A stretch of 64,000 bases of DNA, taken from positions 124,001 through 188,000 of the forward strand of contig NZ_WLYK01000005.1 of the NCBI RefSeq assembly GCF_009707545.1, read 5' to 3'. The DNA is from Nakamurella alba (GTDB lineage Bacteria; Actinomycetota; Actinomycetes; Mycobacteriales; Nakamurellaceae). Under the pieces are notes generated by a model that had not been told where the DNA came from, searched no databases, and saw only the letters and a list, made by a program, of their open reading frames with translations. Below are positions 1-64,000 of the stretch, one piece after another. A program made the position numbers and the translations under genes. The stretch's first letter is position 1; each line of letters begins with the position of its first letter.

Positions 1-540
1 CTGGCAGCGCTTCTGGAGATCCAGGCATCCCGGAACGCCGCGCGGGTCGGCCCCGACGGTACGCCGGTGCTGCTGCTGGACCAGGACCGCACCCGCTGGG
101 ACCCGCTGCTGATCCGCCGCGGGCTGTCCGCCCTGGCCCGCGCCGAGCAGCTGGGCGGGGCCGGCGGGCACTACGCCCTGCAGGCAGCGGTGGCCGCCTG
201 CCACGCCCGGGCCGCCCGCCCGGAGGACACCGACTGGCAACGCATCGCGATGCTGTACCAGGCGATCTCGTCCCGCTGGCCGTCGCCGGTGGTCGAGATC
301 AACCGTGCGGTGGCCGTCTCGTTCGCCGACGGCCCGGCGGCCGCGCTGGAGATCCTGGACCGGCTGCCGGACTCGCCGGCGCTGCGCAGCTACCACCTGT
401 TGCCCAGCGTGCGCGGCGACCTGCTGTCGAAGCTGGGACGCACCGCCGACGCCCGCGCGGAATTCCAGCGGGCGGCGGCACTCTCGCGCAACGAACAGGA
501 GCGCGCCCTGTTGCTGGCCCGGGCCGACGGGCTGACCTGA
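1..540 (+). CDS. ECF RNA polymerase sigma factor, C-terminal part (cut by window start)
   Basis: The reading frame is open from base 1, so the N-terminal sigma-2/sigma-4 domains lie outside the window. The visible 179 residues match the long C-terminal extension (DUF6596-type, helical, TPR-like) of the ECF42/SigJ-like sigma factors: a LLEIQASRNAAR helix, a LLLDQDRTRWD segment, HYALQAAVAACHA, then the EINRAVAVSFADGPAAALEIL helix pair and a final TPR-like helix. In this family the extension is thought to regulate sigma activity, and the genes usually sit beside a YCII or DGPF-domain protein; that partner would be upstream and cannot be seen. The family call is firm. The target promoters are unknown. 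Confidence 0.85.
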   Translation: MAALLEIQASRNAARVGPDGTPVLLLDQDRTRWDPLLIRRGLSALARAEQLGGAGGHYALQAAVAACHARAARPEDTDWQRIAMLYQAISSRWPSPVVEINRAVAVSFADGPAAALEILDRLPDSPALRSYHLLPSVRGDLLSKLGRTADARAEFQRAAALSRNEQERALLLARADGLT

Positions 541-560
541 CCGCGCCCCGCCGCCGACAG

Positions 561-1169
561 TCAGCGGAGGACCCGGTACACCTGGTGCGTCACCAGCGAG
601 GTCGCCCGGGACGACACCTGCTCCAGGTCGACCGACGGCACCCGGTCGAAGAGCCGCTCACCGGAGCCCAGCACGACCGGCGAGATATGCAGGCGCAGTT
701 CGTCGATCAGCCCGGCGGCCAGGAACTGGTTGACCGTGGTCGCGCCGCCGGCGATCGCCACCCGGTCACTGCCGGCCGCCTGCGCCGCGGCGACCGCGAG
801 GTCGAAAGCCGGCCGGATCCCGTTCACGAAGGTGAACGAGGTCCCGCCGGCCAGCTCGAACGACTCCCGCTCGTGGTGACTGAGCACGAACACCGGCGCG
901 CCGTACGGCGGGGTGTCGCCCCACCAACCGGTCCAGGACAGGTCGAACGACCCGCGGTCCGGGCCGAACATGTTGCGCCCCATGATGTACGAACCGGCGC
1001 CGCCGATACCGGCCAGTTCCGCGGCGCTGGCCTCGCCGTCCTCGAACATCCAGCGGATCAGCGCGTCGACCTTGCCGTCGCCGAAAGGCTTCTCGGCGCT
1101 CTGCCGCGGTCCGGCGGCGAAACCGTCGATCGAGATGCTGAGGTCGGTGGTGACCATCGGGGTAGCCAT
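561..1169 (-). CDS. RibD C-terminal / dihydrofolate-reductase-fold protein
   Basis: A 202-residue protein of the YyaP/YwjB-like group, an NADPH-dependent reductase fold related to the C-terminal domain of RibD. Visible motifs are SIDGFAAG near the N-terminus, MGRNMFG, VLSHHERE, and the diagnostic IAGGATTVNQFLAAGLIDEL followed by the SPVVLGSGERLFD strand-turn. The ATG at 1169 was chosen because the homologous part begins at MVTTDLS; the longer open frame upstream has no family similarity. It is the last gene of a minus-strand operon with YdeI-like, AHSA1 and ArsR genes (10-bp gap to the YdeI-like gene). The substrate is unknown; such proteins are rarely true folate enzymes. Confidence 0.85.
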   Translation of the reverse strand: MATPMVTTDLSISIDGFAAGPRQSAEKPFGDGKVDALIRWMFEDGEASAAELAGIGGAGSYIMGRNMFGPDRGSFDLSWTGWWGDTPPYGAPVFVLSHHERESFELAGGTSFTFVNGIRPAFDLAVAAAQAAGSDRVAIAGGATTVNQFLAAGLIDELRLHISPVVLGSGERLFDRVPSVDLEQVSSRATSLVTHQVYRVLR

Positions 1170-1179
1170 GCGCTCCAGG

Positions 1180-1752
1180 CTACTTGTAGTGCAGCTCGCC
1201 CACCGCGGCCTTGGCCACCACGTCGGCGATCCGGGCGGCCCGGGTGGCCGGGGTCTTGATGGCGGAGATCCGGAAGTAGACGCGGAACCGCTCCACCGCC
1301 GGCAACCCGGCGAGGAACGCTGCCGCAGCGGGATTCTCGTCGAGCGCGGCCTGCAGGTCCGGCGGAGCTGCCGCACCCTTCTGCCGGTACGCCGCGTCCC
1401 ACCGGCCGTCCGCCTTCGCCCGCTCGATCTCGGCCAACCCGCCGGGGCGCATCCGGCCCTCGTCGATCAGCCGGGCCACGTGCCCCTGGTTGATCTGCGA
1501 CCACGGGCTGTTCTTCCGCCGCGGGGTGAAGGCCTGCAACGTGTAGTCGTCGTCGAGCCGGCCGGCCTGACCGTCGATCCAGCCGTGGCACAGGGCCACG
1601 TCCAGCGCCTCGGACCAGGTCATGCCCGGTGCCGACGAGCTCTTCTTCCGCAGTTTGAGCCGCACCCCGCCGTCGTCCGGCTCTCCGGACAGGTAGGCCT
1701 CCCACTCCGGCACGGTGAGATCCAGGATCGGCTTGTCCGCGAAGCTCACCAT
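1180..1752 (-). CDS. YdeI/OmpD-associated family protein
   Basis: A 190-residue cytoplasmic protein of the YdeI/OmpD-associated family. Visible are the N-terminal WEAYL segment, the conserved W-x-E-AL-D-x-AL-C-GWIDGQ block, FTPRRKNSPWSQIN (typical of the family), and the C-terminal FRISAIKTPATRAARI helix. Homologues have been linked to resistance against cationic peptides, but the molecular role is not known. The ATG at 1752 follows the AHSA1 gene after 18 bp, so the gene is read with the ArsR-controlled operon. ArsR, AHSA1 and YdeI genes often occur together in actinobacteria, which points to a shared stress or small-molecule response. Confidence 0.85.
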   Translation of the reverse strand: MVSFADKPILDLTVPEWEAYLSGEPDDGGVRLKLRKKSSSAPGMTWSEALDVALCHGWIDGQAGRLDDDYTLQAFTPRRKNSPWSQINQGHVARLIDEGRMRPGGLAEIERAKADGRWDAAYRQKGAAAPPDLQAALDENPAAAAFLAGLPAVERFRVYFRISAIKTPATRAARIADVVAKAAVGELHYK

Positions 1753-1770
1753 GTGTGGGATCGTCCCACG

Positions 1771-2301
1771 TCAGGAGGCGGCGAGCCCGCCCGCCACCGT
1801 CTCCAGCGCGTCGTAGGACTCCTGCATGCCGTCCTCCATGCCGCTGGCGACGATCATGTCGCGGGTCTGCTGGTCCGGGCAGTCGACGAGCACGGACAGC
1901 TGGGTGCCGCCGCCGGCGTCGGCGAAGGTGTCGGTGTTGACCGCCACGCCGTCCGGCGCACCCTCGAAGATCTCCGTCTTGACGATCTTCTCGCCGTCGA
2001 CGATCTCGGAGAACTCGCCGTGGAAGCCGACCTCGAAGCCCTCGTTCGCCACCAGCACGTACCGGTAGCTGCCGCCGACCCGCAGATCGATCTCGGCCGA
2101 GGTGACCTGGCCACGCTGCCCGGCCCACCACTTCTTCACCAGCTCCGGGGTGGTCCAGGCGCGCCAGAGCAGCGCCCGCGGGGCGTCGAAGTGGCGGGTG
2201 ATCAGGATCTGGGTGTCCGACGGCAGGGACACGGTCGCCTTGCCACTGTGGTGGGGGGCACTGTGCCGTTCGGTGTTGTGAGTGCTGGTGCTGCTGGTCA
2301 T
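1771..2301 (-). CDS. SRPBCC domain (AHSA1-like) protein
   Basis: A 176-residue START/Bet v1-like protein of the activator-of-Hsp90-ATPase-homologue group. Typical motifs are ITRHFDAPRALLWRAWTTPELVKKWW near residue 35-60, RVGGSYRYV, GEFSEIVDGEKIVKTE and, near the C-terminus, GMEDGMQESYDALE. The fold makes a hydrophobic ligand pocket; the ligand is not known. The ATG at 2301 overlaps the ArsR stop (ATGA), so the two proteins are translationally coupled, a very common ArsR-AHSA1 pairing. The residues ahead of the family domain (about 30) are low in conservation, so a slightly later start cannot be excluded. Confidence 0.9.
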   Translation of the reverse strand: MTSSTSTHNTERHSAPHHSGKATVSLPSDTQILITRHFDAPRALLWRAWTTPELVKKWWAGQRGQVTSAEIDLRVGGSYRYVLVANEGFEVGFHGEFSEIVDGEKIVKTEIFEGAPDGVAVNTDTFADAGGGTQLSVLVDCPDQQTRDMIVASGMEDGMQESYDALETVAGGLAAS

Positions 2302-2690
2302 GACTGCTCCTCCGGGTGCTGGGATCCGACATCGGGTGGTCGGACTGCGGGGGTCCCGCTCTCCGCGGCGGCCAGTTCGGCCAGCACCTCGTCGAGCAGG
2401 TCGAGACGTTCGTTCCAGAGATCCGAGTAGCCGGCCAGCCACTCGTGGATCTCGCGCAGGGGACGGGCGTCGACGCGGTAGACCCGCTGCCGCCCGTCGT
2501 CCCGCACCTGCACCAGCCCGACGTCGCGGAGCACCTTGAGGTGCTTGGAGACGACCGGCTGGGCGACACCGAGCGCGACCACCAGATCGCCGACCGGCCG
2601 CTCCCCGCGCACGAGCACGTCGAGGATCTGCCGGCGGCGCGGTTCGGCCACCGCGTTGAACGCGTCGGTGGTGGTCGCTGCCCTGGCCAT
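2298..2690 (-). CDS. ArsR-family winged-helix repressor
   Basis: A 130-residue ArsR/SmtB-type DNA-binding protein. It opens with AVAEPRRRQILDVLVRGERPVGDLV (helix 1-2), followed by the recognition region GVAQPVVSKHLKVLRDVGLVQVRDDGRQRVYRVD and a C-terminal dimerisation helix. No metal-binding cysteine motif is present, so it belongs to the non-metal group usually found beside AHSA1 proteins. It is the first gene of a four-gene operon (to 561). The start at 2690 has no leader: a good promoter (-35 at 2720-2725, -10 at 2697-2702 on the minus strand) ends six bases before the ATG. A 6-6-6 inverted repeat in the promoter spacer suggests autorepression. Confidence 0.92.
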   Translation of the reverse strand: MARAATTTDAFNAVAEPRRRQILDVLVRGERPVGDLVVALGVAQPVVSKHLKVLRDVGLVQVRDDGRQRVYRVDARPLREIHEWLAGYSDLWNERLDLLDEVLAELAAAESGTPAVRPPDVGSQHPEEQS

Positions 2691-2696
2691 GCCACG

Positions 2697-2725
2697 AACA
2701 TATGCCTATAACGGCATACGTGCAA
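2697..2725 (-). promoter_or_regulatory. Promoter and candidate ArsR operator, leaderless start
   Basis: On the minus strand TTGCAC (2725-2720) and TATGTT (2702-2697) are separated by exactly 17 bases. Only six bases lie between the -10 box and the ATG at 2690, so the transcript should start at or within a base or two of the start codon (leaderless). Inside the spacer and reaching the -10 box is a perfect inverted repeat, TATGCC-N6-GGCATA (2701-2718), placed where a bound dimer would block RNA polymerase. The promoter and repeat are seen directly; ArsR binding is inferred. Confidence 0.65.
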
Positions 2726-2764
2726 GACCCCGACAGCGGGTGGCTTCCGGGAGCCGGGGGGGAA

Positions 2765-3505
2765 TCAGCCGGCGTAGAGCGCCTGGCAGGCGGGCAACGC
2801 CTCGACGGCGTCCTGCAGGTCCGGGCTCACATCCGTCCCGGACAGCTGCTGGAGCGGGCCGTCGGCAGCCAGCTCGTCCTCCAGCCCGAGCAGCACGCTG
2901 GTGTCGCCCTCGGCGAGCGCGTCGGCGGCGTCGGTGAACAGGGTGCCCATCCGGTCGAAGCCGTCCACCACGTTCGCGGCGTACTCCTCGCCGCCCGGGA
3001 AGGTGGGCGGCGGCACGTCGGCCAGGTCGGTGGACAGGGTGGTCATCAGCGCGCCGAACTCGGAGAAGGCGTCGATGACCGCATCGGCACTGCTCAGGGA
3101 CTCCATGTCGTCGGCGAGATCGGTGAGCGGCTGCGCACCCTCGCACATCGCGGTGAACCAGGCCGTTGTCTGCAGGTCCAGCGGCCCGGAGCCACCCACG
3201 GTGGTGCTGGCCGAGATGCTGCCGAATGGATCCGGCGCCACGGACCGATCGGTGTCCCCGGTGACAGGAGTCCTCGTGGTGGCAGTGGTCGCCGCGGCAG
3301 TGGTCGCCGCCGTGGCAGTGGTCGGCGTCGTCGACGCGACCGGGGCCGACGTCGGGATCGAGGACGAGGTGGCCGGGGATGCTGCCCCTTCGGCGGTGCG
3401 GGCGATCCCGCTGACCGCGGACGCGCAGCCGGCCAGCAGCAGCACCGTCCCGGCCGCTCCGGCTGCGACGAACGCCCCGACCGCATTCCGCGCACTGCGC
3501 GCCAT
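2765..3505 (-). CDS. Putative lipoprotein, paralogue of the next gene upstream
   Basis: A 246-residue exported protein of unknown function. The N-terminus has a signal peptide ending in a lipobox (LLAGC), so it should be a lipid-anchored surface protein. A Thr/Ser/Ala-rich linker (about residues 35-85) precedes a helical domain with ASTTVGGSGPLD, AWFTAMCEG, PLTDLADDM, GGEEYAANVVDGFDRMGTLF, and a final PACQAL. The same blocks appear in the same order in the gene at 3668-4345, so the two are tandem paralogues. The ATG at 3505 was preferred over 3511 because a GGGGG purine tract lies six bases upstream. It does not resemble a binding protein of any transporter I can name. Confidence 0.75.
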   Translation of the reverse strand: MARSARNAVGAFVAAGAAGTVLLLAGCASAVSGIARTAEGAASPATSSSIPTSAPVASTTPTTATAATTAAATTATTRTPVTGDTDRSVAPDPFGSISASTTVGGSGPLDLQTTAWFTAMCEGAQPLTDLADDMESLSSADAVIDAFSEFGALMTTLSTDLADVPPPTFPGGEEYAANVVDGFDRMGTLFTDAADALAEGDTSVLLGLEDELAADGPLQQLSGTDVSPDLQDAVEALPACQALYAG

Positions 3506-3593
3506 CGTCATCCCCCACCCGATCACCGCGGCTCACTGCCGACGGCCCCATCATGCCCGGCCCGGGGAGGCCCGGACGACGAACGGTGCACGA

Positions 3594-3638
3594 ACACCCG
3601 CAGGCGTGACCGTTCGGAACGGTCACGCCTGCGGGTGT
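3594..3638 (-). terminator. Perfect 21-bp-stem hairpin between lipoprotein genes
   Basis: Arms 3594-3614 and 3618-3638 are perfectly complementary around a three-base loop (cgg). It lies 30 bp past the stop codon of the upstream minus-strand lipoprotein gene and about 90 bp before the next one, so it most likely terminates or attenuates transcription between them. There is no T-tract, as is common for actinobacterial terminators. Confidence 0.75.
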
Positions 3639-3667
3639 GGATCGTGCGTGGTGCTGCGGGCGACGGA

Positions 3668-4345
3668 TCAGCCGCCCATGGTGGTGAGGGCCTTGCAGGC
3701 CGGCAGCTCGGCGACAGCCTGCTTCAGCTCCGGCGTGGCGTCGAACCCGGCGAGCTGCTGCAGCGGTCCGTCGGCCTGCAACGACTCCTGCAGCTTCTGC
3801 AGGCCGGCCGGGTCGTTCTTCGCGATGGCGTCGGCCGCCTCGGTGAAGGCGGTGCCCAGCTGCTTGAAGCCCTCGATGGCCTTGGTCGCGAACTCCTCGC
3901 CGCCGTCGAAGGTGGGTGCGGGCTGGCCCTCGAGGTCCGAGGCGGTCTGCGTCAGAGCGGTGCCGGCCTCCTCGATCTTCTTGGCGACCTGGGACGGGTC
4001 GGATCCCGTCATGCCGTCGCCCATCTCGGTCAATGGCGTGACGCCTTCGCACATGGTGGTGAACCAGGCCGCCGAGGCCTCGTCCAGACCTTCGCCACCA
4101 CCGACAGTCGTGGTCGCCGACGGGTTGCTCATCTCGGAGCCGCCGGTGTCCTCCGACGTCGCCGTGTCCTCCGACATGCTGGTGTCCATGCCGGTGCTGG
4201 TGTCCATGCCGCCCGAGGTGGCCTCGGCGGAGGTGGTGACGGCGGGTGCGGTGGTGGCGGCACCGCCACTGGTGTCCGACCCGCACGCGGCGGCGAGCAT
4301 CACTGCACCGCCGATCGCAATCGCCCCGATCATCCGACGCATCAT
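3668..4345 (-). CDS. Putative lipoprotein, paralogue of 2765-3505
   Basis: A 225-residue exported protein of unknown function. The signal peptide ends in a lipobox (MLAAACGS). A low-complexity Thr/Ser/Met/Gly/Asp linker follows (repeats of the type SGGMDTSTGMDTSMSEDTATSED), then the shared helical domain: TTTVGGGEGLDEAS, AWFTTMCEGVTPLTEMGDG, PTFDGGEEFATKAIEGFKQLGTAFTEAADAIA, ADGPLQQLAGFDATPELKQAV and PACKAL. Start: ATG at 4345 has a GGAG eight bases upstream; a GTG three codons earlier (4354) with AAGGA upstream is an alternative. Together with its neighbour it looks like a recent tandem duplication whose linkers diverged and domains stayed similar. Confidence 0.75.
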   Translation of the reverse strand: MMRRMIGAIAIGGAVMLAAACGSDTSGGAATTAPAVTTSAEATSGGMDTSTGMDTSMSEDTATSEDTGGSEMSNPSATTTVGGGEGLDEASAAWFTTMCEGVTPLTEMGDGMTGSDPSQVAKKIEEAGTALTQTASDLEGQPAPTFDGGEEFATKAIEGFKQLGTAFTEAADAIAKNDPAGLQKLQESLQADGPLQQLAGFDATPELKQAVAELPACKALTTMGG

Positions 4346-4638
4346 CGCGCTCACTCCATCCTTGCGTTTCCCGCAGCGCGGTGCTGCGTCGCTTCCGATG
4401 CTGCCCCTCCTGGGAGTTCCCGAAACGTGAATCACCGGAATTCACCGCGACTTCACCCTGCCGGGACGAGCCGGATTGCCGCTGACCTGCAGCGCATCTC
4501 CCAAAGGCGTGACACTCCCGACACTCTCGCGAAAGCGCTGCGAGAAGGCGTTCCGCCGCACTCACTCTCGGACGCCAAGGGCGTGCGGAGCCGCCGTTAC
4601 CACGCACCGTGCCCGCTCCGCAGCGGAACGCCACGATC

Positions 4639-5448
4639 TCAGCTGCGGACTGCCCGGACCGCGGTCCCCTCGATCTCCTCGTCCCGGAACACGGTCGCCG
4701 TCAGGCCGGCCGCAGCGGCGAGCGCCACGTCGATCGCCGCCTGGCGCGGGCTCGACTCCAGCAGGACGGCACCTCCGGGCCGCAGCCACACCGGCGCCGC
4801 GGCCAGGATCCGGCGGTGCAGATCGAGGCCGTCCGCCCCACCGTCCAGCGCGGTCGCCGACTCGTGGTCGCGGGCCTCGGCGGGCATCATCGGGATCTCC
4901 GCCGTCGGGACGTACGGCGCGTTCGCCACCATCAGGTCCACCGTGCCGCGCAGCCCCTTCGGCAACGCGTCGAACAGATCGCCCTGCAGCACCGTCGCCC
5001 GGTCGCCGAGGTTGACCCGCGCGCACGACACCGCACGGTGGTCGATGTCCGCGGCCACCACCTGCAGGTCCGGGCGGACCTGCAGCAGGGCGTCGGAGAC
5101 GGCACCCACCCCGCAGCAGAGCTCGACCACCACCGCGCCGGCGGGCAGGGTCGGCGCCAGCGCCAGGTCGACCAGGATCCCGGTCCGCAGCCGGGGCACG
5201 AAGACCCGCGGGGCCACCGCCAGCCGCCGACCCCGGAACTCGGCCCAGCCCAGCAGGTGCTCCAGCGGCTCGCCGGCCACCCGCCGACCGATCAGCCTCT
5301 CGAGCGCGTCCGGGGTCGCGGCGTGCTCCAGCAGGAGCGCGGCCTCCTCCTCCGCGAAAACGCACCCGGCGGCACGCAGCCGGGCGGCGACCGGCCCCAC
5401 CTCGTCCGCCCCGTGGGCCGCGGCCGGCCCGCCGGTCGGATCGTCCAT
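4639..5448 (-). CDS. PrmC/HemK-like putative protein N5-glutamine methyltransferase
   Basis: A 269-residue SAM-dependent methyltransferase. The N-terminal helical region (to about residue 90) includes GEPLEHLLGWAEFRGRRLAV, typical of the PrmC substrate-binding domain. The Rossmann part has VVELCCGVGAVSDAL (SAM loop), VVAADIDHRAVSCAR and the active-site loop NAPYVPT. PrmC itself has NPPY; the NAPY form is typical of an actinobacterial paralogue annotated as a putative N5-glutamine methyltransferase, so release-factor methylation should not be assumed. Start: ATG at 5448; a TTG at 5460 is an alternative and neither has a strong ribosome-binding site. It is monocistronic. Confidence 0.8.
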   Translation of the reverse strand: MDDPTGGPAAAHGADEVGPVAARLRAAGCVFAEEEAALLLEHAATPDALERLIGRRVAGEPLEHLLGWAEFRGRRLAVAPRVFVPRLRTGILVDLALAPTLPAGAVVVELCCGVGAVSDALLQVRPDLQVVAADIDHRAVSCARVNLGDRATVLQGDLFDALPKGLRGTVDLMVANAPYVPTAEIPMMPAEARDHESATALDGGADGLDLHRRILAAAPVWLRPGGAVLLESSPRQAAIDVALAAAAGLTATVFRDEEIEGTAVRAVRS

Positions 5449-5893
5449 CCGGTCATCCAATCACCGGGCGTCACCCCACCCGGCCGGCAGCGCCGACGAC
5501 CGGCCGGGCGCGGCACCTGCGACACCTACGGCACCGGCGTGCCGACCATGCCCGGCGCCGGGCAACGGTGGCCCCCGCGCAACCATGGCGTGACCGCGCC
5601 GGTCGGCGGACAGGGTGACGCCACCCGGGCACCGAGGGTGATCGGCCGTTCACACTCCCAGGTGACGCGGTTCGGTCCGACGCAGGGCACCACCCGCGCA
5701 GACGGGTGTCGGCAGGGCGTGACGCCGGCCTCACTGCTTCCGATGGGTCAACGCGGACAACACTTCTCGGTGTGATCACCGCCGGATCATTTGCCCGGCA
5801 ACACTTGCCGAACACGTGCTAACTTTGCGTCACCGGACCCCGAGAAACAGGGGTGCCGTGGATCGTTGTCAGCCGATCGGGGAAGGATCAGCT
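5449..5893. other. Intergenic region between divergent genes
   Basis: About 445 bp separate the PrmC-like gene and the EAL gene. No convincing coding frame is present; the open frames here have shuffled arginine-rich composition. The last ~130 bp become AT-richer (tcatttgcccggcaacacttgccgaacacgtgctaactttgcg, split here only for reference around 5788-5833) and contain the repeated motif CAACACTT/AACACTTGCCG, so the EAL promoter probably lies there. No riboswitch or tRNA was recognised. Confidence 0.4.
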
Positions 5894-7195
5894 GTGGGCA
5901 GCATGTCGCCGGCGGCCGTCGGACCAAGCGACCTCGCGCCGGCCGCCGATCCGCTGGTGCTCGCCCGCCACACGACCGAGCAGGTGCTCCGGCTCGCCCG
6001 GGAACGCCTCGGCATGGCGCTGGCCTACGTCTCCCACCTCACCGACGAGGAGCAGATCGTCGACCAGGTCGACGGCGACTGGGCCGCCTCGGGGATCCGG
6101 CCCGGCGCCTCGGTACCGCTCGCCGATTCCTACTGCGCGCACGTCGTCTCCGGTGACCTCCCGGCGCTGGTCCCGGACGCCCCGGCGAACCCGGTCGCCG
6201 CCGGGCTCCCGTCGACCGCCGCCATCGGCATCGGCTCCTACGCAACCACGCTGCTGCGCAGCCGGGACGGCGAGATCTACGGCACACTCTGCTGTCTCGA
6301 CCCGCAGCCGCATCCGGAGCTGGGCCGCCGGGACCTCGAGATCCTCTCCCTGCTCGGCGATCTGCTGGCCGACGCGATCGAGAGCGAGCTGACCGAGCGC
6401 CGCCGTGAGACCGAACTGCGGCGCAAGGTCCGCGGTGTCATCGACGGCGGCGGTCCGCACATGGTGTTCCAGCCGCTGTTCAACGTGGACGGGCCGGCGG
6501 TGGTCGGCTACGAGGCGCTGGCCCGCTTCCCGGGCGACTTCCCCGGCCCGGCGGAGTGGTTCCACGCCGCCCGCTCCTGCGGCCTCGGTGTGGACCTGGA
6601 GATCGCCGCGCTGACCCGGGCCCGGGAGGCGCTGGCGGACCTGCCGGACGGCCTGGACCTGGCGATCAACATGTCGGCCGACGCCATCTGCTCCGGCGAC
6701 CTGACCGGACTGCTCGATCCGGCGCAGGCGTCGCGGATCATCATCGAGATCACCGAGCACGAGGAGATCGTCGACTACCAGCGGCTGCAGCTGCGGATCG
6801 CCGAGCTGCGCGCCACCGGCATCCGTTTCGCCGTCGACGACGCCGGCGCCGGGTACGCGGGCATGCGGCAGCTGGTCGAGCTGGCACCCGACATCATCAA
6901 GATGGACTACCACATCACCCACGGCATGGACCGGGACCCGGCCCGGCTGGCGGTGGCCACCGCACTGGCCACCTTCGCCCGCACCACCGGGGCGCACCTG
7001 CTGGCCGAGGGCGTGGAGACCGCCGCCGAGTTCGAGACCGCCGTCGCCCTGGGCATCGGCCTCGCGCAGGGCTACTACCTGGGCCGACCGGCCCGGATGC
7101 CCGACCCCGTGACCAGGGACGACGCCGCGGACCTACCCGTCGCACCGGGGACGACCGGACCGCAGGCCGCCGGCGTCACCGTCTCCGTCGACTGA
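5894..7195 (+). CDS. GAF-EAL cyclic-di-GMP phosphodiesterase
   Basis: A 433-residue soluble signalling protein. A GAF sensor domain fills about residues 15-180 (ADSYCAHVV, TAAIGIGSYATTLL, EIYGTLCCLD). A complete EAL domain follows: YEALARF (E207-A-L), AINMSADA, RIIIEITEHE, FAVDDAGAGYAG, DIIKMDY, LLAEGVET and QGYYLGRP. All metal- and catalysis-related positions of active EAL enzymes appear to be kept, so it should linearise c-di-GMP; there is no GGDEF partner. GAF input suggests control by a small ligand or redox signal. The GTG at 5894 was chosen because GGGGAAGG lies seven bases upstream; ATG 5903 is an alternative. It converges on the giant DUF11 gene. Confidence 0.9.
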   Translation: MGSMSPAAVGPSDLAPAADPLVLARHTTEQVLRLARERLGMALAYVSHLTDEEQIVDQVDGDWAASGIRPGASVPLADSYCAHVVSGDLPALVPDAPANPVAAGLPSTAAIGIGSYATTLLRSRDGEIYGTLCCLDPQPHPELGRRDLEILSLLGDLLADAIESELTERRRETELRRKVRGVIDGGGPHMVFQPLFNVDGPAVVGYEALARFPGDFPGPAEWFHAARSCGLGVDLEIAALTRAREALADLPDGLDLAINMSADAICSGDLTGLLDPAQASRIIIEITEHEEIVDYQRLQLRIAELRATGIRFAVDDAGAGYAGMRQLVELAPDIIKMDYHITHGMDRDPARLAVATALATFARTTGAHLLAEGVETAAEFETAVALGIGLAQGYYLGRPARMPDPVTRDDAADLPVAPGTTGPQAAGVTVSVD

Positions 7196-7228
7196 ACCCG
7201 GGCACGACCGACCGGGCCGGCCCGGCCA

Positions 7229-7263
7229 GGCGGCCGGGCGCACGTCCCGGCCACCCGGCCGCC
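7229..7263. terminator. Inverted repeat between convergent EAL and DUF11 genes
   Basis: A 10-bp perfect inverted repeat, GGCGGCCGGG (7229-7238) and CCCGGCCGCC (7254-7263), with a 15-base loop lies in the 71-bp gap between the two converging stop codons. It is placed to serve as a bidirectional terminator. All-GC stems can arise by chance in such DNA, so confidence is moderate. Confidence 0.5.
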
Positions 7264-7266
7264 GAT

Positions 7267-10200
7267 TCAGCTTTCACCGCGCCGCCGGCGCCCACCCAGC
7301 AGCAGCGCACCGCCGGCCAGCAGGAGCAGCAGCGCCCACAGCGACAGGTCGTCGGCCGGCACACCGGTCACCGGCAACCCACCGCCCGGCGGCGGGGGCG
7401 TCCCCGGCGCCGGCGGGGTCCCGGGATCACCGGGGGCGCCCGGGTCGGGGGACGATCCCTGGGCCAGCACCTCGACGTCGGCATCCGCGGTCATGTCGAC
7501 CGGGGTGCCCGAGCGGGTGAGCATCACGGAGTTGACCGTCTGGCCCTCCCGCTCGTAGACCACCTCGAGCACCAGCACCGCGGGCACGCCGGGCTGCAGC
7601 GTGCCGATGGTCCACACGCCCTCGCCGTAGCTGCCCTGGCCGGCGTCCTGCCGCACCAGCCGGCCGCCGACCGGGATGGTCTCCACCAGGCCGACGCCCT
7701 CGGCACTGGAGCTGCCCTGCTCGGCGACCGTGATCGTGTAGGTGACCACCTGCCCGATCTCCGCGGACGCCCGGTCGGCGGTCTTGCTGACCGACAGCGA
7801 GCTGTCCGCGATCACCGGAGTCCTTGCGGTGGCGGTGTTGTCGGACGGATCCGGATCCACCGCCCCGGACGACACCGACGCCGTGTTCGACAGCGTCTCC
7901 CGGACACCCGGGTCCACGACGCCGGTGATCGTCCGGGACACCGACGCACCTGCGGCGAGATCCCCGATGTCGCAACGGATCACCGACCCGGTAGCGGAAC
8001 ACCCGGCGGCGTCGTCACCGAGGGTGCCGGGGGTGACCCCGGCCGGCAGCGGATCGGTGATCACCACGGCCGGCGCGGTCACCGGCCCGTCGTTGGTGAC
8101 GGTCAGCCTCCAGGACACCGTTCCGCCGGCCGTCGCCGTCTCCGCTGCCGCGACCTTGGTCAGCGACAGGTCCGCGGCCGCCAGGACGGGAGTGACGGCC
8201 TGGGCGGTGTTGTCGCTCGGATCGGTCTCGTCCGGGCTGACCACCGACACCGTGTTCGCCGCATCGCCGCTCGCGGTGGCCGGCACGGTCGCGGCGACGG
8301 TCACCGTCACCGTCGCACCGGCCGGCAGATCGCCGAGCGCGCAGGTCACGGTGTCGCCGGCGGTGCAGGTGCCCGCGGTCCCGGAGGGCACGGTCGCCGT
8401 TGCGCCGGTGAACCCGGCCGGCAGTCGGTCCGAGAGCAACACCCCGCGGGCGGTGCCCGGGCCGTCGTTGACCACCTCGATGGTCCACGACGCCGCCCCG
8501 CCCGGGGTGAAGGCCGCGGTCCCCGCCGTCTTGGTGACCCGCAGGTCCGCCTGCGGGGTGCCCGCGCCGGCCGAGGCCCCGTTGTCGGTCAGGTCCGGAT
8601 CCGGCGTGGTCGCGGTGACTGCGCCGGTGTTGCTGATGGTCCCGGCGCCGACGTCGCCGGCCAGGGTGCCGGTGATCGTCACGACCACGTCACGGCCGGG
8701 GGCGATCGGTCCGGCCGCCGGGCAACTGACGGCCTGCCCGGTGATCGTGCAGGTGCCGTCGGTGCTGGTCGCGGTCAGTCCGGTCACCGCGGCGGGCACG
8801 CTGTCGGAGATCAGCACGCCCTCCGCCGTGGACGGTCCGTTGTTGGTCGCGGTCAGCGTCCAGGTGACGGTGCCGCCGGGCTGCAGCGGATCCGGCGCCA
8901 CCGTCTTGGTCAGCGCGAGGTTCGCGGACCGGGTGACGGTGGTCGAGCTGGACGCCAGGTCGTTCGTGGTGTCCGGATCGGCGGTGTCGCTGCCGACGGT
9001 CGCCGTGTTGACCAGCAGCGCGCCGTCGTACGCCGGGTCGACGGTGCCGGTGTACGTGATCACCACAGTGGCGCCGGGCGCCAGGTCACCGATCTCGCAG
9101 ACACCGTCCGTGCAGGTGCCGTCCGCCCAACTGCCGCCCAGCCCGGTCACCCCGACCGGCTCGATGTCGTTCACCACGACGTCCCGGGCCACGGACGGGC
9201 CGGACGAGGTGACCTCGACCGTCCAGCTGATGGTCTGTCCGGCGACGACCGTGGCCGGACCGGTCTTGGTGACCGACAGGTCCGCCGCGGTGGTCACGTC
9301 CGTGGCGAGCGACGAGGTGTCGTCGCCGGCACCGGGATCGGGATCGGCGGTCGCCGAGCGCACCTGCGCCGTGTTGGTCAGCTGCGCGAGGGTGAACGCC
9401 GGGTCGACGGTGCCGGTGACCACCACCTGCACCTCGTCACCGACGGCCAGGTCGCCCAGCGTGCACTCGACGGAGGTGCCGCCGGTGGCGGCGTCGGGGC
9501 AGACCCCGTCGCCGGAGAAGGTCACCCCAGTGACACCGGTCGGCAGCACGTCGGTCAGCACCACGTCCCGCGCGGTGGACGGCCCGTCGGGGTTGCCGAC
9601 GGTGATCGTCCAGCTGATCTCCCCACCGGCCACGATCGTGGTCGGGCCGGTCTTGTCGACCACCAGGTGGGCCGCCGCGGTCAACGGGGTCGTCGCGGTC
9701 ACCGAGTTGTTGCCGGGCGCCGGGTCGGGCGTGCCGGACGACACCGCGACGGTGTTGGCCAGTTCGGTCCCGTCCAGGGTCGGGTCGATCGTCCCGGTCA
9801 CCCGGAGCACGATCGCGTTGTCCCGCCCCGGCAGCAGGTCGCCGAGCTCGCACACGCCGGCCTCGCAGACCACCGGAGTGCCGTCCCGGGTGATCACGAC
9901 GTCGTCCAGCCCGGTGGGCAGGGTCTCGGTCAGCAGCACGTCGGTCGCGGTGGACGGACCGGTGTTCGTCACCGTCACCGTCCAGCCGGCCTCGGTACCG
10001 GGGGTGAACACCGCGGCGTCCGGCACCTTCACCACCGACAGATCGGCGGCCCGGGTGACGGTGGTGGTGGCGCTCGCCGACCGGCCGTCGGCCGGGTCCT
10101 CGCCGGGCTCCGGCGTGGACGAGGCGACCTGGGCGGCGTTGACGATCTCCGTGCCGGTGAACGACGGGTCCAGCCCGCCGTCCAGGAACACCCGGATCCG

Positions 10201-13200
10201 GGTGGTGTCGCCGGGGGCGAGATCACCGATGGCACAGGTCAACCCGTCGACACCGAAGGAGCAGTCGCCGCGGCTGGCGACCGCGGACGCGTCGAGCAGT
10301 CCGTCCGGCAGCACGTCGGTGACCACCACGTCCCGGGCCACCGACGGGCCGGTGTTGCCGACCGTCAGCACCCAGGAGAGTGCCTGTCCGGCAACGATCG
10401 TCGCCGGGCCGGTCTTGGTCAGGGTCAGGTCGGCGACCGCCGCCACCGCGGCGTCCGAGGTCCCGGTGCGGGCCGCCGGGTCCGGGTCGGTGTCCGGGGT
10501 CGGCGAGCTCACCGACGCGGTGTTGACCATCGAGGTACCGGCGTAGGCGACGTCGACGGTCACCGGCACGGTGATCGTGACGCTGCTGCCGGCCGGCAGC
10601 ACGCCCAGGTCGCAGCTCTGCACCCGGCCGACCGCGGCACAGCTGCCCTGGGTCGAGCTGCTGCCCGGCGCACGGACCGTCAGGCCCTCGGGGAGCGGGT
10701 CGGTGGCCACCGTCGCCTGGGCGTCGGAGGGACCGTCGTTGGACACCACGATCCGGTACGTCGCATCGGTGCCCGGCACCAGCGGCTCCGGCTGCACCGT
10801 CTTCACCACGGCCAGCCGCGCCGCCGCCGTCACGGTGACATCCGCTGCCGCGGAGTTGTTGTCGCCGTCCGGATCGGGAGTCGCCGAGGAGATCGCCGGC
10901 TGCTGCCGCAGCACGGTCCCGGGTGCGGTGCCCGCGGGCACCATCCCGGACACCACCAGCCGGACCTCGCTGCCATTGCCGATCGCGCCCAGCGCGCAGG
11001 TGGTGCCGCAGTCGGCACCACCGCCCTCCGGCACCACGGTGACGTCCCGCAGCGATACCGGGACCAACTCGCGCAGCGTCACCTCGCGGGCGTCGGACGG
11101 CCCGTTGTTGGTGATCACCACGGTCCACTCCACCCGGGTGCCGGCAACGACGGTCGCCGGGCCGGTGGTGCTGACGGCCAGGTCCGCCGACTCGTCGATG
11201 GAGCCGGTCGCCGTGGAGGAGTTGTTGCCGGACACCGGGTCCGGGGAGGTCCCGGTGATCGTGGCGGTGTTGACCAGCAGCGAGGAGAAGCTCTGCGAGA
11301 GGGTGCCGGTCACGGTGATCACCGGGGTGCTGCCCACCGGGACGGTGCCCAGCTCACAGGTCAGGTCCCGGCCGTCGATGCTGCAGGTGCCGGGGTTCCC
11401 GGCGACGGTGGCCGAGGGCGAGAGCAGTTCGTCCGGCAGCCGGTCGGTGACCACCACGCCGGTGGCGTCGGACGGCCCGAGGTCGGAGACCCGCAGCTCG
11501 AAGGTGGCGGTGTCGCCGGCCACCGGGATCCCGGAGACCAGCGCCTTGCCGATCCGCAGGTCGGCCGAGACCGCCACCGGCGTGGTCGATGTCGCGGTGT
11601 CACCGGACGGGTCGGGATCCTCGTCGGAGGTCACCGTGGCGGTGTTGACCAGGTCGGTGCCGGCGAAGCCGGAGGACAGCGTGCCGGTGACGGTGATGTC
11701 GACCGGGACGGTCGGTGGCACGGTGCCCAGCGCACAGGTCACCGTCTGCCCGTCGACGTCACAGGCGGTGCCGGCCGCACCCCACACCGCGGCGATCCCG
11801 GACACCCCGGCGGGCAGGGTGTCGGTGACGACCACACCGGTCGCGTCGGACGGACCGGCGCTGGTCACCCGGATGTTCCAGGACACCGGCCCGCCCGGCA
11901 CCGCCCGGCCGCCGCCGGTGAAGGTCTTGGCCAGGGTCAGGTCCGCCGACGCCGTCACGACCGTCGAGGCGGTGGCGGTGTTGTCGGAGAGCACGGCCTC
12001 CGGGCTGGTGGTGGAGGCGGTGCCGCTCACCGGCAGCGCACCGGTGGTGGACGGGTTGACCACCGCGGACAGGACGATCTCCGCGCTGCCGCCGACCGGG
12101 ACGGTGCCGGCCGGGCAGGTGGCGGTGGAGCCCGAGACCGTGCACGCACCACCGGGTCCGGAGCCGGTGACCGCGCCGATGCCGGAGGGCAGGTCGACCA
12201 CGACCTGGACGCCGCGGGCGTCGGACGGCCCGGCGTTGGCGGCGGTGAAGGTCCAGCCGATGGTGCGGCCGGCGTCGATGGTGGCCGGCGCGGACGCGGT
12301 GAGCGTCAGCGCGGTGGCGGTGCCGACCGGGGCGGTCGCGGTCGCCGAGTTGCCGGTCGGGTCCGGGTCGGCGGTGCCGGCGGACACGGTGCCGGTGTTG
12401 GTCACCGTCGGGGCGGACCAGTTCGACGCGATCAGGCCGGACACCGTGGCGGTGGCCGACGATCCGGCGGCGATGGTCGCCACCGGGCAGCGCACGACCG
12501 TGGTGCCGGGGCTGACACCCGGTGTGGCGGTGCAGGTCCCGCCCCCGGAGACGACGGCGGCGATGGCCGAGACACCGGACGGGACGACGTCGGAGATGAT
12601 GACGTTCCGCGAGGTGGACGGGCCGGCGTTGGACGCGGTGAGCGTCCAGGTGGCCCGTTCGCCCGCGACCGGGGTGGCCGGCGACACGGTCTTGGTCAGC
12701 GAGAGGTCGCCGGAGGCGGACGTCTCGGTGCTGACGGTGGCGGAGTTGTTGCCCGGCACCGGGTCCGACGTCGGTGAGGTGACCGTCGCGGTGTTGCCCA
12801 CGGTCTCCCCGGTGTAATCGGCGGACAGCGTGCCGGTGACGGTGAGCGCGACGGTGCTGCCGCTGGGCAGCGTGCCGAGCTCGCAGTGCAGCGGGCCGCC
12901 TGTCACCGAGCAGGTCCCGGTACCGGTGGCGGCCGAGGTGAAGGTGACGCCGGTGGCCGGTGTGTCGTCGACGGTCACCGCGGTGGCGGCCGACGGACCG
13001 AGGTTCCGCACCACGATCTGCCACTGCACCGACCCTCCGGCGACCGGGTTGCCGGACAGCACGGTCTTGCGCACCGAGAGGTCGGCGGAGGTGGTCACGG
13101 TGGTGTCCGCCGTCGCGGTGGCGGTCGCCGGGCTGTTGTCGAAGCTGTCCGACGCGGCGGAGGCGGTGTTGCTGATCGCGGTGCCCGGTGCGGTGTCCGA

Positions 13201-16200
13201 GGGCACCGCGAGCACCAGGGTGACCGCGCGGGTGGCGCCGACGGCCATCGACGGCCACCGGCAGGTCAGCACCTCACCGGGGCGGCAGGAGCCGTCGTCG
13301 GAGGCGGTGGCCGAGACGAAGGTGGTGCCGGCCGGGATCCGGTCGGTGACCACCGGGTTGCGGGCGGTCGACGGGCCCGGGTTGGTCACCGTGATCCGGT
13401 ACTCGACAGTGCCGCCGGCCACCGGCGCGCCGCCGGTGACGGTCTTGGTGACCTGCAGGTCGGACCGGGCCGCCACGGCCTGCGTCACGGAGCTGGAGTT
13501 GTTGCCGGACACCGGGTCCGGGGTCTGCGAGGACACCGACGCGGTGGCGGTGAGCCGGCTGCCACCCAGGTCGGGGTCGAGACGCAGGTTGATCTGGACG
13601 GTGGGCGCGGCTCCCGGGGCCAGGTCACCCAGGCTGCAGGTGACGGTCCCGCCGGACGCAGAGCAACTGCCCACCGAGGTGGTCGCGGAGTCGAACGTGG
13701 TGCCGGTCGGCAGCGGGAAGCTGACGACGGCGCCGCGGGCGAAGGACGGCCCGTTGTTCACCACCGAGAGGACGTAGCCCTGCGGGCTGCCGGCCTCCGC
13801 CGGGTCCTGCACCGGAGCGATGATCACGCCGAGATCCACTGCAGTGCTGACGGTCCCGGTGGACGACGCGCTCCGGCTGCCGGTGGTGGTGTCCGGGGTC
13901 GTGGACTCGGCGGTGGCGGTGTTGGTCAGCACGGTGCCGGCCGCGGTTCCCGACGGCACCCGGCCGATCACCTGTACGGTCCGCGCCTGGCCCGCCGGGA
14001 CGGTACCGAAATCACAGCTGATGGAACGGTTCCCGGTCGCGATCGTGCAGGCGTCGCCGGTCGCCGACACACCGCCGGGCACGACGGTCATGGTGCCGGG
14101 CAGGGTGTCGGCCAGCGTCACCGCCGCAGCGTCGGACGGACCGGTGTTGGTCAGCGCCAGGGTGTAGGTCACCGAGCTGCCGGCCTCCACGGTGGTGGCG
14201 TCCTGTGTCTTGGTCAGGGTCAGGTGCGCACGTCGCTCGACGGCGCTGGTGACGCTCGCCGAGTTGTCCGACGGGGTCGGGTCGGTGGCGTCCGAGGACG
14301 CGAGAACGGTGTTGGTGAGCTCGGTGTCACCGGCGGCCGCGGACACCGTCACCGGGACGGTGACGGTCAGCGTGCTACCGGCCGGCAGCACGGCGGTGGT
14401 GCAGTCGACGGCCTGGCCGGCCACCGTGCAGCTGCCCGAGCTCGGCGCCGCGCCGAGCACGGTCAGGGCCGCGGGCAGCGAGTCGGACACCGCGACCGCG
14501 CGGGCGTCGGACGGTCCGTCGTTGAGGACGGTCAGCGTGTAGGTGGCCGGGCTGCCGGCCACCAGCGGCGACGGGTCGACCGACTTGCCGGCCACCAGAT
14601 CCGCCTGCGTGATCACCTCGATGGTCGCGGTGCTGGCGTTGTTCGCGGTCTGCGGGTCGGTGGTGCTGGCGCCGACACCCGCCTGCCCGGTGACGGTGCC
14701 CGGGTCGACCGACGGCCGGACCAGCGCGGTCAGCGGGATGGTGATGTCCGCGCCGACCGGCAGGGTGCCCAGGTTGCAGGTGACGGTGCCGCCGGCGACG
14801 GTGCAGGCACCGCCGCTGGACCCGACGATCGGCTCCAGCCCGGCCGGGACCTGACCGGAGACGACCACGTTCTGCGCGACCGACGGACCGGCATTGGTGA
14901 CCCGGACGCCGAACTGCACCTCGGTGCCGGCGACCACGGTGTTGGCGGGGCCGGTGGGCGCCTGCAGCACGACCGCCACATCGGCGCGGGTGCGGACGTT
15001 GACCGTGGTGGAGGCGGAGTTGTTGCCGGAACTGGGATCCGGGGTCGCGGCGGAGATGGTGGCGGTGTTGGTGACGGCACCGGCCGCGGTCGACGCCACG
15101 GTGCCGGTGAGGGTGACGGTGACCGGTACCCCGACCGGGAGGCTCGCGCTGGTGCAGGACATGGTGGTCGTGGTGGTGCTGCAGCTGAACCCGCCACCGG
15201 AGGCGACCGCGCCGCTGAAGGTGATGCCGGCCGGTGCGGTGTCGGCGATCTGCGCGGACGCGGCGGCCGACGGGCCGTTGTTGATCGCGGTGATCGTGTA
15301 GGTGATCTGGTTGCCGGCGATCACCGGATCGGAGGCGGTGATGCCGATCTGCAGATCGGCGACAGTCTCGCTGGTGGACCGTGCGGTCGCGGTGTTGTTG
15401 GCGGTCACCGGGTCCGGTGTCGTCGCGGAGACGGTGGCCACGTTGGTGATCTCGCCGGTGCCCTCGGCGTCCGTGTCGGCCACGAAGGTCCGGGTGACGA
15501 CCGAGCCGACCGGCACCGTGCCGACCGGGCAGGTGACGGTGCCGGACGAGACGGTGCAGCCGTCCGCGGAGGAGCTGAAGATGACGCCGGTGGGTAGCGG
15601 GTCGCTGATCGAGGCGCCCGTTGCGGTGGACGGCCCGGCGTTGCCGACGGTCAGGGTGTAGGTCACCTGGTCACCGGCGACCACCGGGTTCGGGTCGCCG
15701 ACCTTGGTGAGCGAGAGATCCGCGCTGGTCTGCACGGTGACCGTCGCGGTGGACGAGTTGTTGCCCGGCACCGGGTCGGTGGTCGTCGACGAGGCCGACC
15801 CGGTCAGCGCCAGCGGTCCGGCGGCGCGCGACGGGTCGACGGTGGCCCGCACGGTCACGGTGACGGTGGTGCCCGCGGCCACGGTGCCGGGGGCGCAGGA
15901 CACGGCTCCGCCGGTCACGCTGCAGGTGCCCTGGTTGGCCGAGGCGGAGGTGATGGTCTGACCGGCGACGGCAGGGACGCTCACCTGGACGGCGGCGGCA
16001 TCGGACGGCCCGTTGTTCCGGACGGTCACCGTCCAGGTCTCCGGTCGGCCGGCGACCACCGGATCGGTGGCGGCGGTGGTGGTGACCTGCAGGTCGGCGC
16101 TGGTGGTGACGGTCAGCGCGGCGGCCGCGGAGTTGTTGGCCTGGTTGGGATCCGGAGTGCTGCTCGCGGCCGATCCGTTGGCCGTGAGCGTGCCGGCCGG

Positions 16201-18516
16201 GGTGTTCGGCGCGACGGTGGTGACCACGGTGATCACGGCGGACTGGTTCGGTGCGAGGTCACCGACCGGGCAGCTCACGGTGCTGCCGGTGACGGTGCAG
16301 GTGCCGGCGGGGATGGTCGCCGAGGTGATGGTGACGCCGGTCGGCAGGGTGTCGGTGACGACGGTGGACGCGGCGGTGGACGGCCCGCGGTTGGTCGCGG
16401 TGAGGGTCCACGTCGCCTGGCTGCCGGCCGCCACCGAGCCGGGTGACACGGTGTGGGTCACGGCGACGTCGGCGGAGGTGGTCACGGCGGTGCCGGCCAC
16501 GGCGGTGTTGTTGCCGGCCACGTCGTCGGACACCGCGGAGCTGATCGTCGCGGTGTCGGTGAGGGTGGTGCCGCTCGCCGATCCGGCGGCGATCGACGCG
16601 GTGACCGGGATGGCCAGGGTGCCGCCGTTGGCCAGGGCCGGGGTCGAGCAGGTGACGGTCCGGCCGGAGGCGGAGCAGGTGGTGCCGGACGGCGGCGCGG
16701 CGCTGACGAAGTTCACGCCGGTGGGCAGGGTGTCGGTGACCACGACCGAGGTCGCCTCGTTCGGGCCGTTGTTCACCGCTGTCAGGGTGTAGGTGACCTG
16801 GCTGCCGGCGGTCTGACTGGTCGGTGTCGAGGTCTTGGTGATCCCGAGGTCGGCGATCGCGGACACCGGGGTGTCCACCTGGTTGCCGGTGAAGGTGTAG
16901 TTGCCGCCCAGGGTGCGGGCCCGGTAGGCGAGGTCGGCGGTGTTGGACACGGTCGTGCCCGCGGTCGCGCGGTCCAGCGTGGCGCGGAACCGCACCGTGG
17001 TGGTCTGGTTGACGCCGATGGATCCGCCGGCGCTCGCGGTCGCCCCGGATCCCACCCGGAACCGCACGCTCCGGCTGCCGGCCAGGTACTCGGCGAGGTC
17101 GTCCCCGGCGGCGTCGGTGGCCGCGGTGTTCGCGGTGGTGCCCGGGTTGGCGACCACCACCAGGCTGCCCGGCACGTAGGTGACGTTCGCCGGCAGCGCG
17201 TCGGTGATCACCGAGGCGTCGGCGGGGTCGGAACCGGTGTTGGTCAGCGAGATCTGGTACTGCAGCGTGTCGCCCACCCGGGCCGGGCTGTTGCCGGACA
17301 GGTTGGTCACCGACTTGCTCACCGGGTTGAACGCCGGGGAGTAGAGGTCGATCTGGGTGGTGACCAGGGTCGGGTAGTAGGTGTCGCCGTTGGTGGTGAG
17401 CCGGACGGTGGTGGACGTCTGGCTGTTGGCGAGCACGTTGGTGGCGTTGATCCGGCCGATGTCGGTACCGAAGTTGTTGGTGAAGTTGGGGTTCCGGTTG
17501 GTGATGTCGGTGCCGGCATCACTGATCGCCGAGTCGAAGAAGTTGTTCGACGGCCGGGTGGCGTCGGACAGGGCGGTCCCGTTGAACTCCATGCTGTCGC
17601 CGACGAAGCCGCGGTCGCCCTCCCAGGCCACCACGCCGACGGCCGAGTTCACCGTGCCCGCAGCGGGTGTCAGGAATCCGTTGATGTCGATGGTGGCGGT
17701 GGCCGTGGCACCGGACCCGTTGACGTTCGCGAAGCCGCGGTAGATGCGCAGGTCGCGCAGCGGTGCGGCCGGGTTGCGGTAGGCGACGATCAGCGACCAG
17801 CCTGCGTACCGGTCGGTGCCGGTGTTCGCGGCCATGTCGGCGAACCAGTAGGTGCCGTTGCCGGCCGCCCGCACCAGCGAGGTGACGTCGATGTGGCCGA
17901 CGTAGGGCGAGTAGTCGGTCGACGTGCTCAGGCCCGGGTCGTCGACGGTGCCGGTCAGCGCGGTGTAGGTGGCGGAGGCCGGGGTGCGGAACTTGACGCT
18001 CGCCGCCTGGGCCAGGCTCACCGAGGTCCCCGCCGAGTTGGCCCGGCGGGCGCCCCAGATGAGCTTGGCGTACAGCACCGTCGAGCCGCTGGGCAACGCC
18101 AGGTTCGCGCTGGACGAGTTGCTGGTGGTGGCATCGGTGTCGGCGTCGACGAACGCCATGGTGAAGTCGTTGTTGTTGATGCCGGACCGGGCGGCGGAAC
18201 TGGTGGCCGTGGCCCGCGCGGTGGCACAGGTCGAGGCCGACGTCGGGCAGCTGAGCTGACTGTTGCCGGTGAGCGCGATCGCGCCGTTCTCCTGCGCGGA
18301 GAAGTCGGCGTTGAACGGGATCGGCACGGCCGCCTGCGCCACCGGTGCCTGCACGGTCGTGAGCACCACGGTGAGCCCGAGGGTCATCAACAGCACCGCC
18401 ATCAGGGCGGTGACCCGGTTCGGCCGGCGGATGCGGTGGCGCGGCCGCCCGCCCCTCGCAACGACGGACCCGGAACCGGCTCCCGACCCGACCGACGAAC
18501 CCACCCACCGCGACAT
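7267..18516 (-). CDS. Giant DUF11-repeat cell-wall-anchored surface protein (3749 aa)
   Basis: An 11.25-kb gene for a secreted, probably sortase-anchored adhesin-like protein. The N-terminus has a basic region and a long signal peptide (VTALMAVLLMTLGLTVVLTT, cleavage near AQAA). Residues ~70-390 form a non-repeat head domain with LYAKLIWGARRANSAG and YWFADMAAN. From about residue 394 there are some 26 immunoglobulin-like DUF11 repeats of ~126 residues, each with a strand like ADLSLTKT, VTYTLTVxNxGPSxA, a DxLPxGVT strand and a C-x-(8-12)-C-x-LG pair. A Pro/Gly linker, LPVTG (residues 3714-3718), a hydrophobic segment and RRRR follow. No sortase gene is in the window. The ATG at 18516 has GGAAGG seven bases upstream. 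The frame is intact, with no stop or frameshift. Role: probable stalk-like adhesion or matrix protein (inferred). Confidence 0.92.
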   Translation of the reverse strand: MSRWVGSSVGSGAGSGSVVARGGRPRHRIRRPNRVTALMAVLLMTLGLTVVLTTVQAPVAQAAVPIPFNADFSAQENGAIALTGNSQLSCPTSASTCATARATATSSAARSGINNNDFTMAFVDADTDATTSNSSSANLALPSGSTVLYAKLIWGARRANSAGTSVSLAQAASVKFRTPASATYTALTGTVDDPGLSTSTDYSPYVGHIDVTSLVRAAGNGTYWFADMAANTGTDRYAGWSLIVAYRNPAAPLRDLRIYRGFANVNGSGATATATIDINGFLTPAAGTVNSAVGVVAWEGDRGFVGDSMEFNGTALSDATRPSNNFFDSAISDAGTDITNRNPNFTNNFGTDIGRINATNVLANSQTSTTVRLTTNGDTYYPTLVTTQIDLYSPAFNPVSKSVTNLSGNSPARVGDTLQYQISLTNTGSDPADASVITDALPANVTYVPGSLVVVANPGTTANTAATDAAGDDLAEYLAGSRSVRFRVGSGATASAGGSIGVNQTTTVRFRATLDRATAGTTVSNTADLAYRARTLGGNYTFTGNQVDTPVSAIADLGITKTSTPTSQTAGSQVTYTLTAVNNGPNEATSVVVTDTLPTGVNFVSAAPPSGTTCSASGRTVTCSTPALANGGTLAIPVTASIAAGSASGTTLTDTATISSAVSDDVAGNNTAVAGTAVTTSADVAVTHTVSPGSVAAGSQATWTLTATNRGPSTAASTVVTDTLPTGVTITSATIPAGTCTVTGSTVSCPVGDLAPNQSAVITVVTTVAPNTPAGTLTANGSAASSTPDPNQANNSAAAALTVTTSADLQVTTTAATDPVVAGRPETWTVTVRNNGPSDAAAVQVSVPAVAGQTITSASANQGTCSVTGGAVSCAPGTVAAGTTVTVTVRATVDPSRAAGPLALTGSASSTTTDPVPGNNSSTATVTVQTSADLSLTKVGDPNPVVAGDQVTYTLTVGNAGPSTATGASISDPLPTGVIFSSSADGCTVSSGTVTCPVGTVPVGSVVTRTFVADTDAEGTGEITNVATVSATTPDPVTANNTATARSTSETVADLQIGITASDPVIAGNQITYTITAINNGPSAAASAQIADTAPAGITFSGAVASGGGFSCSTTTTTMSCTSASLPVGVPVTVTLTGTVASTAAGAVTNTATISAATPDPSSGNNSASTTVNVRTRADVAVVLQAPTGPANTVVAGTEVQFGVRVTNAGPSVAQNVVVSGQVPAGLEPIVGSSGGACTVAGGTVTCNLGTLPVGADITIPLTALVRPSVDPGTVTGQAGVGASTTDPQTANNASTATIEVITQADLVAGKSVDPSPLVAGSPATYTLTVLNDGPSDARAVAVSDSLPAALTVLGAAPSSGSCTVAGQAVDCTTAVLPAGSTLTVTVPVTVSAAAGDTELTNTVLASSDATDPTPSDNSASVTSAVERRAHLTLTKTQDATTVEAGSSVTYTLALTNTGPSDAAAVTLADTLPGTMTVVPGGVSATGDACTIATGNRSISCDFGTVPAGQARTVQVIGRVPSGTAAGTVLTNTATAESTTPDTTTGSRSASSTGTVSTAVDLGVIIAPVQDPAEAGSPQGYVLSVVNNGPSFARGAVVSFPLPTGTTFDSATTSVGSCSASGGTVTCSLGDLAPGAAPTVQINLRLDPDLGGSRLTATASVSSQTPDPVSGNNSSSVTQAVAARSDLQVTKTVTGGAPVAGGTVEYRITVTNPGPSTARNPVVTDRIPAGTTFVSATASDDGSCRPGEVLTCRWPSMAVGATRAVTLVLAVPSDTAPGTAISNTASAASDSFDNSPATATATADTTVTTSADLSVRKTVLSGNPVAGGSVQWQIVVRNLGPSAATAVTVDDTPATGVTFTSAATGTGTCSVTGGPLHCELGTLPSGSTVALTVTGTLSADYTGETVGNTATVTSPTSDPVPGNNSATVSTETSASGDLSLTKTVSPATPVAGERATWTLTASNAGPSTSRNVIISDVVPSGVSAIAAVVSGGGTCTATPGVSPGTTVVRCPVATIAAGSSATATVSGLIASNWSAPTVTNTGTVSAGTADPDPTGNSATATAPVGTATALTLTASAPATIDAGRTIGWTFTAANAGPSDARGVQVVVDLPSGIGAVTGSGPGGACTVSGSTATCPAGTVPVGGSAEIVLSAVVNPSTTGALPVSGTASTTSPEAVLSDNTATASTVVTASADLTLAKTFTGGGRAVPGGPVSWNIRVTSAGPSDATGVVVTDTLPAGVSGIAAVWGAAGTACDVDGQTVTCALGTVPPTVPVDITVTGTLSSGFAGTDLVNTATVTSDEDPDPSGDTATSTTPVAVSADLRIGKALVSGIPVAGDTATFELRVSDLGPSDATGVVVTDRLPDELLSPSATVAGNPGTCSIDGRDLTCELGTVPVGSTPVITVTGTLSQSFSSLLVNTATITGTSPDPVSGNNSSTATGSIDESADLAVSTTGPATVVAGTRVEWTVVITNNGPSDAREVTLRELVPVSLRDVTVVPEGGGADCGTTCALGAIGNGSEVRLVVSGMVPAGTAPGTVLRQQPAISSATPDPDGDNNSAAADVTVTAAARLAVVKTVQPEPLVPGTDATYRIVVSNDGPSDAQATVATDPLPEGLTVRAPGSSSTQGSCAAVGRVQSCDLGVLPAGSSVTITVPVTVDVAYAGTSMVNTASVSSPTPDTDPDPAARTGTSDAAVAAVADLTLTKTGPATIVAGQALSWVLTVGNTGPSVARDVVVTDVLPDGLLDASAVASRGDCSFGVDGLTCAIGDLAPGDTTRIRVFLDGGLDPSFTGTEIVNAAQVASSTPEPGEDPADGRSASATTTVTRAADLSVVKVPDAAVFTPGTEAGWTVTVTNTGPSTATDVLLTETLPTGLDDVVITRDGTPVVCEAGVCELGDLLPGRDNAIVLRVTGTIDPTLDGTELANTVAVSSGTPDPAPGNNSVTATTPLTAAAHLVVDKTGPTTIVAGGEISWTITVGNPDGPSTARDVVLTDVLPTGVTGVTFSGDGVCPDAATGGTSVECTLGDLAVGDEVQVVVTGTVDPAFTLAQLTNTAQVRSATADPDPGAGDDTSSLATDVTTAADLSVTKTGPATVVAGQTISWTVEVTSSGPSVARDVVVNDIEPVGVTGLGGSWADGTCTDGVCEIGDLAPGATVVITYTGTVDPAYDGALLVNTATVGSDTADPDTTNDLASSSTTVTRSANLALTKTVAPDPLQPGGTVTWTLTATNNGPSTAEGVLISDSVPAAVTGLTATSTDGTCTITGQAVSCPAAGPIAPGRDVVVTITGTLAGDVGAGTISNTGAVTATTPDPDLTDNGASAGAGTPQADLRVTKTAGTAAFTPGGAASWTIEVVNDGPGTARGVLLSDRLPAGFTGATATVPSGTAGTCTAGDTVTCALGDLPAGATVTVTVAATVPATASGDAANTVSVVSPDETDPSDNTAQAVTPVLAAADLSLTKVAAAETATAGGTVSWRLTVTNDGPVTAPAVVITDPLPAGVTPGTLGDDAAGCSATGSVIRCDIGDLAAGASVSRTITGVVDPGVRETLSNTASVSSGAVDPDPSDNTATARTPVIADSSLSVSKTADRASAEIGQVVTYTITVAEQGSSSAEGVGLVETIPVGGRLVRQDAGQGSYGEGVWTIGTLQPGVPAVLVLEVVYEREGQTVNSVMLTRSGTPVDMTADADVEVLAQGSSPDPGAPGDPGTPPAPGTPPPPGGGLPVTGVPADDLSLWALLLLLAGGALLLGGRRRRGES
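7465..17335 (-). repeat. About 26 tandem DUF11 coding repeats (~380 bp each)
   Basis: The repeats were counted by the recurring start motif (xADLxxxKT, 25 occurrences plus a first, diverged copy beginning near AFNPVSKSV) and the NxGPSxA motif. The copies are diverged at both DNA and protein level (no two look near-identical), so the array looks old and relatively stable rather than freshly expanded. Most copies keep two cysteines in a C-x(8-12)-C-x-(L/V)G arrangement, consistent with one disulphide or metal-free clamp per repeat. The last copy (SSLSVSKTADRASAEIGQ) lacks both cysteines and is the most diverged. Confidence 0.85.
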
Positions 18517-18953
18517 ACGACTGCCTTCCGACGCACACCGTGCGTCCGCGGACCCGGCCGACGGTGCGACCGGAAGCAGTACGGGAGGTGTGTGCTCACC
18601 CTGACCAGGGGAGTAAAGCGATGGTCAACTCGGTCGGGCAAACCTCTACACCCGGTGGCCGGGCGGCTCCGTCGGTGGTCATCGCAACGCTGTGTCGGAA
18701 CACGGCGCCACACTTCCGGGCTGTCGCACCATCGCCGGACAACACCGCGCCATTCTTCCGGGTGATCTCACTCTCGGTCACCGTCGAGCGGCTCCTTCCG
18801 ACGATCGTGTGGTTGTCGGAACGGTGAGGGTGATCTCCGTTGCACCGTCGGTGGAGTCGGCACCACGACCGGACGTTCGTGCTGCATCGTCCGGGATGTC
18901 GTTTGTGCCGGGATTGAACGGAATGCGCGATGTCGTCGCTCGTGGCTCGGGTG
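18517..18953. other. Intergenic region upstream of the giant surface protein
   Basis: About 440 bp without a credible gene. The ribosome-binding site of the giant gene is at its left edge (GGAAGG at 18524-18529 on the minus strand). A TTCCGAC-N12-GTCGGAA inverted repeat is at 18795-18801/18814-18820, and the half-site GTCGGAAC recurs near 18692, so a regulator could bind here. No RNA gene was recognised. Confidence 0.35.
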
Positions 18954-19976
18954 CTATTCGCTGCCGGCACCCGGGATGTCGCGCTGGTACAGCATCGACA
19001 GCACCCGGTTCGGCGGCAGCCCGGTGGTGGTCGAGGTGATGCGGACGACCGACAGCGCGACTGCCGCGTTGTCGGCGGTCGGCAGCACGTCGACCACGGC
19101 GTCCGGCAGCAGCTCGTCCCACGGCTGTCCGCTCGCGAGGGACCGGTCCTGCAGGGCGGCCTCGGTCCGGGTGGCGACGGCCTGCGGGTCGCCGCTCTCC
19201 GGCACCAGCAGGCAGAGCACCGACTGCTCCTCCGGACCACCGGCCCGCACGCCGACCGCGACACCCCGGACGTCGTCGGCCCACCCGGTCGCCGCCGTGT
19301 CCCCGAGGCCGACACCGCTCATCAGCACGACGTCCTCCAGGCAGCCGGCCGCCGCGGCGACCGCCGGTCGCGTCCCGATGCCGGTGGCGCCCGGCCCGGC
19401 GGCGCCCGGGTCGCCGGTGGCGCCGCTGAACACCAGGTCCGCTGCGTCCGGCCGGATCTTCGGGGCGGAGATCGACAGCCGCGCCAGAATGCCGCCGAGG
19501 CCCAGGTCCTGCTCGCGGCTGTAGGTCCCGGAACCGTCGTCCTGCCAGCCCGCGGCGGTGATCGCCGTGGTGATCCGCTGCGCGTCCTGGCCGCCGGAGA
19601 TCACCGTCACCAACGCCGGCGGCTGTCCGGCCTCGATCGCGAAAGCTGCCGCACCGACGTCGATTCCGGTGTCGGTGAGCAGGTCGTCGGGCGGCAGCAC
19701 GGTGAGTGCGGACGCGCCGGCCAGGTCGAGACCCCGCCACAGCGAGCCGTTCTCGAGTTCCTGCAGGGCCCGGATGCGGGCGGAGTCCGACAAGGCGAGG
19801 AAGCCTTCCTCCCCCAGCGCGGCCGGGTCCAGCATCGCCAGCGCCTGCCGGAAGGCGGTCGGCGGCATCGCACCGGTGGTCGGCTCCCCTGCGGTCTGCG
19901 ACGAGCAGGCGGCCGCTCCGAGCGTGACGGCCAGCGCCGTCGTCGTGCCGATCAAGGTGCGCCGCAGTCGATCCAT
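18954..19976 (-). CDS. Putative lipoprotein of unknown function
   Basis: A 340-residue exported protein. A basic start (MDRLRRT) and hydrophobic stretch end in a lipobox (LGAAACSS), so it should be anchored to the outer face of the membrane. The body is soluble and acidic with no transmembrane segment. It shows PPTAFRQALAMLDPAALGEEGFLAL, a LWRGLDLAGA block and a central Gly-rich part with GCLEDVVLMSG; two further cysteines could pair. I do not recognise a catalytic motif. Start ATG 19976 is preferred over GTG 19982; neither has a clear ribosome-binding site. It is transcribed in the same direction as the giant DUF11 gene but is 437 bp away, so a shared operon is unlikely. Confidence 0.75.
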   Translation of the reverse strand: MDRLRRTLIGTTTALAVTLGAAACSSQTAGEPTTGAMPPTAFRQALAMLDPAALGEEGFLALSDSARIRALQELENGSLWRGLDLAGASALTVLPPDDLLTDTGIDVGAAAFAIEAGQPPALVTVISGGQDAQRITTAITAAGWQDDGSGTYSREQDLGLGGILARLSISAPKIRPDAADLVFSGATGDPGAAGPGATGIGTRPAVAAAAGCLEDVVLMSGVGLGDTAATGWADDVRGVAVGVRAGGPEEQSVLCLLVPESGDPQAVATRTEAALQDRSLASGQPWDELLPDAVVDVLPTADNAAVALSVVRITSTTTGLPPNRVLSMLYQRDIPGAGSE

Positions 19977-20038
19977 GATCACGACGCTATCCGGCAGCCG
20001 GGTGCGCCCGGGCCGGGTTCGCACAGTTCGCCGGACGA

Positions 20039-20074
20039 CAACGGCCCCCGCACCACCGGGTGCGGGGGCCGTTG
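20039..20074 (-). terminator. lon terminator hairpin
   Basis: A perfect 16-bp stem (20039-20054 with 20059-20074) around a four-base loop (accg) begins 17 bp after the lon stop codon on the minus strand. Stem length and position make it a strong terminator candidate; it has no T-tract. Confidence 0.8.
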
Positions 20075-20091
20075 CGATCGGGTTCGGTGTG

Positions 20092-22431
<2,340 letters not shown>

Positions 22432-22452
22432 GATGTGGTTCTCCTCAGGATG

Positions 22453-22473
22453 GTTGAGCCTGACTGACTCAAT
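22453..22473 (-). promoter_or_regulatory. HAIR-like (HspR) operator upstream of lon
   Basis: TTGAG (22454-22458) and CTCAA (22468-22472) are separated by nine bases, which is the exact core geometry of the HspR-associated inverted repeat (CTTGAGT-N7-ACTCAAG); 11 of the 14 consensus positions match. It lies 22-42 bp before the lon start codon. HspR represses dnaK, clpB and in some actinobacteria lon, so repression relieved by heat is the likely control. HspR itself is not in the window. Confidence 0.7.
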
Positions 22474-22587
22474 GCATCTGCGCGGACCTTTGTTCCCTCC
22501 CGACACGGACGGCTGTCCGCCCCCGGCGAACAGGCTTCCCGCGGAACGCCGACCCGCCGCGGGTGACCGTTGCTCCGAATCCCGCCC

Positions 22588-23430
22588 GTGCCCGTCTCCC
22601 GCCGCAACCTCCTGCTGGCTCCCGCACTGGCCGTGTTCGCCGGATGCTCACCGGACCGGGCCGGCACCACCACCGCCGTCGCGACGACCACCCACTCCTA
22701 CGGCGCCGACCCGAAGCAGGTGGCCGACCTGCACGTCCCGGCCGGTGCGCCACCGGCGGCGGGGTGGCCGGTGGTGGTGCTCGTGCACGGCGGTTACTGG
22801 AGCCGGCAGTACGACCGGTCGCTGCAGGACGACGTGCTGGCCGACCTGGTGGGCGCCGGGCTCGCGGTGTGGAACGTGGAGTACCGGTCGATCGGCAACG
22901 GTGGCGGATGGCCGATCACCTTCACCGACGTCGGCGCCGCCTGCGACCTGTTGCCGACGGTGGCCGCGGCGTCCCGGCTCGACGTGACGCGGGTGGTGCT
23001 GGTCGGGCACTCCGCCGGCGGCACCCTGGCGCTGTGGGCGGCCGCGCGCCGGGACGCCACCCTGCGGCCGGTCGGGGTGGTGAGCCAGGCCGGGGTCGAC
23101 GACCTGGTCGCCGCTGCCGAACAGGGACTGGGCGGTGGGGCGGTCGCGAAGCTGCTCGGCGGCGATCCGGAGGAGATCCCCGACGTCTACGCCGCCGCGT
23201 CGCCGATGGCCCTGCTGCCGGTCGGCGTCCCGACGCTGGTGATCACCGGCACCGAAGACACCATGGTGCCGATCTCGCAGTCGACGTCTTTCGCCGCCGC
23301 GGCCACGGCAGCAGGTGACGTGGTCGAACTCCGGCAGATCGACGGCGAGGACCACTTCGACGTCCTCGATGCCGGCAGCCGGATCCACGCCGCCACCCGG
23401 ACCTGGGCGCAGGCGCGGGTCCGGGGCTAG
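22588..23430 (+). CDS. Exported alpha/beta hydrolase (lipoprotein-type esterase)
   Basis: A 280-residue enzyme with a Tat/Sec-like start (SRRNLLLAPALAVFAGCSP) whose FAGC is a lipobox, so it is probably anchored outside the membrane; the RR pair could mean Tat export. The hydrolase fold has the HGGYW oxyanion motif of the BD-FAE/kynurenine-formamidase/Est group, nucleophile GHSAGG, acid in ITGTEDTMVPI and His in GEDHFDVL, so the triad is complete. The substrate is unknown, probably a small ester or amide. The start is uncertain: GTG 22588 directly precedes the signal peptide, TTG 22570 is an alternative, and no ribosome-binding site is obvious. It is divergent from lon. Confidence 0.82.
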   Translation: MPVSRRNLLLAPALAVFAGCSPDRAGTTTAVATTTHSYGADPKQVADLHVPAGAPPAAGWPVVVLVHGGYWSRQYDRSLQDDVLADLVGAGLAVWNVEYRSIGNGGGWPITFTDVGAACDLLPTVAAASRLDVTRVVLVGHSAGGTLALWAAARRDATLRPVGVVSQAGVDDLVAAAEQGLGGGAVAKLLGGDPEEIPDVYAAASPMALLPVGVPTLVITGTEDTMVPISQSTSFAAAATAAGDVVELRQIDGEDHFDVLDAGSRIHAATRTWAQARVRG

Positions 23431-23439
23431 CGTGTCCGC

Positions 23440-23862
23440 ATGCCGATCCCGGACTCGCTGCGCACGCTGGTCGAGTCCGGCCCGCTGGCCCACCTGACCA
23501 CGCTGAACGCCTCCGGCAGCCCGCAGGTGACGGTGATCTGGATCGGCCTCGATGCCGATGATCCGGACGTGCTCGTCTCCGGCCACATGGCGGCGAACCT
23601 CAAGGTGCGCAACATGATCCGGGATCCGCGGACGGTGCTGTCCTTCGATGCGCCCCGCACGCCCGGGGTCTTCCTCGCCGAACATGCCGTGCTCACCACC
23701 ACCGCAACGGTCACCGAGGGCGGTGCCTGGGGGTTGCTGGACCGGCTGGCCAAGGTCTACATCTCCCCCGATGCCACCTTCCCGGCGCCGCGGGCGGAGG
23801 GCGGCTTCGTCATCAGGTACCGGATCGACAAGATCGCCGGCGTCGGACCGTGGACCGGGTGA
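23440..23862 (+). CDS. PPOX-class F420/flavin-dependent oxidoreductase
   Basis: A 140-residue split beta-barrel protein of the pyridoxamine-5'-phosphate-oxidase-like family. LAHLTTLNASGSPQVTVIWIGLD is the conserved first hairpin; KVRNMIRDPRTVLSF is the typical K-x-R-N-x-x-x-DP-x-V motif that contacts cofactor phosphate; FVIRYRIDKIAGVGPW closes the barrel. In actinobacteria such proteins usually use F420 or FMN to reduce unknown substrates. The ATG lies nine bp after the esterase stop, so the two genes are probably co-transcribed. Confidence 0.85.
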   Translation: MPIPDSLRTLVESGPLAHLTTLNASGSPQVTVIWIGLDADDPDVLVSGHMAANLKVRNMIRDPRTVLSFDAPRTPGVFLAEHAVLTTTATVTEGGAWGLLDRLAKVYISPDATFPAPRAEGGFVIRYRIDKIAGVGPWTG

Positions 23863-24050
23863 GGCACTGACGCTGGGTGACGGATCAGCGTCCGCAGGCG
23901 CTGGGGACCTCCTGCCGCAGCACGGAATCGCCGGCGGTGCGGCACCGTCGGTGACCGGTGTTGATCATGACGGGGGAATCGCCGGTCGGGCCGGGTGAGA
24001 AGGGTGCCCTGACCTGGATCCGGAGCTCACTGTCTGTAAACATCAGACCT

Positions 24051-25262
24051 ATGTTCGGTCACACACGGCAATCGCCGACAGCTTTCGGCCAGGTCAGGCG
24101 CGGCACCCGCGCTCGCCTGGTCGCGGTCGTCGGCGCTGTGCTGGCGGTTGCCGGGACCGTCTTCGTGCTCCCCGACCGGACCTCGAGCGCGGAGGCAGCC
24201 GCTTCGGCCGCAACCACCGCCCGCGGGCAGGACCTGCGGATCACCATCGCCGGGACCACCGTCGACCTGCGCAACCTCGTGTGGGCCGATACGCCGTTCA
24301 CCGCGTCCCGGGTGGGCGTGTGCCTGCAGGGTGTCGCGCCGACGACCATCACCGATGCCCTCGCGCTGCCGGCGATCTCCACCACCACGGTGACCACGCT
24401 CGGTATCGCCACCCAGCGAACGGTGGTCCTGCCTGCCGGCACCTACACCGCGTCGTCATGTGTGCAGCGGGGCGTCGGTCGGGTGGTCGAGAAGATCGGC
24501 ATCGCGCAGCCTTTCACCGTCGCGGCGGCTGCCGGCGGCGTCTCGAAGAAGGTCAGCGCACCGACCTCGCCGAGCGGACAGAGCATGCCGATCGGCAACC
24601 TGCCCGGCTGGAAGCAGGTGTTCGCCGAGGACTTCACCACTCCGGTGGCTCGCGGCGGGTTCCCCGGTCCGTACGCCGGGAAGTGGATGAGCTACCACGG
24701 TTTCGCGGACACCTACAAGGCCGGCACCTACAACCAGGGCATCATCTCCGCCTCCGGCGGGGTGCTCGACCTGTACCTGCATGCGCAGAACGGGCGCGCC
24801 CAGGTCGCCGCCCCGGTCCCGCTGGTGAACGGGAAATGGGGCGGCCAGACCTACGGCCGGTACACCGTGCGGTTCCGGTCCGACCCGCTGCCCGGCTACA
24901 AGACCGCCTGGCTGCTCTGGCCGGACAGCAACAACTGGAACGAGGGCGAGATCGACTTCCCCGAGGGCAATCTCGGCGGCACCATCCACGCCTTCAGCCA
25001 CTGCGTCGGCAATCCGCAGGCCAACTGCGGGTACAAGGACACGGGCGCCCGCTACACCTCCTGGCACACCGCCACCGTCGAGTGGACCCAGGGCCGGGTG
25101 GTGTTCCTGCTGGACGGCAAGCAGGTGCTGGTCACCACCTCCGGCGTCCCCAGCACCCCGATGCACCTGGTTCTGCAGACCGAGAGCACCAGCAGCACAC
25201 CCGATCTCAGTCGCAGCGGGCATCTGCAGATCGACTGGGTCGCCCTCTACACCCGCACCTGA
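24051..25262 (+). CDS. Secreted glycoside hydrolase family 16 (beta-glucanase-like)
   Basis: A 403-residue exported enzyme. A signal peptide (LVAVVGAVLAVAGTVFVLP) is followed by a ~140-residue N-terminal domain of unknown type and a GH16 jelly-roll from about residue 180 (GWKQVFAEDFTTPV). The catalytic signature NEGEIDFPEGN is intact, with nucleophile E300, D302 and acid/base E305. Aromatic substrate-binding residues WLLWPDSNNW precede it. GH16 enzymes cleave beta-1,3(4)-glucans, agar, carrageenan or similar; the substrate cannot be told from this. The ATG at 24051 was chosen because it places the signal peptide at the N-terminus; longer in-frame starts at 23958 and 23967 add non-conserved residues. 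Confidence 0.88.
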   Translation: MFGHTRQSPTAFGQVRRGTRARLVAVVGAVLAVAGTVFVLPDRTSSAEAAASAATTARGQDLRITIAGTTVDLRNLVWADTPFTASRVGVCLQGVAPTTITDALALPAISTTTVTTLGIATQRTVVLPAGTYTASSCVQRGVGRVVEKIGIAQPFTVAAAAGGVSKKVSAPTSPSGQSMPIGNLPGWKQVFAEDFTTPVARGGFPGPYAGKWMSYHGFADTYKAGTYNQGIISASGGVLDLYLHAQNGRAQVAAPVPLVNGKWGGQTYGRYTVRFRSDPLPGYKTAWLLWPDSNNWNEGEIDFPEGNLGGTIHAFSHCVGNPQANCGYKDTGARYTSWHTATVEWTQGRVVFLLDGKQVLVTTSGVPSTPMHLVLQTESTSSTPDLSRSGHLQIDWVALYTRT

Positions 25263-25268
25263 CCCGCC

Positions 25269-25379
25269 CCCGGCGCGAGGATCAACTTCGCAGGCGCGTG
25301 TGAAGATGCCGCGAAAGGGACTGGTGGGACAGGAGTCGCCACTTTCGTACGCGCCTGCGAAGTTGATCCTCGCGCCGGG
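25269..25379. repeat. 31-bp perfect inverted repeat with 49-base centre
   Basis: Left arm 25269-25299 and right arm 25349-25379 are perfectly complementary over 31 bp, with a 49-base centre. It fills the gap between the converging GH16 and isomerase genes almost completely. The outer arm (cccggcgcgaggatcaac) and length are more like a non-autonomous mobile or REP-type element than an ordinary terminator, but it could serve as a bidirectional terminator. There is no transposase and no obvious target-site duplication. Confidence 0.85.
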
Positions 25380-25384
25380 TGGGG

Positions 25385-26407
25385 TCAGTCCTGGTGGGAG
25401 AAGGCGGCGTCGAAGGAGGCGGAGGGGGTCTTCCACAGCAGCGAGCGGATGAAGCCGACGGCCTCGGCGGCGCCGTGCAGCCGGTCCATGCCGGCGTCCT
25501 CCCACTCCACCGAGATCGGCCCGGCGTAGCCGATCGCCCGCAACGCCCGGAAGCAGTCCTCCCACGGCACGTCGCCGTGGCCGGTGGACACGAAGTCCCA
25601 GCCCCGCCGCGGATCACCCCAGGGCAGGTGCGAGCCGAGCACCCCGTACCGCCCGTTGGGCCGGCGCAGCCGGGTGTCCTTGCAGTCGACATGGTAGATC
25701 CGGTCGGCGAAGTCGCCGATGAACGCCACCGGATCGATGTTCTGCCACATCATGTGGCTGGGATCCCAGTTGAACCCGAACGCCGGCCGGTGATCCACCG
25801 CCTCCAGCGCACGCACCGAGGACCAGTAGTCGTAGGCGATCTCGCTCGGGTGCACCTCGTGCGCGAACCGCACCCCCTCGGAGTCGAACACGTCCAGGAT
25901 CGGGTTCCACCGGCGGGCGAAGTCCTCGAACCCGCCCTCGATCACCGACGCCGGTACCGGCGGGAACATCGCCACGTATTGCCAGATGCTGGACCCGGTG
26001 AACCCCACCACCGTGTCCACCCCGAGCTGCCGCGCCACCACCGCGGTCTGCTTCAGCTCGTCGGCCGCCCGCTGCCGCACCCCCTCCGCATCGCCGTCGC
26101 CCCACACCCGGGATCCGACGATCGCCTGGTGCCGGAAGTCGATCGGGTCGTCGCAGACCGCCTGGCCCTTGAGATGGTTGGAGATGGCGAACAGCTGCAG
26201 CCCGTGCCGGTCCAGGATCTCCCGACGCCCGGCCAGGTAGCCCGGGTCCTCCGCGGCCCGCCACACGTCCAGATGCTCACCGGAACAGGCGATCTCCAGC
26301 CCGTCGTAGCCCCAGCCGGCGGCCAGCCCGGCCACCTCGTCCAGGGTCAGGTCGGCCCACTGCCCGGTGAACAGGGTCACCGGGTGGGTGGCGGCGTACT
26401 CGGTCAT
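25385..26407 (-). CDS. Sugar phosphate isomerase/epimerase family TIM-barrel protein
   Basis: A 340-residue xylose-isomerase-like TIM barrel (IolE/IolI type). Metal-ligand style motifs are visible at barrel strands: [40 protein letters not shown] (E, H), [13 protein letters not shown] (D, H), VDCKDTRL (D) and [11 protein letters not shown] (E). It probably isomerises or epimerises a keto- or aldo-sugar. It ends a four-gene minus-strand operon and its ATG overlaps the upstream dehydrogenase stop (ATGA). The actual substrate is unknown. Confidence 0.88.
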
Positions 26408-27501
26408 GCGGGTCCTTCCGGGAGGGTGACATCGGTGCCGGTGCGGGCGGACTCGAGGACGGCCGCCGTCACCTGTGCGGCTCGCAGGCCGTCGGCGAAC
26501 ACCGGCAGCCCGTCCGGGGCCGCGCCGCGCACCGCGGCGTAGGTGTCGGCGACGAAGGCGTTGAACGCGTCCTGGTAGCCCATCGGGTGGCCGGACGGCA
26601 CGGCGCACAGCCGGGCGGCGTCGGCGGAGAGCTGATCGGCGTCCCGCGGCAGCAGTTCCGAACCGCGACGACGGCCGATCCACACCGTCTCCGGGCTCTC
26701 CTGCTCGAACCGCAGACTCTCCTGCGGCGTCGAGATCTCCACCGTCAGGCCGTTCTTCCGGCCGGCGGCGACCTGGGACACCAGCAGCGTGCCCACCGCG
26801 CCGCCGGCGAACTCGGCGACCGCGGCCACCAGGTCCTCGGTGGCCACCGGATGGCCGCCCCGCTCCGGGTGCACGGTCCGGGTGTGCGCGCGCACCGCCA
26901 CGATCCGGTCCCCGGTGACGAACTCGATCAGATCGACCAGGTGCGAACCGATGTCGCCGAAGGCGCGGGACGCACCGCCGGCCCCCTCGTCCACCCGCCA
27001 GTTGTCGTCGGCGGGGTCCAGCAGCCAGTCCTGCAGGTAGGCGCCCTGCACGGAGAACACCCGCTGCCCGGCGAGGCGGGACCGCAGCTCCCGCACCAGC
27101 GGGTGGAACCGGTAGACGAACGGCACGCTCGTCACCAGCCCGGACACCGCGGCCAGGCCGACCAGTTCCTCCGCCTCGGCCACCGTCACAGCCAGCGGCT
27201 TCTCGCAGACGACGTGCTTGCCGGCGGCCAGCGCGCGGCGGGCGAGGTCGGTGTGCGTGGCGTTCGGCGAGCAGACGTGCACCACGTCGATGTCGTCTGC
27301 GGCCAGCAGGTCGTCGACCGACACCGCACGCTCCGCGCCGACCCGCCGCGCCGGCGCCGCCGCGCGCTCCGGCGAGGACGAGGCCAGCGCCACCACCCGG
27401 CCGAACGACGATCGCACGGCGCGGGAGTGCACATCGGCCATGAAGCCGCCGCCGATGATCCCGACGCGCAGGCCTGCCACCGGCTCAGAGGGTGCGGGCA
27501 T
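26404..27501 (-). CDS. Gfo/Idh/MocA-family NAD(P)-dependent dehydrogenase
   Basis: A 365-residue oxidoreductase. The N-terminal Rossmann domain has [13 protein letters not shown] and the conserved [17 protein letters not shown] with CEKPLAVT (the EKP lysine acts in catalysis). The C-terminal alpha/beta domain has [18 protein letters not shown], containing the D-x-G-x-H catalytic motif. Members oxidise or reduce sugars and inositols. The ATG at 27501 overlaps the end of the upstream dehydrogenase by 17 bp, indicating tight coupling. With the second dehydrogenase and two isomerases it probably forms an oxidation-isomerisation-reduction route for a sugar or cyclitol. Confidence 0.92.
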
Positions 27502-28582
27502 GCGGGTCCCAGTCCTCCGGCAGGGTCGGCGCGATCTCGACGGTGCTGTCCACCGGGACGACCCGGCGGTCCGCCAGCGCCTCGCCCGCGGACACCATCA
27601 CGTCGAGCACGTGGTAGGCGAGCTCGCCCGGGATACGGTGCGGCACAACGGCCCTGATCGACCTGGCCATGTCCAGCACGCCCAGCCCCCGACCGTCGGT
27701 CGGCCCGGTGAGCGGGATCGACTCCCAGTCCTCCGCACCGGTCCGGCGGATCCGCAGGTCGCCGTCGAACATGTTGGGATCCGGCAACGACAGCGTCGCC
27801 TCCGATCCGGTGATCTCGACGAAACCCGCACGCACCAGCGGGGACTCGAAGCTGAACACGCTCTGCGCCGACCCGCCGCCGGTGAACGAGCCGAGCAGGC
27901 CGACGTGCGTGGGCACGTCGACGGTGAACTCCTCGCCCGCCTTCGGGCCGGACCCGATCACCCGGGTCGGCCGGGCCGTGCCGCCGACGGCCGACACCTC
28001 GGCGAAGCTGCCGAAGATCTGCGCCAGCGTGGTCAGGTAGTACGGACCCATGTCGAACAGCGGCCCGGCCCCGGCCTGGAACAGGAAGGCCGGGTTGGGA
28101 TGCCAGGACTCCGGTCCCGGGGTCTGGAACATGGTGAGACCGGCCAGCGGCACACCGATGTCGCCGCGCTCGATGACCCGGCGGGCGGTCTGGATGCCGG
28201 CGCCCAGGATGGTGTCCGGCGCACATCCCAGACGCAGCCCGGCCGCGGCCGCCTCGTCCAGCAGGCCCAGCCCGCTGGGCCGGTCCAGGGAGAACGGCTT
28301 CTCGCTCCAGACGTGCTTGCCGGCCCGCACCGCGGCAGAGGCGATCTCCACGTGCGCGGCGGGAATGGTGAGGTTGACGACGATCTCGACGTCCGGGTGC
28401 TGCAGCGCCGTCTCCACGCCGCCACTGGTCGGCACGCCGAACTCGGCCGCACGCTCCGCGGCGACCGGCTCGAACAGGTCCGCGACCACGTGCACCTGCA
28501 GGTCCGGGAACCGGGTCAGGTTCTCCAGGTAGGCCTTGCTGATGACGCCCGCGCCGATGACGGCGACACCGACCGGGCTCAT
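27485..28582 (-). CDS. Gfo/Idh/MocA-family dehydrogenase, second copy
   Basis: A 365-residue member of the same superfamily but only distantly similar to its neighbour. It has VAVIGAGVISKAYLENL for NAD binding, VVNLTIPAAHVEIA, WSEKPFSLD (EKP motif) and LFDMGPYYLTTLAQIFG, where the D-x-G-x-x motif has Tyr-Tyr in place of the usual His; the catalytic arrangement resembles dehydrogenases acting on keto-glycosides. The ATG at 28582 overlaps the upstream isomerase stop (ATGA). The two different dehydrogenases in one operon suggest sequential redox steps rather than redundancy. Confidence 0.9.
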   Translation of the reverse strand: MSPVGVAVIGAGVISKAYLENLTRFPDLQVHVVADLFEPVAAERAAEFGVPTSGGVETALQHPDVEIVVNLTIPAAHVEIASAAVRAGKHVWSEKPFSLDRPSGLGLLDEAAAAGLRLGCAPDTILGAGIQTARRVIERGDIGVPLAGLTMFQTPGPESWHPNPAFLFQAGAGPLFDMGPYYLTTLAQIFGSFAEVSAVGGTARPTRVIGSGPKAGEEFTVDVPTHVGLLGSFTGGGSAQSVFSFESPLVRAGFVEITGSEATLSLPDPNMFDGDLRIRRTGAEDWESIPLTGPTDGRGLGVLDMARSIRAVVPHRIPGELAYHVLDVMVSAGEALADRRVVPVDSTVEIAPTLPEDWDPHARTL

Positions 28583-29316
28583 GCCGGCGTACCGGCGCGC
28601 AGGAAGGCGAGCGAGGAGGCGACACCCTCGAAGATGTCGCCCGCATACGCATCGAACTCGACCACCTGGATCGCGGATGCCGGTGCAGCGGCGACGATGT
28701 CGCGGATCGGCAGGGTGCCCTGCCCGGCCGGGACCTGGTCGGCGGTGACCCCGCCGGCCGGCCCGTCCTTGATGTGGATCGCGGCGACCCGGTCTCCGAG
28801 CCGGCCCAGGAGGGCCACCGGGTCCTCGCCGCCGACGGACGCCCAGTAGGTGTCGACCTCCAGCAGCACCGCTGGGTCGAGCAGCCCGGCCAGCACCTCC
28901 AGCGCGGCCACGCCGTCGATGCGGGTCGACAGCTCCCAGGCGTGGTTGTGGTACCCGACCCGCAGTCCCAGCTCGGCGGCGCGACCCGCGGCGGCGTTCA
29001 GACCGTCGGCGATCCGCTGCACGTCGGCGAGATCGGTCCACTGCTCGGCCGGCACGAACGGCTCGACGACCAGCCCGATGCCGAGCCGGCCGGCCGCGGC
29101 GAAGATGGCCTCCTGGTCACCGGACAGCAGGCCGACATGGCCGGACGGTGCGGTCAGCCCGGCGGCTTCCAGGGCCGGGGCGAGTTCGTCCGCGCGGTTC
29201 GCGAAGTCGAATGGTTCCACCTGGTCGAAACCGATGGCGGCGAGCCGGGCGAGGACATCGGAGTAGCCGTCGGCGGCGAAGGCGTCGCGGACGGAGTAGA
29301 GCTGGACGGAGGTCAC
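28579..29316 (-). CDS. Sugar phosphate isomerase/epimerase family TIM-barrel protein, second copy
   Basis: A 245-residue short TIM barrel. Visible barrel motifs are QLYSVRDAF (strand 1), FDQVEPFDFANRADEL, VGYHNHAWEL (His-x-His), LLEVDTYWASVGG (E, D), AAIHIKDG (His, Lys, Asp) and VVEFDAYAGD (Glu). This is the pattern of inosose-isomerase and hydroxypyruvate-isomerase-like enzymes. The GTG start at 29316 has GGAAGGA upstream. It is the first gene of the four-gene sugar operon. A near-palindrome at 29443-29454 is upstream. Confidence 0.88.
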   Translation of the reverse strand: MTSVQLYSVRDAFAADGYSDVLARLAAIGFDQVEPFDFANRADELAPALEAAGLTAPSGHVGLLSGDQEAIFAAAGRLGIGLVVEPFVPAEQWTDLADVQRIADGLNAAAGRAAELGLRVGYHNHAWELSTRIDGVAALEVLAGLLDPAVLLEVDTYWASVGGEDPVALLGRLGDRVAAIHIKDGPAGGVTADQVPAGQGTLPIRDIVAAAPASAIQVVEFDAYAGDIFEGVASSLAFLRAGTPA

Positions 29317-29442
29317 GGTCGGGGGTCCTTCCGGGTGCGTCTGCGGAGCAGCGGCCTGCCGCCCCGGTGCGGCCCGGCGGGCACACCGAGCGCGTCGACG
29401 GTGTCACACCCGACGCCCGGCAACCACTCGAGCCGGGCCTAT

Positions 29443-29454
29443 CGTATCGATTCG
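29443..29454 (-). promoter_or_regulatory. Candidate operator upstream of the sugar operon
   Basis: cgtatcgattcg is a near-palindrome centred on ATCGAT (10 of 12 positions symmetrical), 127 bp upstream of the first gene of the operon. Its form resembles LacI-type operators with a central CG step, but no LacI-family gene is in the window, so binding is only a suggestion. Confidence 0.3.
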
Positions 29455-29478
29455 ACCGCGTCCTTCACGCCATGGTGC

Positions 29479-30681
29479 TCACGACCAACCCGGGGCGTCC
29501 CAGTCGATCCGGTGGTCGGTCATCCACGCCATCCGCTCCGGCGTCACGATGCGCCGGAAGGCGAAGCGCATCCCCGCCTCGCGGAACCGCCGGCCGATCC
29601 GGCCGGGGATCTTCGCGCTGCCGCTGCGGGCGCCGACGGCGACGATCTTCTCCACCCGGGTGCGCCGTGCCCGCTCGTAGGCGGCGAAGGCCGCGGCCGG
29701 GTCCGGATGGTCGCGGAGCGCCTGCGCCAGCACCACCGCGTCCTCGAGCGCCATGGACGCACCCTGGCCGGAGCTGGGCGACGGGGCATGCGCCGCGTCC
29801 CCGACCAGCACGCTGCGCCCGCGCCACCACATCGGCACATGCCCCAGGTCGAAGGTGTTGTCCGCGGCCAGTTCCAGCCGGCCGGCGCGGATCACCTCCG
29901 CCGCCGGGCCGGCGTCCGGCGCGGCCAGTTCCACCAATCGGTCCAGCCAGGCCGCGGCCGGCGTCGCCGCCCGCTCCGCGCGGCTGATCTGCGGCCCCGG
30001 GACGTTGACGAACCACACCACGTCCCCGCCCGGCGTCGGCAGCAGACCGGTGAAGCACCGCGCGCCGAACACGAAGTGCCAGGCGGCCGGGGTCAGCGAG
30101 CCGGCCAGCGGGCTGCCTGTGGTGATCCCGCCGAAGTTGGTCAGCCCGACGTAGCGGGCGGCGGGCGCGTTCGGGTCGATCGCGGAACGGGTCGCCGACC
30201 GGACGCCGTCGGCCCCGACCAGCAGGTCTGCCGACAACTCCGTGCCGTCGGACAGCACCACCGACACCCCGTCCGGGCGCTCCTGCCGCTGCACCACCTC
30301 GGCGCCGTACCGGATATCGGTCCCACGGGCGACCGCTGCATCCGTCAGCACCTGCGCGAGTCGGGTCCGCTGCACCGTGAGCCCGACCAGGCCGTCGGGC
30401 CGGGCGGCACCGAGCGGCAGCTCGCCGAGGGGGCGGCCGGTGGCGCCGATCATGATGTTCGCCCGGGTCGGGACGCCGCACTCCCGGACCGCACCCAGCA
30501 CGCCGAGGGTGTCCAGCACGTCGACACCGTTGGGCGCGAGGGTCAGGTACGAGCCCTCGAGCGGATCCCCGGCCGCCGGCGCCGGGCGGCGCTCCAGGAT
30601 CACCGCGTCGATCCCGATCCGGTGCAGCGCGAGCGCCCCCGCCGGCCCGGCGATCCCTGCACCCATAATGAGAGCCCGCAT
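29479..30681 (-). CDS. FAD-dependent monooxygenase (PHBH/UbiH-type)
   Basis: A 400-residue class A flavoprotein monooxygenase. It has the dinucleotide motif IMGAGIAGPAGALALHRIG, the DLLVGADGVRSATR (DG) motif and the second FAD motif VLVGDAAHAPSPSSGQGASMALEDA. It should hydroxylate an aromatic or polyketide-like compound, or inactivate an antibiotic, with NAD(P)H and O2. No membrane segment is present. ATG 30681 has GAGGG eight bases upstream; GTG 30690 is an alternative. It is divergent from a MarR regulator across a 59-bp gap filled with palindromes, so the MarR protein almost certainly controls it. Confidence 0.9.
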   Translation of the reverse strand: MRALIMGAGIAGPAGALALHRIGIDAVILERRPAPAAGDPLEGSYLTLAPNGVDVLDTLGVLGAVRECGVPTRANIMIGATGRPLGELPLGAARPDGLVGLTVQRTRLAQVLTDAAVARGTDIRYGAEVVQRQERPDGVSVVLSDGTELSADLLVGADGVRSATRSAIDPNAPAARYVGLTNFGGITTGSPLAGSLTPAAWHFVFGARCFTGLLPTPGGDVVWFVNVPGPQISRAERAATPAAAWLDRLVELAAPDAGPAAEVIRAGRLELAADNTFDLGHVPMWWRGRSVLVGDAAHAPSPSSGQGASMALEDAVVLAQALRDHPDPAAAFAAYERARRTRVEKIVAVGARSGSAKIPGRIGRRFREAGMRFAFRRIVTPERMAWMTDHRIDWDAPGWS

Positions 30682-30693
30682 GTCCACCACCCT

Positions 30694-30730
30694 CGATTCG
30701 TACGAAAATCGAATGTTTCGATCATCGAAA
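30694..30730. promoter_or_regulatory. Overlapping palindromes between monooxygenase and marR (operator)
   Basis: Three symmetric elements occur in 37 bp: TTCGTACGAA (30697-30706, perfect), ATCGAA-tgt-TTCGAT (30708-30722, perfect arms) and TTTCGAT-c-ATCGAAA (30716-30730, perfect). The last two overlap by seven bases and share a TTCGAT half-site. This region must hold both divergent promoters, so binding by the MarR protein would repress the monooxygenase gene and its own. A palindromic half-site pair of 7+1+7 suits a MarR dimer. Confidence 0.7.
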
Positions 30731-30740
30731 GGTAGCGAGC

Positions 30741-31196
30741 ATGGCTCCCGGTCGTCAAGCCGCGGTCGACGGTCTCGGCATGGCGATGCAGCGGTACCAG
30801 CGCAGCGTGCAGGCCTTCGACGACGCCGTCGGCCGCCGGCTGGGGCTGAACCCGTCGGCGATGCGCTGCCTGGACCACCTGGTCGGCGGGCCGTGCACGG
30901 CCGGCGAGCTGGCGACCGCCACCGGGCTGCGGCCGGCTGCGACCACGGCCTTGATCGACCGGCTGGTGCAGGCCGGGTTCGTGGAGCGCAGCCCGTCGGA
31001 GGCCGACCGGCGCCAGGTGCTGGTGCGGATGACCGAGGACGGGTACCGGCGGGTCGGCGAGTTCTACGGGCCGCTGGTCGCCGACGGGCAGCAGTTGCTG
31101 CGCAAGCTGACCATCGCCGAGCTCACCGCCATGCGCGAGCACCTGGAGGCGATCACCGCCCTCACCGAGCGGCACACGGACGCGGCGAAAGGCTGA
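30741..31196 (+). CDS. MarR-family transcriptional regulator
   Basis: A 151-residue winged-helix regulator. LNPSAMRCLDHLVGGPCTAGELATATGLRPAATTALIDRLVQAGFVERSPSEADRRQVLVRMTEDG spans the wHTH and wing with the conserved D-R-R-Q wing tip. Helices at both ends form the dimer interface. The start ATG has AAAGG eight bases upstream. It faces the FAD monooxygenase gene and very likely responds to that enzyme's phenolic or lipophilic substrate by releasing the palindromes between them. Confidence 0.92.
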   Translation: MAPGRQAAVDGLGMAMQRYQRSVQAFDDAVGRRLGLNPSAMRCLDHLVGGPCTAGELATATGLRPAATTALIDRLVQAGFVERSPSEADRRQVLVRMTEDGYRRVGEFYGPLVADGQQLLRKLTIAELTAMREHLEAITALTERHTDAAKG

Positions 31197-31205
31197 GGAG
31201 ACCGG

Positions 31206-31739
31206 TCAGTGCCGCCGGGTGCCCCCGGCCAGGAAGTCGTCGTCGTCCAGCGCCAGGGTGAGCGCCAGCAGCGCACCCAGGTAGCTGTACTGCCGCAGCC
31301 CCATCACCAGCCCGGTCGCGGTGTACGTGAACCGGGAGGTCTGCTGCCCGTAGTGCGGCGCCACCTCGGCGAAATGCCGCATGGTGTTGGAGAAGTGCAC
31401 CTCCACCACCGGTTTCGTGGTGTCGTCGAGCGCGTGCCGGGTCGCCTCACCGTAGGTGGTCAGCCCGGCCGGGTTGATGATCCAGCCGTCGACGTCCTTC
31501 GCCGTGGCGTGGATGAAGTCGAGGATCTCGCCCTCGTGGTTGGAGGCGAACGGGGTGACCGTCACGCCGAGATCGTCGGCGGTCCGGCGGACCAGGTCCT
31601 GCAGGTCGGCGAGCGACCGGATGGGCCCGTAGATCTTCTGACTGCGGTTGCCCAGGTTCGGCATGTTCGGGCCGTCGATGACGCCGATACGCCAGCGCCG
31701 CGCGCCGTCGGGACGGAAGGAGTCGAGCACGGTGGTCAT
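31206..31739 (-). CDS. Divergent type II 3-dehydroquinate dehydratase-like protein
   Basis: A 177-residue flavodoxin-like protein related to AroQ. The loop GPNMPNLGNRSQKIYG corresponds to GPNLNLLGxRxPxxYG, keeping the Asn, Arg and Tyr of the active site. SNHEGEILDFIH keeps the second-shell Glu and His. INPAGLTTYG replaces INPGAYTHTS, and VEVHFSN keeps the catalytic His. The part after it (residues ~120-150) is longer and unlike the FR-x-x-S segment of housekeeping AroQ. It is the last gene of a catabolic operon, so a role in degradation of a dehydroquinate-like alicyclic hydroxyketone is more likely than chorismate synthesis. The ATG overlaps the CoA-transferase stop. Confidence 0.75.
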   Translation of the reverse strand: MTTVLDSFRPDGARRWRIGVIDGPNMPNLGNRSQKIYGPIRSLADLQDLVRRTADDLGVTVTPFASNHEGEILDFIHATAKDVDGWIINPAGLTTYGEATRHALDDTTKPVVEVHFSNTMRHFAEVAPHYGQQTSRFTYTATGLVMGLRQYSYLGALLALTLALDDDDFLAGGTRRH

Positions 31740-32740
31740 CCTCCGGTGGAGTGCTGGTCGAGGGCCGGTGCCGGGCCGAGTGGCCGCAGCAGCGCTGCCG
31801 GCAACGGCAGGGACTGCTCACCGGGGAACCGCAGCGCGATCTGCTGCTGCGACGCCGGGTCGTCGGCGGCGTCGGCCGGACCGATGGACAGGTCGAAATC
31901 CTTGGCGAGCACCACGATCTCCGGCACCGTCAGCCGGCCGACGGACTCGTCCAGCCGGGCCCGGATGCGGGAGCCGTGCCGGCGGCGGTCGGTGTACCGG
32001 GCGAGGTCATCGTCGTCGACCCAGTCGTCCCAGCCCAGCGCCCGGCAGAGCCGTTGCCACTGGTGGTCCTCCAGCAGCGCGATGACCACCCGGCCGCCGT
32101 CGGCGGCCCGCAGGGTGCCGTAGGTGGGTTCCGGGCCCGGCTCCAGCGCGGACGGTTTTGCCCGCGCCCAGGCGACGGCGGCGTCCAGCATGCTCAGGTC
32201 CAGGTAGCATCCCTGACCGGCGTGCCAGGCGGCGGTGATGGCCAGCGCGGCGGAGGTGGCGGTGGCCAGGTCCACCCAAGGCACGCCGATCCGGGTGACC
32301 TCCGACCCGCCGCCGAGGATGCCGGCCATCGCCTGCAGCGAGATGTCGTGGGTGGGATGTGCGGCCAGCGGGCCGGTCCGGCCCATGCCGCTGATCGAGC
32401 AGTACACCAGCGACGGCCGGATCCGCTGCAGCGTGGGATGGTCGCAGCCGAGTCGCTCGGTCACCCCGGGCCGGAAGCCCTCGACCAGCACGTCGTGCTC
32501 ACGGACCAGCTCGTACAGCCGCTCCCGGTCCGGATCGGACTTGAGATCCAGCACCACGGAGGACTTCCCGGCGTTGACCCCGGCGAACATCTGCGGATCC
32601 AGCTGCCGGGACGCGTCCCCGGCGGGCGGCTCCACCTTGGTGACGTCCGCGCCGAGTCCGGCCAGCAGCAGGGTGGCGTAGGGCCCCGGCAGCTGCTGGC
32701 TCAGGTCCAGCACCCGCATGCCCTGCAGCGGGGCGCTCAC
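31736..32740 (-). CDS. Family III CoA transferase (CaiB/BaiF type)
   Basis: A 334-residue CoA transferase. It begins LQGMRVLDLSQQLPGPYATLLLAGLGADVTKVEPPAGD, the hallmark N-terminus, followed by VLDLKSDPDRERLYEL and VLVEGFRPGVTERLG. PTHDISLQAMAG includes the catalytic Asp equivalent to Asp169 of CaiB. It is somewhat short for the family (usually ~400), missing some of the C-terminal region. Members exchange CoA between carboxylic acids, and related members (alpha-methylacyl-CoA racemase) epimerise. The GTG start at 32740 overlaps the dehydrogenase stop. The pathway context is CoA-thioester catabolism. Confidence 0.9.
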   Translation of the reverse strand: MSAPLQGMRVLDLSQQLPGPYATLLLAGLGADVTKVEPPAGDASRQLDPQMFAGVNAGKSSVVLDLKSDPDRERLYELVREHDVLVEGFRPGVTERLGCDHPTLQRIRPSLVYCSISGMGRTGPLAAHPTHDISLQAMAGILGGGSEVTRIGVPWVDLATATSAALAITAAWHAGQGCYLDLSMLDAAVAWARAKPSALEPGPEPTYGTLRAADGGRVVIALLEDHQWQRLCRALGWDDWVDDDDLARYTDRRRHGSRIRARLDESVGRLTVPEIVVLAKDFDLSIGPADAADDPASQQQIALRFPGEQSLPLPAALLRPLGPAPALDQHSTGG

Positions 32741-33768
32741 GGGACCAGCACCGCCCGGCCGGCGACCTCCCGCTGCTCGACCGCGCGGTGCGCCGCGGCC
32801 GCCTCCTCGAGCGGGAACACCTTCGCCGGCACCGGTGTCACGGCGCCGGAGGCGACCAGCTCCACCACCTCGGCCAGGTCGCCGGCATCGGCGTGCGCGG
32901 AACCGTGGATCGTCAGCTCCTTGAGGATGGCCAGACCCGGGTCCAGCGGCAGCTGCGCCGGCTCGGTGTTGCCGATCAGCACCAGCCGGCCACGTGGGCC
33001 GAGCGAGCGCAGTGCCAGCGGGAAGGTCGGCCCGCCGGTCAGTTCCACGGCGACATCGGCGCCGCGGCGGCCGCCGAGATCCCCGACGCAGGCGCGAACC
33101 TCGCGGGCATCCGGAGACACCAGCACGGCGTCCGCGCCGAGGTCCTTCAGCGCCTGCTCCTTGCCCGGGGATCCGGTCAGCGCGACCACCTTCGCGCCGA
33201 GGTGCCGGGCGATCTGAACGGTGTGCACACCGACACCGCCGCCGGCGCCGGTGACGAGAACGATGTCGTCCTCACGGGTCCCGGCCCGGCGCAGAGCCCG
33301 GTAGCCGGTGCCCACGGCGCAGGACAGGATGGCCGCGGCGGTGTCCGGGATCGAGTCCGGCACCGGCACCACGTTCCGGGTGGTGGCGAGGACGTACTCG
33401 GCATACCCACCGGGCACGTCCTCGCCGTAGAACCCCTGCCCCTGCCGGCACAGCGTGGTCAGGCCGGCCAGGCAGTCCGGGCAGTGCCCGCACGGGATGC
33501 GCTGGACCAGCGACACCCGGCGCCCGAGCAGGTCCGCGCCGTCGCCCACATCCGGACCGACTGCCTCGACCACACCGGCGATCTCGTGACCGAGCACGGC
33601 TCGCTCGGGCGCACCCAACAGCCCGCGTCGGGCCAGCAGGTCGTGACCGCACACGCCGCACGCGAGCACCTTGATCAGCAGCTCCCCGGGCCCCGGTTCC
33701 GGGACCGGCCGGATGCCCGGCACCAGCACCTCCGGCCCGCCGGTGCCGTCCAGTTCCACGCAACGCAT
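32737..33768 (-). CDS. Zinc-dependent medium-chain alcohol dehydrogenase
   Basis: A 343-residue MDR enzyme. The catalytic zinc site is CGVCGHD with GHEIAGVVE, and structural zinc cysteines are in CGHCPDCLAGLTTLC, so both sites are complete. The NAD domain has VTGAGGGVGVHTVQIARHLGA. It should oxidise a secondary alcohol or reduce a ketone in the pathway. ATG 33768 is preferred because GGAGGAG lies five bases upstream; GTG 33774 would overlap that site. It lies in the operon MFS-ADH-CoA transferase-dehydroquinase-like. Confidence 0.92.
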   Translation of the reverse strand: MRCVELDGTGGPEVLVPGIRPVPEPGPGELLIKVLACGVCGHDLLARRGLLGAPERAVLGHEIAGVVEAVGPDVGDGADLLGRRVSLVQRIPCGHCPDCLAGLTTLCRQGQGFYGEDVPGGYAEYVLATTRNVVPVPDSIPDTAAAILSCAVGTGYRALRRAGTREDDIVLVTGAGGGVGVHTVQIARHLGAKVVALTGSPGKEQALKDLGADAVLVSPDAREVRACVGDLGGRRGADVAVELTGGPTFPLALRSLGPRGRLVLIGNTEPAQLPLDPGLAILKELTIHGSAHADAGDLAEVVELVASGAVTPVPAKVFPLEEAAAAHRAVEQREVAGRAVLVP

Positions 33769-33810
33769 GTCCACTCCTCCTGCCGTACAACAGATTCCCG
33801 AGCAACTGCG

Positions 33811-35172
33811 TCAGCCGCGGGCGGTCTCCCGCGTCTTGTCGAGCCGCGCGGGGCGCCGCTGGTCCTGCACCGCGTCGTGTTCCAGGGTCAGGTCCCGGCC
33901 GGCGGTCTCCGGCATCAGGAAGTAGAGCACCACGAGCGAGAACAGCGCGACGCCGGCCAGGAAGAAGCCCGGCGAGAAGGTCAGCCCGGTGCCGGCGACC
34001 AGCGCCGCGGCGACGAGCGGGCCGAAGCCCGACGGCGGGCCGACGCCCAGGTTGAAGGCGAGAGAGCCGTTGGTGAGCCGGGTCCCGGCGGGGAAGATCT
34101 CGATCATGATCAGCGAGGTGTTCGCATTGATCGGGGCCTGCATGATCGCGTAGACGATCAGCGCCAGCACGATCAGCACCGCGTTGCCGGAGCCCAGCAG
34201 CAGGAAGACCGGCACCGCGAGCACCACGTGCCCGATGCAGCCGAAGATGATCGTGCGGCGGCGGCCGAACCGGTCCGACAGCCGTCCGGCGATCGGGCAG
34301 AGCACCGCGTAGATACCGAGGCCGATCGCCACCAGCAGTGCCGCCTCGGTCCGCGGCAGCTTCACCGTGGCCGTCAGGTAGTTCACGACGTACGAGGTCA
34401 GGTAGTACAGGCCGACGCCGCAGATCCAGGAGAAGCCGAAGGTGACCAGCAGCGGCCGCCAGTTGCGCAGGTCGATCGCGTCCCGCAGCCGGGCCTTCGG
34501 CCGGTCGTCCTGCTGCTCGATCTGCCGGAACACCGGGGTGTCCTCCAGCTTGCGCCGGATGTACAGGCCGAGCAGGCCGAGCGGCAGCGCGACCAGGAAC
34601 GGGATCCGCCAGCCCCAGCTGTTGAGCTGTTCGGCGGTGAAGGCGAGGCCGAACCCGAGGGACAGCAGCGAGCCGCCGACGAAGCCGATCGCCGCGGCCA
34701 TCGACGGGTAGCTGCCGCGCTGGCCGCGCAGCCCGGGACCGGCGGTCTCGATGAGGAACGCCGAGCTGGCGCCCCACTCACCGCCGACCGACAGGCCCTG
34801 GATGCAGCGGATGAGCACCAGCAGGATCGGCGCCCAGACACCGAGCGTGTCGTAGCCGGGCAGCAGGCCGATGGCGGCGGTGGCCAGGCTCATCATGGTG
34901 ATGCTGATCGACAGCGATGCCCGCCGGCCGATCCGGTCGCCGATCAGGCCGAAGACCACGCCGCCGACCGGGCGCAGCAGGAAGGCCACACCGAACACCG
35001 CGAGCGACTGCAGCAGCTCGGTCGACGGGTCGTCGGACGGGAAGAACGTCGCGCCGATGGCGACGGCGAAGAAGCCGTACAGCGCGAACTCGAAGTACTC
35101 CAGGAAGTTCCCGATGATGCAGGCGAAGGCGATGCGACGCTGTTCGCTGCGGGAGGGGAGATGGGTGGACAC
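33811..35172 (-). CDS. MHS-family (metabolite:H+ symporter) MFS transporter
   Basis: A 453-residue inner-membrane transporter with 12 predicted helices. The N-terminus FACIIGNFLEYFEFALYGFFA is typical of MHS members such as ProP and KgtP, with the loop GDRIGRRASLS between helices 2 and 3 and RCIQGLSVGGEWGAS in helix 4. The repeat loop GRLSDRFGRRRT is present in the second half. These carry small organic acids, betaines or aromatic acids, so it is the likely importer for the catabolic island. The GTG start has GGTGAGGAG six bases upstream. It is the first gene of its operon; tandem direct repeats lie upstream. Confidence 0.92.
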   Translation of the reverse strand: MSTHLPSRSEQRRIAFACIIGNFLEYFEFALYGFFAVAIGATFFPSDDPSTELLQSLAVFGVAFLLRPVGGVVFGLIGDRIGRRASLSISITMMSLATAAIGLLPGYDTLGVWAPILLVLIRCIQGLSVGGEWGASSAFLIETAGPGLRGQRGSYPSMAAAIGFVGGSLLSLGFGLAFTAEQLNSWGWRIPFLVALPLGLLGLYIRRKLEDTPVFRQIEQQDDRPKARLRDAIDLRNWRPLLVTFGFSWICGVGLYYLTSYVVNYLTATVKLPRTEAALLVAIGLGIYAVLCPIAGRLSDRFGRRRTIIFGCIGHVVLAVPVFLLLGSGNAVLIVLALIVYAIMQAPINANTSLIMIEIFPAGTRLTNGSLAFNLGVGPPSGFGPLVAAALVAGTGLTFSPGFFLAGVALFSLVVLYFLMPETAGRDLTLEHDAVQDQRRPARLDKTRETARG

Positions 35173-35222
35173 TGACGGCTCCTCACCGTGATGACTGCGG
35201 TGGCAATGAGGGAGGAAAGCTC

Positions 35223-35249
35223 TACTGCACGAAAGCTGTACTGCACGAA
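35223..35249 (-). promoter_or_regulatory. Tandem direct repeats upstream of the transporter operon
   Basis: TACTGCACGAA occurs at 35223-35233 and 35239-35249, a 16-bp period, with AGCT also repeated between and after on the minus strand. The pair is 50-77 bp before the transporter start. IclR-type activators often bind direct repeats, and an IclR gene is at 41760 in the same island, so this is a candidate activator site. The repeat is seen; the binding protein is inferred. Confidence 0.5.
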
Positions 35250-35274
35250 CCGTTCCCGAAGCGTGCGGCTCGTT

Positions 35275-36438
35275 CTACAACAGGTCCCAGCCGGGTCGGC
35301 CGCTGACACAGGCCTCGTAGGCCAGTGGGTCGATGGTCTGGTAGATGCCGAGCACGGTGGTCCCGTCGTCACGGGTCACCCGGCACAGGTGCTCGTCGAG
35401 ACCCCTGATGCCGATCCGGGTCTCGGGCCGATGGAGGTCGAAGGTCTCGCCCTCGGTCAGGTCCGGGCCGTCGTAGGACCCCTGGTGGATGTCGCCGTCG
35501 GGGGTGCCGCCGTACATCCCGCACCGCAGGAAAGCGGTCTGCTGGCCGATCTTCTCGTAGTGCAGCCGATCGATGCTGCCGTCCCCGAAACGATAGTCGA
35601 CGACCGCCTCGGTGAACACCTGGGTGTCCGGCTCGAACCGCAGCCGGCGGGTCGGCTTGAGCACCTTCTCGAATCCCTTCCGCGGGTCGCCGAACCGGTA
35701 GAACAGCCGGTCGCCCCACAGCGCCCGGTCCGGAAAGGCGACGAACGCGTTGCCGTTCGTCCCCACGTGCAGCCGGCCGCCCAGCGACATCGCCGGGCCG
35801 CCGACGCCGCGCCCGGTGCCCCAGTGCCGGTCCCGGGTACCGATCGACCCGGGCGCGAGGGTCGTTCTGCTGCCGTCGATCTCGACCCAGCCGCTGACGT
35901 CGCCGAAGGACTCGAAGCCGCTGGTGACGTCGCCGCGGCGGCCGGGTGGCAGCCCGGTGGCCGAGTTGGACAGCGGTTCGCGGAAGACCTGCCGGGTGGT
36001 GTCGGTGAACGTCAGGTCGTAGGCCACACCCTGCTCGTTCGGTTCCAGCACGAACCGCCACTCCCGCAGTCCCCGTACCACCTGCGGGGCGATCGGGCCG
36101 ACGCGAAGATCGGCCCGGTCCGCGCCGAGCCGGCGGAAGCTGCGCACCGCCGAGTGCCGGCCGCGCACGTTCACCACGGCGTAGGCCTCGGCCCGGTCCA
36201 GGTTCGGGTAGAAGCTGCCGCCCGCGGCGATCAGGATGTCGCCGCCGGCGTCGTGCGCGACCATCCAGTAGCGGTCATAGGCACGGGGGTCCCCCGTCCA
36301 CATCACCCGGACCGGGTCCGGGGTCTGGTGGATCAGGTGGTCGTCCAGCGGGGACAGCGGGAACTGCTCCGCGAAGTGCTCGTCGTCGATGGGCAGGCCG
36401 TTCATCACCGGCTCCTGCGTCGTCGTCGGGGTACTCAT
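35275..36438 (-). CDS. Conserved protein of unknown function in catabolic operon
   Basis: A 387-residue soluble protein, beta-rich and with many Trp/Tyr/Asp residues. It resembles the DUF7064/7065-like lipocalin-type proteins (AttH/CrtC-like fold) that accompany acyl-CoA ligases and phosphotransferases in actinobacterial degradation clusters; I make this link by composition and motifs such as GSIGTRDRHWGTGRG and RGPxxAxAVVNVRGRHS-like turns, not by search. No signal peptide is seen. ATG 36438 overlaps the stop of the preceding small gene, so it belongs to the six-gene ligase operon. The function is unknown; isomerisation or hydration of a terpenoid or steroid-like substrate is possible in this fold. 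Confidence 0.6.
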   Translation of the reverse strand: MSTPTTTQEPVMNGLPIDDEHFAEQFPLSPLDDHLIHQTPDPVRVMWTGDPRAYDRYWMVAHDAGGDILIAAGGSFYPNLDRAEAYAVVNVRGRHSAVRSFRRLGADRADLRVGPIAPQVVRGLREWRFVLEPNEQGVAYDLTFTDTTRQVFREPLSNSATGLPPGRRGDVTSGFESFGDVSGWVEIDGSRTTLAPGSIGTRDRHWGTGRGVGGPAMSLGGRLHVGTNGNAFVAFPDRALWGDRLFYRFGDPRKGFEKVLKPTRRLRFEPDTQVFTEAVVDYRFGDGSIDRLHYEKIGQQTAFLRCGMYGGTPDGDIHQGSYDGPDLTEGETFDLHRPETRIGIRGLDEHLCRVTRDDGTTVLGIYQTIDPLAYEACVSGRPGWDLL

Positions 36439-36797
36439 GTCGGGTCCGCCATCACCCGGGCGCGCAGGTGCGCGCCGATGGCCGCCCGCTCCGGTCCGTC
36501 GCCCAGTTCGGCGATCCGGTCGGACAGCCGTCCCCGCAACTCCTCGTTCCGGGCAGCCGCACCGGCCAGGCCCGGCGGGTCCGGCGTTTCGAGCGGCACC
36601 CCCAGAAGGGCTGCGGTACGGGCGTTGTCGTCCACCAGGAACGGCACCGCCGCGGACCAGGACCGGCCGACCTGTTCGACCAGCCGGCGGGCGTTGCGGA
36701 CCAGCTCGGTCACCGCCGGACTCGCATCCGGTTCGGACTCCGCGAGCCGGAGCAGCCGGACCGCGCCCTGCAGCTGTTCGTCGATCGTCGGTCTCAT
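36435..36797 (-). CDS. Small helical protein of unknown function
   Basis: A 120-residue all-helical, acidic-basic protein with no membrane segment or metal motif. It lies between a phosphotransferase and the unknown protein above, overlapping both by four bases. In other actinobacteria a small helical protein (DUF6285) occupies the same place beside this phosphotransferase type; the position fits, but the sequence similarity I can see is not enough to assign it. It may act as a partner subunit of the phosphotransferase. Confidence 0.6.
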   Translation of the reverse strand: MRPTIDEQLQGAVRLLRLAESEPDASPAVTELVRNARRLVEQVGRSWSAAVPFLVDDNARTAALLGVPLETPDPPGLAGAAARNEELRGRLSDRIAELGDGPERAAIGAHLRARVMADPT

Positions 36798-37834
36798 GCC
36801 GGCTCCCCGGTGGCGTCGAGCAGGGTGGCCAGCACCCGGCGGGTGGGTCGGTAGGGCTCGTCGGCGCGCCCCTCGAGGAACGCCCGCAGCCCGCTCACCT
36901 GCATCACCGCGGTCTTGTAGGAGGAGAACGCCACCCACCAGGCCAGTGCGGCCCGGTCCGTGGTGATCCCGGTGGCCTGCTCGTAGTGTGCGATCAGATG
37001 CTCGGCGGTCCAGTCGTTCTCGATGGTGTGCTCGGCCGAGCGCAGCGGTTGGGTGACCCAACCCAGGTCCTCCAGCGGGTCGCCGAGGTGTGCCAGTTCC
37101 CAGTCCAGCAGCGCACTGACCCGGCCGGCGTCGACGAGGATGTTGCCCGGCTTGAAGTCGGCGTGCACCAGTACCCGTGCCGCGCACTCCGGCGCCTTCT
37201 CGGCGAGAACCGCGGCCGCGTAGTCGAGTTCGGGCCACGGCTCGAGCTGGTCCTGCCGCAGCACCGCGGTCCAGCGGTCCAGCTCGGCCCGCGCGGCCGC
37301 CGGTCCCGGATCGGGCAGCGTGCGGTCCAGGCCGAGGGCCCGGTGGTCGACGCCGTGCACCGCGGCCAGCAGGTCGCAGAAAGCCGCTGCCAGTTCCCGC
37401 TTCTCGGCGGTCGGTCGGGCCGGGTCACGCAGTACCCGGTAGTCGCAGCGGCCCGGCAATCGGCCCATGATCAGCCCCGGTCGGCCGAAGGGCTCGCCGG
37501 TGGTGTCGAGCCAGCGCGCGGTCGGTGTGGGCAGCCCGCTGCCGGCGAGACCGCGCAGCACCTCGAACTCGACGGCACGGTCGGTGTCGATCAGGCCGCC
37601 GTCCGGGTCGGTGCGCAGGATCAGTTCCTCGGTGCCGGCGGGCCCGACCAGGTCGAACAGCCAGTTGTCCCGGGACCGGCCGCTGCCGGCCCGCCGGACG
37701 TTCGTGACCCGGCCGGCGCCATCCGGCTTCCCGGCCAGGAAGTCGGTCAGCTGCCGGGTGATCCGGCCGGCCTCCCCGTCCGGTGCGGATGCGTCGGCCG
37801 TGCCCGGTGGCGCGGCGGTGGAGACGGAGCTCAT
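36794..37834 (-). CDS. Aminoglycoside-phosphotransferase-fold kinase (ACAD10-like)
   Basis: A 346-residue protein-kinase-fold phosphotransferase. It has an N-lobe with EELILRTDP (ATP Lys replaced by Arg-Thr context), the catalytic loop VLVHADFKPGNILVD (H-x-D-x-x-x-x-N) and LLDWELAHLGDPLEDLGW (metal Asp). The group is the ACAD10/11 N-terminal family, which in actinobacteria occurs with acyl-CoA enzymes; the human relatives phosphorylate 4-hydroxyacyl-CoAs to prepare dehydration. A kinase acting on a hydroxyacyl-CoA intermediate is a reasonable inference. It overlaps both neighbours by four bases. Confidence 0.85.
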   Translation of the reverse strand: MSSVSTAAPPGTADASAPDGEAGRITRQLTDFLAGKPDGAGRVTNVRRAGSGRSRDNWLFDLVGPAGTEELILRTDPDGGLIDTDRAVEFEVLRGLAGSGLPTPTARWLDTTGEPFGRPGLIMGRLPGRCDYRVLRDPARPTAEKRELAAAFCDLLAAVHGVDHRALGLDRTLPDPGPAAARAELDRWTAVLRQDQLEPWPELDYAAAVLAEKAPECAARVLVHADFKPGNILVDAGRVSALLDWELAHLGDPLEDLGWVTQPLRSAEHTIENDWTAEHLIAHYEQATGITTDRAALAWWVAFSSYKTAVMQVSGLRAFLEGRADEPYRPTRRVLATLLDATGEPA

Positions 37835-39027
37835 GCGGCGGTTCCTTCCCGGAGCGCGGCCCGGTGACCCGGTGCCGCGACGGCGACGATGAGGGCGGCC
37901 CGCTCGGAGACGGTGCGCCCGCGCAGATCGGCGACACCGTGTTCGGTGACGACGAAGTCGACGGACGAGCGGGCGGTGGTGACGGTGCCGGGATGCAGCC
38001 GGCCGACGATCCGGGACGCCCCGCCGGAGGTGACCGACGGCAGCGCGATCACCGATCGGCCACCGGGGCAGCGCTGGGCGGCACGCAGGTACTCGGCCTG
38101 CCCGCCGATCGCGCCGACGTGACCGGCGGGCGTCTGCTCGGCGTTCACCTGACCGGTGAGGTCCACCTGCAGCGCCGAGTTCACCGCGACGAAGTCGTCG
38201 ACGGTGCCAGCGGCTGCCGGGGCGAGAATGTCCGGCACCGGCCGGATGTCGACGCCGGCCTGCACGACCCAGTCGTAGAGTGCCGCGGAACCGGCCGCCT
38301 CGCTGATCGTCACCGCACCCGGGCGCAGCGCGCCGGCCCGGGCCAGCCCGAGCAGCCAGTCCCCGGCCAGCGTGGACCGGACCCCGAGATCCCGACGACC
38401 GTGCAGGGCCGCACCGATCGCGGCGGCGACGGAGGAGATCCCGAGCTGCAGGGTGGCGCCGTCCGGCACCAGCCCGGCCACGTGATTGGCGATGCGCTGC
38501 TGGACCTCTCCCGGCAGGCCGGCCGGGATCTGCGGCAGGACACGTGATGTCGGCACGGCCGCGGCGAAACCGGTCGCCGGCAGTCGCGGCGCGGTGGTGT
38601 CCGGCAGTTGGTCGTTGACCTCGGCGATCACCAGGCGGGCCCGGTCCCGGAGCTCGTAGGTGTGGTCCACGGCCAGGCCCAGGCCGTGGGTGCCGGCGGC
38701 GTCGGCCGGGCCGACCTGCACCAGCAGCACCAGGTCCCGGCCGCGGCAGGGCAGCACCCGGGCGAGATCGTCGAAGTGCGCGGGGATCACCCCGACCCGG
38801 CCGCGCAGCGGCGGCCGGCCGAGCGGCCCGAGCGCCCCGAAGGACAGCAGGGTGGTCCGGGTCGGCCGCAGCAGCGCGGTGCTGTGCGACAGCCCGACGA
38901 ACACCTCGGCGCCCTCCGGGCCGTGCTCGAGCAGCTGCTCCAGCAGCGGGGTGGGTTCGCCGGTGCCCTGGGCGACCACCACCAGGTCGGTGGGACGCAG
39001 CAGCTGCACCCAGTCCGGGGCGCTCAC
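37831..39027 (-). CDS. Acetyl-CoA hydrolase/transferase family (family I CoA transferase)
   Basis: A 398-residue enzyme of the acetyl-CoA hydrolase/4-hydroxybutyrate CoA-transferase family. VPDGATLQLGISSVAAAIGAAL, AAGSAALYDWV, FVAVNSALQVDLTGQVNAEQ and the C-terminal SVDFVVTEHGVADLRGRTVSERAALIVAVAAPGHR are the family landmarks. In active family I enzymes a Glu in an E-x-G or xNSAxxVD context makes the CoA-thioester; the visible EAAGSAAL block fits but was not resolved further. Start: GTG 39027, overlapping the upstream cyclase stop by four bases (GTGA); the much longer open frame upstream is the antisense-like continuation through the cyclase gene. It supplies CoA transfer to a pathway acid. 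Confidence 0.85.
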   Translation of the reverse strand: MSAPDWVQLLRPTDLVVVAQGTGEPTPLLEQLLEHGPEGAEVFVGLSHSTALLRPTRTTLLSFGALGPLGRPPLRGRVGVIPAHFDDLARVLPCRGRDLVLLVQVGPADAAGTHGLGLAVDHTYELRDRARLVIAEVNDQLPDTTAPRLPATGFAAAVPTSRVLPQIPAGLPGEVQQRIANHVAGLVPDGATLQLGISSVAAAIGAALHGRRDLGVRSTLAGDWLLGLARAGALRPGAVTISEAAGSAALYDWVVQAGVDIRPVPDILAPAAAGTVDDFVAVNSALQVDLTGQVNAEQTPAGHVGAIGGQAEYLRAAQRCPGGRSVIALPSVTSGGASRIVGRLHPGTVTTARSSVDFVVTEHGVADLRGRTVSERAALIVAVAAPGHRAALREGTAA

Positions 39028-39899
39028 AGCACCGCCACCGGGGTGACCGGCGCCGCGGTGGATCCGACGAGCGGCACCGGGGCGAAGACGAACAGGAAGG
39101 CGGACCGGCCGGCCGCGGCCAACGCCCCGGCCAGTGGCGCGAGCTCCAGGTTCTCGATCAGCGGGACGCCGTACCGGTGCAGCAGCACCAGATGCGCCGG
39201 GAAACCGGGGACGTCGGTCTGCTGCTCGACCGCGTAGTTGTCGGCGCCGACCAGCGCCACGTCGCGGTCGGCCAGCCACTGCGCGGCCGCCTCGTCGATC
39301 CCGGGCTCGTCGGAGAAGTGGTCCCCGGCCGCGCCGTCCGACTCCCACCAGCCGGTGCGGATCAGCACCGCGTCGCCCGGCTCCGGCGTCACCCCGGCCT
39401 CGGCGATGCCGCGCTCCAGGTCGGCGTGGGTGACGGCGGTGCGCGGCGACAGCGGCGCACCGGTGGCCGCCACCAGGTCGACCAGGATCCCGCGGGTGGT
39501 CACCGGGAAGAGGTGCTCGGCGCCGCAGCGCTGGGCACCGCGGGTGCTGCGGGTGGAGCTCGCCGGGTGCTCGTTGTAGAGGTGGTCGCCGGACCAGACG
39601 TGGGACAGCGCGTCGACGTGGGTGCCGCTGTGCGTCGGGAACTGGACGACGTCCTCGGCGAACCGGAAGCCGCCGGGACTGCGGGCACCCAGCGCGTAGT
39701 CGCCGGCGTCCCGGGTCATGTACCGGGCGGGCCCCGCGCGGTGTCCCGGGGACGGGCTGCCCGGGCCCAGCGGCTGCGCGAGCGACAGCGTGCGGCCCTC
39801 CCGGACCGTTGCCACCGCCCGTCGGGTCACCTCGGGGGTGACCAGGTGCAGGGCACCGGACTGGTCGTCCGCGCCCCAGCGTCCCCAGTTCCCGGTCAC
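39024..39899 (-). CDS. Cyclase-family metal-dependent hydrolase (kynurenine formamidase-like)
   Basis: A 291-residue enzyme of the cyclase/KynB family. The signature H-x-G-T-H-x-D-x-x-x-H is intact as HSGTHVDALSH, which binds the metal. RGILVDLVA and GDAVLIRTGWWE are the other conserved strands, and PGIDEAAAQWLADRDVALVGADNYAVE the third. Such enzymes hydrolyse cyclic amides, formamides or related bonds, and some act as ring-opening hydrolases. The GTG start at 39899 overlaps the ligase stop by four bases. The substrate is unknown. Confidence 0.88.
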   Translation of the reverse strand: MTGNWGRWGADDQSGALHLVTPEVTRRAVATVREGRTLSLAQPLGPGSPSPGHRAGPARYMTRDAGDYALGARSPGGFRFAEDVVQFPTHSGTHVDALSHVWSGDHLYNEHPASSTRSTRGAQRCGAEHLFPVTTRGILVDLVAATGAPLSPRTAVTHADLERGIAEAGVTPEPGDAVLIRTGWWESDGAAGDHFSDEPGIDEAAAQWLADRDVALVGADNYAVEQQTDVPGFPAHLVLLHRYGVPLIENLELAPLAGALAAAGRSAFLFVFAPVPLVGSTAAPVTPVAVL

Positions 39900-41536
39900 C
39901 GTCCGGCCTCCCGCTCGGCCACCAGTTCGGCGGCGCGGGACCGCAGGTCACGGCGGACCAGCTTGCCGGTGGAGGTGCGTGGCAGCTCGTCGACGATCTC
40001 GATCAGGTGCGGCACCTTGTAGCCGGCGATCCGGCTGCGCGCGTATTGCGTCAGCTCCGCCGCGAGCAGCGCCGGATCCTGTGGCACCACGAACGCCACC
40101 ACCACCTCGTCCTTGGACGGGTGCGGCGCTCCGACGACCAGCACCTCGCGCACACCGGGATGGCCTGCCAGGAAGCCCTCCACCTCGGCGGGCGAGACGT
40201 TGATGCCGGAGGTCTTGATCATGTCGCCGGTGCGGTCGACGAAGGCCACCGCACCGTCCGGCTCGATCCGCAACCGGTCGCCGGTGCGGAACCAGCCGTC
40301 CGCGGTGAACGCGGCCGCGTTCGCCGCCGCGTCGCCCAGGTACCCGGGCGTCAGCCGGCCGCGAACCTGCGCCTCACCGGGCTCGCCGGCCGGCACCTCG
40401 GCGCCTTCGGCATCGACGATCCGCACCTGCACGCCGGGCAGCGGTTCCCCCTGGGAGGTGCGGCGGCGGGCAAGTGGCATCCGGTGGTCGGTGACGCAGC
40501 AGTTGCCGTAGGTCTCGGTGGAGCCGTAGATGTTGCAGATCCCCGGGATGCCGAGATCGTCGACGGCGCGGTCGATCACGTCCGGCCGGCCGATGGTCAG
40601 CCCGGTGCGCAGCGACCCGATCGCCCGCACCTGCGCGGCGTTGCCGGTGACCAGCGCATCGATCATCGTCGGCAACAGGTAGGCCGCGGTCACCCGCTCC
40701 GCGGCCAACAGTGCAGCGGCCGTCGGCGCGGTGAAGTGCTCCTGCAGCACCAGGGTCGCGCCGTGGGTGAACGTCGCCATCATCGAGTTGGCGCAGCCGT
40801 AGCTCCAGAACAACGGCGAGCCCAGCCAGACCCGGTCGGCGGCGTCGAGCCCCATCCGCTCGCCGATGTGGAACCCGTTCTCCACCAGGTGCCGGTGGCA
40901 CAGCGGCACCGCCTTCGGCGCGCTGGTGGACCCGGAGGTGTAGAGGACGAAGGCCGGCTCCGCACCGCGCCCGGCAGGCTCGACGATTTCCGGGTCGCCG
41001 TGGTGCTGCTCCAGCAGCCCGTCCCAGGAGAGGGTGCCGGCGGACGGTGCGGCATCCAGCACGACCACGTGCCGCAGCGCCGGGAAACGCGCACCGGGCA
41101 AGGAGCCGCCGTCGAGTTCGGGCACCAGGGAGCGGACATCGGCCAGCAGGTCGGTGCTGCGCACCCGCGCCGGCAGCAGCAGCACCGACGCCCCGGACGA
41201 GCGCAGCAGGTGCTCGAGGTCGTAGGCCTTGGCCCAGGTGTTGAAGGCGTCGACGCGGGCACCGCAGCGCATGGCGCCGACGGCGGCCGGGATCCAGTCC
41301 GCGGTGTTCGGCGCCATCAGCGCGACGACGTCGCCCTCGTCCACCCCGAGTGCCCGCAGTGCCTTGGCCGCGTCCCGGGTCCGGGCACCCAGCTCCGCGT
41401 ACGTCATCCGCACGTCTCCGGCGACCACGGCCTCGTGGTCCGGGGCGGACGACGCGGCCAGCGCGTCGATCAGCTCCGGCAGGGTGGCCGCCGGTGGCGG
41501 CGTGGCTGCTGTGGTCACGGCTCGGTCGTCGTCCAT
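39896..41536 (-). CDS. AMP-dependent acyl-CoA synthetase/ligase
   Basis: A 546-residue ANL-superfamily ligase. The P-loop-like motif is YTSGSTSAPKAVP; YGSTETYGN binds adenine; GWFRTGDRLRIEPDG is the hinge region; PRTSTGKLVRRDL carries the catalytic Lys. The presence of the whole C-terminal domain and normal length suggest an active enzyme making an acyl-CoA from an aromatic, alicyclic or long-chain acid. ATG 41536 is used; the N-terminal extension of the longer frame is non-conserved. It is the first gene of the six-gene operon running to 35275 and faces the IclR gene across a 223-bp regulatory region. Confidence 0.92.
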   Translation of the reverse strand: MDDDRAVTTAATPPPAATLPELIDALAASSAPDHEAVVAGDVRMTYAELGARTRDAAKALRALGVDEGDVVALMAPNTADWIPAAVGAMRCGARVDAFNTWAKAYDLEHLLRSSGASVLLLPARVRSTDLLADVRSLVPELDGGSLPGARFPALRHVVVLDAAPSAGTLSWDGLLEQHHGDPEIVEPAGRGAEPAFVLYTSGSTSAPKAVPLCHRHLVENGFHIGERMGLDAADRVWLGSPLFWSYGCANSMMATFTHGATLVLQEHFTAPTAAALLAAERVTAAYLLPTMIDALVTGNAAQVRAIGSLRTGLTIGRPDVIDRAVDDLGIPGICNIYGSTETYGNCCVTDHRMPLARRRTSQGEPLPGVQVRIVDAEGAEVPAGEPGEAQVRGRLTPGYLGDAAANAAAFTADGWFRTGDRLRIEPDGAVAFVDRTGDMIKTSGINVSPAEVEGFLAGHPGVREVLVVGAPHPSKDEVVVAFVVPQDPALLAAELTQYARSRIAGYKVPHLIEIVDELPRTSTGKLVRRDLRSRAAELVAEREAGR

Positions 41537-41600
41537 GACGACACTCAACTCCGGCACCTCGTCGGGCCTCCTCACTGCTTCTCCGCCTCTTCCACAATCT

Positions 41601-41625
41601 CGAAGCGGCCTTCGCAAATTCGAAT
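41601..41625. promoter_or_regulatory. Palindromes between ligase operon and iclR
   Basis: CGAAG-N4-CTTCG (41601-41614) and the perfect palindrome ATTCGAAT (41618-41625) lie together in the divergent region about 65 bp from the ligase start. They are the most symmetrical and AT-rich elements in the region, so an IclR-binding site is likely here. No consensus was available to score against. Confidence 0.45.
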
Positions 41626-41759
41626 CTAGGACTGTCGACCGGATCCGTCAATGCCCGCGCCGCGACCGTCCTTCCGAAGACCGCTTCGTGATGTCGGAGG
41701 ATCCTCGATACCCTCGGGGGGCACCGGGAGGCGCCGGCCGGGCCGTGGAGGGGCGTGGG

Positions 41760-42560
41760 ATGAGCACGATCGACAGGTACGCCCGGACGTTCGACGTGCT
41801 CGAACTCCTCATCGGGCGGCCGGACGGGCTCACCGCCACCGAGATCAGCAAGCGCCTCGGACTGCCGCTGAGCAGCAGCCACAACCTGCTGCAGCGGATG
41901 GTCACCGCCGAGGTGGTGACCCTGGCCGACGACCTGCGGTACTCGCTCGGACCGCGGGCCGTGCAGCTCGGCATCCGGATCGTCGACGGCCTGGAGGTGC
42001 GCGCGATCGCCCGCCGGCACCTGCTGGAGCTGGCCCGGGTCACCGGTGACGACATCTATCTGGCCGTGCCGTTCGGCCGCCGGGTCGCCTACGTCGACCG
42101 CTTCCCCGGCACCCAGCCGGTCACCGTCGACATCCGTCTCGGCCAGTCGCTGTACCTGCACGCGACCTCGGTCGGGAAGCTGTTCGCCGCGCACGACCGG
42201 CAGCTGCGGCGGCGGCTGTTCTCCCAGGAGCGGCCGCAGCTGACCTCGCACACGCTGACCACCGAGGCCGAGCTGGAGGCGGAGCTGGCCCGCATCGTGC
42301 AGCAGGGGCACGCGATCAGCCGCGAGGAAGCCATCATCGGCGTGGTCGGCATCGCGGTCCCCATCCGCGACGACCGGGGAGCCCTGGTCGCGGCGATCCA
42401 CATCTCCGCGCTGAGCAACCGGATGGACGACGCCGTGGAGGCCGACCTGCTGGCCGCCGCCCGGACCGCCGGCCGGTTGATCGAACGGGACCTGGGCCGG
42501 CTGCACGACACCGGGTCCGTCGACGGCCCGGCCGGCATCGACTCCCGCGCTGCCGGCTGA
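41760..42560 (+). CDS. IclR-family transcriptional regulator
   Basis: A 266-residue regulator. The N-terminal winged helix is RYARTFDVLELLIGRPDGLTATEISKRLGLPLSSSHNLLQRM; the C-terminal IclR effector domain includes LRYSLGPRAVQLGIRI, VAYVDRFPG, LHATSVGKLFAAH, and GISREEAIIGVVGIAVPI-like IAVPIRD. Effectors of this family are small organic acids such as protocatechuate or acetate derivatives. The ATG at 41760 has GGAGGGG six bases upstream; longer frames from 41229 or 41651 have no ribosome-binding site. It is divergent from the acyl-CoA ligase operon and is the likely controller of the island. Confidence 0.92.
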   Translation: MSTIDRYARTFDVLELLIGRPDGLTATEISKRLGLPLSSSHNLLQRMVTAEVVTLADDLRYSLGPRAVQLGIRIVDGLEVRAIARRHLLELARVTGDDIYLAVPFGRRVAYVDRFPGTQPVTVDIRLGQSLYLHATSVGKLFAAHDRQLRRRLFSQERPQLTSHTLTTEAELEAELARIVQQGHAISREEAIIGVVGIAVPIRDDRGALVAAIHISALSNRMDDAVEADLLAAARTAGRLIERDLGRLHDTGSVDGPAGIDSRAAG

Positions 42561-42575
42561 GCCCGCTGCCGCGGA

Positions 42576-44489
42576 TCAGCGCAGGTACCGCGCCACCGGA
42601 CCGGCGGTCACCAGCCCGCTGCCGGCCGCGATCTCGGCCGCCGCCGGCGCCAGTGCCGTCCGGGCACGCGCGAGAAGAACGGTGTCGCCGACGATGTCGG
42701 CGGCCGCGGCGGCCAGGCACCAGAGCACCTCGAGCGGCAGACCGGGGTCCGGATCCGGGAGGTGAGCGAGGGCGGCGGCCGCGCTGTCGGGTTGGCCCTG
42801 CGCCAGCAGCAGGTGCGGGGTGATCCACGGCCGGTACGGCCCCGGGTCCAGCTCGCCGACCGACGCCTCCACCGGCAACCCATGTGCGAGGGACAGCGAG
42901 ACCAGTTGCAGCGCCAGCAATCCGCGCGACACCCCGGGCATCCCGGTCAGCTCGAGCCGGGCGGCCAACTCGCGGAACGACTGCTGCGACCGCGCCACCG
43001 GCCGGTCCGGCACCGCGGCCACGATCCGGAAACCGTCGGTGAACAACCGGACCAGCGGGCGCTCGTGCTCCGACCCGAGCCGGTCCGCCTCGTCCGCGTG
43101 CTGGCCGGCGGCGCCGGGGTCGCCGAGCGCGGTCAGGGCCTGCATCCGCACCAGATGACCCAGCACATGATGGTTCGGCAGGTCGTGCCGTGCGGCGAGA
43201 GTGACGAGCTCGGCGCCGATCTCGTCGCGCTCACGCGCCAGGCCGGCCCGTCCGTAGGACTGCAGGTACCGCCCGGACAGGGCGAAGGCGAGCAGCGCCG
43301 GGTCCTGCAGCTCCCTGGCCAGCGACTCCGCACGGGTCGCTGCCTCCGGGCCGCGCGGTCCCGGCACCCCGCGCAGCTCGATCGCCGCGGTCGCCAGCAG
43401 CCGCGCGCGCAACGCCGGATGGCGGTCACCGAGCCCGTCCAGTGCCTGCATCGCCGCGGTGGCGATACGGCGGGCGAGGTCCGGGTCGTCCGAGGTGGTC
43501 CACGCACCAGGCACGTCGAAGCCGCCGATCACCCGCGCGGCGAGCACGGGATCACCGGTGGCCGTTGCGGTCTCGATGGCGGTCCAGCGTTGCTCGCGCG
43601 CCGCGGCCAGCCCGTCGGCGCCGGTCACCGCCAGGGTGCGCAGCAGGCCGAGGGTGCCCTCCCACCGGGACCGACCACCGGCCGACCGGAGGCTCTCCGC
43701 CGCCCTGTCGAACGCCCGGTCCGCCGGCGTCGGCTTGAGATGTGCTGCCCGCTGCAGGATGTCGGTGTACAGCGCATCGATCTCCGGTCCCGGGTCCAGC
43801 CCCAGCTCGTCCGCCAGCCGGTGCCGGGCGCGGTCCAGCACGGCCAGTGCGTCGCCACGCCGGTCGGCGCGGTACAGCGCGGTGGCCAGTAGCCGCCATC
43901 CCGTCTCCCGCCAGGGGTTCTCGTCGACGAACGGGTCCAGGTCGCGGATCGCGCCGGACACGTCGCCGGTGTCGAGCCGGGCCCGGGCCAGCTGCTGCAC
44001 GGCATCGGCCCGCAGCTCCGACAGCCGACGGCGCTCGGCCGACAGCCGGGCGGAGTGGTCGAACCCGGCGTAGGCCGGTCCGCGCCACCGGCGCAGCACC
44101 GCCGGCAACCGCGCGACCACCTCCTGCGGGTCGTTGCCGATCCCACCCAGTGCCGCCTCGACCGCCCAGGCATCGACATCCGCGGTCGGCAACCGGAGCG
44201 CATAACCGCCGCCCTCGGTGACCAGCACGACCGGCGCCGTGCGCGGCGCACGGTCCGGTTCCAGCGCACGGCGCAGTGCCGCGACGAAGGTGCGGACCGC
44301 CGCGACCGCACCGTCGGGTGGGTCCGCCGGCCACAGCTCGTCGACCAGGGTCGTCGAGGACACGGCGCGGCCGCCCGCCGCCACCAGCAGCGCCAGCAGT
44401 TCCCGGTGCCGGGGGCCGCGCAGGTCGATGTCCGCGCCGGTGGCATCCTGCGCGATGACCGGCCCGAGCACCCCGACGACCGGCGTCAC
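42576..44489 (-). CDS. SARP/BTAD-family transcriptional regulator with long helical C-terminus
   Basis: A 637-residue activator-type protein. Residues ~1-95 are the OmpR-like winged helix (LRGPRHRELLALLVAAGGRAVSSTTLVDELWP, GGGYALRLP); residues ~100-245 are the bacterial transcriptional activator domain (EVVARLPAVLRRWRGPAYAGF, ELRADAVQQLARARLDTG, RADRRGDALAVLDRARHRLADELGLDPGPEI). The rest is TPR-like helical repeat with no NB-ARC P-loop, unlike AfsR. SARPs activate secondary metabolism, but no biosynthetic cluster is beside it; its divergent neighbour is the defluorinase-like hydrolase gene 56 bp away, which is its most likely target. GTG start with a weak CAGG site. Confidence 0.85.
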   Translation of the reverse strand: MTPVVGVLGPVIAQDATGADIDLRGPRHRELLALLVAAGGRAVSSTTLVDELWPADPPDGAVAAVRTFVAALRRALEPDRAPRTAPVVLVTEGGGYALRLPTADVDAWAVEAALGGIGNDPQEVVARLPAVLRRWRGPAYAGFDHSARLSAERRRLSELRADAVQQLARARLDTGDVSGAIRDLDPFVDENPWRETGWRLLATALYRADRRGDALAVLDRARHRLADELGLDPGPEIDALYTDILQRAAHLKPTPADRAFDRAAESLRSAGGRSRWEGTLGLLRTLAVTGADGLAAAREQRWTAIETATATGDPVLAARVIGGFDVPGAWTTSDDPDLARRIATAAMQALDGLGDRHPALRARLLATAAIELRGVPGPRGPEAATRAESLARELQDPALLAFALSGRYLQSYGRAGLARERDEIGAELVTLAARHDLPNHHVLGHLVRMQALTALGDPGAAGQHADEADRLGSEHERPLVRLFTDGFRIVAAVPDRPVARSQQSFRELAARLELTGMPGVSRGLLALQLVSLSLAHGLPVEASVGELDPGPYRPWITPHLLLAQGQPDSAAAALAHLPDPDPGLPLEVLWCLAAAAADIVGDTVLLARARTALAPAAAEIAAGSGLVTAGPVARYLR

Positions 44490-44545
44490 CAGTGCCTGAC
44501 CAGCGTGCTCATCGACCGCTCATCCGCCGTCGGCAGGCTGGTCCC

Positions 44546-45439
44546 ATGACTGCAACCCCACAGATCCCCGGATTCGACACCGTCGACGTGCCGGTGGCCG
44601 ACGGAGTCTCGCTGCACGCCGCGGTCGGCGGCACCGGCACGTCCGGCACGCCGATCGTGCTGCTGCACGGCTTCCCGCAGACCCACCTGATGTGGCGGCA
44701 CGTCGCCCCGGCGCTGGCCGCGGAGCACCCGGTGATCTGCCCCGACCTGCGCGGCTACGGGGACAGCGACAAGCCGGCGGAGGCCGGGCCGGACACCTAC
44801 AGCAAGCGGACGATGGCCGCCGACGTGGTGGCACTGGCCGCTGCGCTGGGCCACGACCGGTTCGCGTTGGCCGGCCATGACCGCGGCGCGCTGGTCGCGA
44901 TCCGCGCCGGGCTGGACCACCCCGGGACGGTGAGTCACCTGCTGTCCCTCGACGTGCTGCCCACCCTCGACATGTGGGACATCCTGCACGGCGCGCCGGC
45001 TGCGGTCGCCTGGCACCTCTACCTGATGGCGCAGCCGCCCGGATTGCCGGAGCGGATGATCGCCACCACCGCGGACGAGTTCTTCGGCTCCTTCATCGAC
45101 GGCTGGATCGCCGATCCGGCCGCGATCCCGGCGGACGTCCGCGAGCGCTACCTGACGGCGTCCCGCGAGGCGGTCACGTCGATCGTGGCGGACTACCGGG
45201 CGTCGGCCGGGATCGACCTGGAGCAGGACACGGCGGACCGGGCGGCCGGCCGCACGTTGCAGCTGCCGGTCACGGTGCTGCAGCAGGACTGGGGGACGCA
45301 GCTCGGGTTCGACCCGGTCGCGCTCTGGGGTGCGTGGGCGCCGGATCTGCGGCACCGGCTGGTCAAGACCGGTCACTTCATGGCCGAGGAGGCCCCGGAC
45401 CTGGTGGTCGAGGAGATCCGCGCGCTCGTCAGCCGGTGA
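44546..45439 (+). CDS. Haloacetate-dehalogenase/epoxide-hydrolase-like alpha/beta hydrolase
   Basis: A 297-residue cytoplasmic hydrolase. The nucleophile is Asp112 in GHDRGA, HGFPQTHLMW (residues 41-50) forms the oxyanion region, DLRGYGDSDKP is conserved, Asp136 is the acid and His277 (GHFMAEE) the base. This pattern is that of fluoroacetate dehalogenases and close epoxide hydrolases. Compared with RPA1163 as I remember it, the halide-pocket His157 and Tyr217 and one carboxylate-binding Arg113 are kept, while the second Arg is Leu116 and the pocket Trp is Leu158. It could use a different halo-acid or an epoxide. Its stop overlaps the fluoride-channel gene tail by 11 bp. Confidence 0.82.
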   Translation: MTATPQIPGFDTVDVPVADGVSLHAAVGGTGTSGTPIVLLHGFPQTHLMWRHVAPALAAEHPVICPDLRGYGDSDKPAEAGPDTYSKRTMAADVVALAAALGHDRFALAGHDRGALVAIRAGLDHPGTVSHLLSLDVLPTLDMWDILHGAPAAVAWHLYLMAQPPGLPERMIATTADEFFGSFIDGWIADPAAIPADVRERYLTASREAVTSIVADYRASAGIDLEQDTADRAAGRTLQLPVTVLQQDWGTQLGFDPVALWGAWAPDLRHRLVKTGHFMAEEAPDLVVEEIRALVSR

Positions 45440-45779
45440 TCAGCAGGCCGAGCCAGACCGCCGCGCTGCCCAGCACCAGGGTGCCGACCACGTTCAGCAC
45501 CGCCGACCACCGGGGGCCGCGCTCGGCCAGCCGGACCGTCTCGAAGGAGAAGGTGGAGTAGGTGGTGAGGGCGCCGCAGAAGCCGGTGGCCAGCAGCAGC
45601 ACGGCCCAGGACGGCAGCGCGGCCCCGGCGACCAGGCCGAGGACGAGGCAGCCGAGAGTGTTGACGGCCATCGTGCCGAGCGGGAACCCGCTGCCGGTCA
45701 CCGTCTGCACCACCCGGTCCAGCAGGTACCGCAGCGGCGCCCCGATCGCCGCGCCGGCCACCACCAGCAGCACGTTCAC
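45429..45779 (-). CDS. crcB: Fluoride channel FluC/CrcB, second subunit
   Basis: A 116-residue protein with four transmembrane helices, one half of a heterodimeric fluoride exporter. GAAIGAPLRYLLDR (helix 1), PLGTMAVNTLGCLVLGL (helix 2, pore Asn), ATGFCGALTTYSTFSFE (helix 3 with the TTYSTF break and Phe box) and a final hydrophobic helix are all visible. GTG 45779 overlaps the other subunit's stop (GTGA). Paired crcB genes are usual in Gram-positive bacteria, where antiparallel dimers expel F-. Its 3' end overlaps the convergent dehalogenase-like gene. Confidence 0.9.
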   Translation of the reverse strand: MNVLLVVAGAAIGAPLRYLLDRVVQTVTGSGFPLGTMAVNTLGCLVLGLVAGAALPSWAVLLLATGFCGALTTYSTFSFETVRLAERGPRWSAVLNVVGTLVLGSAAVWLGLLITG

Positions 45780-46252
45780 CGGTGCCCCACCGCCCGGCGG
45801 GTGAGCACCAGCCCGGCCCAGGTGCCGAACAACGCGCCGGCCAAGGTGCCGACCAGGTAGCCGGCGGCCGCACCCGGGTGCCCGCCCTCGACCAGCCGGT
45901 GCACGTCCAGGGCATACGTCGAGAAGGTGGTGTACCCGCCCAGCACGCCGGTGCCGAGCAGCGGCCGCAGCAGCCGGTGGGCACCCGGTCGCTCGACGAC
46001 CAGCACCATCAGCACACCGATCAGCAGGCTGCCGCTGACGTTGATGACCAGCACGTCCCACGGGATCGTGCCGGGCGCCGCCGGCCACAGCAGGCCGATC
46101 CCGTACCGCGCGAGCGCGCCGACCGCGCCACCCAGGGCCACCGCGCCGAGCACCGAGCCGTGCCGCCGGCGCAGTTCGGCTCGCTGCCGGGGGTCGCGCA
46201 GGTCGACGTCGGCGTCGACCGGCTCGACCAGCCTCCAGAACGTTCGCGGCAC
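45776..46252 (-). CDS. crcB: Fluoride channel FluC/CrcB, first subunit
   Basis: A 158-residue protein, four helices with a ~35-residue hydrophilic N-terminal extension (RTFWRLVEPVDADVDLRDP). GGAVGALARYGIGL, PWDVLVINVSGSLLIGV (pore Asn), GTGVLGGYTTFSTYALD (TTFST break) and GTLAGALFGTWAGLVL are family landmarks. GTG 46252 is used; a nearby ATG (46260) is out of frame. A later start within the extension cannot be ruled out. No fluoride (crcB-motif) riboswitch was recognised in the upstream 80 bases. It forms the exporter with the gene that follows. Confidence 0.9.
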   Translation of the reverse strand: MPRTFWRLVEPVDADVDLRDPRQRAELRRRHGSVLGAVALGGAVGALARYGIGLLWPAAPGTIPWDVLVINVSGSLLIGVLMVLVVERPGAHRLLRPLLGTGVLGGYTTFSTYALDVHRLVEGGHPGAAAGYLVGTLAGALFGTWAGLVLTRRAVGHR

Positions 46253-46333
46253 CCGGGCATCCTGGCACCCGGACCGCAGAAACCCGGCGCACACTGGGCG
46301 ACGCGCACAGGTGCGCGGAGTCGAGGAGGCGGC

Positions 46334-46705
46334 ATGTCGGGGATCGCAGCGTGGTTGACGGTGGGCGACGCGTCGGCGGCGGTCGCCTTCTACGGCACGG
46401 CCTTCGGCGCGGCGGTGGTGCACCGCACCGAGATCGACGGGCAGGTGATCGTCGCGCGGCTGTCGCTGGCCGGGTCGGAGTTCTGGGTGCAGCAGGACGA
46501 CGGGGTCGACCCGGCGGCCCGGGCGCCGCAGGCGGTCGCGGCGGTCCGGATGATCGTGAGCAACGACGATCCGGACGACGCCTTCGCCCGGGCGGTGGCG
46601 ACGGGGGCCATCGCGGTCGCCGACCCGCACACCGAGCACGGCTGGCGCACCGGCCGGGTGCGCGACCCGTTCGGCCACGAGTGGGAACTGTCCCGGGAGC
46701 TGTGA
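46334..46705 (+). CDS. VOC-family (glyoxalase/bleomycin-resistance fold) protein
   Basis: A 123-residue single-domain VOC protein of the PhnB-like group. AAWLTVGDASAAVAFYGTAFGA is the typical start; LAGSEFWVQQDD and DPFGHEWELSREL are the two conserved strands, the last carrying a metal-ligand-like Glu and His. The ATG at 46334 has GAGGAGG nearby. It is divergent from the fluoride-channel genes (81-bp gap) and converges with the TetR gene (7 bp). The activity is unknown; such proteins are isomerases, dioxygenases or binding proteins. Confidence 0.85.
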   Translation: MSGIAAWLTVGDASAAVAFYGTAFGAAVVHRTEIDGQVIVARLSLAGSEFWVQQDDGVDPAARAPQAVAAVRMIVSNDDPDDAFARAVATGAIAVADPHTEHGWRTGRVRDPFGHEWELSREL

Positions 46706-46712
46706 TCCCCGG

Positions 46713-47273
46713 TCAGCGGGCGAGCCCGGCGACCAGCACCCCGGCCATCAGTCGCGGGTCGTAGCGCGGGTCGCCGGCGCCCATGCAGAGGTTGCCGACG
46801 GCGAACATCAGCACCAGCGGCTCGATGTCCCCGCGGATCTGGCCTGCGCCCACCGCCGCGTCCAGCAGTTGCCCGCACACCGGGACCAGCTGCTCCAGGA
46901 ACCAGGCGTGCAGGGTGCGGAATCCGGCGTCGTCGGACTGCATCGCCTCGGCGAGACCGTGCTTGGTGACCAGGAAGTCGACGAACAGGTCGATCCACCC
47001 GGCCAGCGCCTGATGCGGCGTGTCGGCGGAGGCGAGCAGTTCCGGCCCGGCCTCGACGCAGGCCTGCACCTGGTGCTTGTAGACGGCGACGACCAGGTCG
47101 GCCCGGGTCGGGAAGTGCCGGTAGATGGTGCCGACCCCGACCCCGGCCCGCTTCGCGATGTCCCGGACCGGCGCGGACACCCCGGCGGCGACGAAGGCGG
47201 CGGCCGCGGCGTCCAGCAGGGTGCGCTCGTTGCGCACCGCATCCGCGCGCCGGCGCGGGACGTCCTCGGGCAC
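46713..47273 (-). CDS. TetR-family repressor
   Basis: A 186-residue TetR regulator. ERTLLDAAAAAFVAAGVSAPVRDIAKRAGVGVGTIYRHFPTRADLVVAVY is the canonical N-terminal HTH, and the C-terminal half is the ligand-binding helical domain. The GTG start at 47273 has a perfect AAGGAGGT nine bases upstream. It is divergent from an aldo/keto reductase operon, and two perfect palindromes in the 131-bp gap are its evident operators. It should respond to a substrate of the reductase pair. Confidence 0.93.
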   Translation of the reverse strand: MPEDVPRRRADAVRNERTLLDAAAAAFVAAGVSAPVRDIAKRAGVGVGTIYRHFPTRADLVVAVYKHQVQACVEAGPELLASADTPHQALAGWIDLFVDFLVTKHGLAEAMQSDDAGFRTLHAWFLEQLVPVCGQLLDAAVGAGQIRGDIEPLVLMFAVGNLCMGAGDPRYDPRLMAGVLVAGLAR

Positions 47274-47288
47274 AGCCGACCGACCTCC

Positions 47289-47340
47289 TTGCTAAACGGA
47301 ACACGGTTCCGTATGTTCGATAGCGGAACTTGGTTCCGCT
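47289..47340 (+). promoter_or_regulatory. AKR promoter with two perfect TetR operators
   Basis: On the plus strand TTGCTA (47289-47294), a 17-base spacer and TATGTT (47312-47317) form a good promoter. The spacer is almost filled by ACGGAAC-acg-GTTCCGT (47296-47312). A second perfect palindrome, AGCGGAAC-ttg-GTTCCGCT (47322-47340), covers the expected transcription start. Both share the CGGAAC-N3-GTTCCG core and their centres are 27 bp apart. Symmetry, sharing of sequence and placement over -35 to +1 make TetR control of the reductase operon very likely. Confidence 0.8.
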
Positions 47341-47404
47341 TCCCCAGGATGCCAGATCACCAGGGGCAGCGGAACCGACACCCACCATCAGAGGAGGACC
47401 CGCC

Positions 47405-48433
47405 ATGCAGTACCGCACGTTGGGCCGCACCGGGGTGCAGGTCAGCACCTTTGCGCTGGGCGCGATGAACTTCGGTGCGATCGGCCGCACCACCCAGGAC
47501 GAGGCCACCGCCATCGTCGACGCCGCGCTGGAGGCCGGCATCAACCTGATCGACACCGCCGACGCCTACGGCGACGGGGAGTCGGAGGAGATGGTCGGCC
47601 GCGCACTCGCCGGCCGCCGCGACGACGTCGTACTGGCCACGAAGGCCTACCTGCCGATGGGCGACGAACGGAACCACCGCGGCAGTTCGCGCCGCTGGCT
47701 GGTGCGCGAGCTCGAGGACAGCCTGCGCCGGCTGGCCGTCGACCACGTCGACCTCTACCAGGTGCACCGCTGGGACACGGAGACCAGCGACGAGGAGACA
47801 CTGTCGGCGCTCACCGACCTGCAGCGGGCCGGCAAGATCCGCTACTTCGGCTCGTCCACCTTCCCGGCGCACCGCATCGTGCAGGCGCAGTGGACGGCGC
47901 AGGACCGGCGGCTCGGGCGCTACGTCACCGAGCAGCCGCCGTACTCGATCCTGCAGCGCGGCATCGAGACCCACGTCCTGCCGGTCACCCAGGAGTACGG
48001 CATGGGCGTGCTGGCCTGGAGCCCGCTCGCCTCCGGCTGGCTGTCCGGGGCGGTGCGGCAGGACCGGGAGATCAGCACCCACCGCTCGGTGATCCTGCCC
48101 GGCCGCTTCGACCTGACCACCCCGTCGAACCGGGCCCGGATGGCGGCGGTCGAGCAGCTGACCACGGTGGCAGAGAAGGCCGGTCTCTCGCTGATCCAGC
48201 TCGCCCTCGGCTTCGTCACCGCGCACCCCGGGGTGACGTCGGCGCTGCTCGGGCCGCGCACGGTGGACCACCTGGTCTCCCAGCTCGCCGCCGCCGACGT
48301 GGTACTGCCCACCGACGTGCTGGATGCGATCGACGGGATCGTCGCCCCCGGCACCGATCTCGCACCGGAGGAGAAGTTCGACACCCCGCCGTCGCTGCTC
48401 GACCCGGCCCTGCGCCGGCGACGGGCGGCCTGA
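47405..48433 (+). CDS. Aldo/keto reductase
   Basis: A 342-residue (alpha/beta)8 NADPH-dependent reductase of the YajO/AKR11-like group. It starts MQYRTLGRTGVQVSTFALGAMNFG; the catalytic tetrad residues appear in NLIDTADAYGDGESEEMVGRAL (Asp, Tyr), VVLATKAY (Lys) and DLYQVHRWD (His). LAWSPLASGWLSG and the C-terminal GVTSALLGPRTVDHLVSQLAA (nucleotide binding) are typical. GAGGAGG is eight bases before the ATG. It is transcribed with the LLM oxidoreductase from a TetR-controlled promoter. Confidence 0.93.
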   Translation: MQYRTLGRTGVQVSTFALGAMNFGAIGRTTQDEATAIVDAALEAGINLIDTADAYGDGESEEMVGRALAGRRDDVVLATKAYLPMGDERNHRGSSRRWLVRELEDSLRRLAVDHVDLYQVHRWDTETSDEETLSALTDLQRAGKIRYFGSSTFPAHRIVQAQWTAQDRRLGRYVTEQPPYSILQRGIETHVLPVTQEYGMGVLAWSPLASGWLSGAVRQDREISTHRSVILPGRFDLTTPSNRARMAAVEQLTTVAEKAGLSLIQLALGFVTAHPGVTSALLGPRTVDHLVSQLAAADVVLPTDVLDAIDGIVAPGTDLAPEEKFDTPPSLLDPALRRRRAA

Positions 48434-48434
48434 C

Positions 48435-49304
48435 ATGGCCCGCGTGAGCCTGGGAATCATGACCCCGCCGGCCCAGGTCGGCTACGACGAGATCCTGCGC
48501 GTCTGGCAGGAGGCCGACGGCATCCCGGTCATCGAGCACGCCTGGCTCTTCGACCATCTGATCCCGATCTTCGGTGACCCGGACGGTCCCGTCCTCGAGG
48601 GCTGGACCACCCTGGCCGCGCTCGCCGCGAGCACCACCCGGCTGCGGATGGGCCTGCTCGTCAGTGCGAACCGGGTCCGGCCACCGGCCCTGCTGGCCCG
48701 GATGGCGGCGACGGTCGACGTCATCTCCGGCGGCCGGCTCGACTTCGGCATCGGGGTCGGGTCCCGGCCGGACGCGCCGATCGCCCGGCGGGAGTACGCG
48801 GCACACGGCCTGCCGTTCGTTCCGGTCGCGGAGGCGGTGGCCGCCTTCACCGAGGCGGTGCCGGCCATCCGCCGGCTGTGGACCGAGGAGCAGCCGTTCG
48901 ACCTGGACGGGAAGTACGTGCAGCTCAAGGATGCCTACTGCAACCCGAAACCGGTGCAGCGGCCGGGTCCGCCGATCGTCATCGGCGGCCGGTCGGCGCC
49001 GGTGCTGCGGGTGGTCGCGGAGCACGCTGACATCTGGAACATGCCGGGCGGATCGATGCAGGACGCGGACGACCGCAGTGCCCTGCTGGACCGGTACTGC
49101 GAGCGGATCGGCCGGAACCCCGCGGAGATCACCCGGTCCCTGCCCATCGGCGTCTCCTACGACCGGCCGGACACCACCCGCGCCGCCATCGCCGAGGCGA
49201 TCGAGCACGGGTTCACCCACCTCGTGCTGTCCCTGCCCTCGCCGTACCCGCCGGAGGTCGCCGCCTGGGTGGCCACCGAGCTCGCCCCGGCCGCGGGTCT
49301 CTGA
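48435..49304 (+). CDS. LLM-class (luciferase-like) F420/flavin-dependent oxidoreductase
   Basis: A 289-residue bacterial-luciferase-like TIM barrel. It shows VEHAWLFDH-type start (IEHAWLFDHLIPIFGD), TTRLRMGLLVSANRVRPPALLARMAATVDVISGGRLDFGIGVGSRPD, and KPVQRPGPPIVIGGRSAPVLRVVAEHADIWNM, all landmarks of the actinobacterial F420-dependent group. The gene starts one base after the aldo/keto reductase stop, so they are co-translated. The pair may reduce and oxidise the same carbonyl or unsaturated compound, sensed by TetR. Confidence 0.9.
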   Translation: MARVSLGIMTPPAQVGYDEILRVWQEADGIPVIEHAWLFDHLIPIFGDPDGPVLEGWTTLAALAASTTRLRMGLLVSANRVRPPALLARMAATVDVISGGRLDFGIGVGSRPDAPIARREYAAHGLPFVPVAEAVAAFTEAVPAIRRLWTEEQPFDLDGKYVQLKDAYCNPKPVQRPGPPIVIGGRSAPVLRVVAEHADIWNMPGGSMQDADDRSALLDRYCERIGRNPAEITRSLPIGVSYDRPDTTRAAIAEAIEHGFTHLVLSLPSPYPPEVAAWVATELAPAAGL

Positions 49305-49463
49305 CGGGCCCGACGATCGGTGGACGGTGCCTCCACCGACGCACCCACCGGTCGTCGGATACCCGGGAGTGCACCGCGGCAGCAGGATTGTTCTCAGCAG
49401 CACGGCCTGGAAAACCGGAGCTGCGGCTCGGCTCTCCGGATACTCCCGACTCTCCGGAGGCAC

Positions 49464-49495
49464 CGGCCCGGTCCCACCCCGACGGGACCGGGCCG
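49464..49495 (+). terminator. Terminator hairpin after the AKR-LLM operon
   Basis: CGGCCCGGTCCC (49464-49475) and GGGACCGGGCCG (49484-49495) are perfectly complementary, 12 bp, with an eight-base loop. It lies 160 bp downstream of the LLM gene stop, so a 3' untranslated stretch is implied. It has no T-tract. Confidence 0.6.
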
Positions 49496-50091
49496 CGGGC
49501 CGGGGAGATCCTGGAGCCGGGAAGCCGGGGACATCAAGATTTGTCCGTTCTCACCGACCGTGCCCGCGTCCGGCCACCCGGCGGCGTGACACCGGCCGTC
49601 CGCCACCCGATCCGGGCACCGGATCGGCGACCCGGGCGACATCCGGACCGCCGGTCGGTGGCACCACCGGAGCCTCTCTCCCACCGATGATCCGCGGGAG
49701 CCCGTCGCCGTCCGTCCCTCCGCTCCCCCGTTCGGGCACCCGGTCCTGTCAACGGCGTCCGGCGTCACCCCACGTCCGGTCGTCATCACGACGATCAGGT
49801 GTGACGGACGCCCGCCACAGTCGAATGTCCCACGTTGTCATCACTGTCTGTGATAGTCCTTCTGACCACGGAAAGTAGCCGTTCTGCGAGTTCACCGTCG
49901 CCGAAGGACCGCGGCGACCTGTCCTCGAGCGGCCCTCTGCACCCGTCGAGCCCGCTACGCAGCGTCGATCGAATCGCTACTCACTGCTACACAACGTCAC
50001 GGTGAGCTCCACCCGGTCTGAGGACTGCTTCGCGACGTTCTGCCTGATAAACCTATGTGGCCACCCCAGGAACCCACAGGAGACCAGTCAG
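49496..50091. other. Gene-less region before the SGNH hydrolase
   Basis: About 600 bp between the operon terminator and the next start. The open frames here show no protein-like pattern. From about 49800 the DNA becomes less GC-rich (gttgtcatcactgtctgtga, gataaacctatgtgg), which is where a promoter and a long 5' leader for the SGNH gene may lie. No riboswitch, tRNA or repeat was recognised. Confidence 0.35.
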
Positions 50092-50898
50092 ATGCGCGCC
50101 CTTCGCCTTCCCGCAGTCCTCGCCACCGCGTGCGCCGCCGCCGCGGTCGCCCTGTTCTCCGCGCCGGCCATGGCCAGTGCCGCGGGGCCGGTCGATTACG
50201 TCGCTCTCGGTGACTCCTACTCGTCGGGAACAGGAGCGGGGGCGTACACGAACAGTAGTTGTCAGCGGACCAACGCCGCGTACCCGGCGCTGTACGCCTC
50301 GGCCGCCAAGGTCGCATCGTTCAGCTTCGTCGCCTGCGGTGGTGCCACCACCTCGACCGTCTCCACCAAGCAGCTCGGCACCCTCACCGCCGCCACCGAC
50401 CTGGTCACCATCACCGTCGGCGGCAACGACATCGGCTTCGGCAACGCAATGACCACCTGCACCCTGCAGAGCCCGGCCGCCTGCGCCACCGCGGTGAACA
50501 AGTCCACCGCCACCGCCACCAAGTCGCTGCCGGCCAAGCTGGACGCCATCTACGCCAAGATCAAGGCCAAGGCCCCCAACGCGAAGCTCGTCGTCCTCGG
50601 CTACCCGGAGCTCTACCCGGCCACCCCGAAGGGCATGTGCGGCTTCATGCAGGCCCCCTCGCAGGTCACCCTGAACAACGCCACCGTGATCCTGAACGGC
50701 GTGCTGGCCGCTGCCGCGGCGCGCGCCGGCGCCACCTACGCGGACGTCACCGAGGACTTCGACGGCCACGAGCTGTGCTCCACCAGCACGGCTTTCGTCA
50801 CCGGCATCAACTTTGCCGCGATCGGCTCCTCGTACCACCCGACGGCGGCCGGCCAGAAGTCCGGCTACCTGGCCGGTCTCGTCGGCGCCATCGGCTGA
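50092..50898 (+). CDS. Secreted SGNH/GDSL hydrolase (lipase/esterase)
   Basis: A 268-residue exported hydrolase. The signal peptide (residues 1 to ~30) ends near AMASAAG. Block I is ALGDSYSSGTGAG with catalytic Ser42, block III is VGGNDIGFG (oxyanion Gly/Asn), and block V is SSYHPTAAGQ with catalytic His249, as in Streptomyces GDSL lipases. Six Cys residues in three local pairs (SCQR/VACG, TTCT/AACA, MCGF/ELCS) match the three disulphides of that group. AGGAGA lies eight bases before the ATG. The longer open frame from 50002 was rejected because it would bury the signal peptide. Confidence 0.92.
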   Translation: MRALRLPAVLATACAAAAVALFSAPAMASAAGPVDYVALGDSYSSGTGAGAYTNSSCQRTNAAYPALYASAAKVASFSFVACGGATTSTVSTKQLGTLTAATDLVTITVGGNDIGFGNAMTTCTLQSPAACATAVNKSTATATKSLPAKLDAIYAKIKAKAPNAKLVVLGYPELYPATPKGMCGFMQAPSQVTLNNATVILNGVLAAAAARAGATYADVTEDFDGHELCSTSTAFVTGINFAAIGSSYHPTAAGQKSGYLAGLVGAIG

Positions 50899-50922
50899 GT
50901 ACCTGCACGAGAAGAGGTCTCG

Positions 50923-50958
50923 CGGCCCGCTCCGGGAATCACTCCCCGGGGCGGGCCG
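50923..50958. terminator. Convergent terminator hairpin
   Basis: A 14-bp stem with one mismatch or wobble (50923-50936 with 50945-50958) and an eight-base loop lies 25 bp after the SGNH gene stop and overlaps the last codons of the convergent membrane-protein gene. It probably ends transcription from both sides. Confidence 0.6.
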
Positions 50959-51943
50959 TGTTCGTGTCGTCGTCGGACCGGTGCTCGGGGTGTGCGGGGT
51001 GTGCGGGGTGTTCTGGGCCCATCAGCGTCGCCATCAGGGACGGTCGCTCGGGCGGCAGCCCGTCGTCCGGCTCGATCTCGTGGACAGCGCCGGAGGTGAG
51101 CACCGGCGGCACCACGGCGACCGGCACGTCGACACCCGCCGGGGCGGGCGCCGCGATCTGCGGGTCCGGGGCGCCGGCGAAGAAGTCCCGCACCCGGTTC
51201 CACCGCCGGTCGTAATCGGGGCCGAACCGCCGGCGCGACCGGCGCATCCGGCGGCTGCCCGGTGGGTAGAAGCGGCGCGCCCACCACGAGGTCGGCTTCG
51301 CCAGCCGGAGGGTGCCGACAAGGGTCAGCGGGCTGAAGACGACACCGATCACCCCGGTCATCACCTTGCCCTTGAGCAGGCAGATCACGCTCAGCGCGAG
51401 CAGCACGAGCAGGGACGCCACGGAGGCCCACCAGCCGCCGGTGCCGACCTCACCGGAGATGAAGTCGGCGCCGCCGATCAGGAAACCGATCATGCAGAGC
51501 ACGCAGAAGATGGCGTCGACGGACTGCCGGCCCTCCGGGCTCCAGTAGACGTCGTCGAGGTGCAGCCAGAGGGCGAACTCGTCGAAGGCCAGGCTGAGGC
51601 CGATGCCGAAGACGAAGGCCGCCACGTTGCGGCCTACTCCCTCCGGCGTCGTGGCGAAGACCAGGATCCCGGTGATCGCCATGAGCAGAATCCCGAACAC
51701 CTGGTGGTGCAGGTGGATGCCACCGATGTTGATGTCCTTGAGCAGACCGCCCTGACCGGCCGCCTCCGTGGGGTCCCCGTTCGCGGCGGCCAGCGCCGCC
51801 GCCCGCTGCTTGGTCCGGATCCGGCGCGTGACGAAACGGGTCAGCAGGAAGGTCAGCAGCACGGCGATGAACATCCACATCACCGGGCGCAGGACGACGT
51901 CGTCACCGATCCTGATCTCGACAGTGACGGCCGCCCGGTTCAT
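50939..51943 (-). CDS. Multi-pass membrane protein of unknown function
   Basis: A 334-residue protein with about six to seven hydrophobic segments in the first 210 residues. Conserved-looking polar motifs sit in or beside membrane helices: GIHLHHQVFGI (His-x-His-His), LSLAFDEFALWLHLDDVYW (Asp/Glu-rich) and FCVLCMIGFLIGGADF, a pattern that could bind metal. The C-terminal third is soluble, with a basic patch (GSRRMRRSRRRFGPDY) and a His-Pro-Ala repeat tail (HPAHPAHPEH) coded by a short tandem repeat near 50988-51010. No family name is recalled. It overlaps the upstream GNAT gene by four bases. Confidence 0.75.
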   Translation of the reverse strand: MNRAAVTVEIRIGDDVVLRPVMWMFIAVLLTFLLTRFVTRRIRTKQRAAALAAANGDPTEAAGQGGLLKDINIGGIHLHHQVFGILLMAITGILVFATTPEGVGRNVAAFVFGIGLSLAFDEFALWLHLDDVYWSPEGRQSVDAIFCVLCMIGFLIGGADFISGEVGTGGWWASVASLLVLLALSVICLLKGKVMTGVIGVVFSPLTLVGTLRLAKPTSWWARRFYPPGSRRMRRSRRRFGPDYDRRWNRVRDFFAGAPDPQIAAPAPAGVDVPVAVVPPVLTSGAVHEIEPDDGLPPERPSLMATLMGPEHPAHPAHPEHRSDDDTNTARPGE

Positions 51944-52641
51944 CGCCCGCCGACCTCCCTGCAGGCCGGGATCCGCGCCGTCGGGGTCCTCGCCGTCGCG
52001 CCGGCCAGTGCCGGGACCGTGGGCGAGGGGACCACGATCACGTTGAACAGCTTGTCCAGCGCCTCCTCGACCTCCGCCTTCCAGCCGAGACCCGAGGCCA
52101 GCTCGAACCGCAGCCGCGGGTAGCGGTGGTGCGGCGCGACGTCGGTGAAGCCGATGGTCCGCAGGAACGGCGCCGGCAGCAGGCAGGTCGGGTGCTTGGG
52201 CCGGCGCAGCGACCGGCGGGTGTCCTCGACCCCGAACGCCTCGATGGCGCGGACGCCGCGCCGGGTCAGCCCAGCGATCACCCCGGTCATCAGGTAGCGG
52301 GCGAGGCCCTGCCCGGCGTACTCCGGCAGGATCCGGGCGACAGTCAGCAGCACGGCATCCGGGGACACCGGGGAGGTCGGGAAGTCCGTCGCGCCGGGGA
52401 CAGCCGTGGGCGGGGCGAAGAGTGCGAAGCCGGCCGGCTTGTCGTCGACGGTGACCAGCTGACCGGCGGAACCCCAGGTCAGCATGACCCCGGACAGCCA
52501 GACCTCCTTCTCGAAGGCCCGGTCGCCGGACTCCAGCCGCTCCCCCTCACCGTGCGGCAGCTCCCACGCGACGCAGGACCGGCACGGCTCCGGGAGGTCG
52601 GAGACCGAGGACATCGACAGTGGCACCAACGCGCGCGTCAC
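51940..52641 (-). CDS. GNAT-family N-acetyltransferase
   Basis: A 233-residue acetyltransferase-fold protein. The start (MTRALVPLSMSSVSDLPEPCRSCVAWEL) with the C-x-x-C pair matches a widespread actinobacterial GNAT often found near the parAB-trx region. LLTVARILPEYAGQGLARYLMTGVIAGLTRRG is the acetyl-CoA binding motif (Q/R-x-x-G-x-G/A type), and EAFGVE strand 5 follows. The substrate is unknown. The GTG start at 52641 has AGGAG about 12 bases upstream, rather far; MSSVSDL (52614) is an alternative. It forms an operon with the membrane protein. Confidence 0.82.
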   Translation of the reverse strand: MTRALVPLSMSSVSDLPEPCRSCVAWELPHGEGERLESGDRAFEKEVWLSGVMLTWGSAGQLVTVDDKPAGFALFAPPTAVPGATDFPTSPVSPDAVLLTVARILPEYAGQGLARYLMTGVIAGLTRRGVRAIEAFGVEDTRRSLRRPKHPTCLLPAPFLRTIGFTDVAPHHRYPRLRFELASGLGWKAEVEEALDKLFNVIVVPSPTVPALAGATARTPTARIPACREVGGR

Positions 52642-53147
52642 AGCCGGGAACCACTCCTGTCACCTCGGGTCGCCCCCACCGGGCACTCCGGCGTGGACGG
52701 TCCCAGGGTACTGGCGCCCCCTCGTCGCCGTCGGGCTCCGCCACCCCGGACGTGGCCGAGCGCGTGCGCGGAAAGGTGGGCCGGACCTCGTCCCGACGAG
52801 CATGCCCGTCCGTTCCGACCAGATCCGTTGCCACCAGCCACGCCCGACGTGGCCCACCGCACCCGATCCGTCGGCAGCACCGCCGACGCAGGAGTCCGGG
52901 CCACCCGAGCCTCCCGACCACCGAGGCCCCGCTCCGATCGGTTGCCACCAGCCACGCCCGACGTGGCCCACCGCACCGGACTCGCCAGCAGGGGTCCCAC
53001 AAGGATCGGCAGCCCGATCACGCCGAGGCTGCCCCTCCCCCCCGGTCCGGACACATTCCCGACCGCCGCCAAGGCGCTGGAACAGGGCTTTGTGGATACC
53101 GAGGAACTACTTGCCCATCGCGGCGTCGGGTGCGGAACAGTTCGCCG
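52642..53147. other. Gene-less region with repeats before the DUF559 gene
   Basis: About 500 bp with no credible gene. It holds the left block of direct repeats (52822-52980), an extra CCGGACGTGGCCGAGCGC copy (52746-52763) also found on the far side (54240-54257), and just before the DUF559 start a slightly AT-richer stretch (gggctttgtggataccgag, 53084-53102) where a promoter may lie. Confidence 0.5.
52822..52980. repeat. Left direct-repeat block flanking the DUF559 gene
   Basis: Two copies of GTTGCCACCAGCCACGCCCG continuing ACGTGGCCCACCGCA begin at 52827 and 52941 (114-bp period). Each core contains the small hairpin CCACG-cccga-CGTGG. The block from 52822 through the second core is about 95% identical to 54053-54222 on the other side of the gene. 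Confidence 0.85.
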
Positions 53148-54050
53148 ATGGGGCGGAACGGGATCGAGAAGCGGCTGCATCGGCAGGACGGGGTCATCCA
53201 CCGGGATCAGGTGATCAGCGCCGGCGGGACATCGCGGCAGATCGAGCTCGCGGTCGAGCGGCGTGAGTGGATCCGGGTGCTCCCCGGCGTCTACCGGGCC
53301 ATCGCCTTCCCTGAATCGGTCAGGTCCCGGATCCGCGCTGCCGCGCTGTGGAGCGGCGATGGCAGCGCGGTTGCGGGTTGGGCAGCCGCCTGGTGGTGGC
53401 AGGTCACGACCGACGAGCCACCGGAGGTCGAGATCCACATCGCGAGGAACCGAGGCCTGCGTGCCCGTCCGGGGATCCGCCTTGTCAAGCGCGAACCGCT
53501 GGACGACGAGCTGGTCCGGCATAGCGGTCTCCTCGTGATGGACCGGGTCTCCGCCGTGATCCAGGCAGCAGTCGCCATGGGAGCGGGCGGCCTGCAACTG
53601 CTCGACCGACAGCTGCAGAAGGCAGTGATCACCATCGACGACCTCGAGCACTACATCCAGCGGCACCGGCACGAGCGGGGGAACCACGGTGTCCGACGCC
53701 TCATGGCCGTCGCCCGGGACGGTGCGGCCGCCGAGTCAGAGCGCCGGTGCATGCGCATCCTCCGCTCGGCAGGGATCACGGGGTGGCAGACGGGATTCGA
53801 GATCCCGGTCGCCGGGCGGGTCTACCACCCTGATCTCGCCTTTCCGCGGGAACGGGTGTTGATCGAGATCGACGGACTCGCCTGGCACACCGATCCCGAC
53901 CGTTTCCGGATCGACCGCAGACGGCAGAACGATCTCGTCATCCTCGGTTGGACCGTCCTGCGTTTCACCTGGTACGACCTCGAGCACGCACCGGAGACGG
54001 TCGTACGGTCCGTGCGAGCTGCACTCGCATCCGGCCGACCCCGCCCCTGA
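53148..54050 (+). CDS. DUF559/AbiEi-like protein with PD-(D/E)XK nuclease-type fold
   Basis: A 300-residue protein of the actinobacterial DUF559 group. Residues ~10-55 look like the winged-helix AbiEi antitoxin-type N-terminal domain (VIHRDQVISAGGTSRQIELAVERREWIRVLPGVYRA). The C-terminal Vsr/REase-like domain has AESERRCMRILRSAG, YHPDLAFP (Asp229), VLIEIDG (Glu240, Asp242), HTDPDRF, RRRQNDLVILGWTVLRFTW. D-x(n)-E-x-D matches a PD-(D/E)XK-like site, so DNA cleavage or binding is plausible. No partner AbiEii toxin is beside it. It is flanked by long direct repeats. The start has a poor ribosome-binding site. Confidence 0.82.
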   Translation: MGRNGIEKRLHRQDGVIHRDQVISAGGTSRQIELAVERREWIRVLPGVYRAIAFPESVRSRIRAAALWSGDGSAVAGWAAAWWWQVTTDEPPEVEIHIARNRGLRARPGIRLVKREPLDDELVRHSGLLVMDRVSAVIQAAVAMGAGGLQLLDRQLQKAVITIDDLEHYIQRHRHERGNHGVRRLMAVARDGAAAESERRCMRILRSAGITGWQTGFEIPVAGRVYHPDLAFPRERVLIEIDGLAWHTDPDRFRIDRRRQNDLVILGWTVLRFTWYDLEHAPETVVRSVRAALASGRPRP

Positions 54051-54052
54051 CT

Positions 54053-54222
54053 GATCCGTTGCCACCAGCCACGCCCGACGTGGCCCACCGCACCCGATCC
54101 GTCGGCCGCACCACCGACGCAGGAGTCCGGGCCGCCCCGAGCCTCCCGACCACCGAGGTCCACGCTCCGATCCGTTGCCACCAGCCACGCCCGACGTGGC
54201 CCACCGCATCCGATCCGTCGGA
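54053..54222. repeat. Right direct-repeat block flanking the DUF559 gene
   Basis: Two copies of the same core begin at 54058 and 54174 (116-bp period), starting three bases after the DUF559 stop codon. The order, spacing and intervening sequence (GACGCAGGAGTCCGGGC, GAGCCTCCCGACCACCGAGG) match the left block. A diverged additional element with CCGGACGTGGCCGAGCGC follows at 54240-54257. Confidence 0.85.
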
Positions 54223-54283
54223 ACCACCACCGAGGGCTCCCGGACGTGGCCGAGCGCACCCACACCGACGGCCGGAGCAGGAC

Positions 54284-54296
54284 TAGTTTTCTTTAG
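54284..54296 (+). promoter_or_regulatory. Likely -10 box and leaderless start of the MFS gene
   Basis: TAGTTT (54284-54289) lies seven bases before the GTG start and there is no Shine-Dalgarno sequence, so the message is probably leaderless. The -35 region is not recognisable. Confidence 0.45.
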
Positions 54297-55532
54297 GTGA
54301 CCGAACATTCTTTCCGGGACCTGCGGCCGATCGCCGTGCCCGCGTACGGTCCCACGCTGCTCGGGTCGGTGGGCAGCGGCGCGATCATGCCGGTCATCGC
54401 GCTGACCGCGGCCGACCTGGGCGGCAGCGTCGGCACCGCGGCGTTCGTGGTGGCCCTGCTGGGCATCGGGCTGGTGCTGGCGGACCTGCCGGCCGGCGCC
54501 ATCGCCGCCCGGTTCGGCGAGAAGACGACGCTGCTGCTGGCCTCCGCGCTGGAGTTCGTCGGCGGGCTCGGCGCCCTGCTGGCGAAGAACGTCGCAGTGC
54601 TCGGCGCCTCGATCCTGCTGGTCGGCTTCTCGGCGGCGGCGTTCGGGCTGGCCCGGCAGTCGTACCTGACCGCCGCCGTCCCGGTGGACCTGCGGGCCCG
54701 GGCGCTGTCCACCCTCGGCGGGGTGTACCGGATCGGCATGTTCCTCGGGCCGTTCGTCGGCGCGCTGGTCATCTCGCACACCGGCATCCAGGGCGCCTAC
54801 CTGGTCGACATGGTCGCCTCGGTCGGCGCCTTCCTGCTGGTGCTGTTCTCCCGGGACATCACCGCTGATGCTCCTGGTGATCCGGCTCGTGCAGTGGCAG
54901 CGGTGCCGGAGAAGCCGGAGCCGGTGCTGCGCGCACTGTTCCGGCACCGACGGATCCTCGGCACGCTCGGCGTCGGGGTGCTGTTCCTGTCGGTGTCCCG
55001 CGCCTGCCGAATGGCCATCGTCCCGCTGTGGGCCGCCTCGATCGGGCTGGACGCCGCGCACGCCTCGCTGGTGTTCGGCATCGCCGGCGCCGCCGACATG
55101 CTGCTCTTCTACCCCGCCGGTGCGCTGATGGACCGCAAGGGGCGGCTGGTCGTCGCCTTCCCGAGCATGATCATCCTCGGCGTCGGGATGATCCTCGTGG
55201 TGTTCACCTCGGGGTTCACCTCGCTGCTGCTGGTGGCGATGCTGCTGGGCTTCGGCAACGGCATCGGCGCCGGGCTGATCATGACCCTCGGCGCGGATGC
55301 GGCCCCGGCCGTCGGCCGCCCGCAGTTCCTGGCGGGTTGGCGGCTGATGTCCGACGCCGGCAACGCCGCCGGCCCGCTGCTGATCTCCGGCATCGCGCTG
55401 TTCGCCCCGCTCGCCGCGGCGTCGATCGTGATCGCGGTGATCTCCTTCGTCGGCGCCGAGTGGCTGCGCCACTGGATCCCGCGCTACGACCCGGTCAGCG
55501 CCGCCACCCTCGGCCGCCGCCGCGCGGATTGA
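54297..55532 (+). CDS. MFS transporter (drug-efflux-like)
   Basis: A 411-residue inner-membrane protein with about 12 helices. AAFVVALLGIGLVLADLPAGAIAARFGEKTTLL contains the helix 2-3 loop (motif A variant, G-A-x-x-x-R-F-G-x-K), and YPAGALMDRKGRLVV the equivalent in the second half. R-x-x-R-x-Q-S-Y in helix 4-5 (GLARQSYLTAAVP) fits proton-coupled antiporters. No nearby gene indicates a substrate. GTG at 54297 was chosen because the first helix follows closely and a -10 box sits just upstream. Confidence 0.88.
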   Translation: MTEHSFRDLRPIAVPAYGPTLLGSVGSGAIMPVIALTAADLGGSVGTAAFVVALLGIGLVLADLPAGAIAARFGEKTTLLLASALEFVGGLGALLAKNVAVLGASILLVGFSAAAFGLARQSYLTAAVPVDLRARALSTLGGVYRIGMFLGPFVGALVISHTGIQGAYLVDMVASVGAFLLVLFSRDITADAPGDPARAVAAVPEKPEPVLRALFRHRRILGTLGVGVLFLSVSRACRMAIVPLWAASIGLDAAHASLVFGIAGAADMLLFYPAGALMDRKGRLVVAFPSMIILGVGMILVVFTSGFTSLLLVAMLLGFGNGIGAGLIMTLGADAAPAVGRPQFLAGWRLMSDAGNAAGPLLISGIALFAPLAAASIVIAVISFVGAEWLRHWIPRYDPVSAATLGRRRAD

Positions 55533-55655
55533 GTTTCCGCTGGTCCGGCCGGGCGGCTTAGACTCCGGATCACCGCCAGGGCACCGATGCGTTCGTCGCG
55601 CGTCCTGGTGTCGGCGGGGCACCGTGCCCGGCCACCGAGGAGGACCGAGGAAGCG

Positions 55656-56948
55656 ATGACCGGGAACAGCCTGGATCGACACATGCCCCTGTATGCGCAG
55701 CGCACCGCTGGCATGCGGGCCTCGGCAGTGCGGTCGCTGTTCGCAGTCGCCAACCGGCCGGAGGTCGTCTCCCTCGCCGGCGGCATGCCGTACCTCGCCT
55801 CCCTCCCGCTGGAGCAGCTGTCCGCGGAGGTCGGCCGACTGGTCGCGGAGGACGGCCTGGTCGCCCTGCAGTACGGATCGGGCCAGGGCATCGCGGAGCT
55901 GCGCGAGCAGATCTGCCAGGTGATGGCGCTCGAGGGCATCTCCGCGCACCCGGACGACGTGACGGTGACCGTCGGTTCCCAGATGGCACTGGACCTGGTC
56001 ACCCGGGTCTTCTGCGACCCGGGCGACGTCATCCTGGCCGAGGCCCCCTCGTACGTCGGCGCTCTCACCACGTTCACCGCGTACCAGGCGGACGTCGTGC
56101 ACATCGCGATGGACGACCACGGGCTGATCCCGGAGGCGGTGGCGGCGGCCATCGTCGCGGTCCGCGAATCCGGCCGCCGGATCAAGTTCCTCTACACGAT
56201 CCCGAACTTCCACAACCCGGCCGGCGTCACCATGTCCGACGAACGGCGGGTGGAGATCGCTCGCATCTGCCGTGACGCCGGGGTCCCGATCCTGGAGGAC
56301 AACCCTTACGGACTCCTGGGTTTCGACGACAAGGTGCACCGCGCGATCCGCGCCGACGACGCCGAGAACGTCATCTACCTCGGCTCGTTCTCCAAGACGT
56401 TCGCGCCGGGTCTGCGGGTCGGCTGGGTGCTGGCGCCGCACGCCGTCCGGGAGAAGATCGTGCTGGCCAACGAGGGATCCACGCTGAACCCGCCGGTGTT
56501 CAACCAGATGGTCGTGTCGCGCTACCTGTCGAACTTCGACTGGCAGAGCCAGGTCAAGGCGTACCGGCACACCTACGCCGAGCGCCGGGACGCGATGATC
56601 GGCGCCCTGCGCACGCACATGCCCGAGGGCACCACCTGGACCTACCCGGAAGGCGGGTTCTACGTGTGGGTGACCCTCCCGGAGGGCTTCGACGCGGCGG
56701 CGATGCTGCCCCGTGCGGTCACCGCCCGGGTCGCCTACGTCCCCGGGACCGCCTTCTACTCCGACGGTTTCGGGTCCCGGCAGATGCGGTTGTCGTTCTG
56801 CTACCCGACGCCGGAGCGGATCGTCGAAGGTGTGCGGCGACTGGCCGGCGTGCTGGAGAACGAGCTCGAGGTGATGCGCACGTTCGGCGCACCGCTCACC
56901 CGGCAGCAGCTGCGCGGGCCGTCCTCGCCCTCGCCCGACACCGCCTGA
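55656..56948 (+). CDS. PLP-dependent aminotransferase (class I/II, 2-aminoadipate-type)
   Basis: A 430-residue fold-type I PLP enzyme of the LysN/2-aminoadipate transaminase group, without the GntR domain of MocR proteins. SLAGGMPYLASLP is the typical start; TVGSQMALDLV binds PLP phosphate; IPNFHNPAGVT has the Asn; EDNPYGLL the Asp/Tyr; GSFSKTFAPGLRVGW the Schiff-base Lys; RLSFCYPTPERI the Arg for the substrate carboxylate. It precedes the D-Ala-D-Ala ligase-like gene by 56 bp, a pairing seen in other actinobacteria, so it may serve cell-wall amino-acid metabolism. GAGGAAG is just before the ATG (55656). Confidence 0.9.
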   Translation: MTGNSLDRHMPLYAQRTAGMRASAVRSLFAVANRPEVVSLAGGMPYLASLPLEQLSAEVGRLVAEDGLVALQYGSGQGIAELREQICQVMALEGISAHPDDVTVTVGSQMALDLVTRVFCDPGDVILAEAPSYVGALTTFTAYQADVVHIAMDDHGLIPEAVAAAIVAVRESGRRIKFLYTIPNFHNPAGVTMSDERRVEIARICRDAGVPILEDNPYGLLGFDDKVHRAIRADDAENVIYLGSFSKTFAPGLRVGWVLAPHAVREKIVLANEGSTLNPPVFNQMVVSRYLSNFDWQSQVKAYRHTYAERRDAMIGALRTHMPEGTTWTYPEGGFYVWVTLPEGFDAAAMLPRAVTARVAYVPGTAFYSDGFGSRQMRLSFCYPTPERIVEGVRRLAGVLENELEVMRTFGAPLTRQQLRGPSSPSPDTA

Positions 56949-57004
56949 TCCGTCCCTGATCCTTTGCAGCAGAAGCAGTTCCGGAAGATCCAGGAGTAGA
57001 AGCT

Positions 57005-57949
57005 GTGTCCGATCGTCACGTCCTCGTCCTCGCCGGTGGTCTCACCCACGAGCGTGAGGTGTCGCTGCGCTCCGGTTCCCGACTGGCGGAATCGCTGCGC
57101 CGGCAGGGCGTGGACGTGACGCTGCGGGATGCGGACGCGTCGCTGTTGCCGTGGCTGGTCCAGCACCGGCCGGATGCCGCGGTGATCGCCCTGCACGGCG
57201 GTCGTGGTGAGAACGGAGCCGTGCACGGTGTACTGGAGATGGCGGGCGTGCCGTTCGTCGGCACCGCCGCGCACGAGTGCCGACTGGCCTGGGACAAGCC
57301 GACCGCCAAGACCATGATGCACCGCGCCGGATTCCTCACCCCGAACTGGATGACACTGGCACACAACACCTTCCGTGACCTCGGTGCGGGCGCGCTGATC
57401 GACAGCCTGGCGCACCATCTCGGGATGCCGTTGATGCTGAAGCCGTACCAGGGCGGGTCCGCGCTCGGCGCCACCAAGGTGACCGATGCCGCCGAGGTGC
57501 CGGGTGCGCTGGTGCAGGCGTTCGCCTACGGCGACGTGGTGCTGGTCGAGCAGTTCGTCACCGGCACCGAGGTGTCCGTCACGGTGATCGACACCGACTC
57601 CGGCCCGCGGGCCCTGCCGGCGGTCGAGATCGTGCCGGACAGCGGGGTGTTCGACTACGAGTCCCGTTACACCGCGGGCCTCACCACCTACTTCACCCCC
57701 GCCCGGCTCTCCGACGAGAGTGCGGCCGCAGCCGCCGATCTGGCCATCGGCGCGCACCGCGAGCTCGGACTGCGCGACGTCTCCCGCACCGACGCCATCG
57801 TCGACGCCGACGGTCGGGTCCACTTCCTCGAGGTCAATGTCTCCCCCGGCCTCACCGAGACCTCCATGCTCCCCATGGCCGTCGAGGCCGCCGGCGAGGA
57901 CCTCGGCCACCTCTACTCCGCGCTGATCGACCGGGCGTTGGCGCGGTAG
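57005..57949 (+). CDS. D-alanine--D-alanine ligase family ATP-grasp enzyme
   Basis: A 314-residue ATP-grasp ligase. N-domain: LAGGLTHEREVSLRSG and ALHGGRGENGAVHGVLEMAGVPFVG; central: LMLKPYQGGSALGATKV (ATP Lys, Gly loop); C-terminal: VLVEQFVTGTEVSVTV, VSRTDAIVD (metal Asp) and FLEVNVSPGLTETSMLPMA (E, N metal ligands). The key residues of Ddl are kept, but it is shorter than housekeeping Ddl (usually ~350-370), so it may be a paralogue making another D-amino acid dipeptide. The GTG start has GGAG at -14. Cell-wall synthesis is the likely process, given the murL-murD2 pair 2.5 kb downstream. Confidence 0.85.
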   Translation: MSDRHVLVLAGGLTHEREVSLRSGSRLAESLRRQGVDVTLRDADASLLPWLVQHRPDAAVIALHGGRGENGAVHGVLEMAGVPFVGTAAHECRLAWDKPTAKTMMHRAGFLTPNWMTLAHNTFRDLGAGALIDSLAHHLGMPLMLKPYQGGSALGATKVTDAAEVPGALVQAFAYGDVVLVEQFVTGTEVSVTVIDTDSGPRALPAVEIVPDSGVFDYESRYTAGLTTYFTPARLSDESAAAAADLAIGAHRELGLRDVSRTDAIVDADGRVHFLEVNVSPGLTETSMLPMAVEAAGEDLGHLYSALIDRALAR

Positions 57950-57967
57950 GTCCGCGGGGCGGGGTTA

Positions 57968-58725
57968 GGGACAACTGCGCCTGGAGGAGTTGGTAGACCG
58001 CGGGTTCCGGGGGTCTGGTGCTGTCGTGCAGGGGCCGGGAAGGGAACCGTTCCGGACGTCTGGTGTTCCGGGGCCGTCTGGCTACACGCACGGTAGCTAC
58101 GAGGCCCGGGAACGAGAAGGGCTGCAGGGTAGAGGCTGTCACCGACTCCTGTGGTCGGGTTCAGGGACAACTGCGCCTGGAAGAGCTGGTCGGCGCGTGG
58201 GTTTCTGGGTCGGGTGCTGTCGCGCAGGGGCCGGGAAGGGAACCGTTCCGGACGTCTGGTGTTCCGGGGCCGTCTGGCTACACGGGCTGTAGCCAGACGG
58301 CCAACGAACGAGAAGAGCGGACGGGTAGGACCTGTCACCGCCACCTATGGTCGGGTTCAGGGACACTGCGCCTGGAAGAGCTGGTCGGCGCGTGGGTTTC
58401 GGGGTCGGGTGCTGTCGCGCAGGGGCCGGGAAGGGAACCGTTCTGGACTTCTCGTGTTCCGGGGCCGTCTGGCTACACGGACTGTAGCCAGACGGCCAAC
58501 GAACGAGAAGCGCTGCAGGGTGGGGCCTGTCACCACCGGAGTGGTCAGGTCCCGGGACAACTGCACCTGGAAGAGTTGGTCGGCATGCAGGTTCCGGAGG
58601 TCGGGTGCTGTCGCGCAGGGGCCGAGAAGGGAACCGTTCCGGACTTCTCGAGTTCCGGGGCCGTCTGGCTACACGGACTGTAGCCAGACGGCCAAGGAAC
58701 CGAAAAGACCTTCACCCCAGAGGTT
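57968..58725. repeat. Tandem array of four ~195-bp hairpin units
   Basis: Units begin at 57968, 58164, 58360 and 58554 (each starts GGGACA(A)CTGC), giving periods of 196, 196 and 194 bp; the fourth is truncated near 58725. Shared blocks are CCTGGAAGAGCTGGTCGG, GTGCTGTCGCGCAGGGGCCG, AAGGGAACCGTTCCGGAC and a hairpin with a perfect 15-bp stem (GGCCGTCTGGCTACA) and five-base loop at 58268-58302, 58463-58497 and 58659-58693. In unit 1 the right arm is degraded. The array lies between convergent genes. Several frames stay open through it, but they are read in shifting frames and have no start or family likeness, so it is taken as non-coding. Confidence 0.9.
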
Positions 58726-58770
58726 CCCGGGCCCGTCAGGGTCGGTACCGGGGGTCTGAACGGTCCAGAA

Positions 58771-59619
58771 CTACAGCACGGCAGGTCGTGCCTTGCGCAA
58801 CACGTCCGCCAGCGACAGCGCCGGGCGACCCAGCAACGTGGGGACGTCGGGGCTGACCCGGGCCAGCACGCCGGACCCGATGGCGGTGTAGGTGGAGACC
58901 CAGGCGTCGACCTGCCAGTCGGGGGCGCCGTATCCGGCGCGGGAGGCGTAGGCCTCGTCCAGGGTCTCCTCGACATAGCGCACCACATCGCCGGTGACGG
59001 CGCTGATCACCACCGCGGCCTCGGCCAGCGACAGCGCCTCCGGGCCGGTCAGCTGGTAGGTGGCATCGACGTGTGCGCCGGGATCCTGCAGCACCCGGGC
59101 CGCCACCGCCGCCACATCGGCCTGCGCGACCGGGGCCAGCCTGCCGTCGCCGGCCGGGCCGCGGATCACCCCGTCCACGGCCATCAGCGGGAGGAAGTCG
59201 CTGTAGAAGTTGTCGCGCAGCAGGGTGTACGAGATCCCGGAGGAGCGCAGGTGCTCCTCGGTGGCCCAGTGGTCGCGGCCCAGGGTGAACAGCGAGTCGG
59301 GGGCCGCGGCGTCGAACGAGGTGTAGACCAGGTGCCGCACGCCGGCGGCGACGGCGGCGTCGATGAAGGTCCGGTGCTCGTCGACCCGGTCCGCCGACTC
59401 GGCGGCCGACACCATCAACGCCACCTCGACGCCCTCCAGCGCCGCCTGCACCGCCGCGGCGTCCCGGTACGAGGCCTGCCGGACGGAGGCCCCCGGCAGC
59501 TCCGGCGCCCGGGACGGGTCCCGCACCACCAGCCGTAGGGGCAGCCCGGCAGCGGCCAGCTCCCGCGCCACGAGTCCGCCGACAGTGCCCGTCGACCCGG
59601 TGATGCCCAGTTCCGTCAT
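58771..59619 (-). CDS. NmrA-like NAD(P)-binding oxidoreductase (QorB-type)
   Basis: A 282-residue atypical short-chain dehydrogenase. ITGSTGTVGGLVARELAAAG is the NADP-binding loop; VVRDPSRA follows strand 2; HLVYTSFDAAAPDSLF and WATEEHLRSSGISYTLLRDNFYSDFL match the QorB/NAD(P)H:quinone oxidoreductase and NmrA-like groups, where the Tyr-x-x-x-Lys site is absent. The C-terminal part fits the substrate lid. Start: ATG 59619; TTG 59631 is a less likely alternative. It is monocistronic, divergent from pgeF. Confidence 0.87.
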   Translation of the reverse strand: MTELGITGSTGTVGGLVARELAAAGLPLRLVVRDPSRAPELPGASVRQASYRDAAAVQAALEGVEVALMVSAAESADRVDEHRTFIDAAVAAGVRHLVYTSFDAAAPDSLFTLGRDHWATEEHLRSSGISYTLLRDNFYSDFLPLMAVDGVIRGPAGDGRLAPVAQADVAAVAARVLQDPGAHVDATYQLTGPEALSLAEAAVVISAVTGDVVRYVEETLDEAYASRAGYGAPDWQVDAWVSTYTAIGSGVLARVSPDVPTLLGRPALSLADVLRKARPAVL

Positions 59620-59684
59620 GCCCGCTGCCAACGCCGCCGGTCCCGGAAGATTCCCGCCCGGAAGCCACCCGGCATGCTGGACCG

Positions 59685-60476
59685 GTGAACGGGACGGACT
59701 TCGCCGACTGGCCGCTGCTCACCGCCAGCGGGGTCGACGCGGTGGTGACCACCCGCCGCGGCGGGGTGTCGAAGCCGCCCTACGACCAGCTGAACCTCGC
59801 CTTCCACGTCGGCGACGACGAGTCGGCCGTCATCGAGAACCGCCGGCGGGTGGCGGCGGCCTTCGATGCGGATCTCGACGACATGGTCTTCTGCGAGCAG
59901 GTGCACCGCCCGGCGGTGCACGTGGCCACCGAGGCCGACCGCGGCCGCGGCGCCCGGACCCGGTCGACCGCGATCCAGGACACCGACGCCATGGTCACCA
60001 CCACTCCCGGCCTGCTGCTGGTGGTCATGGTCGCGGACTGCGTCCCACTCGTCCTGCACGACCCGGGCGCCGGCGTGCTCGGCGTGGTGCACGCCGGTTG
60101 GGCGGGCACGGTGCGCGGGGTCACCCCGGCCGCGGTCGCCGCCATGGTCGATCTCGGGGCCCGGCCGCAGAACATCGTCGCGGGCATCGGCCCGGCCATC
60201 TCGCCCGCGACGTACCAGGTGGGTGAGGACGTCCGCAGCGCCGCCGAGCAGGCCTTCGGCGGGGCCACCGAGTCCGTGCTCCGGTCCGACGGCACCGGGC
60301 GGTTCCTGTTCGACCTGTTCGCCGCCAACCGGCTGCAGCTGGAGCAGGCCGGCCTGGATCCGGCGCGGATCGAGCTGTCCGGCCAGGTCACCGGGCCGGG
60401 CACCCCGTTCTACAGCCACCGCGCGCAACAGCCGACCGGCCGGTTCGCCGCCGTGGCCAGGTTGCGCGCCGAGTGA
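59685..60476 (+). CDS. pgeF: PgeF/YfiH peptidoglycan editing factor (polyphenol oxidase family)
   Basis: A 263-residue enzyme of the DUF152/laccase-domain family. VVTTRRGGVSKPPYDQLNLAFHVGDD is the conserved N-terminal block; CEQVHRPAVH (His), MVADCVPLVLHD (Cys) and VVHAGWAGTVRG (His) make the Zn/Cu site. Bacterial members hydrolyse UDP-MurNAc-L-Ser intermediates or act on purine nucleosides; the first role keeps L-Ser out of peptidoglycan position 1. Its place just upstream of murL-murD2 supports the peptidoglycan-editing role. In many bacteria it follows ftsZ, which is not so here. GTG start, weak ribosome-binding site. Confidence 0.9.
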   Translation: MNGTDFADWPLLTASGVDAVVTTRRGGVSKPPYDQLNLAFHVGDDESAVIENRRRVAAAFDADLDDMVFCEQVHRPAVHVATEADRGRGARTRSTAIQDTDAMVTTTPGLLLVVMVADCVPLVLHDPGAGVLGVVHAGWAGTVRGVTPAAVAAMVDLGARPQNIVAGIGPAISPATYQVGEDVRSAAEQAFGGATESVLRSDGTGRFLFDLFAANRLQLEQAGLDPARIELSGQVTGPGTPFYSHRAQQPTGRFAAVARLRAE

Positions 60477-60492
60477 GGCAGACTGGTCAGTC

Positions 60493-61848
60493 ATGAGCAG
60501 CAGTCCGGTCCGCGCCCAGGTCTTCCACTACCTCGGGTTCACGATCGCACCGGAGCAGAACACGGTGACCTGCCGATACGCACTGGACGGTCGCGAGTTC
60601 ACCGAGGAGATCCGCGTCCCCGGCGCCACCCCGGAGCAGTGGGCGCAGCCGGCCGTCGTCGAGGCCGCGCGGCTCCTCTTCCTGCTCACCGGCGTCTCGT
60701 ACTACAAGGCGGGCGCCCCGCCGGTGATCGACCTGGGCGAGCACGCGCTGACCGCCCGGGAGCTGGCCTTCCTGCGCGAGTTCTACATCGACGGACTCGG
60801 CGAGTTCGCCTTCCGCAGCGACCCGCAGCTGGACCTGACCGACCTGGAGATCCGGGCACCGCTGCTCGAGCGCACGTACCCGGCGGACTTCCATCCCGCA
60901 CCCGGTCGCCCGCTGTTGCCGTTCGGCGGCGGCGTCGATTCCATCGTCAGCGTGGAACTGCTGCGCCCGATCACCACCGAGCCGTCGCTGTTCGTGGTGA
61001 ACCGACCCGGCGACACCTTCGAGGCGATCGAGAAGCCGGCGGTGGTGACCGGCTGGCCGGTGGTGCGCGCCGAGCGGGTGATCGACCCGCAGATCCTGCA
61101 CGCCGCCAAGGGCGAGTTCTTCAACGGGCACGTCCCGGTCACCGGCATCATCTCGGCGATCGGGGTGCTGGCCGCGGCGCTCGGCGGTCACGACGCGGTG
61201 GTGATGTCCAACGAGTGGTCCGCCTCGGTCGGCACCGTCGAGGTGGACGGCCGGTCGATCAACCATCAGTACTCCAAGAGCGAGGCGTTCGAGTCGGCGT
61301 TCCGGGACGTGCTGGCCGATGCGATCGGCACCGATTTCCAGTACTTCTCGCTGCTGCGGCCGTACACCGAGCTGTGGATCGCGGCCCGGTTCGCCGAGCT
61401 GCCGCAGTACTTCGACACCTTCCGCAGCTGCAACCGCAGCTTCCACATCAACCTCGAGCACCGGCTCGACCACTGGTGCGGCCGCTGCGACAAGTGCTGC
61501 TTCATCGACCTGATCCTGGCGCCGTTCCTGCCCGCGGAGACGCTGCGCGCGGTGTTCACCCGGACCCCGGAGCCACTGGACAACCCGGAGCTGCTCGGGA
61601 AGTTCCATACGCTGCTGGGACTCTCGCCGGACACCAAGCCGTGGGAGTGCGTCGGCGACGTGCACGAGTGCCAGATCGCCGCCCGGATGGCCGCCGACCG
61701 GATCGACCGGGTCGGCTCGCCGATCCTGAACCGGCTGCTCGTCGCGCTGGGCCCCGGGGACCCCTCCGGCGAGGCCGAGCAGCTGATGAAGCCCGTTGCC
61801 CTGCACCACATCCCGGAGCGGTATGCGCCCGCCGATCTCCTGGTCTGA
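60493..61848 (+). CDS. murL: UDP-MurNAc-L-Ala-L-Glu epimerase MurL
   Basis: A 451-residue enzyme that converts the L-Glu of UDP-MurNAc-L-Ala-L-Glu into D-Glu, using ATP. The nucleotide-binding N-type PPase motif is PFGGGVDS (residues 143-150). NEWSASVGTVEVDGRSINHQYSKSEAFE and the cysteine motif CGRCDKCC (residues 329-336) are characteristic of the family first described in Xanthomonas. Length fits. The gene overlaps murD2 by 26 bp and starts 17 bp after pgeF, so the three are probably one operon. With it, the cell may not need MurI glutamate racemase for the cell wall (inferred). Recognition is by motif and by the murD2 partner. Confidence 0.88.
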   Translation: MSSSPVRAQVFHYLGFTIAPEQNTVTCRYALDGREFTEEIRVPGATPEQWAQPAVVEAARLLFLLTGVSYYKAGAPPVIDLGEHALTARELAFLREFYIDGLGEFAFRSDPQLDLTDLEIRAPLLERTYPADFHPAPGRPLLPFGGGVDSIVSVELLRPITTEPSLFVVNRPGDTFEAIEKPAVVTGWPVVRAERVIDPQILHAAKGEFFNGHVPVTGIISAIGVLAAALGGHDAVVMSNEWSASVGTVEVDGRSINHQYSKSEAFESAFRDVLADAIGTDFQYFSLLRPYTELWIAARFAELPQYFDTFRSCNRSFHINLEHRLDHWCGRCDKCCFIDLILAPFLPAETLRAVFTRTPEPLDNPELLGKFHTLLGLSPDTKPWECVGDVHECQIAARMAADRIDRVGSPILNRLLVALGPGDPSGEAEQLMKPVALHHIPERYAPADLLV

Positions 61849-63163
61849 TCTGGCCGACCTGCGGGTCGGGGTGTACGGCCTGGGCACCGAGGGCCGCGCG
61901 AACCTGCGTGCCTGCGATGTCCGGGGCCTGCACCCGGTGCTGGTGGACGACCGCCCGCCGGCCACCACCGCCGACGACCCGGATCTGGACGGCCGGGTGG
62001 TGCTGGCCACGGAGAGCGGCGGACAGGCAGCACTTCTGCTGTGCGATGTGGTGATCAAGTCCCCGGGTGTACCCGCCTACGGCCCGGTGGTGCGGGAGCT
62101 GGAGGCGGCGGGTGTGCTGGTGGCCGGCGGTCTCGGCCTCTGGCTGATGGAGGCGCCGCGGGAGAAGGTGCTGTGCATCACCGGGTCGAAGGGCAAGTCG
62201 ACCACCACCTCGATCGCCGGACACCTGTTGTCCGGACTGGGATATCGCACGTTCGTCGGCGGTAACCTGGGCAGCCCGCCGCAGGACCCGCGGGCGGCCG
62301 GCGAGTACGACCGGTACGTCATCGAGGTGTCCAGCTACCAGGCCACCGACCTGCCGGTGTCGCCGCCGGTGGTGGCGGTGACCTCGCTCAGCCCGGACCA
62401 CCTGCCCTGGCACGGCGGGGATCCGGAGACCTACTTCGCCGACAAGCTCTCGCTGGCAACGAATCCTGGCGTCCGAACGGTGATCGCCAACGGCGAGGAC
62501 GTGCTGCTGGCCACCCGCCCCGAACTGCAGACCGGGCACACGAGGTGGGTGCGCAGCACCGACGACCCGGACGCCACCTGGATGCAGCCGCTCGGTCTGC
62601 TCGGCGCGCACAACCGCCTGAACGCGATGGTCGCGCGGGAGTGCCTGCGCGCGCTGGACGTCCCCGAGGCCGACGACGCCGCGGCGCTCGAGCGGGCAGC
62701 GGCCGGGTTCGCCGGCCTGGAGAGCAGGCTGCACATCGTCGGTGACGTCGGTGGCGTGACGTTCGTCGACGACGGGCTGTCGACCAACGTGCTGCCGGTG
62801 CTCGCCGCGGTGGACAGCTTCCCGGACCGGCGGGTCGCGCTGCTGGTCGGCGGTCAGAGCCGCGGGATCGACTACCGACCGCTCGCCACCGGCCTGCGCC
62901 GCCGCACCCTGCCGCTCGCCGTGTTCACCATGCCCGACAACGGTCCCGACATCGCCGCCGCTCTGGGCACCGAAGGCGCAGGGGACACGGTCACGGTCGA
63001 GGCCACCGCATCCCTGGCCGAGGCGGTGGCGAGGGCCTACGAGTGGGCCGCCCCGGACGGCGTCGTCCTGCTCTCGCCGGCCGCGCCCAGTTTCGGCCGG
63101 TTCAAGGACTACCGGGACCGCGGCCGGGCCTTCGTCGCCGCCATGGAGTCCCTGCGGACCTGA
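61823..63163 (+). CDS. murD2: UDP-MurNAc-L-alanine--L-glutamate ligase MurD2
   Basis: A 446-residue Mur ligase. It begins with a short MurD-type N-domain (LRVGVYGLGTEGRANLRA), has the ATP loop TGSKGKST (G121-T127), the NLGSPP loop, IEVSSYQATDLP, SLSPDHLPWHGG and, in the C-domain, FVDDGLSTNVLPVLAAVDSF with LLVGGQSRGIDY and LLSPAAPSFGRFKDYRDRG. These are MurD landmarks; the partner gene murL marks it as the L-Glu-specific MurD2 type. It adds L-Glu to UDP-MurNAc-L-Ala. The ATG at 61823 (GGAG four bases upstream) lies inside murL, indicating translational coupling; a canonical murD is presumably elsewhere. Confidence 0.9.
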   Translation: MRPPISWSDLADLRVGVYGLGTEGRANLRACDVRGLHPVLVDDRPPATTADDPDLDGRVVLATESGGQAALLLCDVVIKSPGVPAYGPVVRELEAAGVLVAGGLGLWLMEAPREKVLCITGSKGKSTTTSIAGHLLSGLGYRTFVGGNLGSPPQDPRAAGEYDRYVIEVSSYQATDLPVSPPVVAVTSLSPDHLPWHGGDPETYFADKLSLATNPGVRTVIANGEDVLLATRPELQTGHTRWVRSTDDPDATWMQPLGLLGAHNRLNAMVARECLRALDVPEADDAAALERAAAGFAGLESRLHIVGDVGGVTFVDDGLSTNVLPVLAAVDSFPDRRVALLVGGQSRGIDYRPLATGLRRRTLPLAVFTMPDNGPDIAAALGTEGAGDTVTVEATASLAEAVARAYEWAAPDGVVLLSPAAPSFGRFKDYRDRGRAFVAAMESLRT

Positions 63164-63223
63164 CCGCGCACCGCCGCCACGCACAGTCACGTAACGACAC
63201 GCACGATTCCTTCGCTCCGGTGA

Positions 63224-63252
63224 ATGACACCCGGGCGGCCGCGTCCTAGGCT
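63224..63252 (+). promoter_or_regulatory. Promoter of the small zinc-ribbon-like gene
   Basis: ATGACA (63224-63229), a 17-base spacer and TAGGCT (63247-63252) match the housekeeping actinobacterial consensus well. Transcription should start near 63259, giving a leader of about 240 bases before the GTG at 63501. Confidence 0.6.
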
Positions 63253-63500
63253 CACCATCAGCAGCGCAGACCACCGGATGCCCGCTGATCGACGACGACG
63301 ACGACTGGCGATCCGCGCGGCGGACAGTTCCGAATTGTCGGTATCAGGGTGGGAAGCAGACCCTCCTGGGATCGTGTGGCCCCCGGCAACGGGAGCAGGC
63401 AGCGGAACGGCGTGACGAACGCCGGCCCCGCCCGTCGCACTACCAGCACCGCCCTGTTCCGCCTCCCGACTTTCCAGACCGATCCCCGAAGGCAACACCC
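63253..63500 (+). other. Long 5' leader of unknown structure
   Basis: The leader contains several possible stems, e.g. CCCCGGcaaCGGGag (about 63380-63394) and GGCGT-gacga-ACGCC (63409-63423), and tcctgggatcgtgtggcccc ahead of them. None matches a riboswitch class I can recall. There is no continuous reading frame of credible composition. Confidence 0.4.
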
Positions 63501-63833
63501 GTGTCCACCTCCCTGATGACCTGCGAACGCTGCGGCCGTGCCGACCTGCTCGGCGCGTCCGCCGGGCTCTACTCGACCGCCGACCCCGTCCAGTTCGCCG
63601 TGCTGGCGGCCGGCGAGGGACGCAGCCACCTCTGCGGACTGTGCGCGACCACCGCCGCCGGCGAGATCGTCCTCACCCCCGTGCGTGACGCGGTCGCCGC
63701 CGGCAGCAGCCTCTTCGCCGAACTGACCGTGCTGGCCGAACGACGCCCCCGCCGGAAGGCCGCACCGATCGCCCCGAAGCCCACCGCCCGTCGCGGCGGC
63801 CGGCACCGCGCGGCCCTCGCCGCCGCCGTCTGA
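63501..63833 (+). CDS. Small protein with two CxxC motifs, function unknown
   Basis: A 110-residue basic-tailed protein. CERC (near residue 8) and CGLC (near residue 45) could make a zinc ribbon or a redox pair; the region between, GASAGLYSTADPVQFAVLAAGEGRSHL, is unlike known ribbons. The tail (RRPRRKAAPIAPKPTARRGGRHRAAL) is rich in Arg/Lys/Pro and may bind nucleic acid. GTG at 63501 was chosen because the frame begins here; an ATG lies at 63516. A strong promoter 250 bases upstream supports expression. I do not recognise the family. Confidence 0.65.
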   Translation: MSTSLMTCERCGRADLLGASAGLYSTADPVQFAVLAAGEGRSHLCGLCATTAAGEIVLTPVRDAVAAGSSLFAELTVLAERRPRRKAAPIAPKPTARRGGRHRAALAAAV

Positions 63834-63842
63834 CTCCGCGAC

Positions 63843-64000
63843 TCAGCAGCCGTCCCGGACGTAACCGTCCGATCCCGCGACCGCCAACAGCCGGTCGCGC
63901 AACACGATCGTGGCCGGCCGGGCCGGGTCCGCGCAGGCCGCCGCCCAGTCCGCGGCCGTCGCGCCGACCTCGGTGTCGGAGTACTCGATGTCGAGCACCG
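63843..64000 (-). CDS. C-terminal end of an unidentified protein (cut by window end)
   Basis: The minus-strand frame is open from the window edge to a TGA at 63843. The 52 visible residues end with LRDRLLAVAGSDGYVRDGC, preceded by VGATAADWAAACADP. Two cysteines near the end (AACAD and RDGC) could form a disulphide in an exported domain. Too little is visible to name a family. Confidence 0.5.
   Translation of the reverse strand, partial: VLDIEYSDTEVGATAADWAAACADPARPATIVLRDRLLAVAGSDGYVRDGC

Follow-up and report, generated by a model that had tools for sequence, protein, structure and literature searches.

Closest described systems

REP/BIME elements and their RAYT (TnpA-REP) enzymes form REPtrons, in which dispersed and tandem palindromes accompany one enzyme gene placed between palindromes. 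Two accounts place the RAYT gene either close to REPs or with long inverted repeats on its two sides (PMC3733652; PMC8266576). One of them also describes CGTC repeats that apparently have no dedicated transposase (PMC3733652). Among proteins that bind or cut DNA, the EDxHD homing enzyme I-Bth0305I dimerises on a target that is nearly 60 bp long (PMC3943268), and AbiEi antitoxins bind inverted repeats (PMC7319586). Caulobacter VsrA, a DUF559 protein, is presented as a Vsr-like, predicted mismatch-repair endonuclease linked to cytosine methylation (PMC12907096). Here, we describe a repeat array from the genome of Nakamurella alba that is one local cluster of a dispersed, palindrome-like repeat family and thus more than a local duplication.

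The array and its palindromes

In the window (the whole stretch of 64,000 nucleotides that was analysed, positions 124,001 to 188,000 of contig NZ_WLYK01000005.1), an earlier note made from the sequence had reported four tandem units of about 195 bp, and TRF bore this out with one array at 57962-58708 (period 196, 3.8 copies, 87% matches). Based on TRF and the unit spacing, the units, which carry no strand assignment, were placed at 57968-58163, 58164-58359, 58360-58553 and, in truncated form, 58554-58708. Unit-to-unit distances are 196, 195, and 196 bp, and the ungapped identity of the units to unit 2 (173 nt) is 66-93%. As had also been observed, the array lies between convergent genes: a D-Ala-D-Ala ligase-like (ddl-like) gene on the plus strand (57005-57949, Pfam PF07478/PF01820) and an NmrA-like/NAD(P)-binding gene on the minus strand (58771-59631, Pfam PF13460/PF05368).

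Each unit had been credited with a perfect 15-bp stem. This holds for units 2 to 4, in which the arms GGCCGTCTGGCTACA and TGTAGCCAGACGGCC are identical across units and the loops read cgggc, cggac, and cggac, but the full repeated element is a 47-bp palindrome of 10 + 27 + 10 nt, termed type A here and likewise listed without strand. It lies at 58262-58308 in unit 2 (perfect inner stem at 58268-58282/58288-58302), 58457-58503 in unit 3, and 58653-58699 in unit 4. The right arm of unit 1, supposedly lost, is not wholly gone, as an imperfect 47-bp palindrome with a degenerate right arm persists at 58066-58112 (15/21 pairs). A second palindrome, GGAAC-C-GTTCC, which had been listed as kept, is not intact in unit 3, where GTTCT is found. 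Relative to dinucleotide shuffles, the 47-mers have folding z scores of -4.0, -6.1, -6.7, and -9.7 in units 1 to 4, and the entire 196-nt unit is modestly above shuffles in structure (z -1.6 on the plus strand and -2.7 on the minus strand).

The contiguous copies of about 196 bp differ from the CRISPR format of short identical repeats with unique spacers, in agreement with the earlier note. As to its suggestion of a structured RNA, no Rfam covariance model matched at its gathering score in the whole window. A sigma-70 scan of 57900-58800 also gave no match. Elsewhere in the window, positions 7800-17000 contain many divergent repeats spaced about 375 bp apart, perhaps encoding a repeat-domain protein.

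Dispersal within one genome

A BLASTN search with the array in its own genome returned weak partial matches only, yet the palindrome was common to them. Near these partial copies there often stood another 47-bp palindrome, here called type B (TTCGTTGGCC, 27 nt, GGCCAACGAA). Covariance models, trained on 14 type-A and 9 type-B copies, located at least 43 separate type-A places (from 73 rows, in which both strands and overlapping matches are included) and at least 12 type-B places (from 22 rows) in the genome; both counts are lower bounds because only 150 first-look candidates were scored per genome. Among named organisms, the ddl protein places Nakamurella species nearest, and in 16 other genomes of the genus, one of them 88% complete, the same models found neither type at E ≤ 0.01. 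The type-A family is therefore confined to its own genome among those searched. The exact type-B pattern had no match in a genome contig collection, outside which the N. alba genome itself possibly lies. Absence from close relatives, lack of transcription, and lack of other copies had together been named as the outcome that would reduce the array to a functionless local duplication; the family is indeed absent from the 16 relatives, but many copies stand elsewhere in its own genome. The proposal of a dispersed element that duplicated in place is thus supported, with several of the type-A places forming small arrays.

Tandem type-A copies occur, for example, at C5:119299/119484/119667, C8:468887/468978/469069, and C8:470257-470644, and tandem units of lengths other than 196 bp are present in the genome. 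Composite arrays of the form A-B or A-B-A also exist, for example at C1:1351645-1351937 and C11:166912-167229. At C1:1484049-1484289 (L032 9050-9290), tandem units of about 75-80 bp carrying AACTGCGCCCGGA directly precede an A-B palindrome pair, and motifs similar to these units are also present in other clusters.

DUF559 nuclease loci in the genome of the array

Type-A copies also flank a gene. At C8:469.1-470.1 kb, a DUF559 gene with an AbiEi-like part and a Vsr-like nuclease has type-A copies on both sides, with three in one flank and four in succession in the opposite one. The type-A model, whose 14 sequences included none from this locus, recovered 6/7 of these copies, three on each side. 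Overall, Pfam identified four stand-alone DUF559 genes in this genome, and repeat arrays lie on both sides of three of them. The second, at C5:709.3-710.2 kb, is flanked on both sides by weakly palindromic type-D repeats, and the third lies in the window. The fourth, at C1:573 kb, has no such flanking repeats, and a fifth DUF559 match is part of a 1662-codon frame.

The DUF559 gene in the window (53148-54050, plus strand, start codon inferred from alignment) has an AbiEi-like N-terminal half and is flanked by 47-bp type-C repeats without strand assignment. On the 5' side, these are found at 52822-52868 (weakly palindromic, 14/21 pairs) and 52936-52982, and on the 3' side at 54053-54099, which begins 2 bp past the stop codon, and 54169-54215. 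Across 52822-54215, they form two-unit direct-repeat arrays, with copies 1 and 3 being 96% identical over 85 bp. Flank BLAST gave only a 19-bp match at this gene, which can be attributed to the caller having placed the start too far upstream. A comparison with the syntenic stretches of two Nakamurella genomes did not reveal this gene; since the neighbouring MFS gene was likewise not found in them, this is not an empty site. 47-mers resembling type C occur at C5:39322, C5:39454, C8:101582, and C11:175927.

The symmetry of these flanking repeats is weak. The C8 type-A copies, type C, and type D show 58-74% pairing, and most are individually not above the best of 40 shuffles; likewise, a strict script for recurrent palindromes scored 0/4 of the DUF559 loci of this genome as positive. 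On contig C19, four 47-bp palindromes (L047 13414-13895, spaced 166, 129, and 140 bp apart) resemble those flanking the C5:709 kb DUF559 gene, and a divergent DUF559-like frame missed by the Pfam search lies at L047 2264-3376, with no clear matching flanks (best 27 bits).

Repeats bracket DUF559 genes across the genus and the order

We compared the 5' and 3' flanks of called genes of 230-520 aa by BLASTN in 37 stretches taken from elsewhere in the genus and four from the genome of the array, leaving DUF559 genes outside these size limits or near a stretch end out of the count. Flanks matching at ≥35 bits were found for 26/35 DUF559 genes versus 6/143 control genes (Fisher p = 4e-18). In 20 stretches from the rest of the order, the corresponding figures were 7/16 and 0/49 (p = 2e-5), with three more DUF559 genes at stretch ends and one not counted as called. 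The 35-bit threshold was picked after the counts were seen, and other thresholds point the same way: 26/35 versus 9/143 in the genus and 8/16 versus 5/49 in the order at 30 bits, and 15 versus 5 and 6 versus 0 at 50 bits. Matching flanks were absent from 9/35 DUF559 genes of the genus and 9/16 at the order level, the C1:573 kb gene being one of those without. Among the six positive controls, L230 is itself a DUF559 gene and four adjoin one, while L236:699-1709 does not. The shared flank segment was palindromic beyond all 100 shuffles of the same segment in 15/26 cases; 7 of the 11 pairs that were not clear in this sense are non-palindromic inverted repeats of 30-90 bp, and the pair at the window gene is the 19-bp match mentioned above.

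Stricter scripts gave smaller numbers. Palindrome pairs at an identity of ≥0.70 bracketed 9/36 DUF559 genes versus 4/270 others, the four being L230 (DUF559), L237 (overlapping a DUF559 match), and L212 and L240 (each adjoining one), and the script for recurrent palindromes scored 14/41 DUF559 loci as positive, including L212, in which both copies lie downstream. As judged from these genome comparisons, the bracketing of DUF559 genes by repeats in many genomes is a replicated association. Among the open-access matches listed, no title or abstract start links DUF559 to palindromes.

In two other genomes, the bracketing palindrome is also dispersed. In genome G006, it occurs at six places (two at the gene, one 5.4 kb off, and three far away), and in genome G002 at nine, of which three belong to the nuclease locus and the other six lie away from it. 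Neither palindrome was found in 16 other genomes, and the pattern read backwards gave no match in either case. When extended outward, 6/9 of the G002 copies reach at least 61 bp (four exactly 61), and the remaining three measure 43-51 bp. Over 32 loci, similarity between nucleases did not correlate with similarity between palindromes beyond close orthologues (Mantel rho -0.09, p = 0.93). Neither of two comparisons between sister genomes revealed an indel at a palindrome or a pair of empty and occupied sites, and a third, with an ambiguous alignment and a run of N in one stretch, gave no clean insertion. A DUF559 region in two sister genomes (L222 and L217) contains several 53-60-bp repeats, seen at L222 4461-5063, 10609-10670, and 11438-11502; these have GTGTG/CACAC ends and are not simple palindromes.

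Symmetry as the copies drift

In the first alignments (14 type-A and 9 type-B copies), pair covariation was not above that of shuffles. With 33 of 43 type-A copies (10 whose match length was not 47 nt were dropped), picked with a model that assumes the stem, the number of paired cells, the number of double-change cells, and the covariation score beat 500/500 shuffles and every slid control. The sterner counts failed, with the number of double-change pairs reached by 429/500 shuffles and that of pair types by 372/500. Retention of the dyad symmetry during drift is therefore only partly supported for type A. It is well supported for the G002 palindrome, in which six pairs have changed on both sides among the nine copies, a number reached by 1/500 shuffles and none of the slid controls; pair types were not above shuffles in this set.

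Proposed tandem amplification of a nuclease-associated repeat

The explanation that we consider best, at about an even chance, is that the array arose by tandem amplification of the non-autonomous type-A repeat, which is REP/BIME-like in standing in dispersed clusters downstream of genes and whose spread would be driven by a DUF559 nuclease partner. The proposed autonomous partner is the C8:469.1-470.1 kb gene, with its AbiEi-like DNA-binding part and its Vsr-like (EDxHD/PD-(D/E)XK) nuclease. The process may run as follows: (i) the protein would bind its palindrome, either in dimeric form or with the DNA extruded as a hairpin; (ii) it would nick or cut there; (iii) repair of the break could copy the repeat and its flanks to new intergenic sites; and (iv) recombination between copies could then generate tandem arrays such as the one in the window. 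We infer binding, cleavage, and copying, and the part of the nuclease rather than another enzyme in driving the spread, from the arrangement of genes and repeats. No nuclease partner was identified for type B.

The main competitor is plain tandem duplication, in which slippage or unequal recombination would have copied an old intergenic repeat in place, with only an incidental link to DUF559. In its favour are the likeness and even spacing of the units in the window, the presence of tandem units of other lengths elsewhere in the genome, and the weakly palindromic nature of the nuclease flanks in this genome. The presence of at least 43 type-A places and DUF559 bracketing far above that of control genes speak against it, and we regard this explanation as unlikely. 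The pairing check in the genome of the array and the sterner type-A counts make nuclease-driven amplification slightly less likely, and plain duplication slightly more so.

Genomic placement

Among 55 type-A or type-B sites, 48 are intergenic, 5 fall inside called frames, and 2 sit at a contig end with one flank missing. The spacers containing such sites number 23, of which 11 are convergent, 12 tandem, and none divergent, against a background of 30 convergent, 57 tandem, and 29 divergent among 116 spacers (≥60 bp) in 12 stretches including the window. The lack of divergent spacers (p = 0.0013) is the stronger signal, the convergent excess being weaker (p = 0.03). The gene calls behind these counts come from our own simple GC-frame script, and the neighbouring calls include some short, doubtful ones. 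In G002, one dispersed copy of the palindrome sits between divergently called genes, so the avoidance of divergent spacers is not absolute.

This placement would fit a bidirectional form of the multi-hairpin terminator that the earlier note had suggested between the convergent genes, and the position downstream of genes leaves room for a terminator-like side role. Nevertheless, a scan of 57900-58800 found no hairpin followed by a T run, so the intrinsic form of this idea was not upheld. Termination requires neither dispersal within one genome nor 196-bp units, and insertion tolerated only away from promoters would yield the same spacer bias. We consider termination an unlikely account of the array.

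The nuclease protein

In Pfam searches, the nuclease proteins match DUF559, often with the MTES_1575 nuclease family below cut-off, and some have AbiEi_4 at the N-terminus. In three DUF559 proteins from the genome of the array, about the N-terminal half is matched by AbiEi models of PADLOC; for the G002 protein, the match is weak. Four acidic residues in an E, D, ExD arrangement (E207, D238, E249, and D251) are invariant in 20/20 aligned DUF559 proteins. The proposed partner has one feature of EDxHD homing endonucleases, a Vsr-like nuclease domain with conserved acidic residues. The profile of the aligned proteins matches PDB 3hrl (E = 2e-11) and PDB 3r3p, 'Mobile intron protein' (E = 1.9e-5), and we take the latter to be I-Bth0305I. 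Considering inverted-repeat binding by AbiEi and the long dimeric target of the EDxHD enzyme together, both halves of the protein would suit a palindromic DNA site.

The similarity to the EDxHD homing endonucleases thus consists of the nuclease-domain profile match to 3r3p and, on the side of the known enzyme, of the long dimeric target reported in PMC3943268. In contrast to a homing endonuclease, whose gene splits its target, the gene here is flanked by whole palindromes, and the palindrome itself is dispersed. The N-terminal half is shared with type IV AbiEi antitoxins, which differ in that the AbiEi-like part is fused here to a nuclease. The DUF559/PD-(D/E)XK domain is shared with Caulobacter VsrA, which differs in its predicted role in mismatch repair and its link to cytosine methylation; the string 'palindrom' occurs 0 times in PMC12907096.

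The AbiEi-like part also allows the palindromes to be read as operators of the DUF559 proteins, serving autoregulation at the gene and acting as decoys elsewhere. Inverted-repeat binding by AbiEi antitoxins (PMC7319586) fits such a role, as do the three proteins of this genome that match AbiEi models and those that carry AbiEi_4. However, copies lie 3' as well as 5' of the gene, in arrays, and far off downstream of other genes, and an operator does not need to be dispersed, which makes the operator reading rather improbable.

Comparison with REPtrons

The earlier note had stated that the array fits no REP format. With regard to the GTAG tag and the Y1 transposase, this is accurate; the genomic behaviour, in contrast, is REP/BIME-like. 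As in REPs, a short palindrome is present in many extragenic copies, here at the type-A and type-B places counted above; as in BIMEs, different palindromes (A with B) are mixed in composite arrays; and as in REPtrons, dispersed and tandem palindromes go together with one enzyme gene located between palindromes. Some RAYT genes are instead flanked by long terminal inverted repeats (PMC3733652; PMC8266576), as are some DUF559 genes. On the other hand, the palindromes here reach greater lengths, from about 44 bp up to 60 bp and beyond, and a Vsr-like nuclease joined to an AbiEi-like part takes the partner role in a genome without a Y1 transposase match. By eye, the GTAG (or CGTC) tetranucleotide that marks one foot of a REP palindrome is not seen in that place in 33 aligned type-A copies, GTAG being found inside the stem, and a search for RAYT/Y1 transposases (PF01797) gave no match in this genome while matching 5/14 control genomes. 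Either a classical REP/RAYT element or a MITE mobilised in trans by an IS transposase would agree with the REP-like size, intergenic sites, and arrays and with the long inverted repeats at some DUF559 flanks, but the missing Y1_Tnp match and GTAG tag leave it very improbable. The system that we propose, with a DUF559 nuclease in place of a RAYT, would resemble a REPtron in its working, and we do not class it as one.

The recurrence of nuclease bracketing in related bacteria suggests that there may be an unrecognised kind of selfish repeat system. A broader form of this idea, which we hold tentatively and with the balance of probability leaning against it, is that DUF559/AbiEi-like proteins could be widespread, unrecognised repeat-mobilising nucleases. 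Each would recognise a palindrome of its own of about 45-60 bp, with its gene between copies of the palindrome or of inverted repeats, and would have seeded genome-specific repeats across actinobacteria. Such systems would be REPtron-like but of independent origin, with a Vsr-type nuclease as their starting point, and the array in the window would be one product. If true, systems of this sort would have arisen more than once, since an enzyme class unrelated to RAYTs would then also stand between palindromes of its own. It would also provide a candidate role for PF04480, a common family without an assigned function that has matches in 105/121 sampled genomes of the order.
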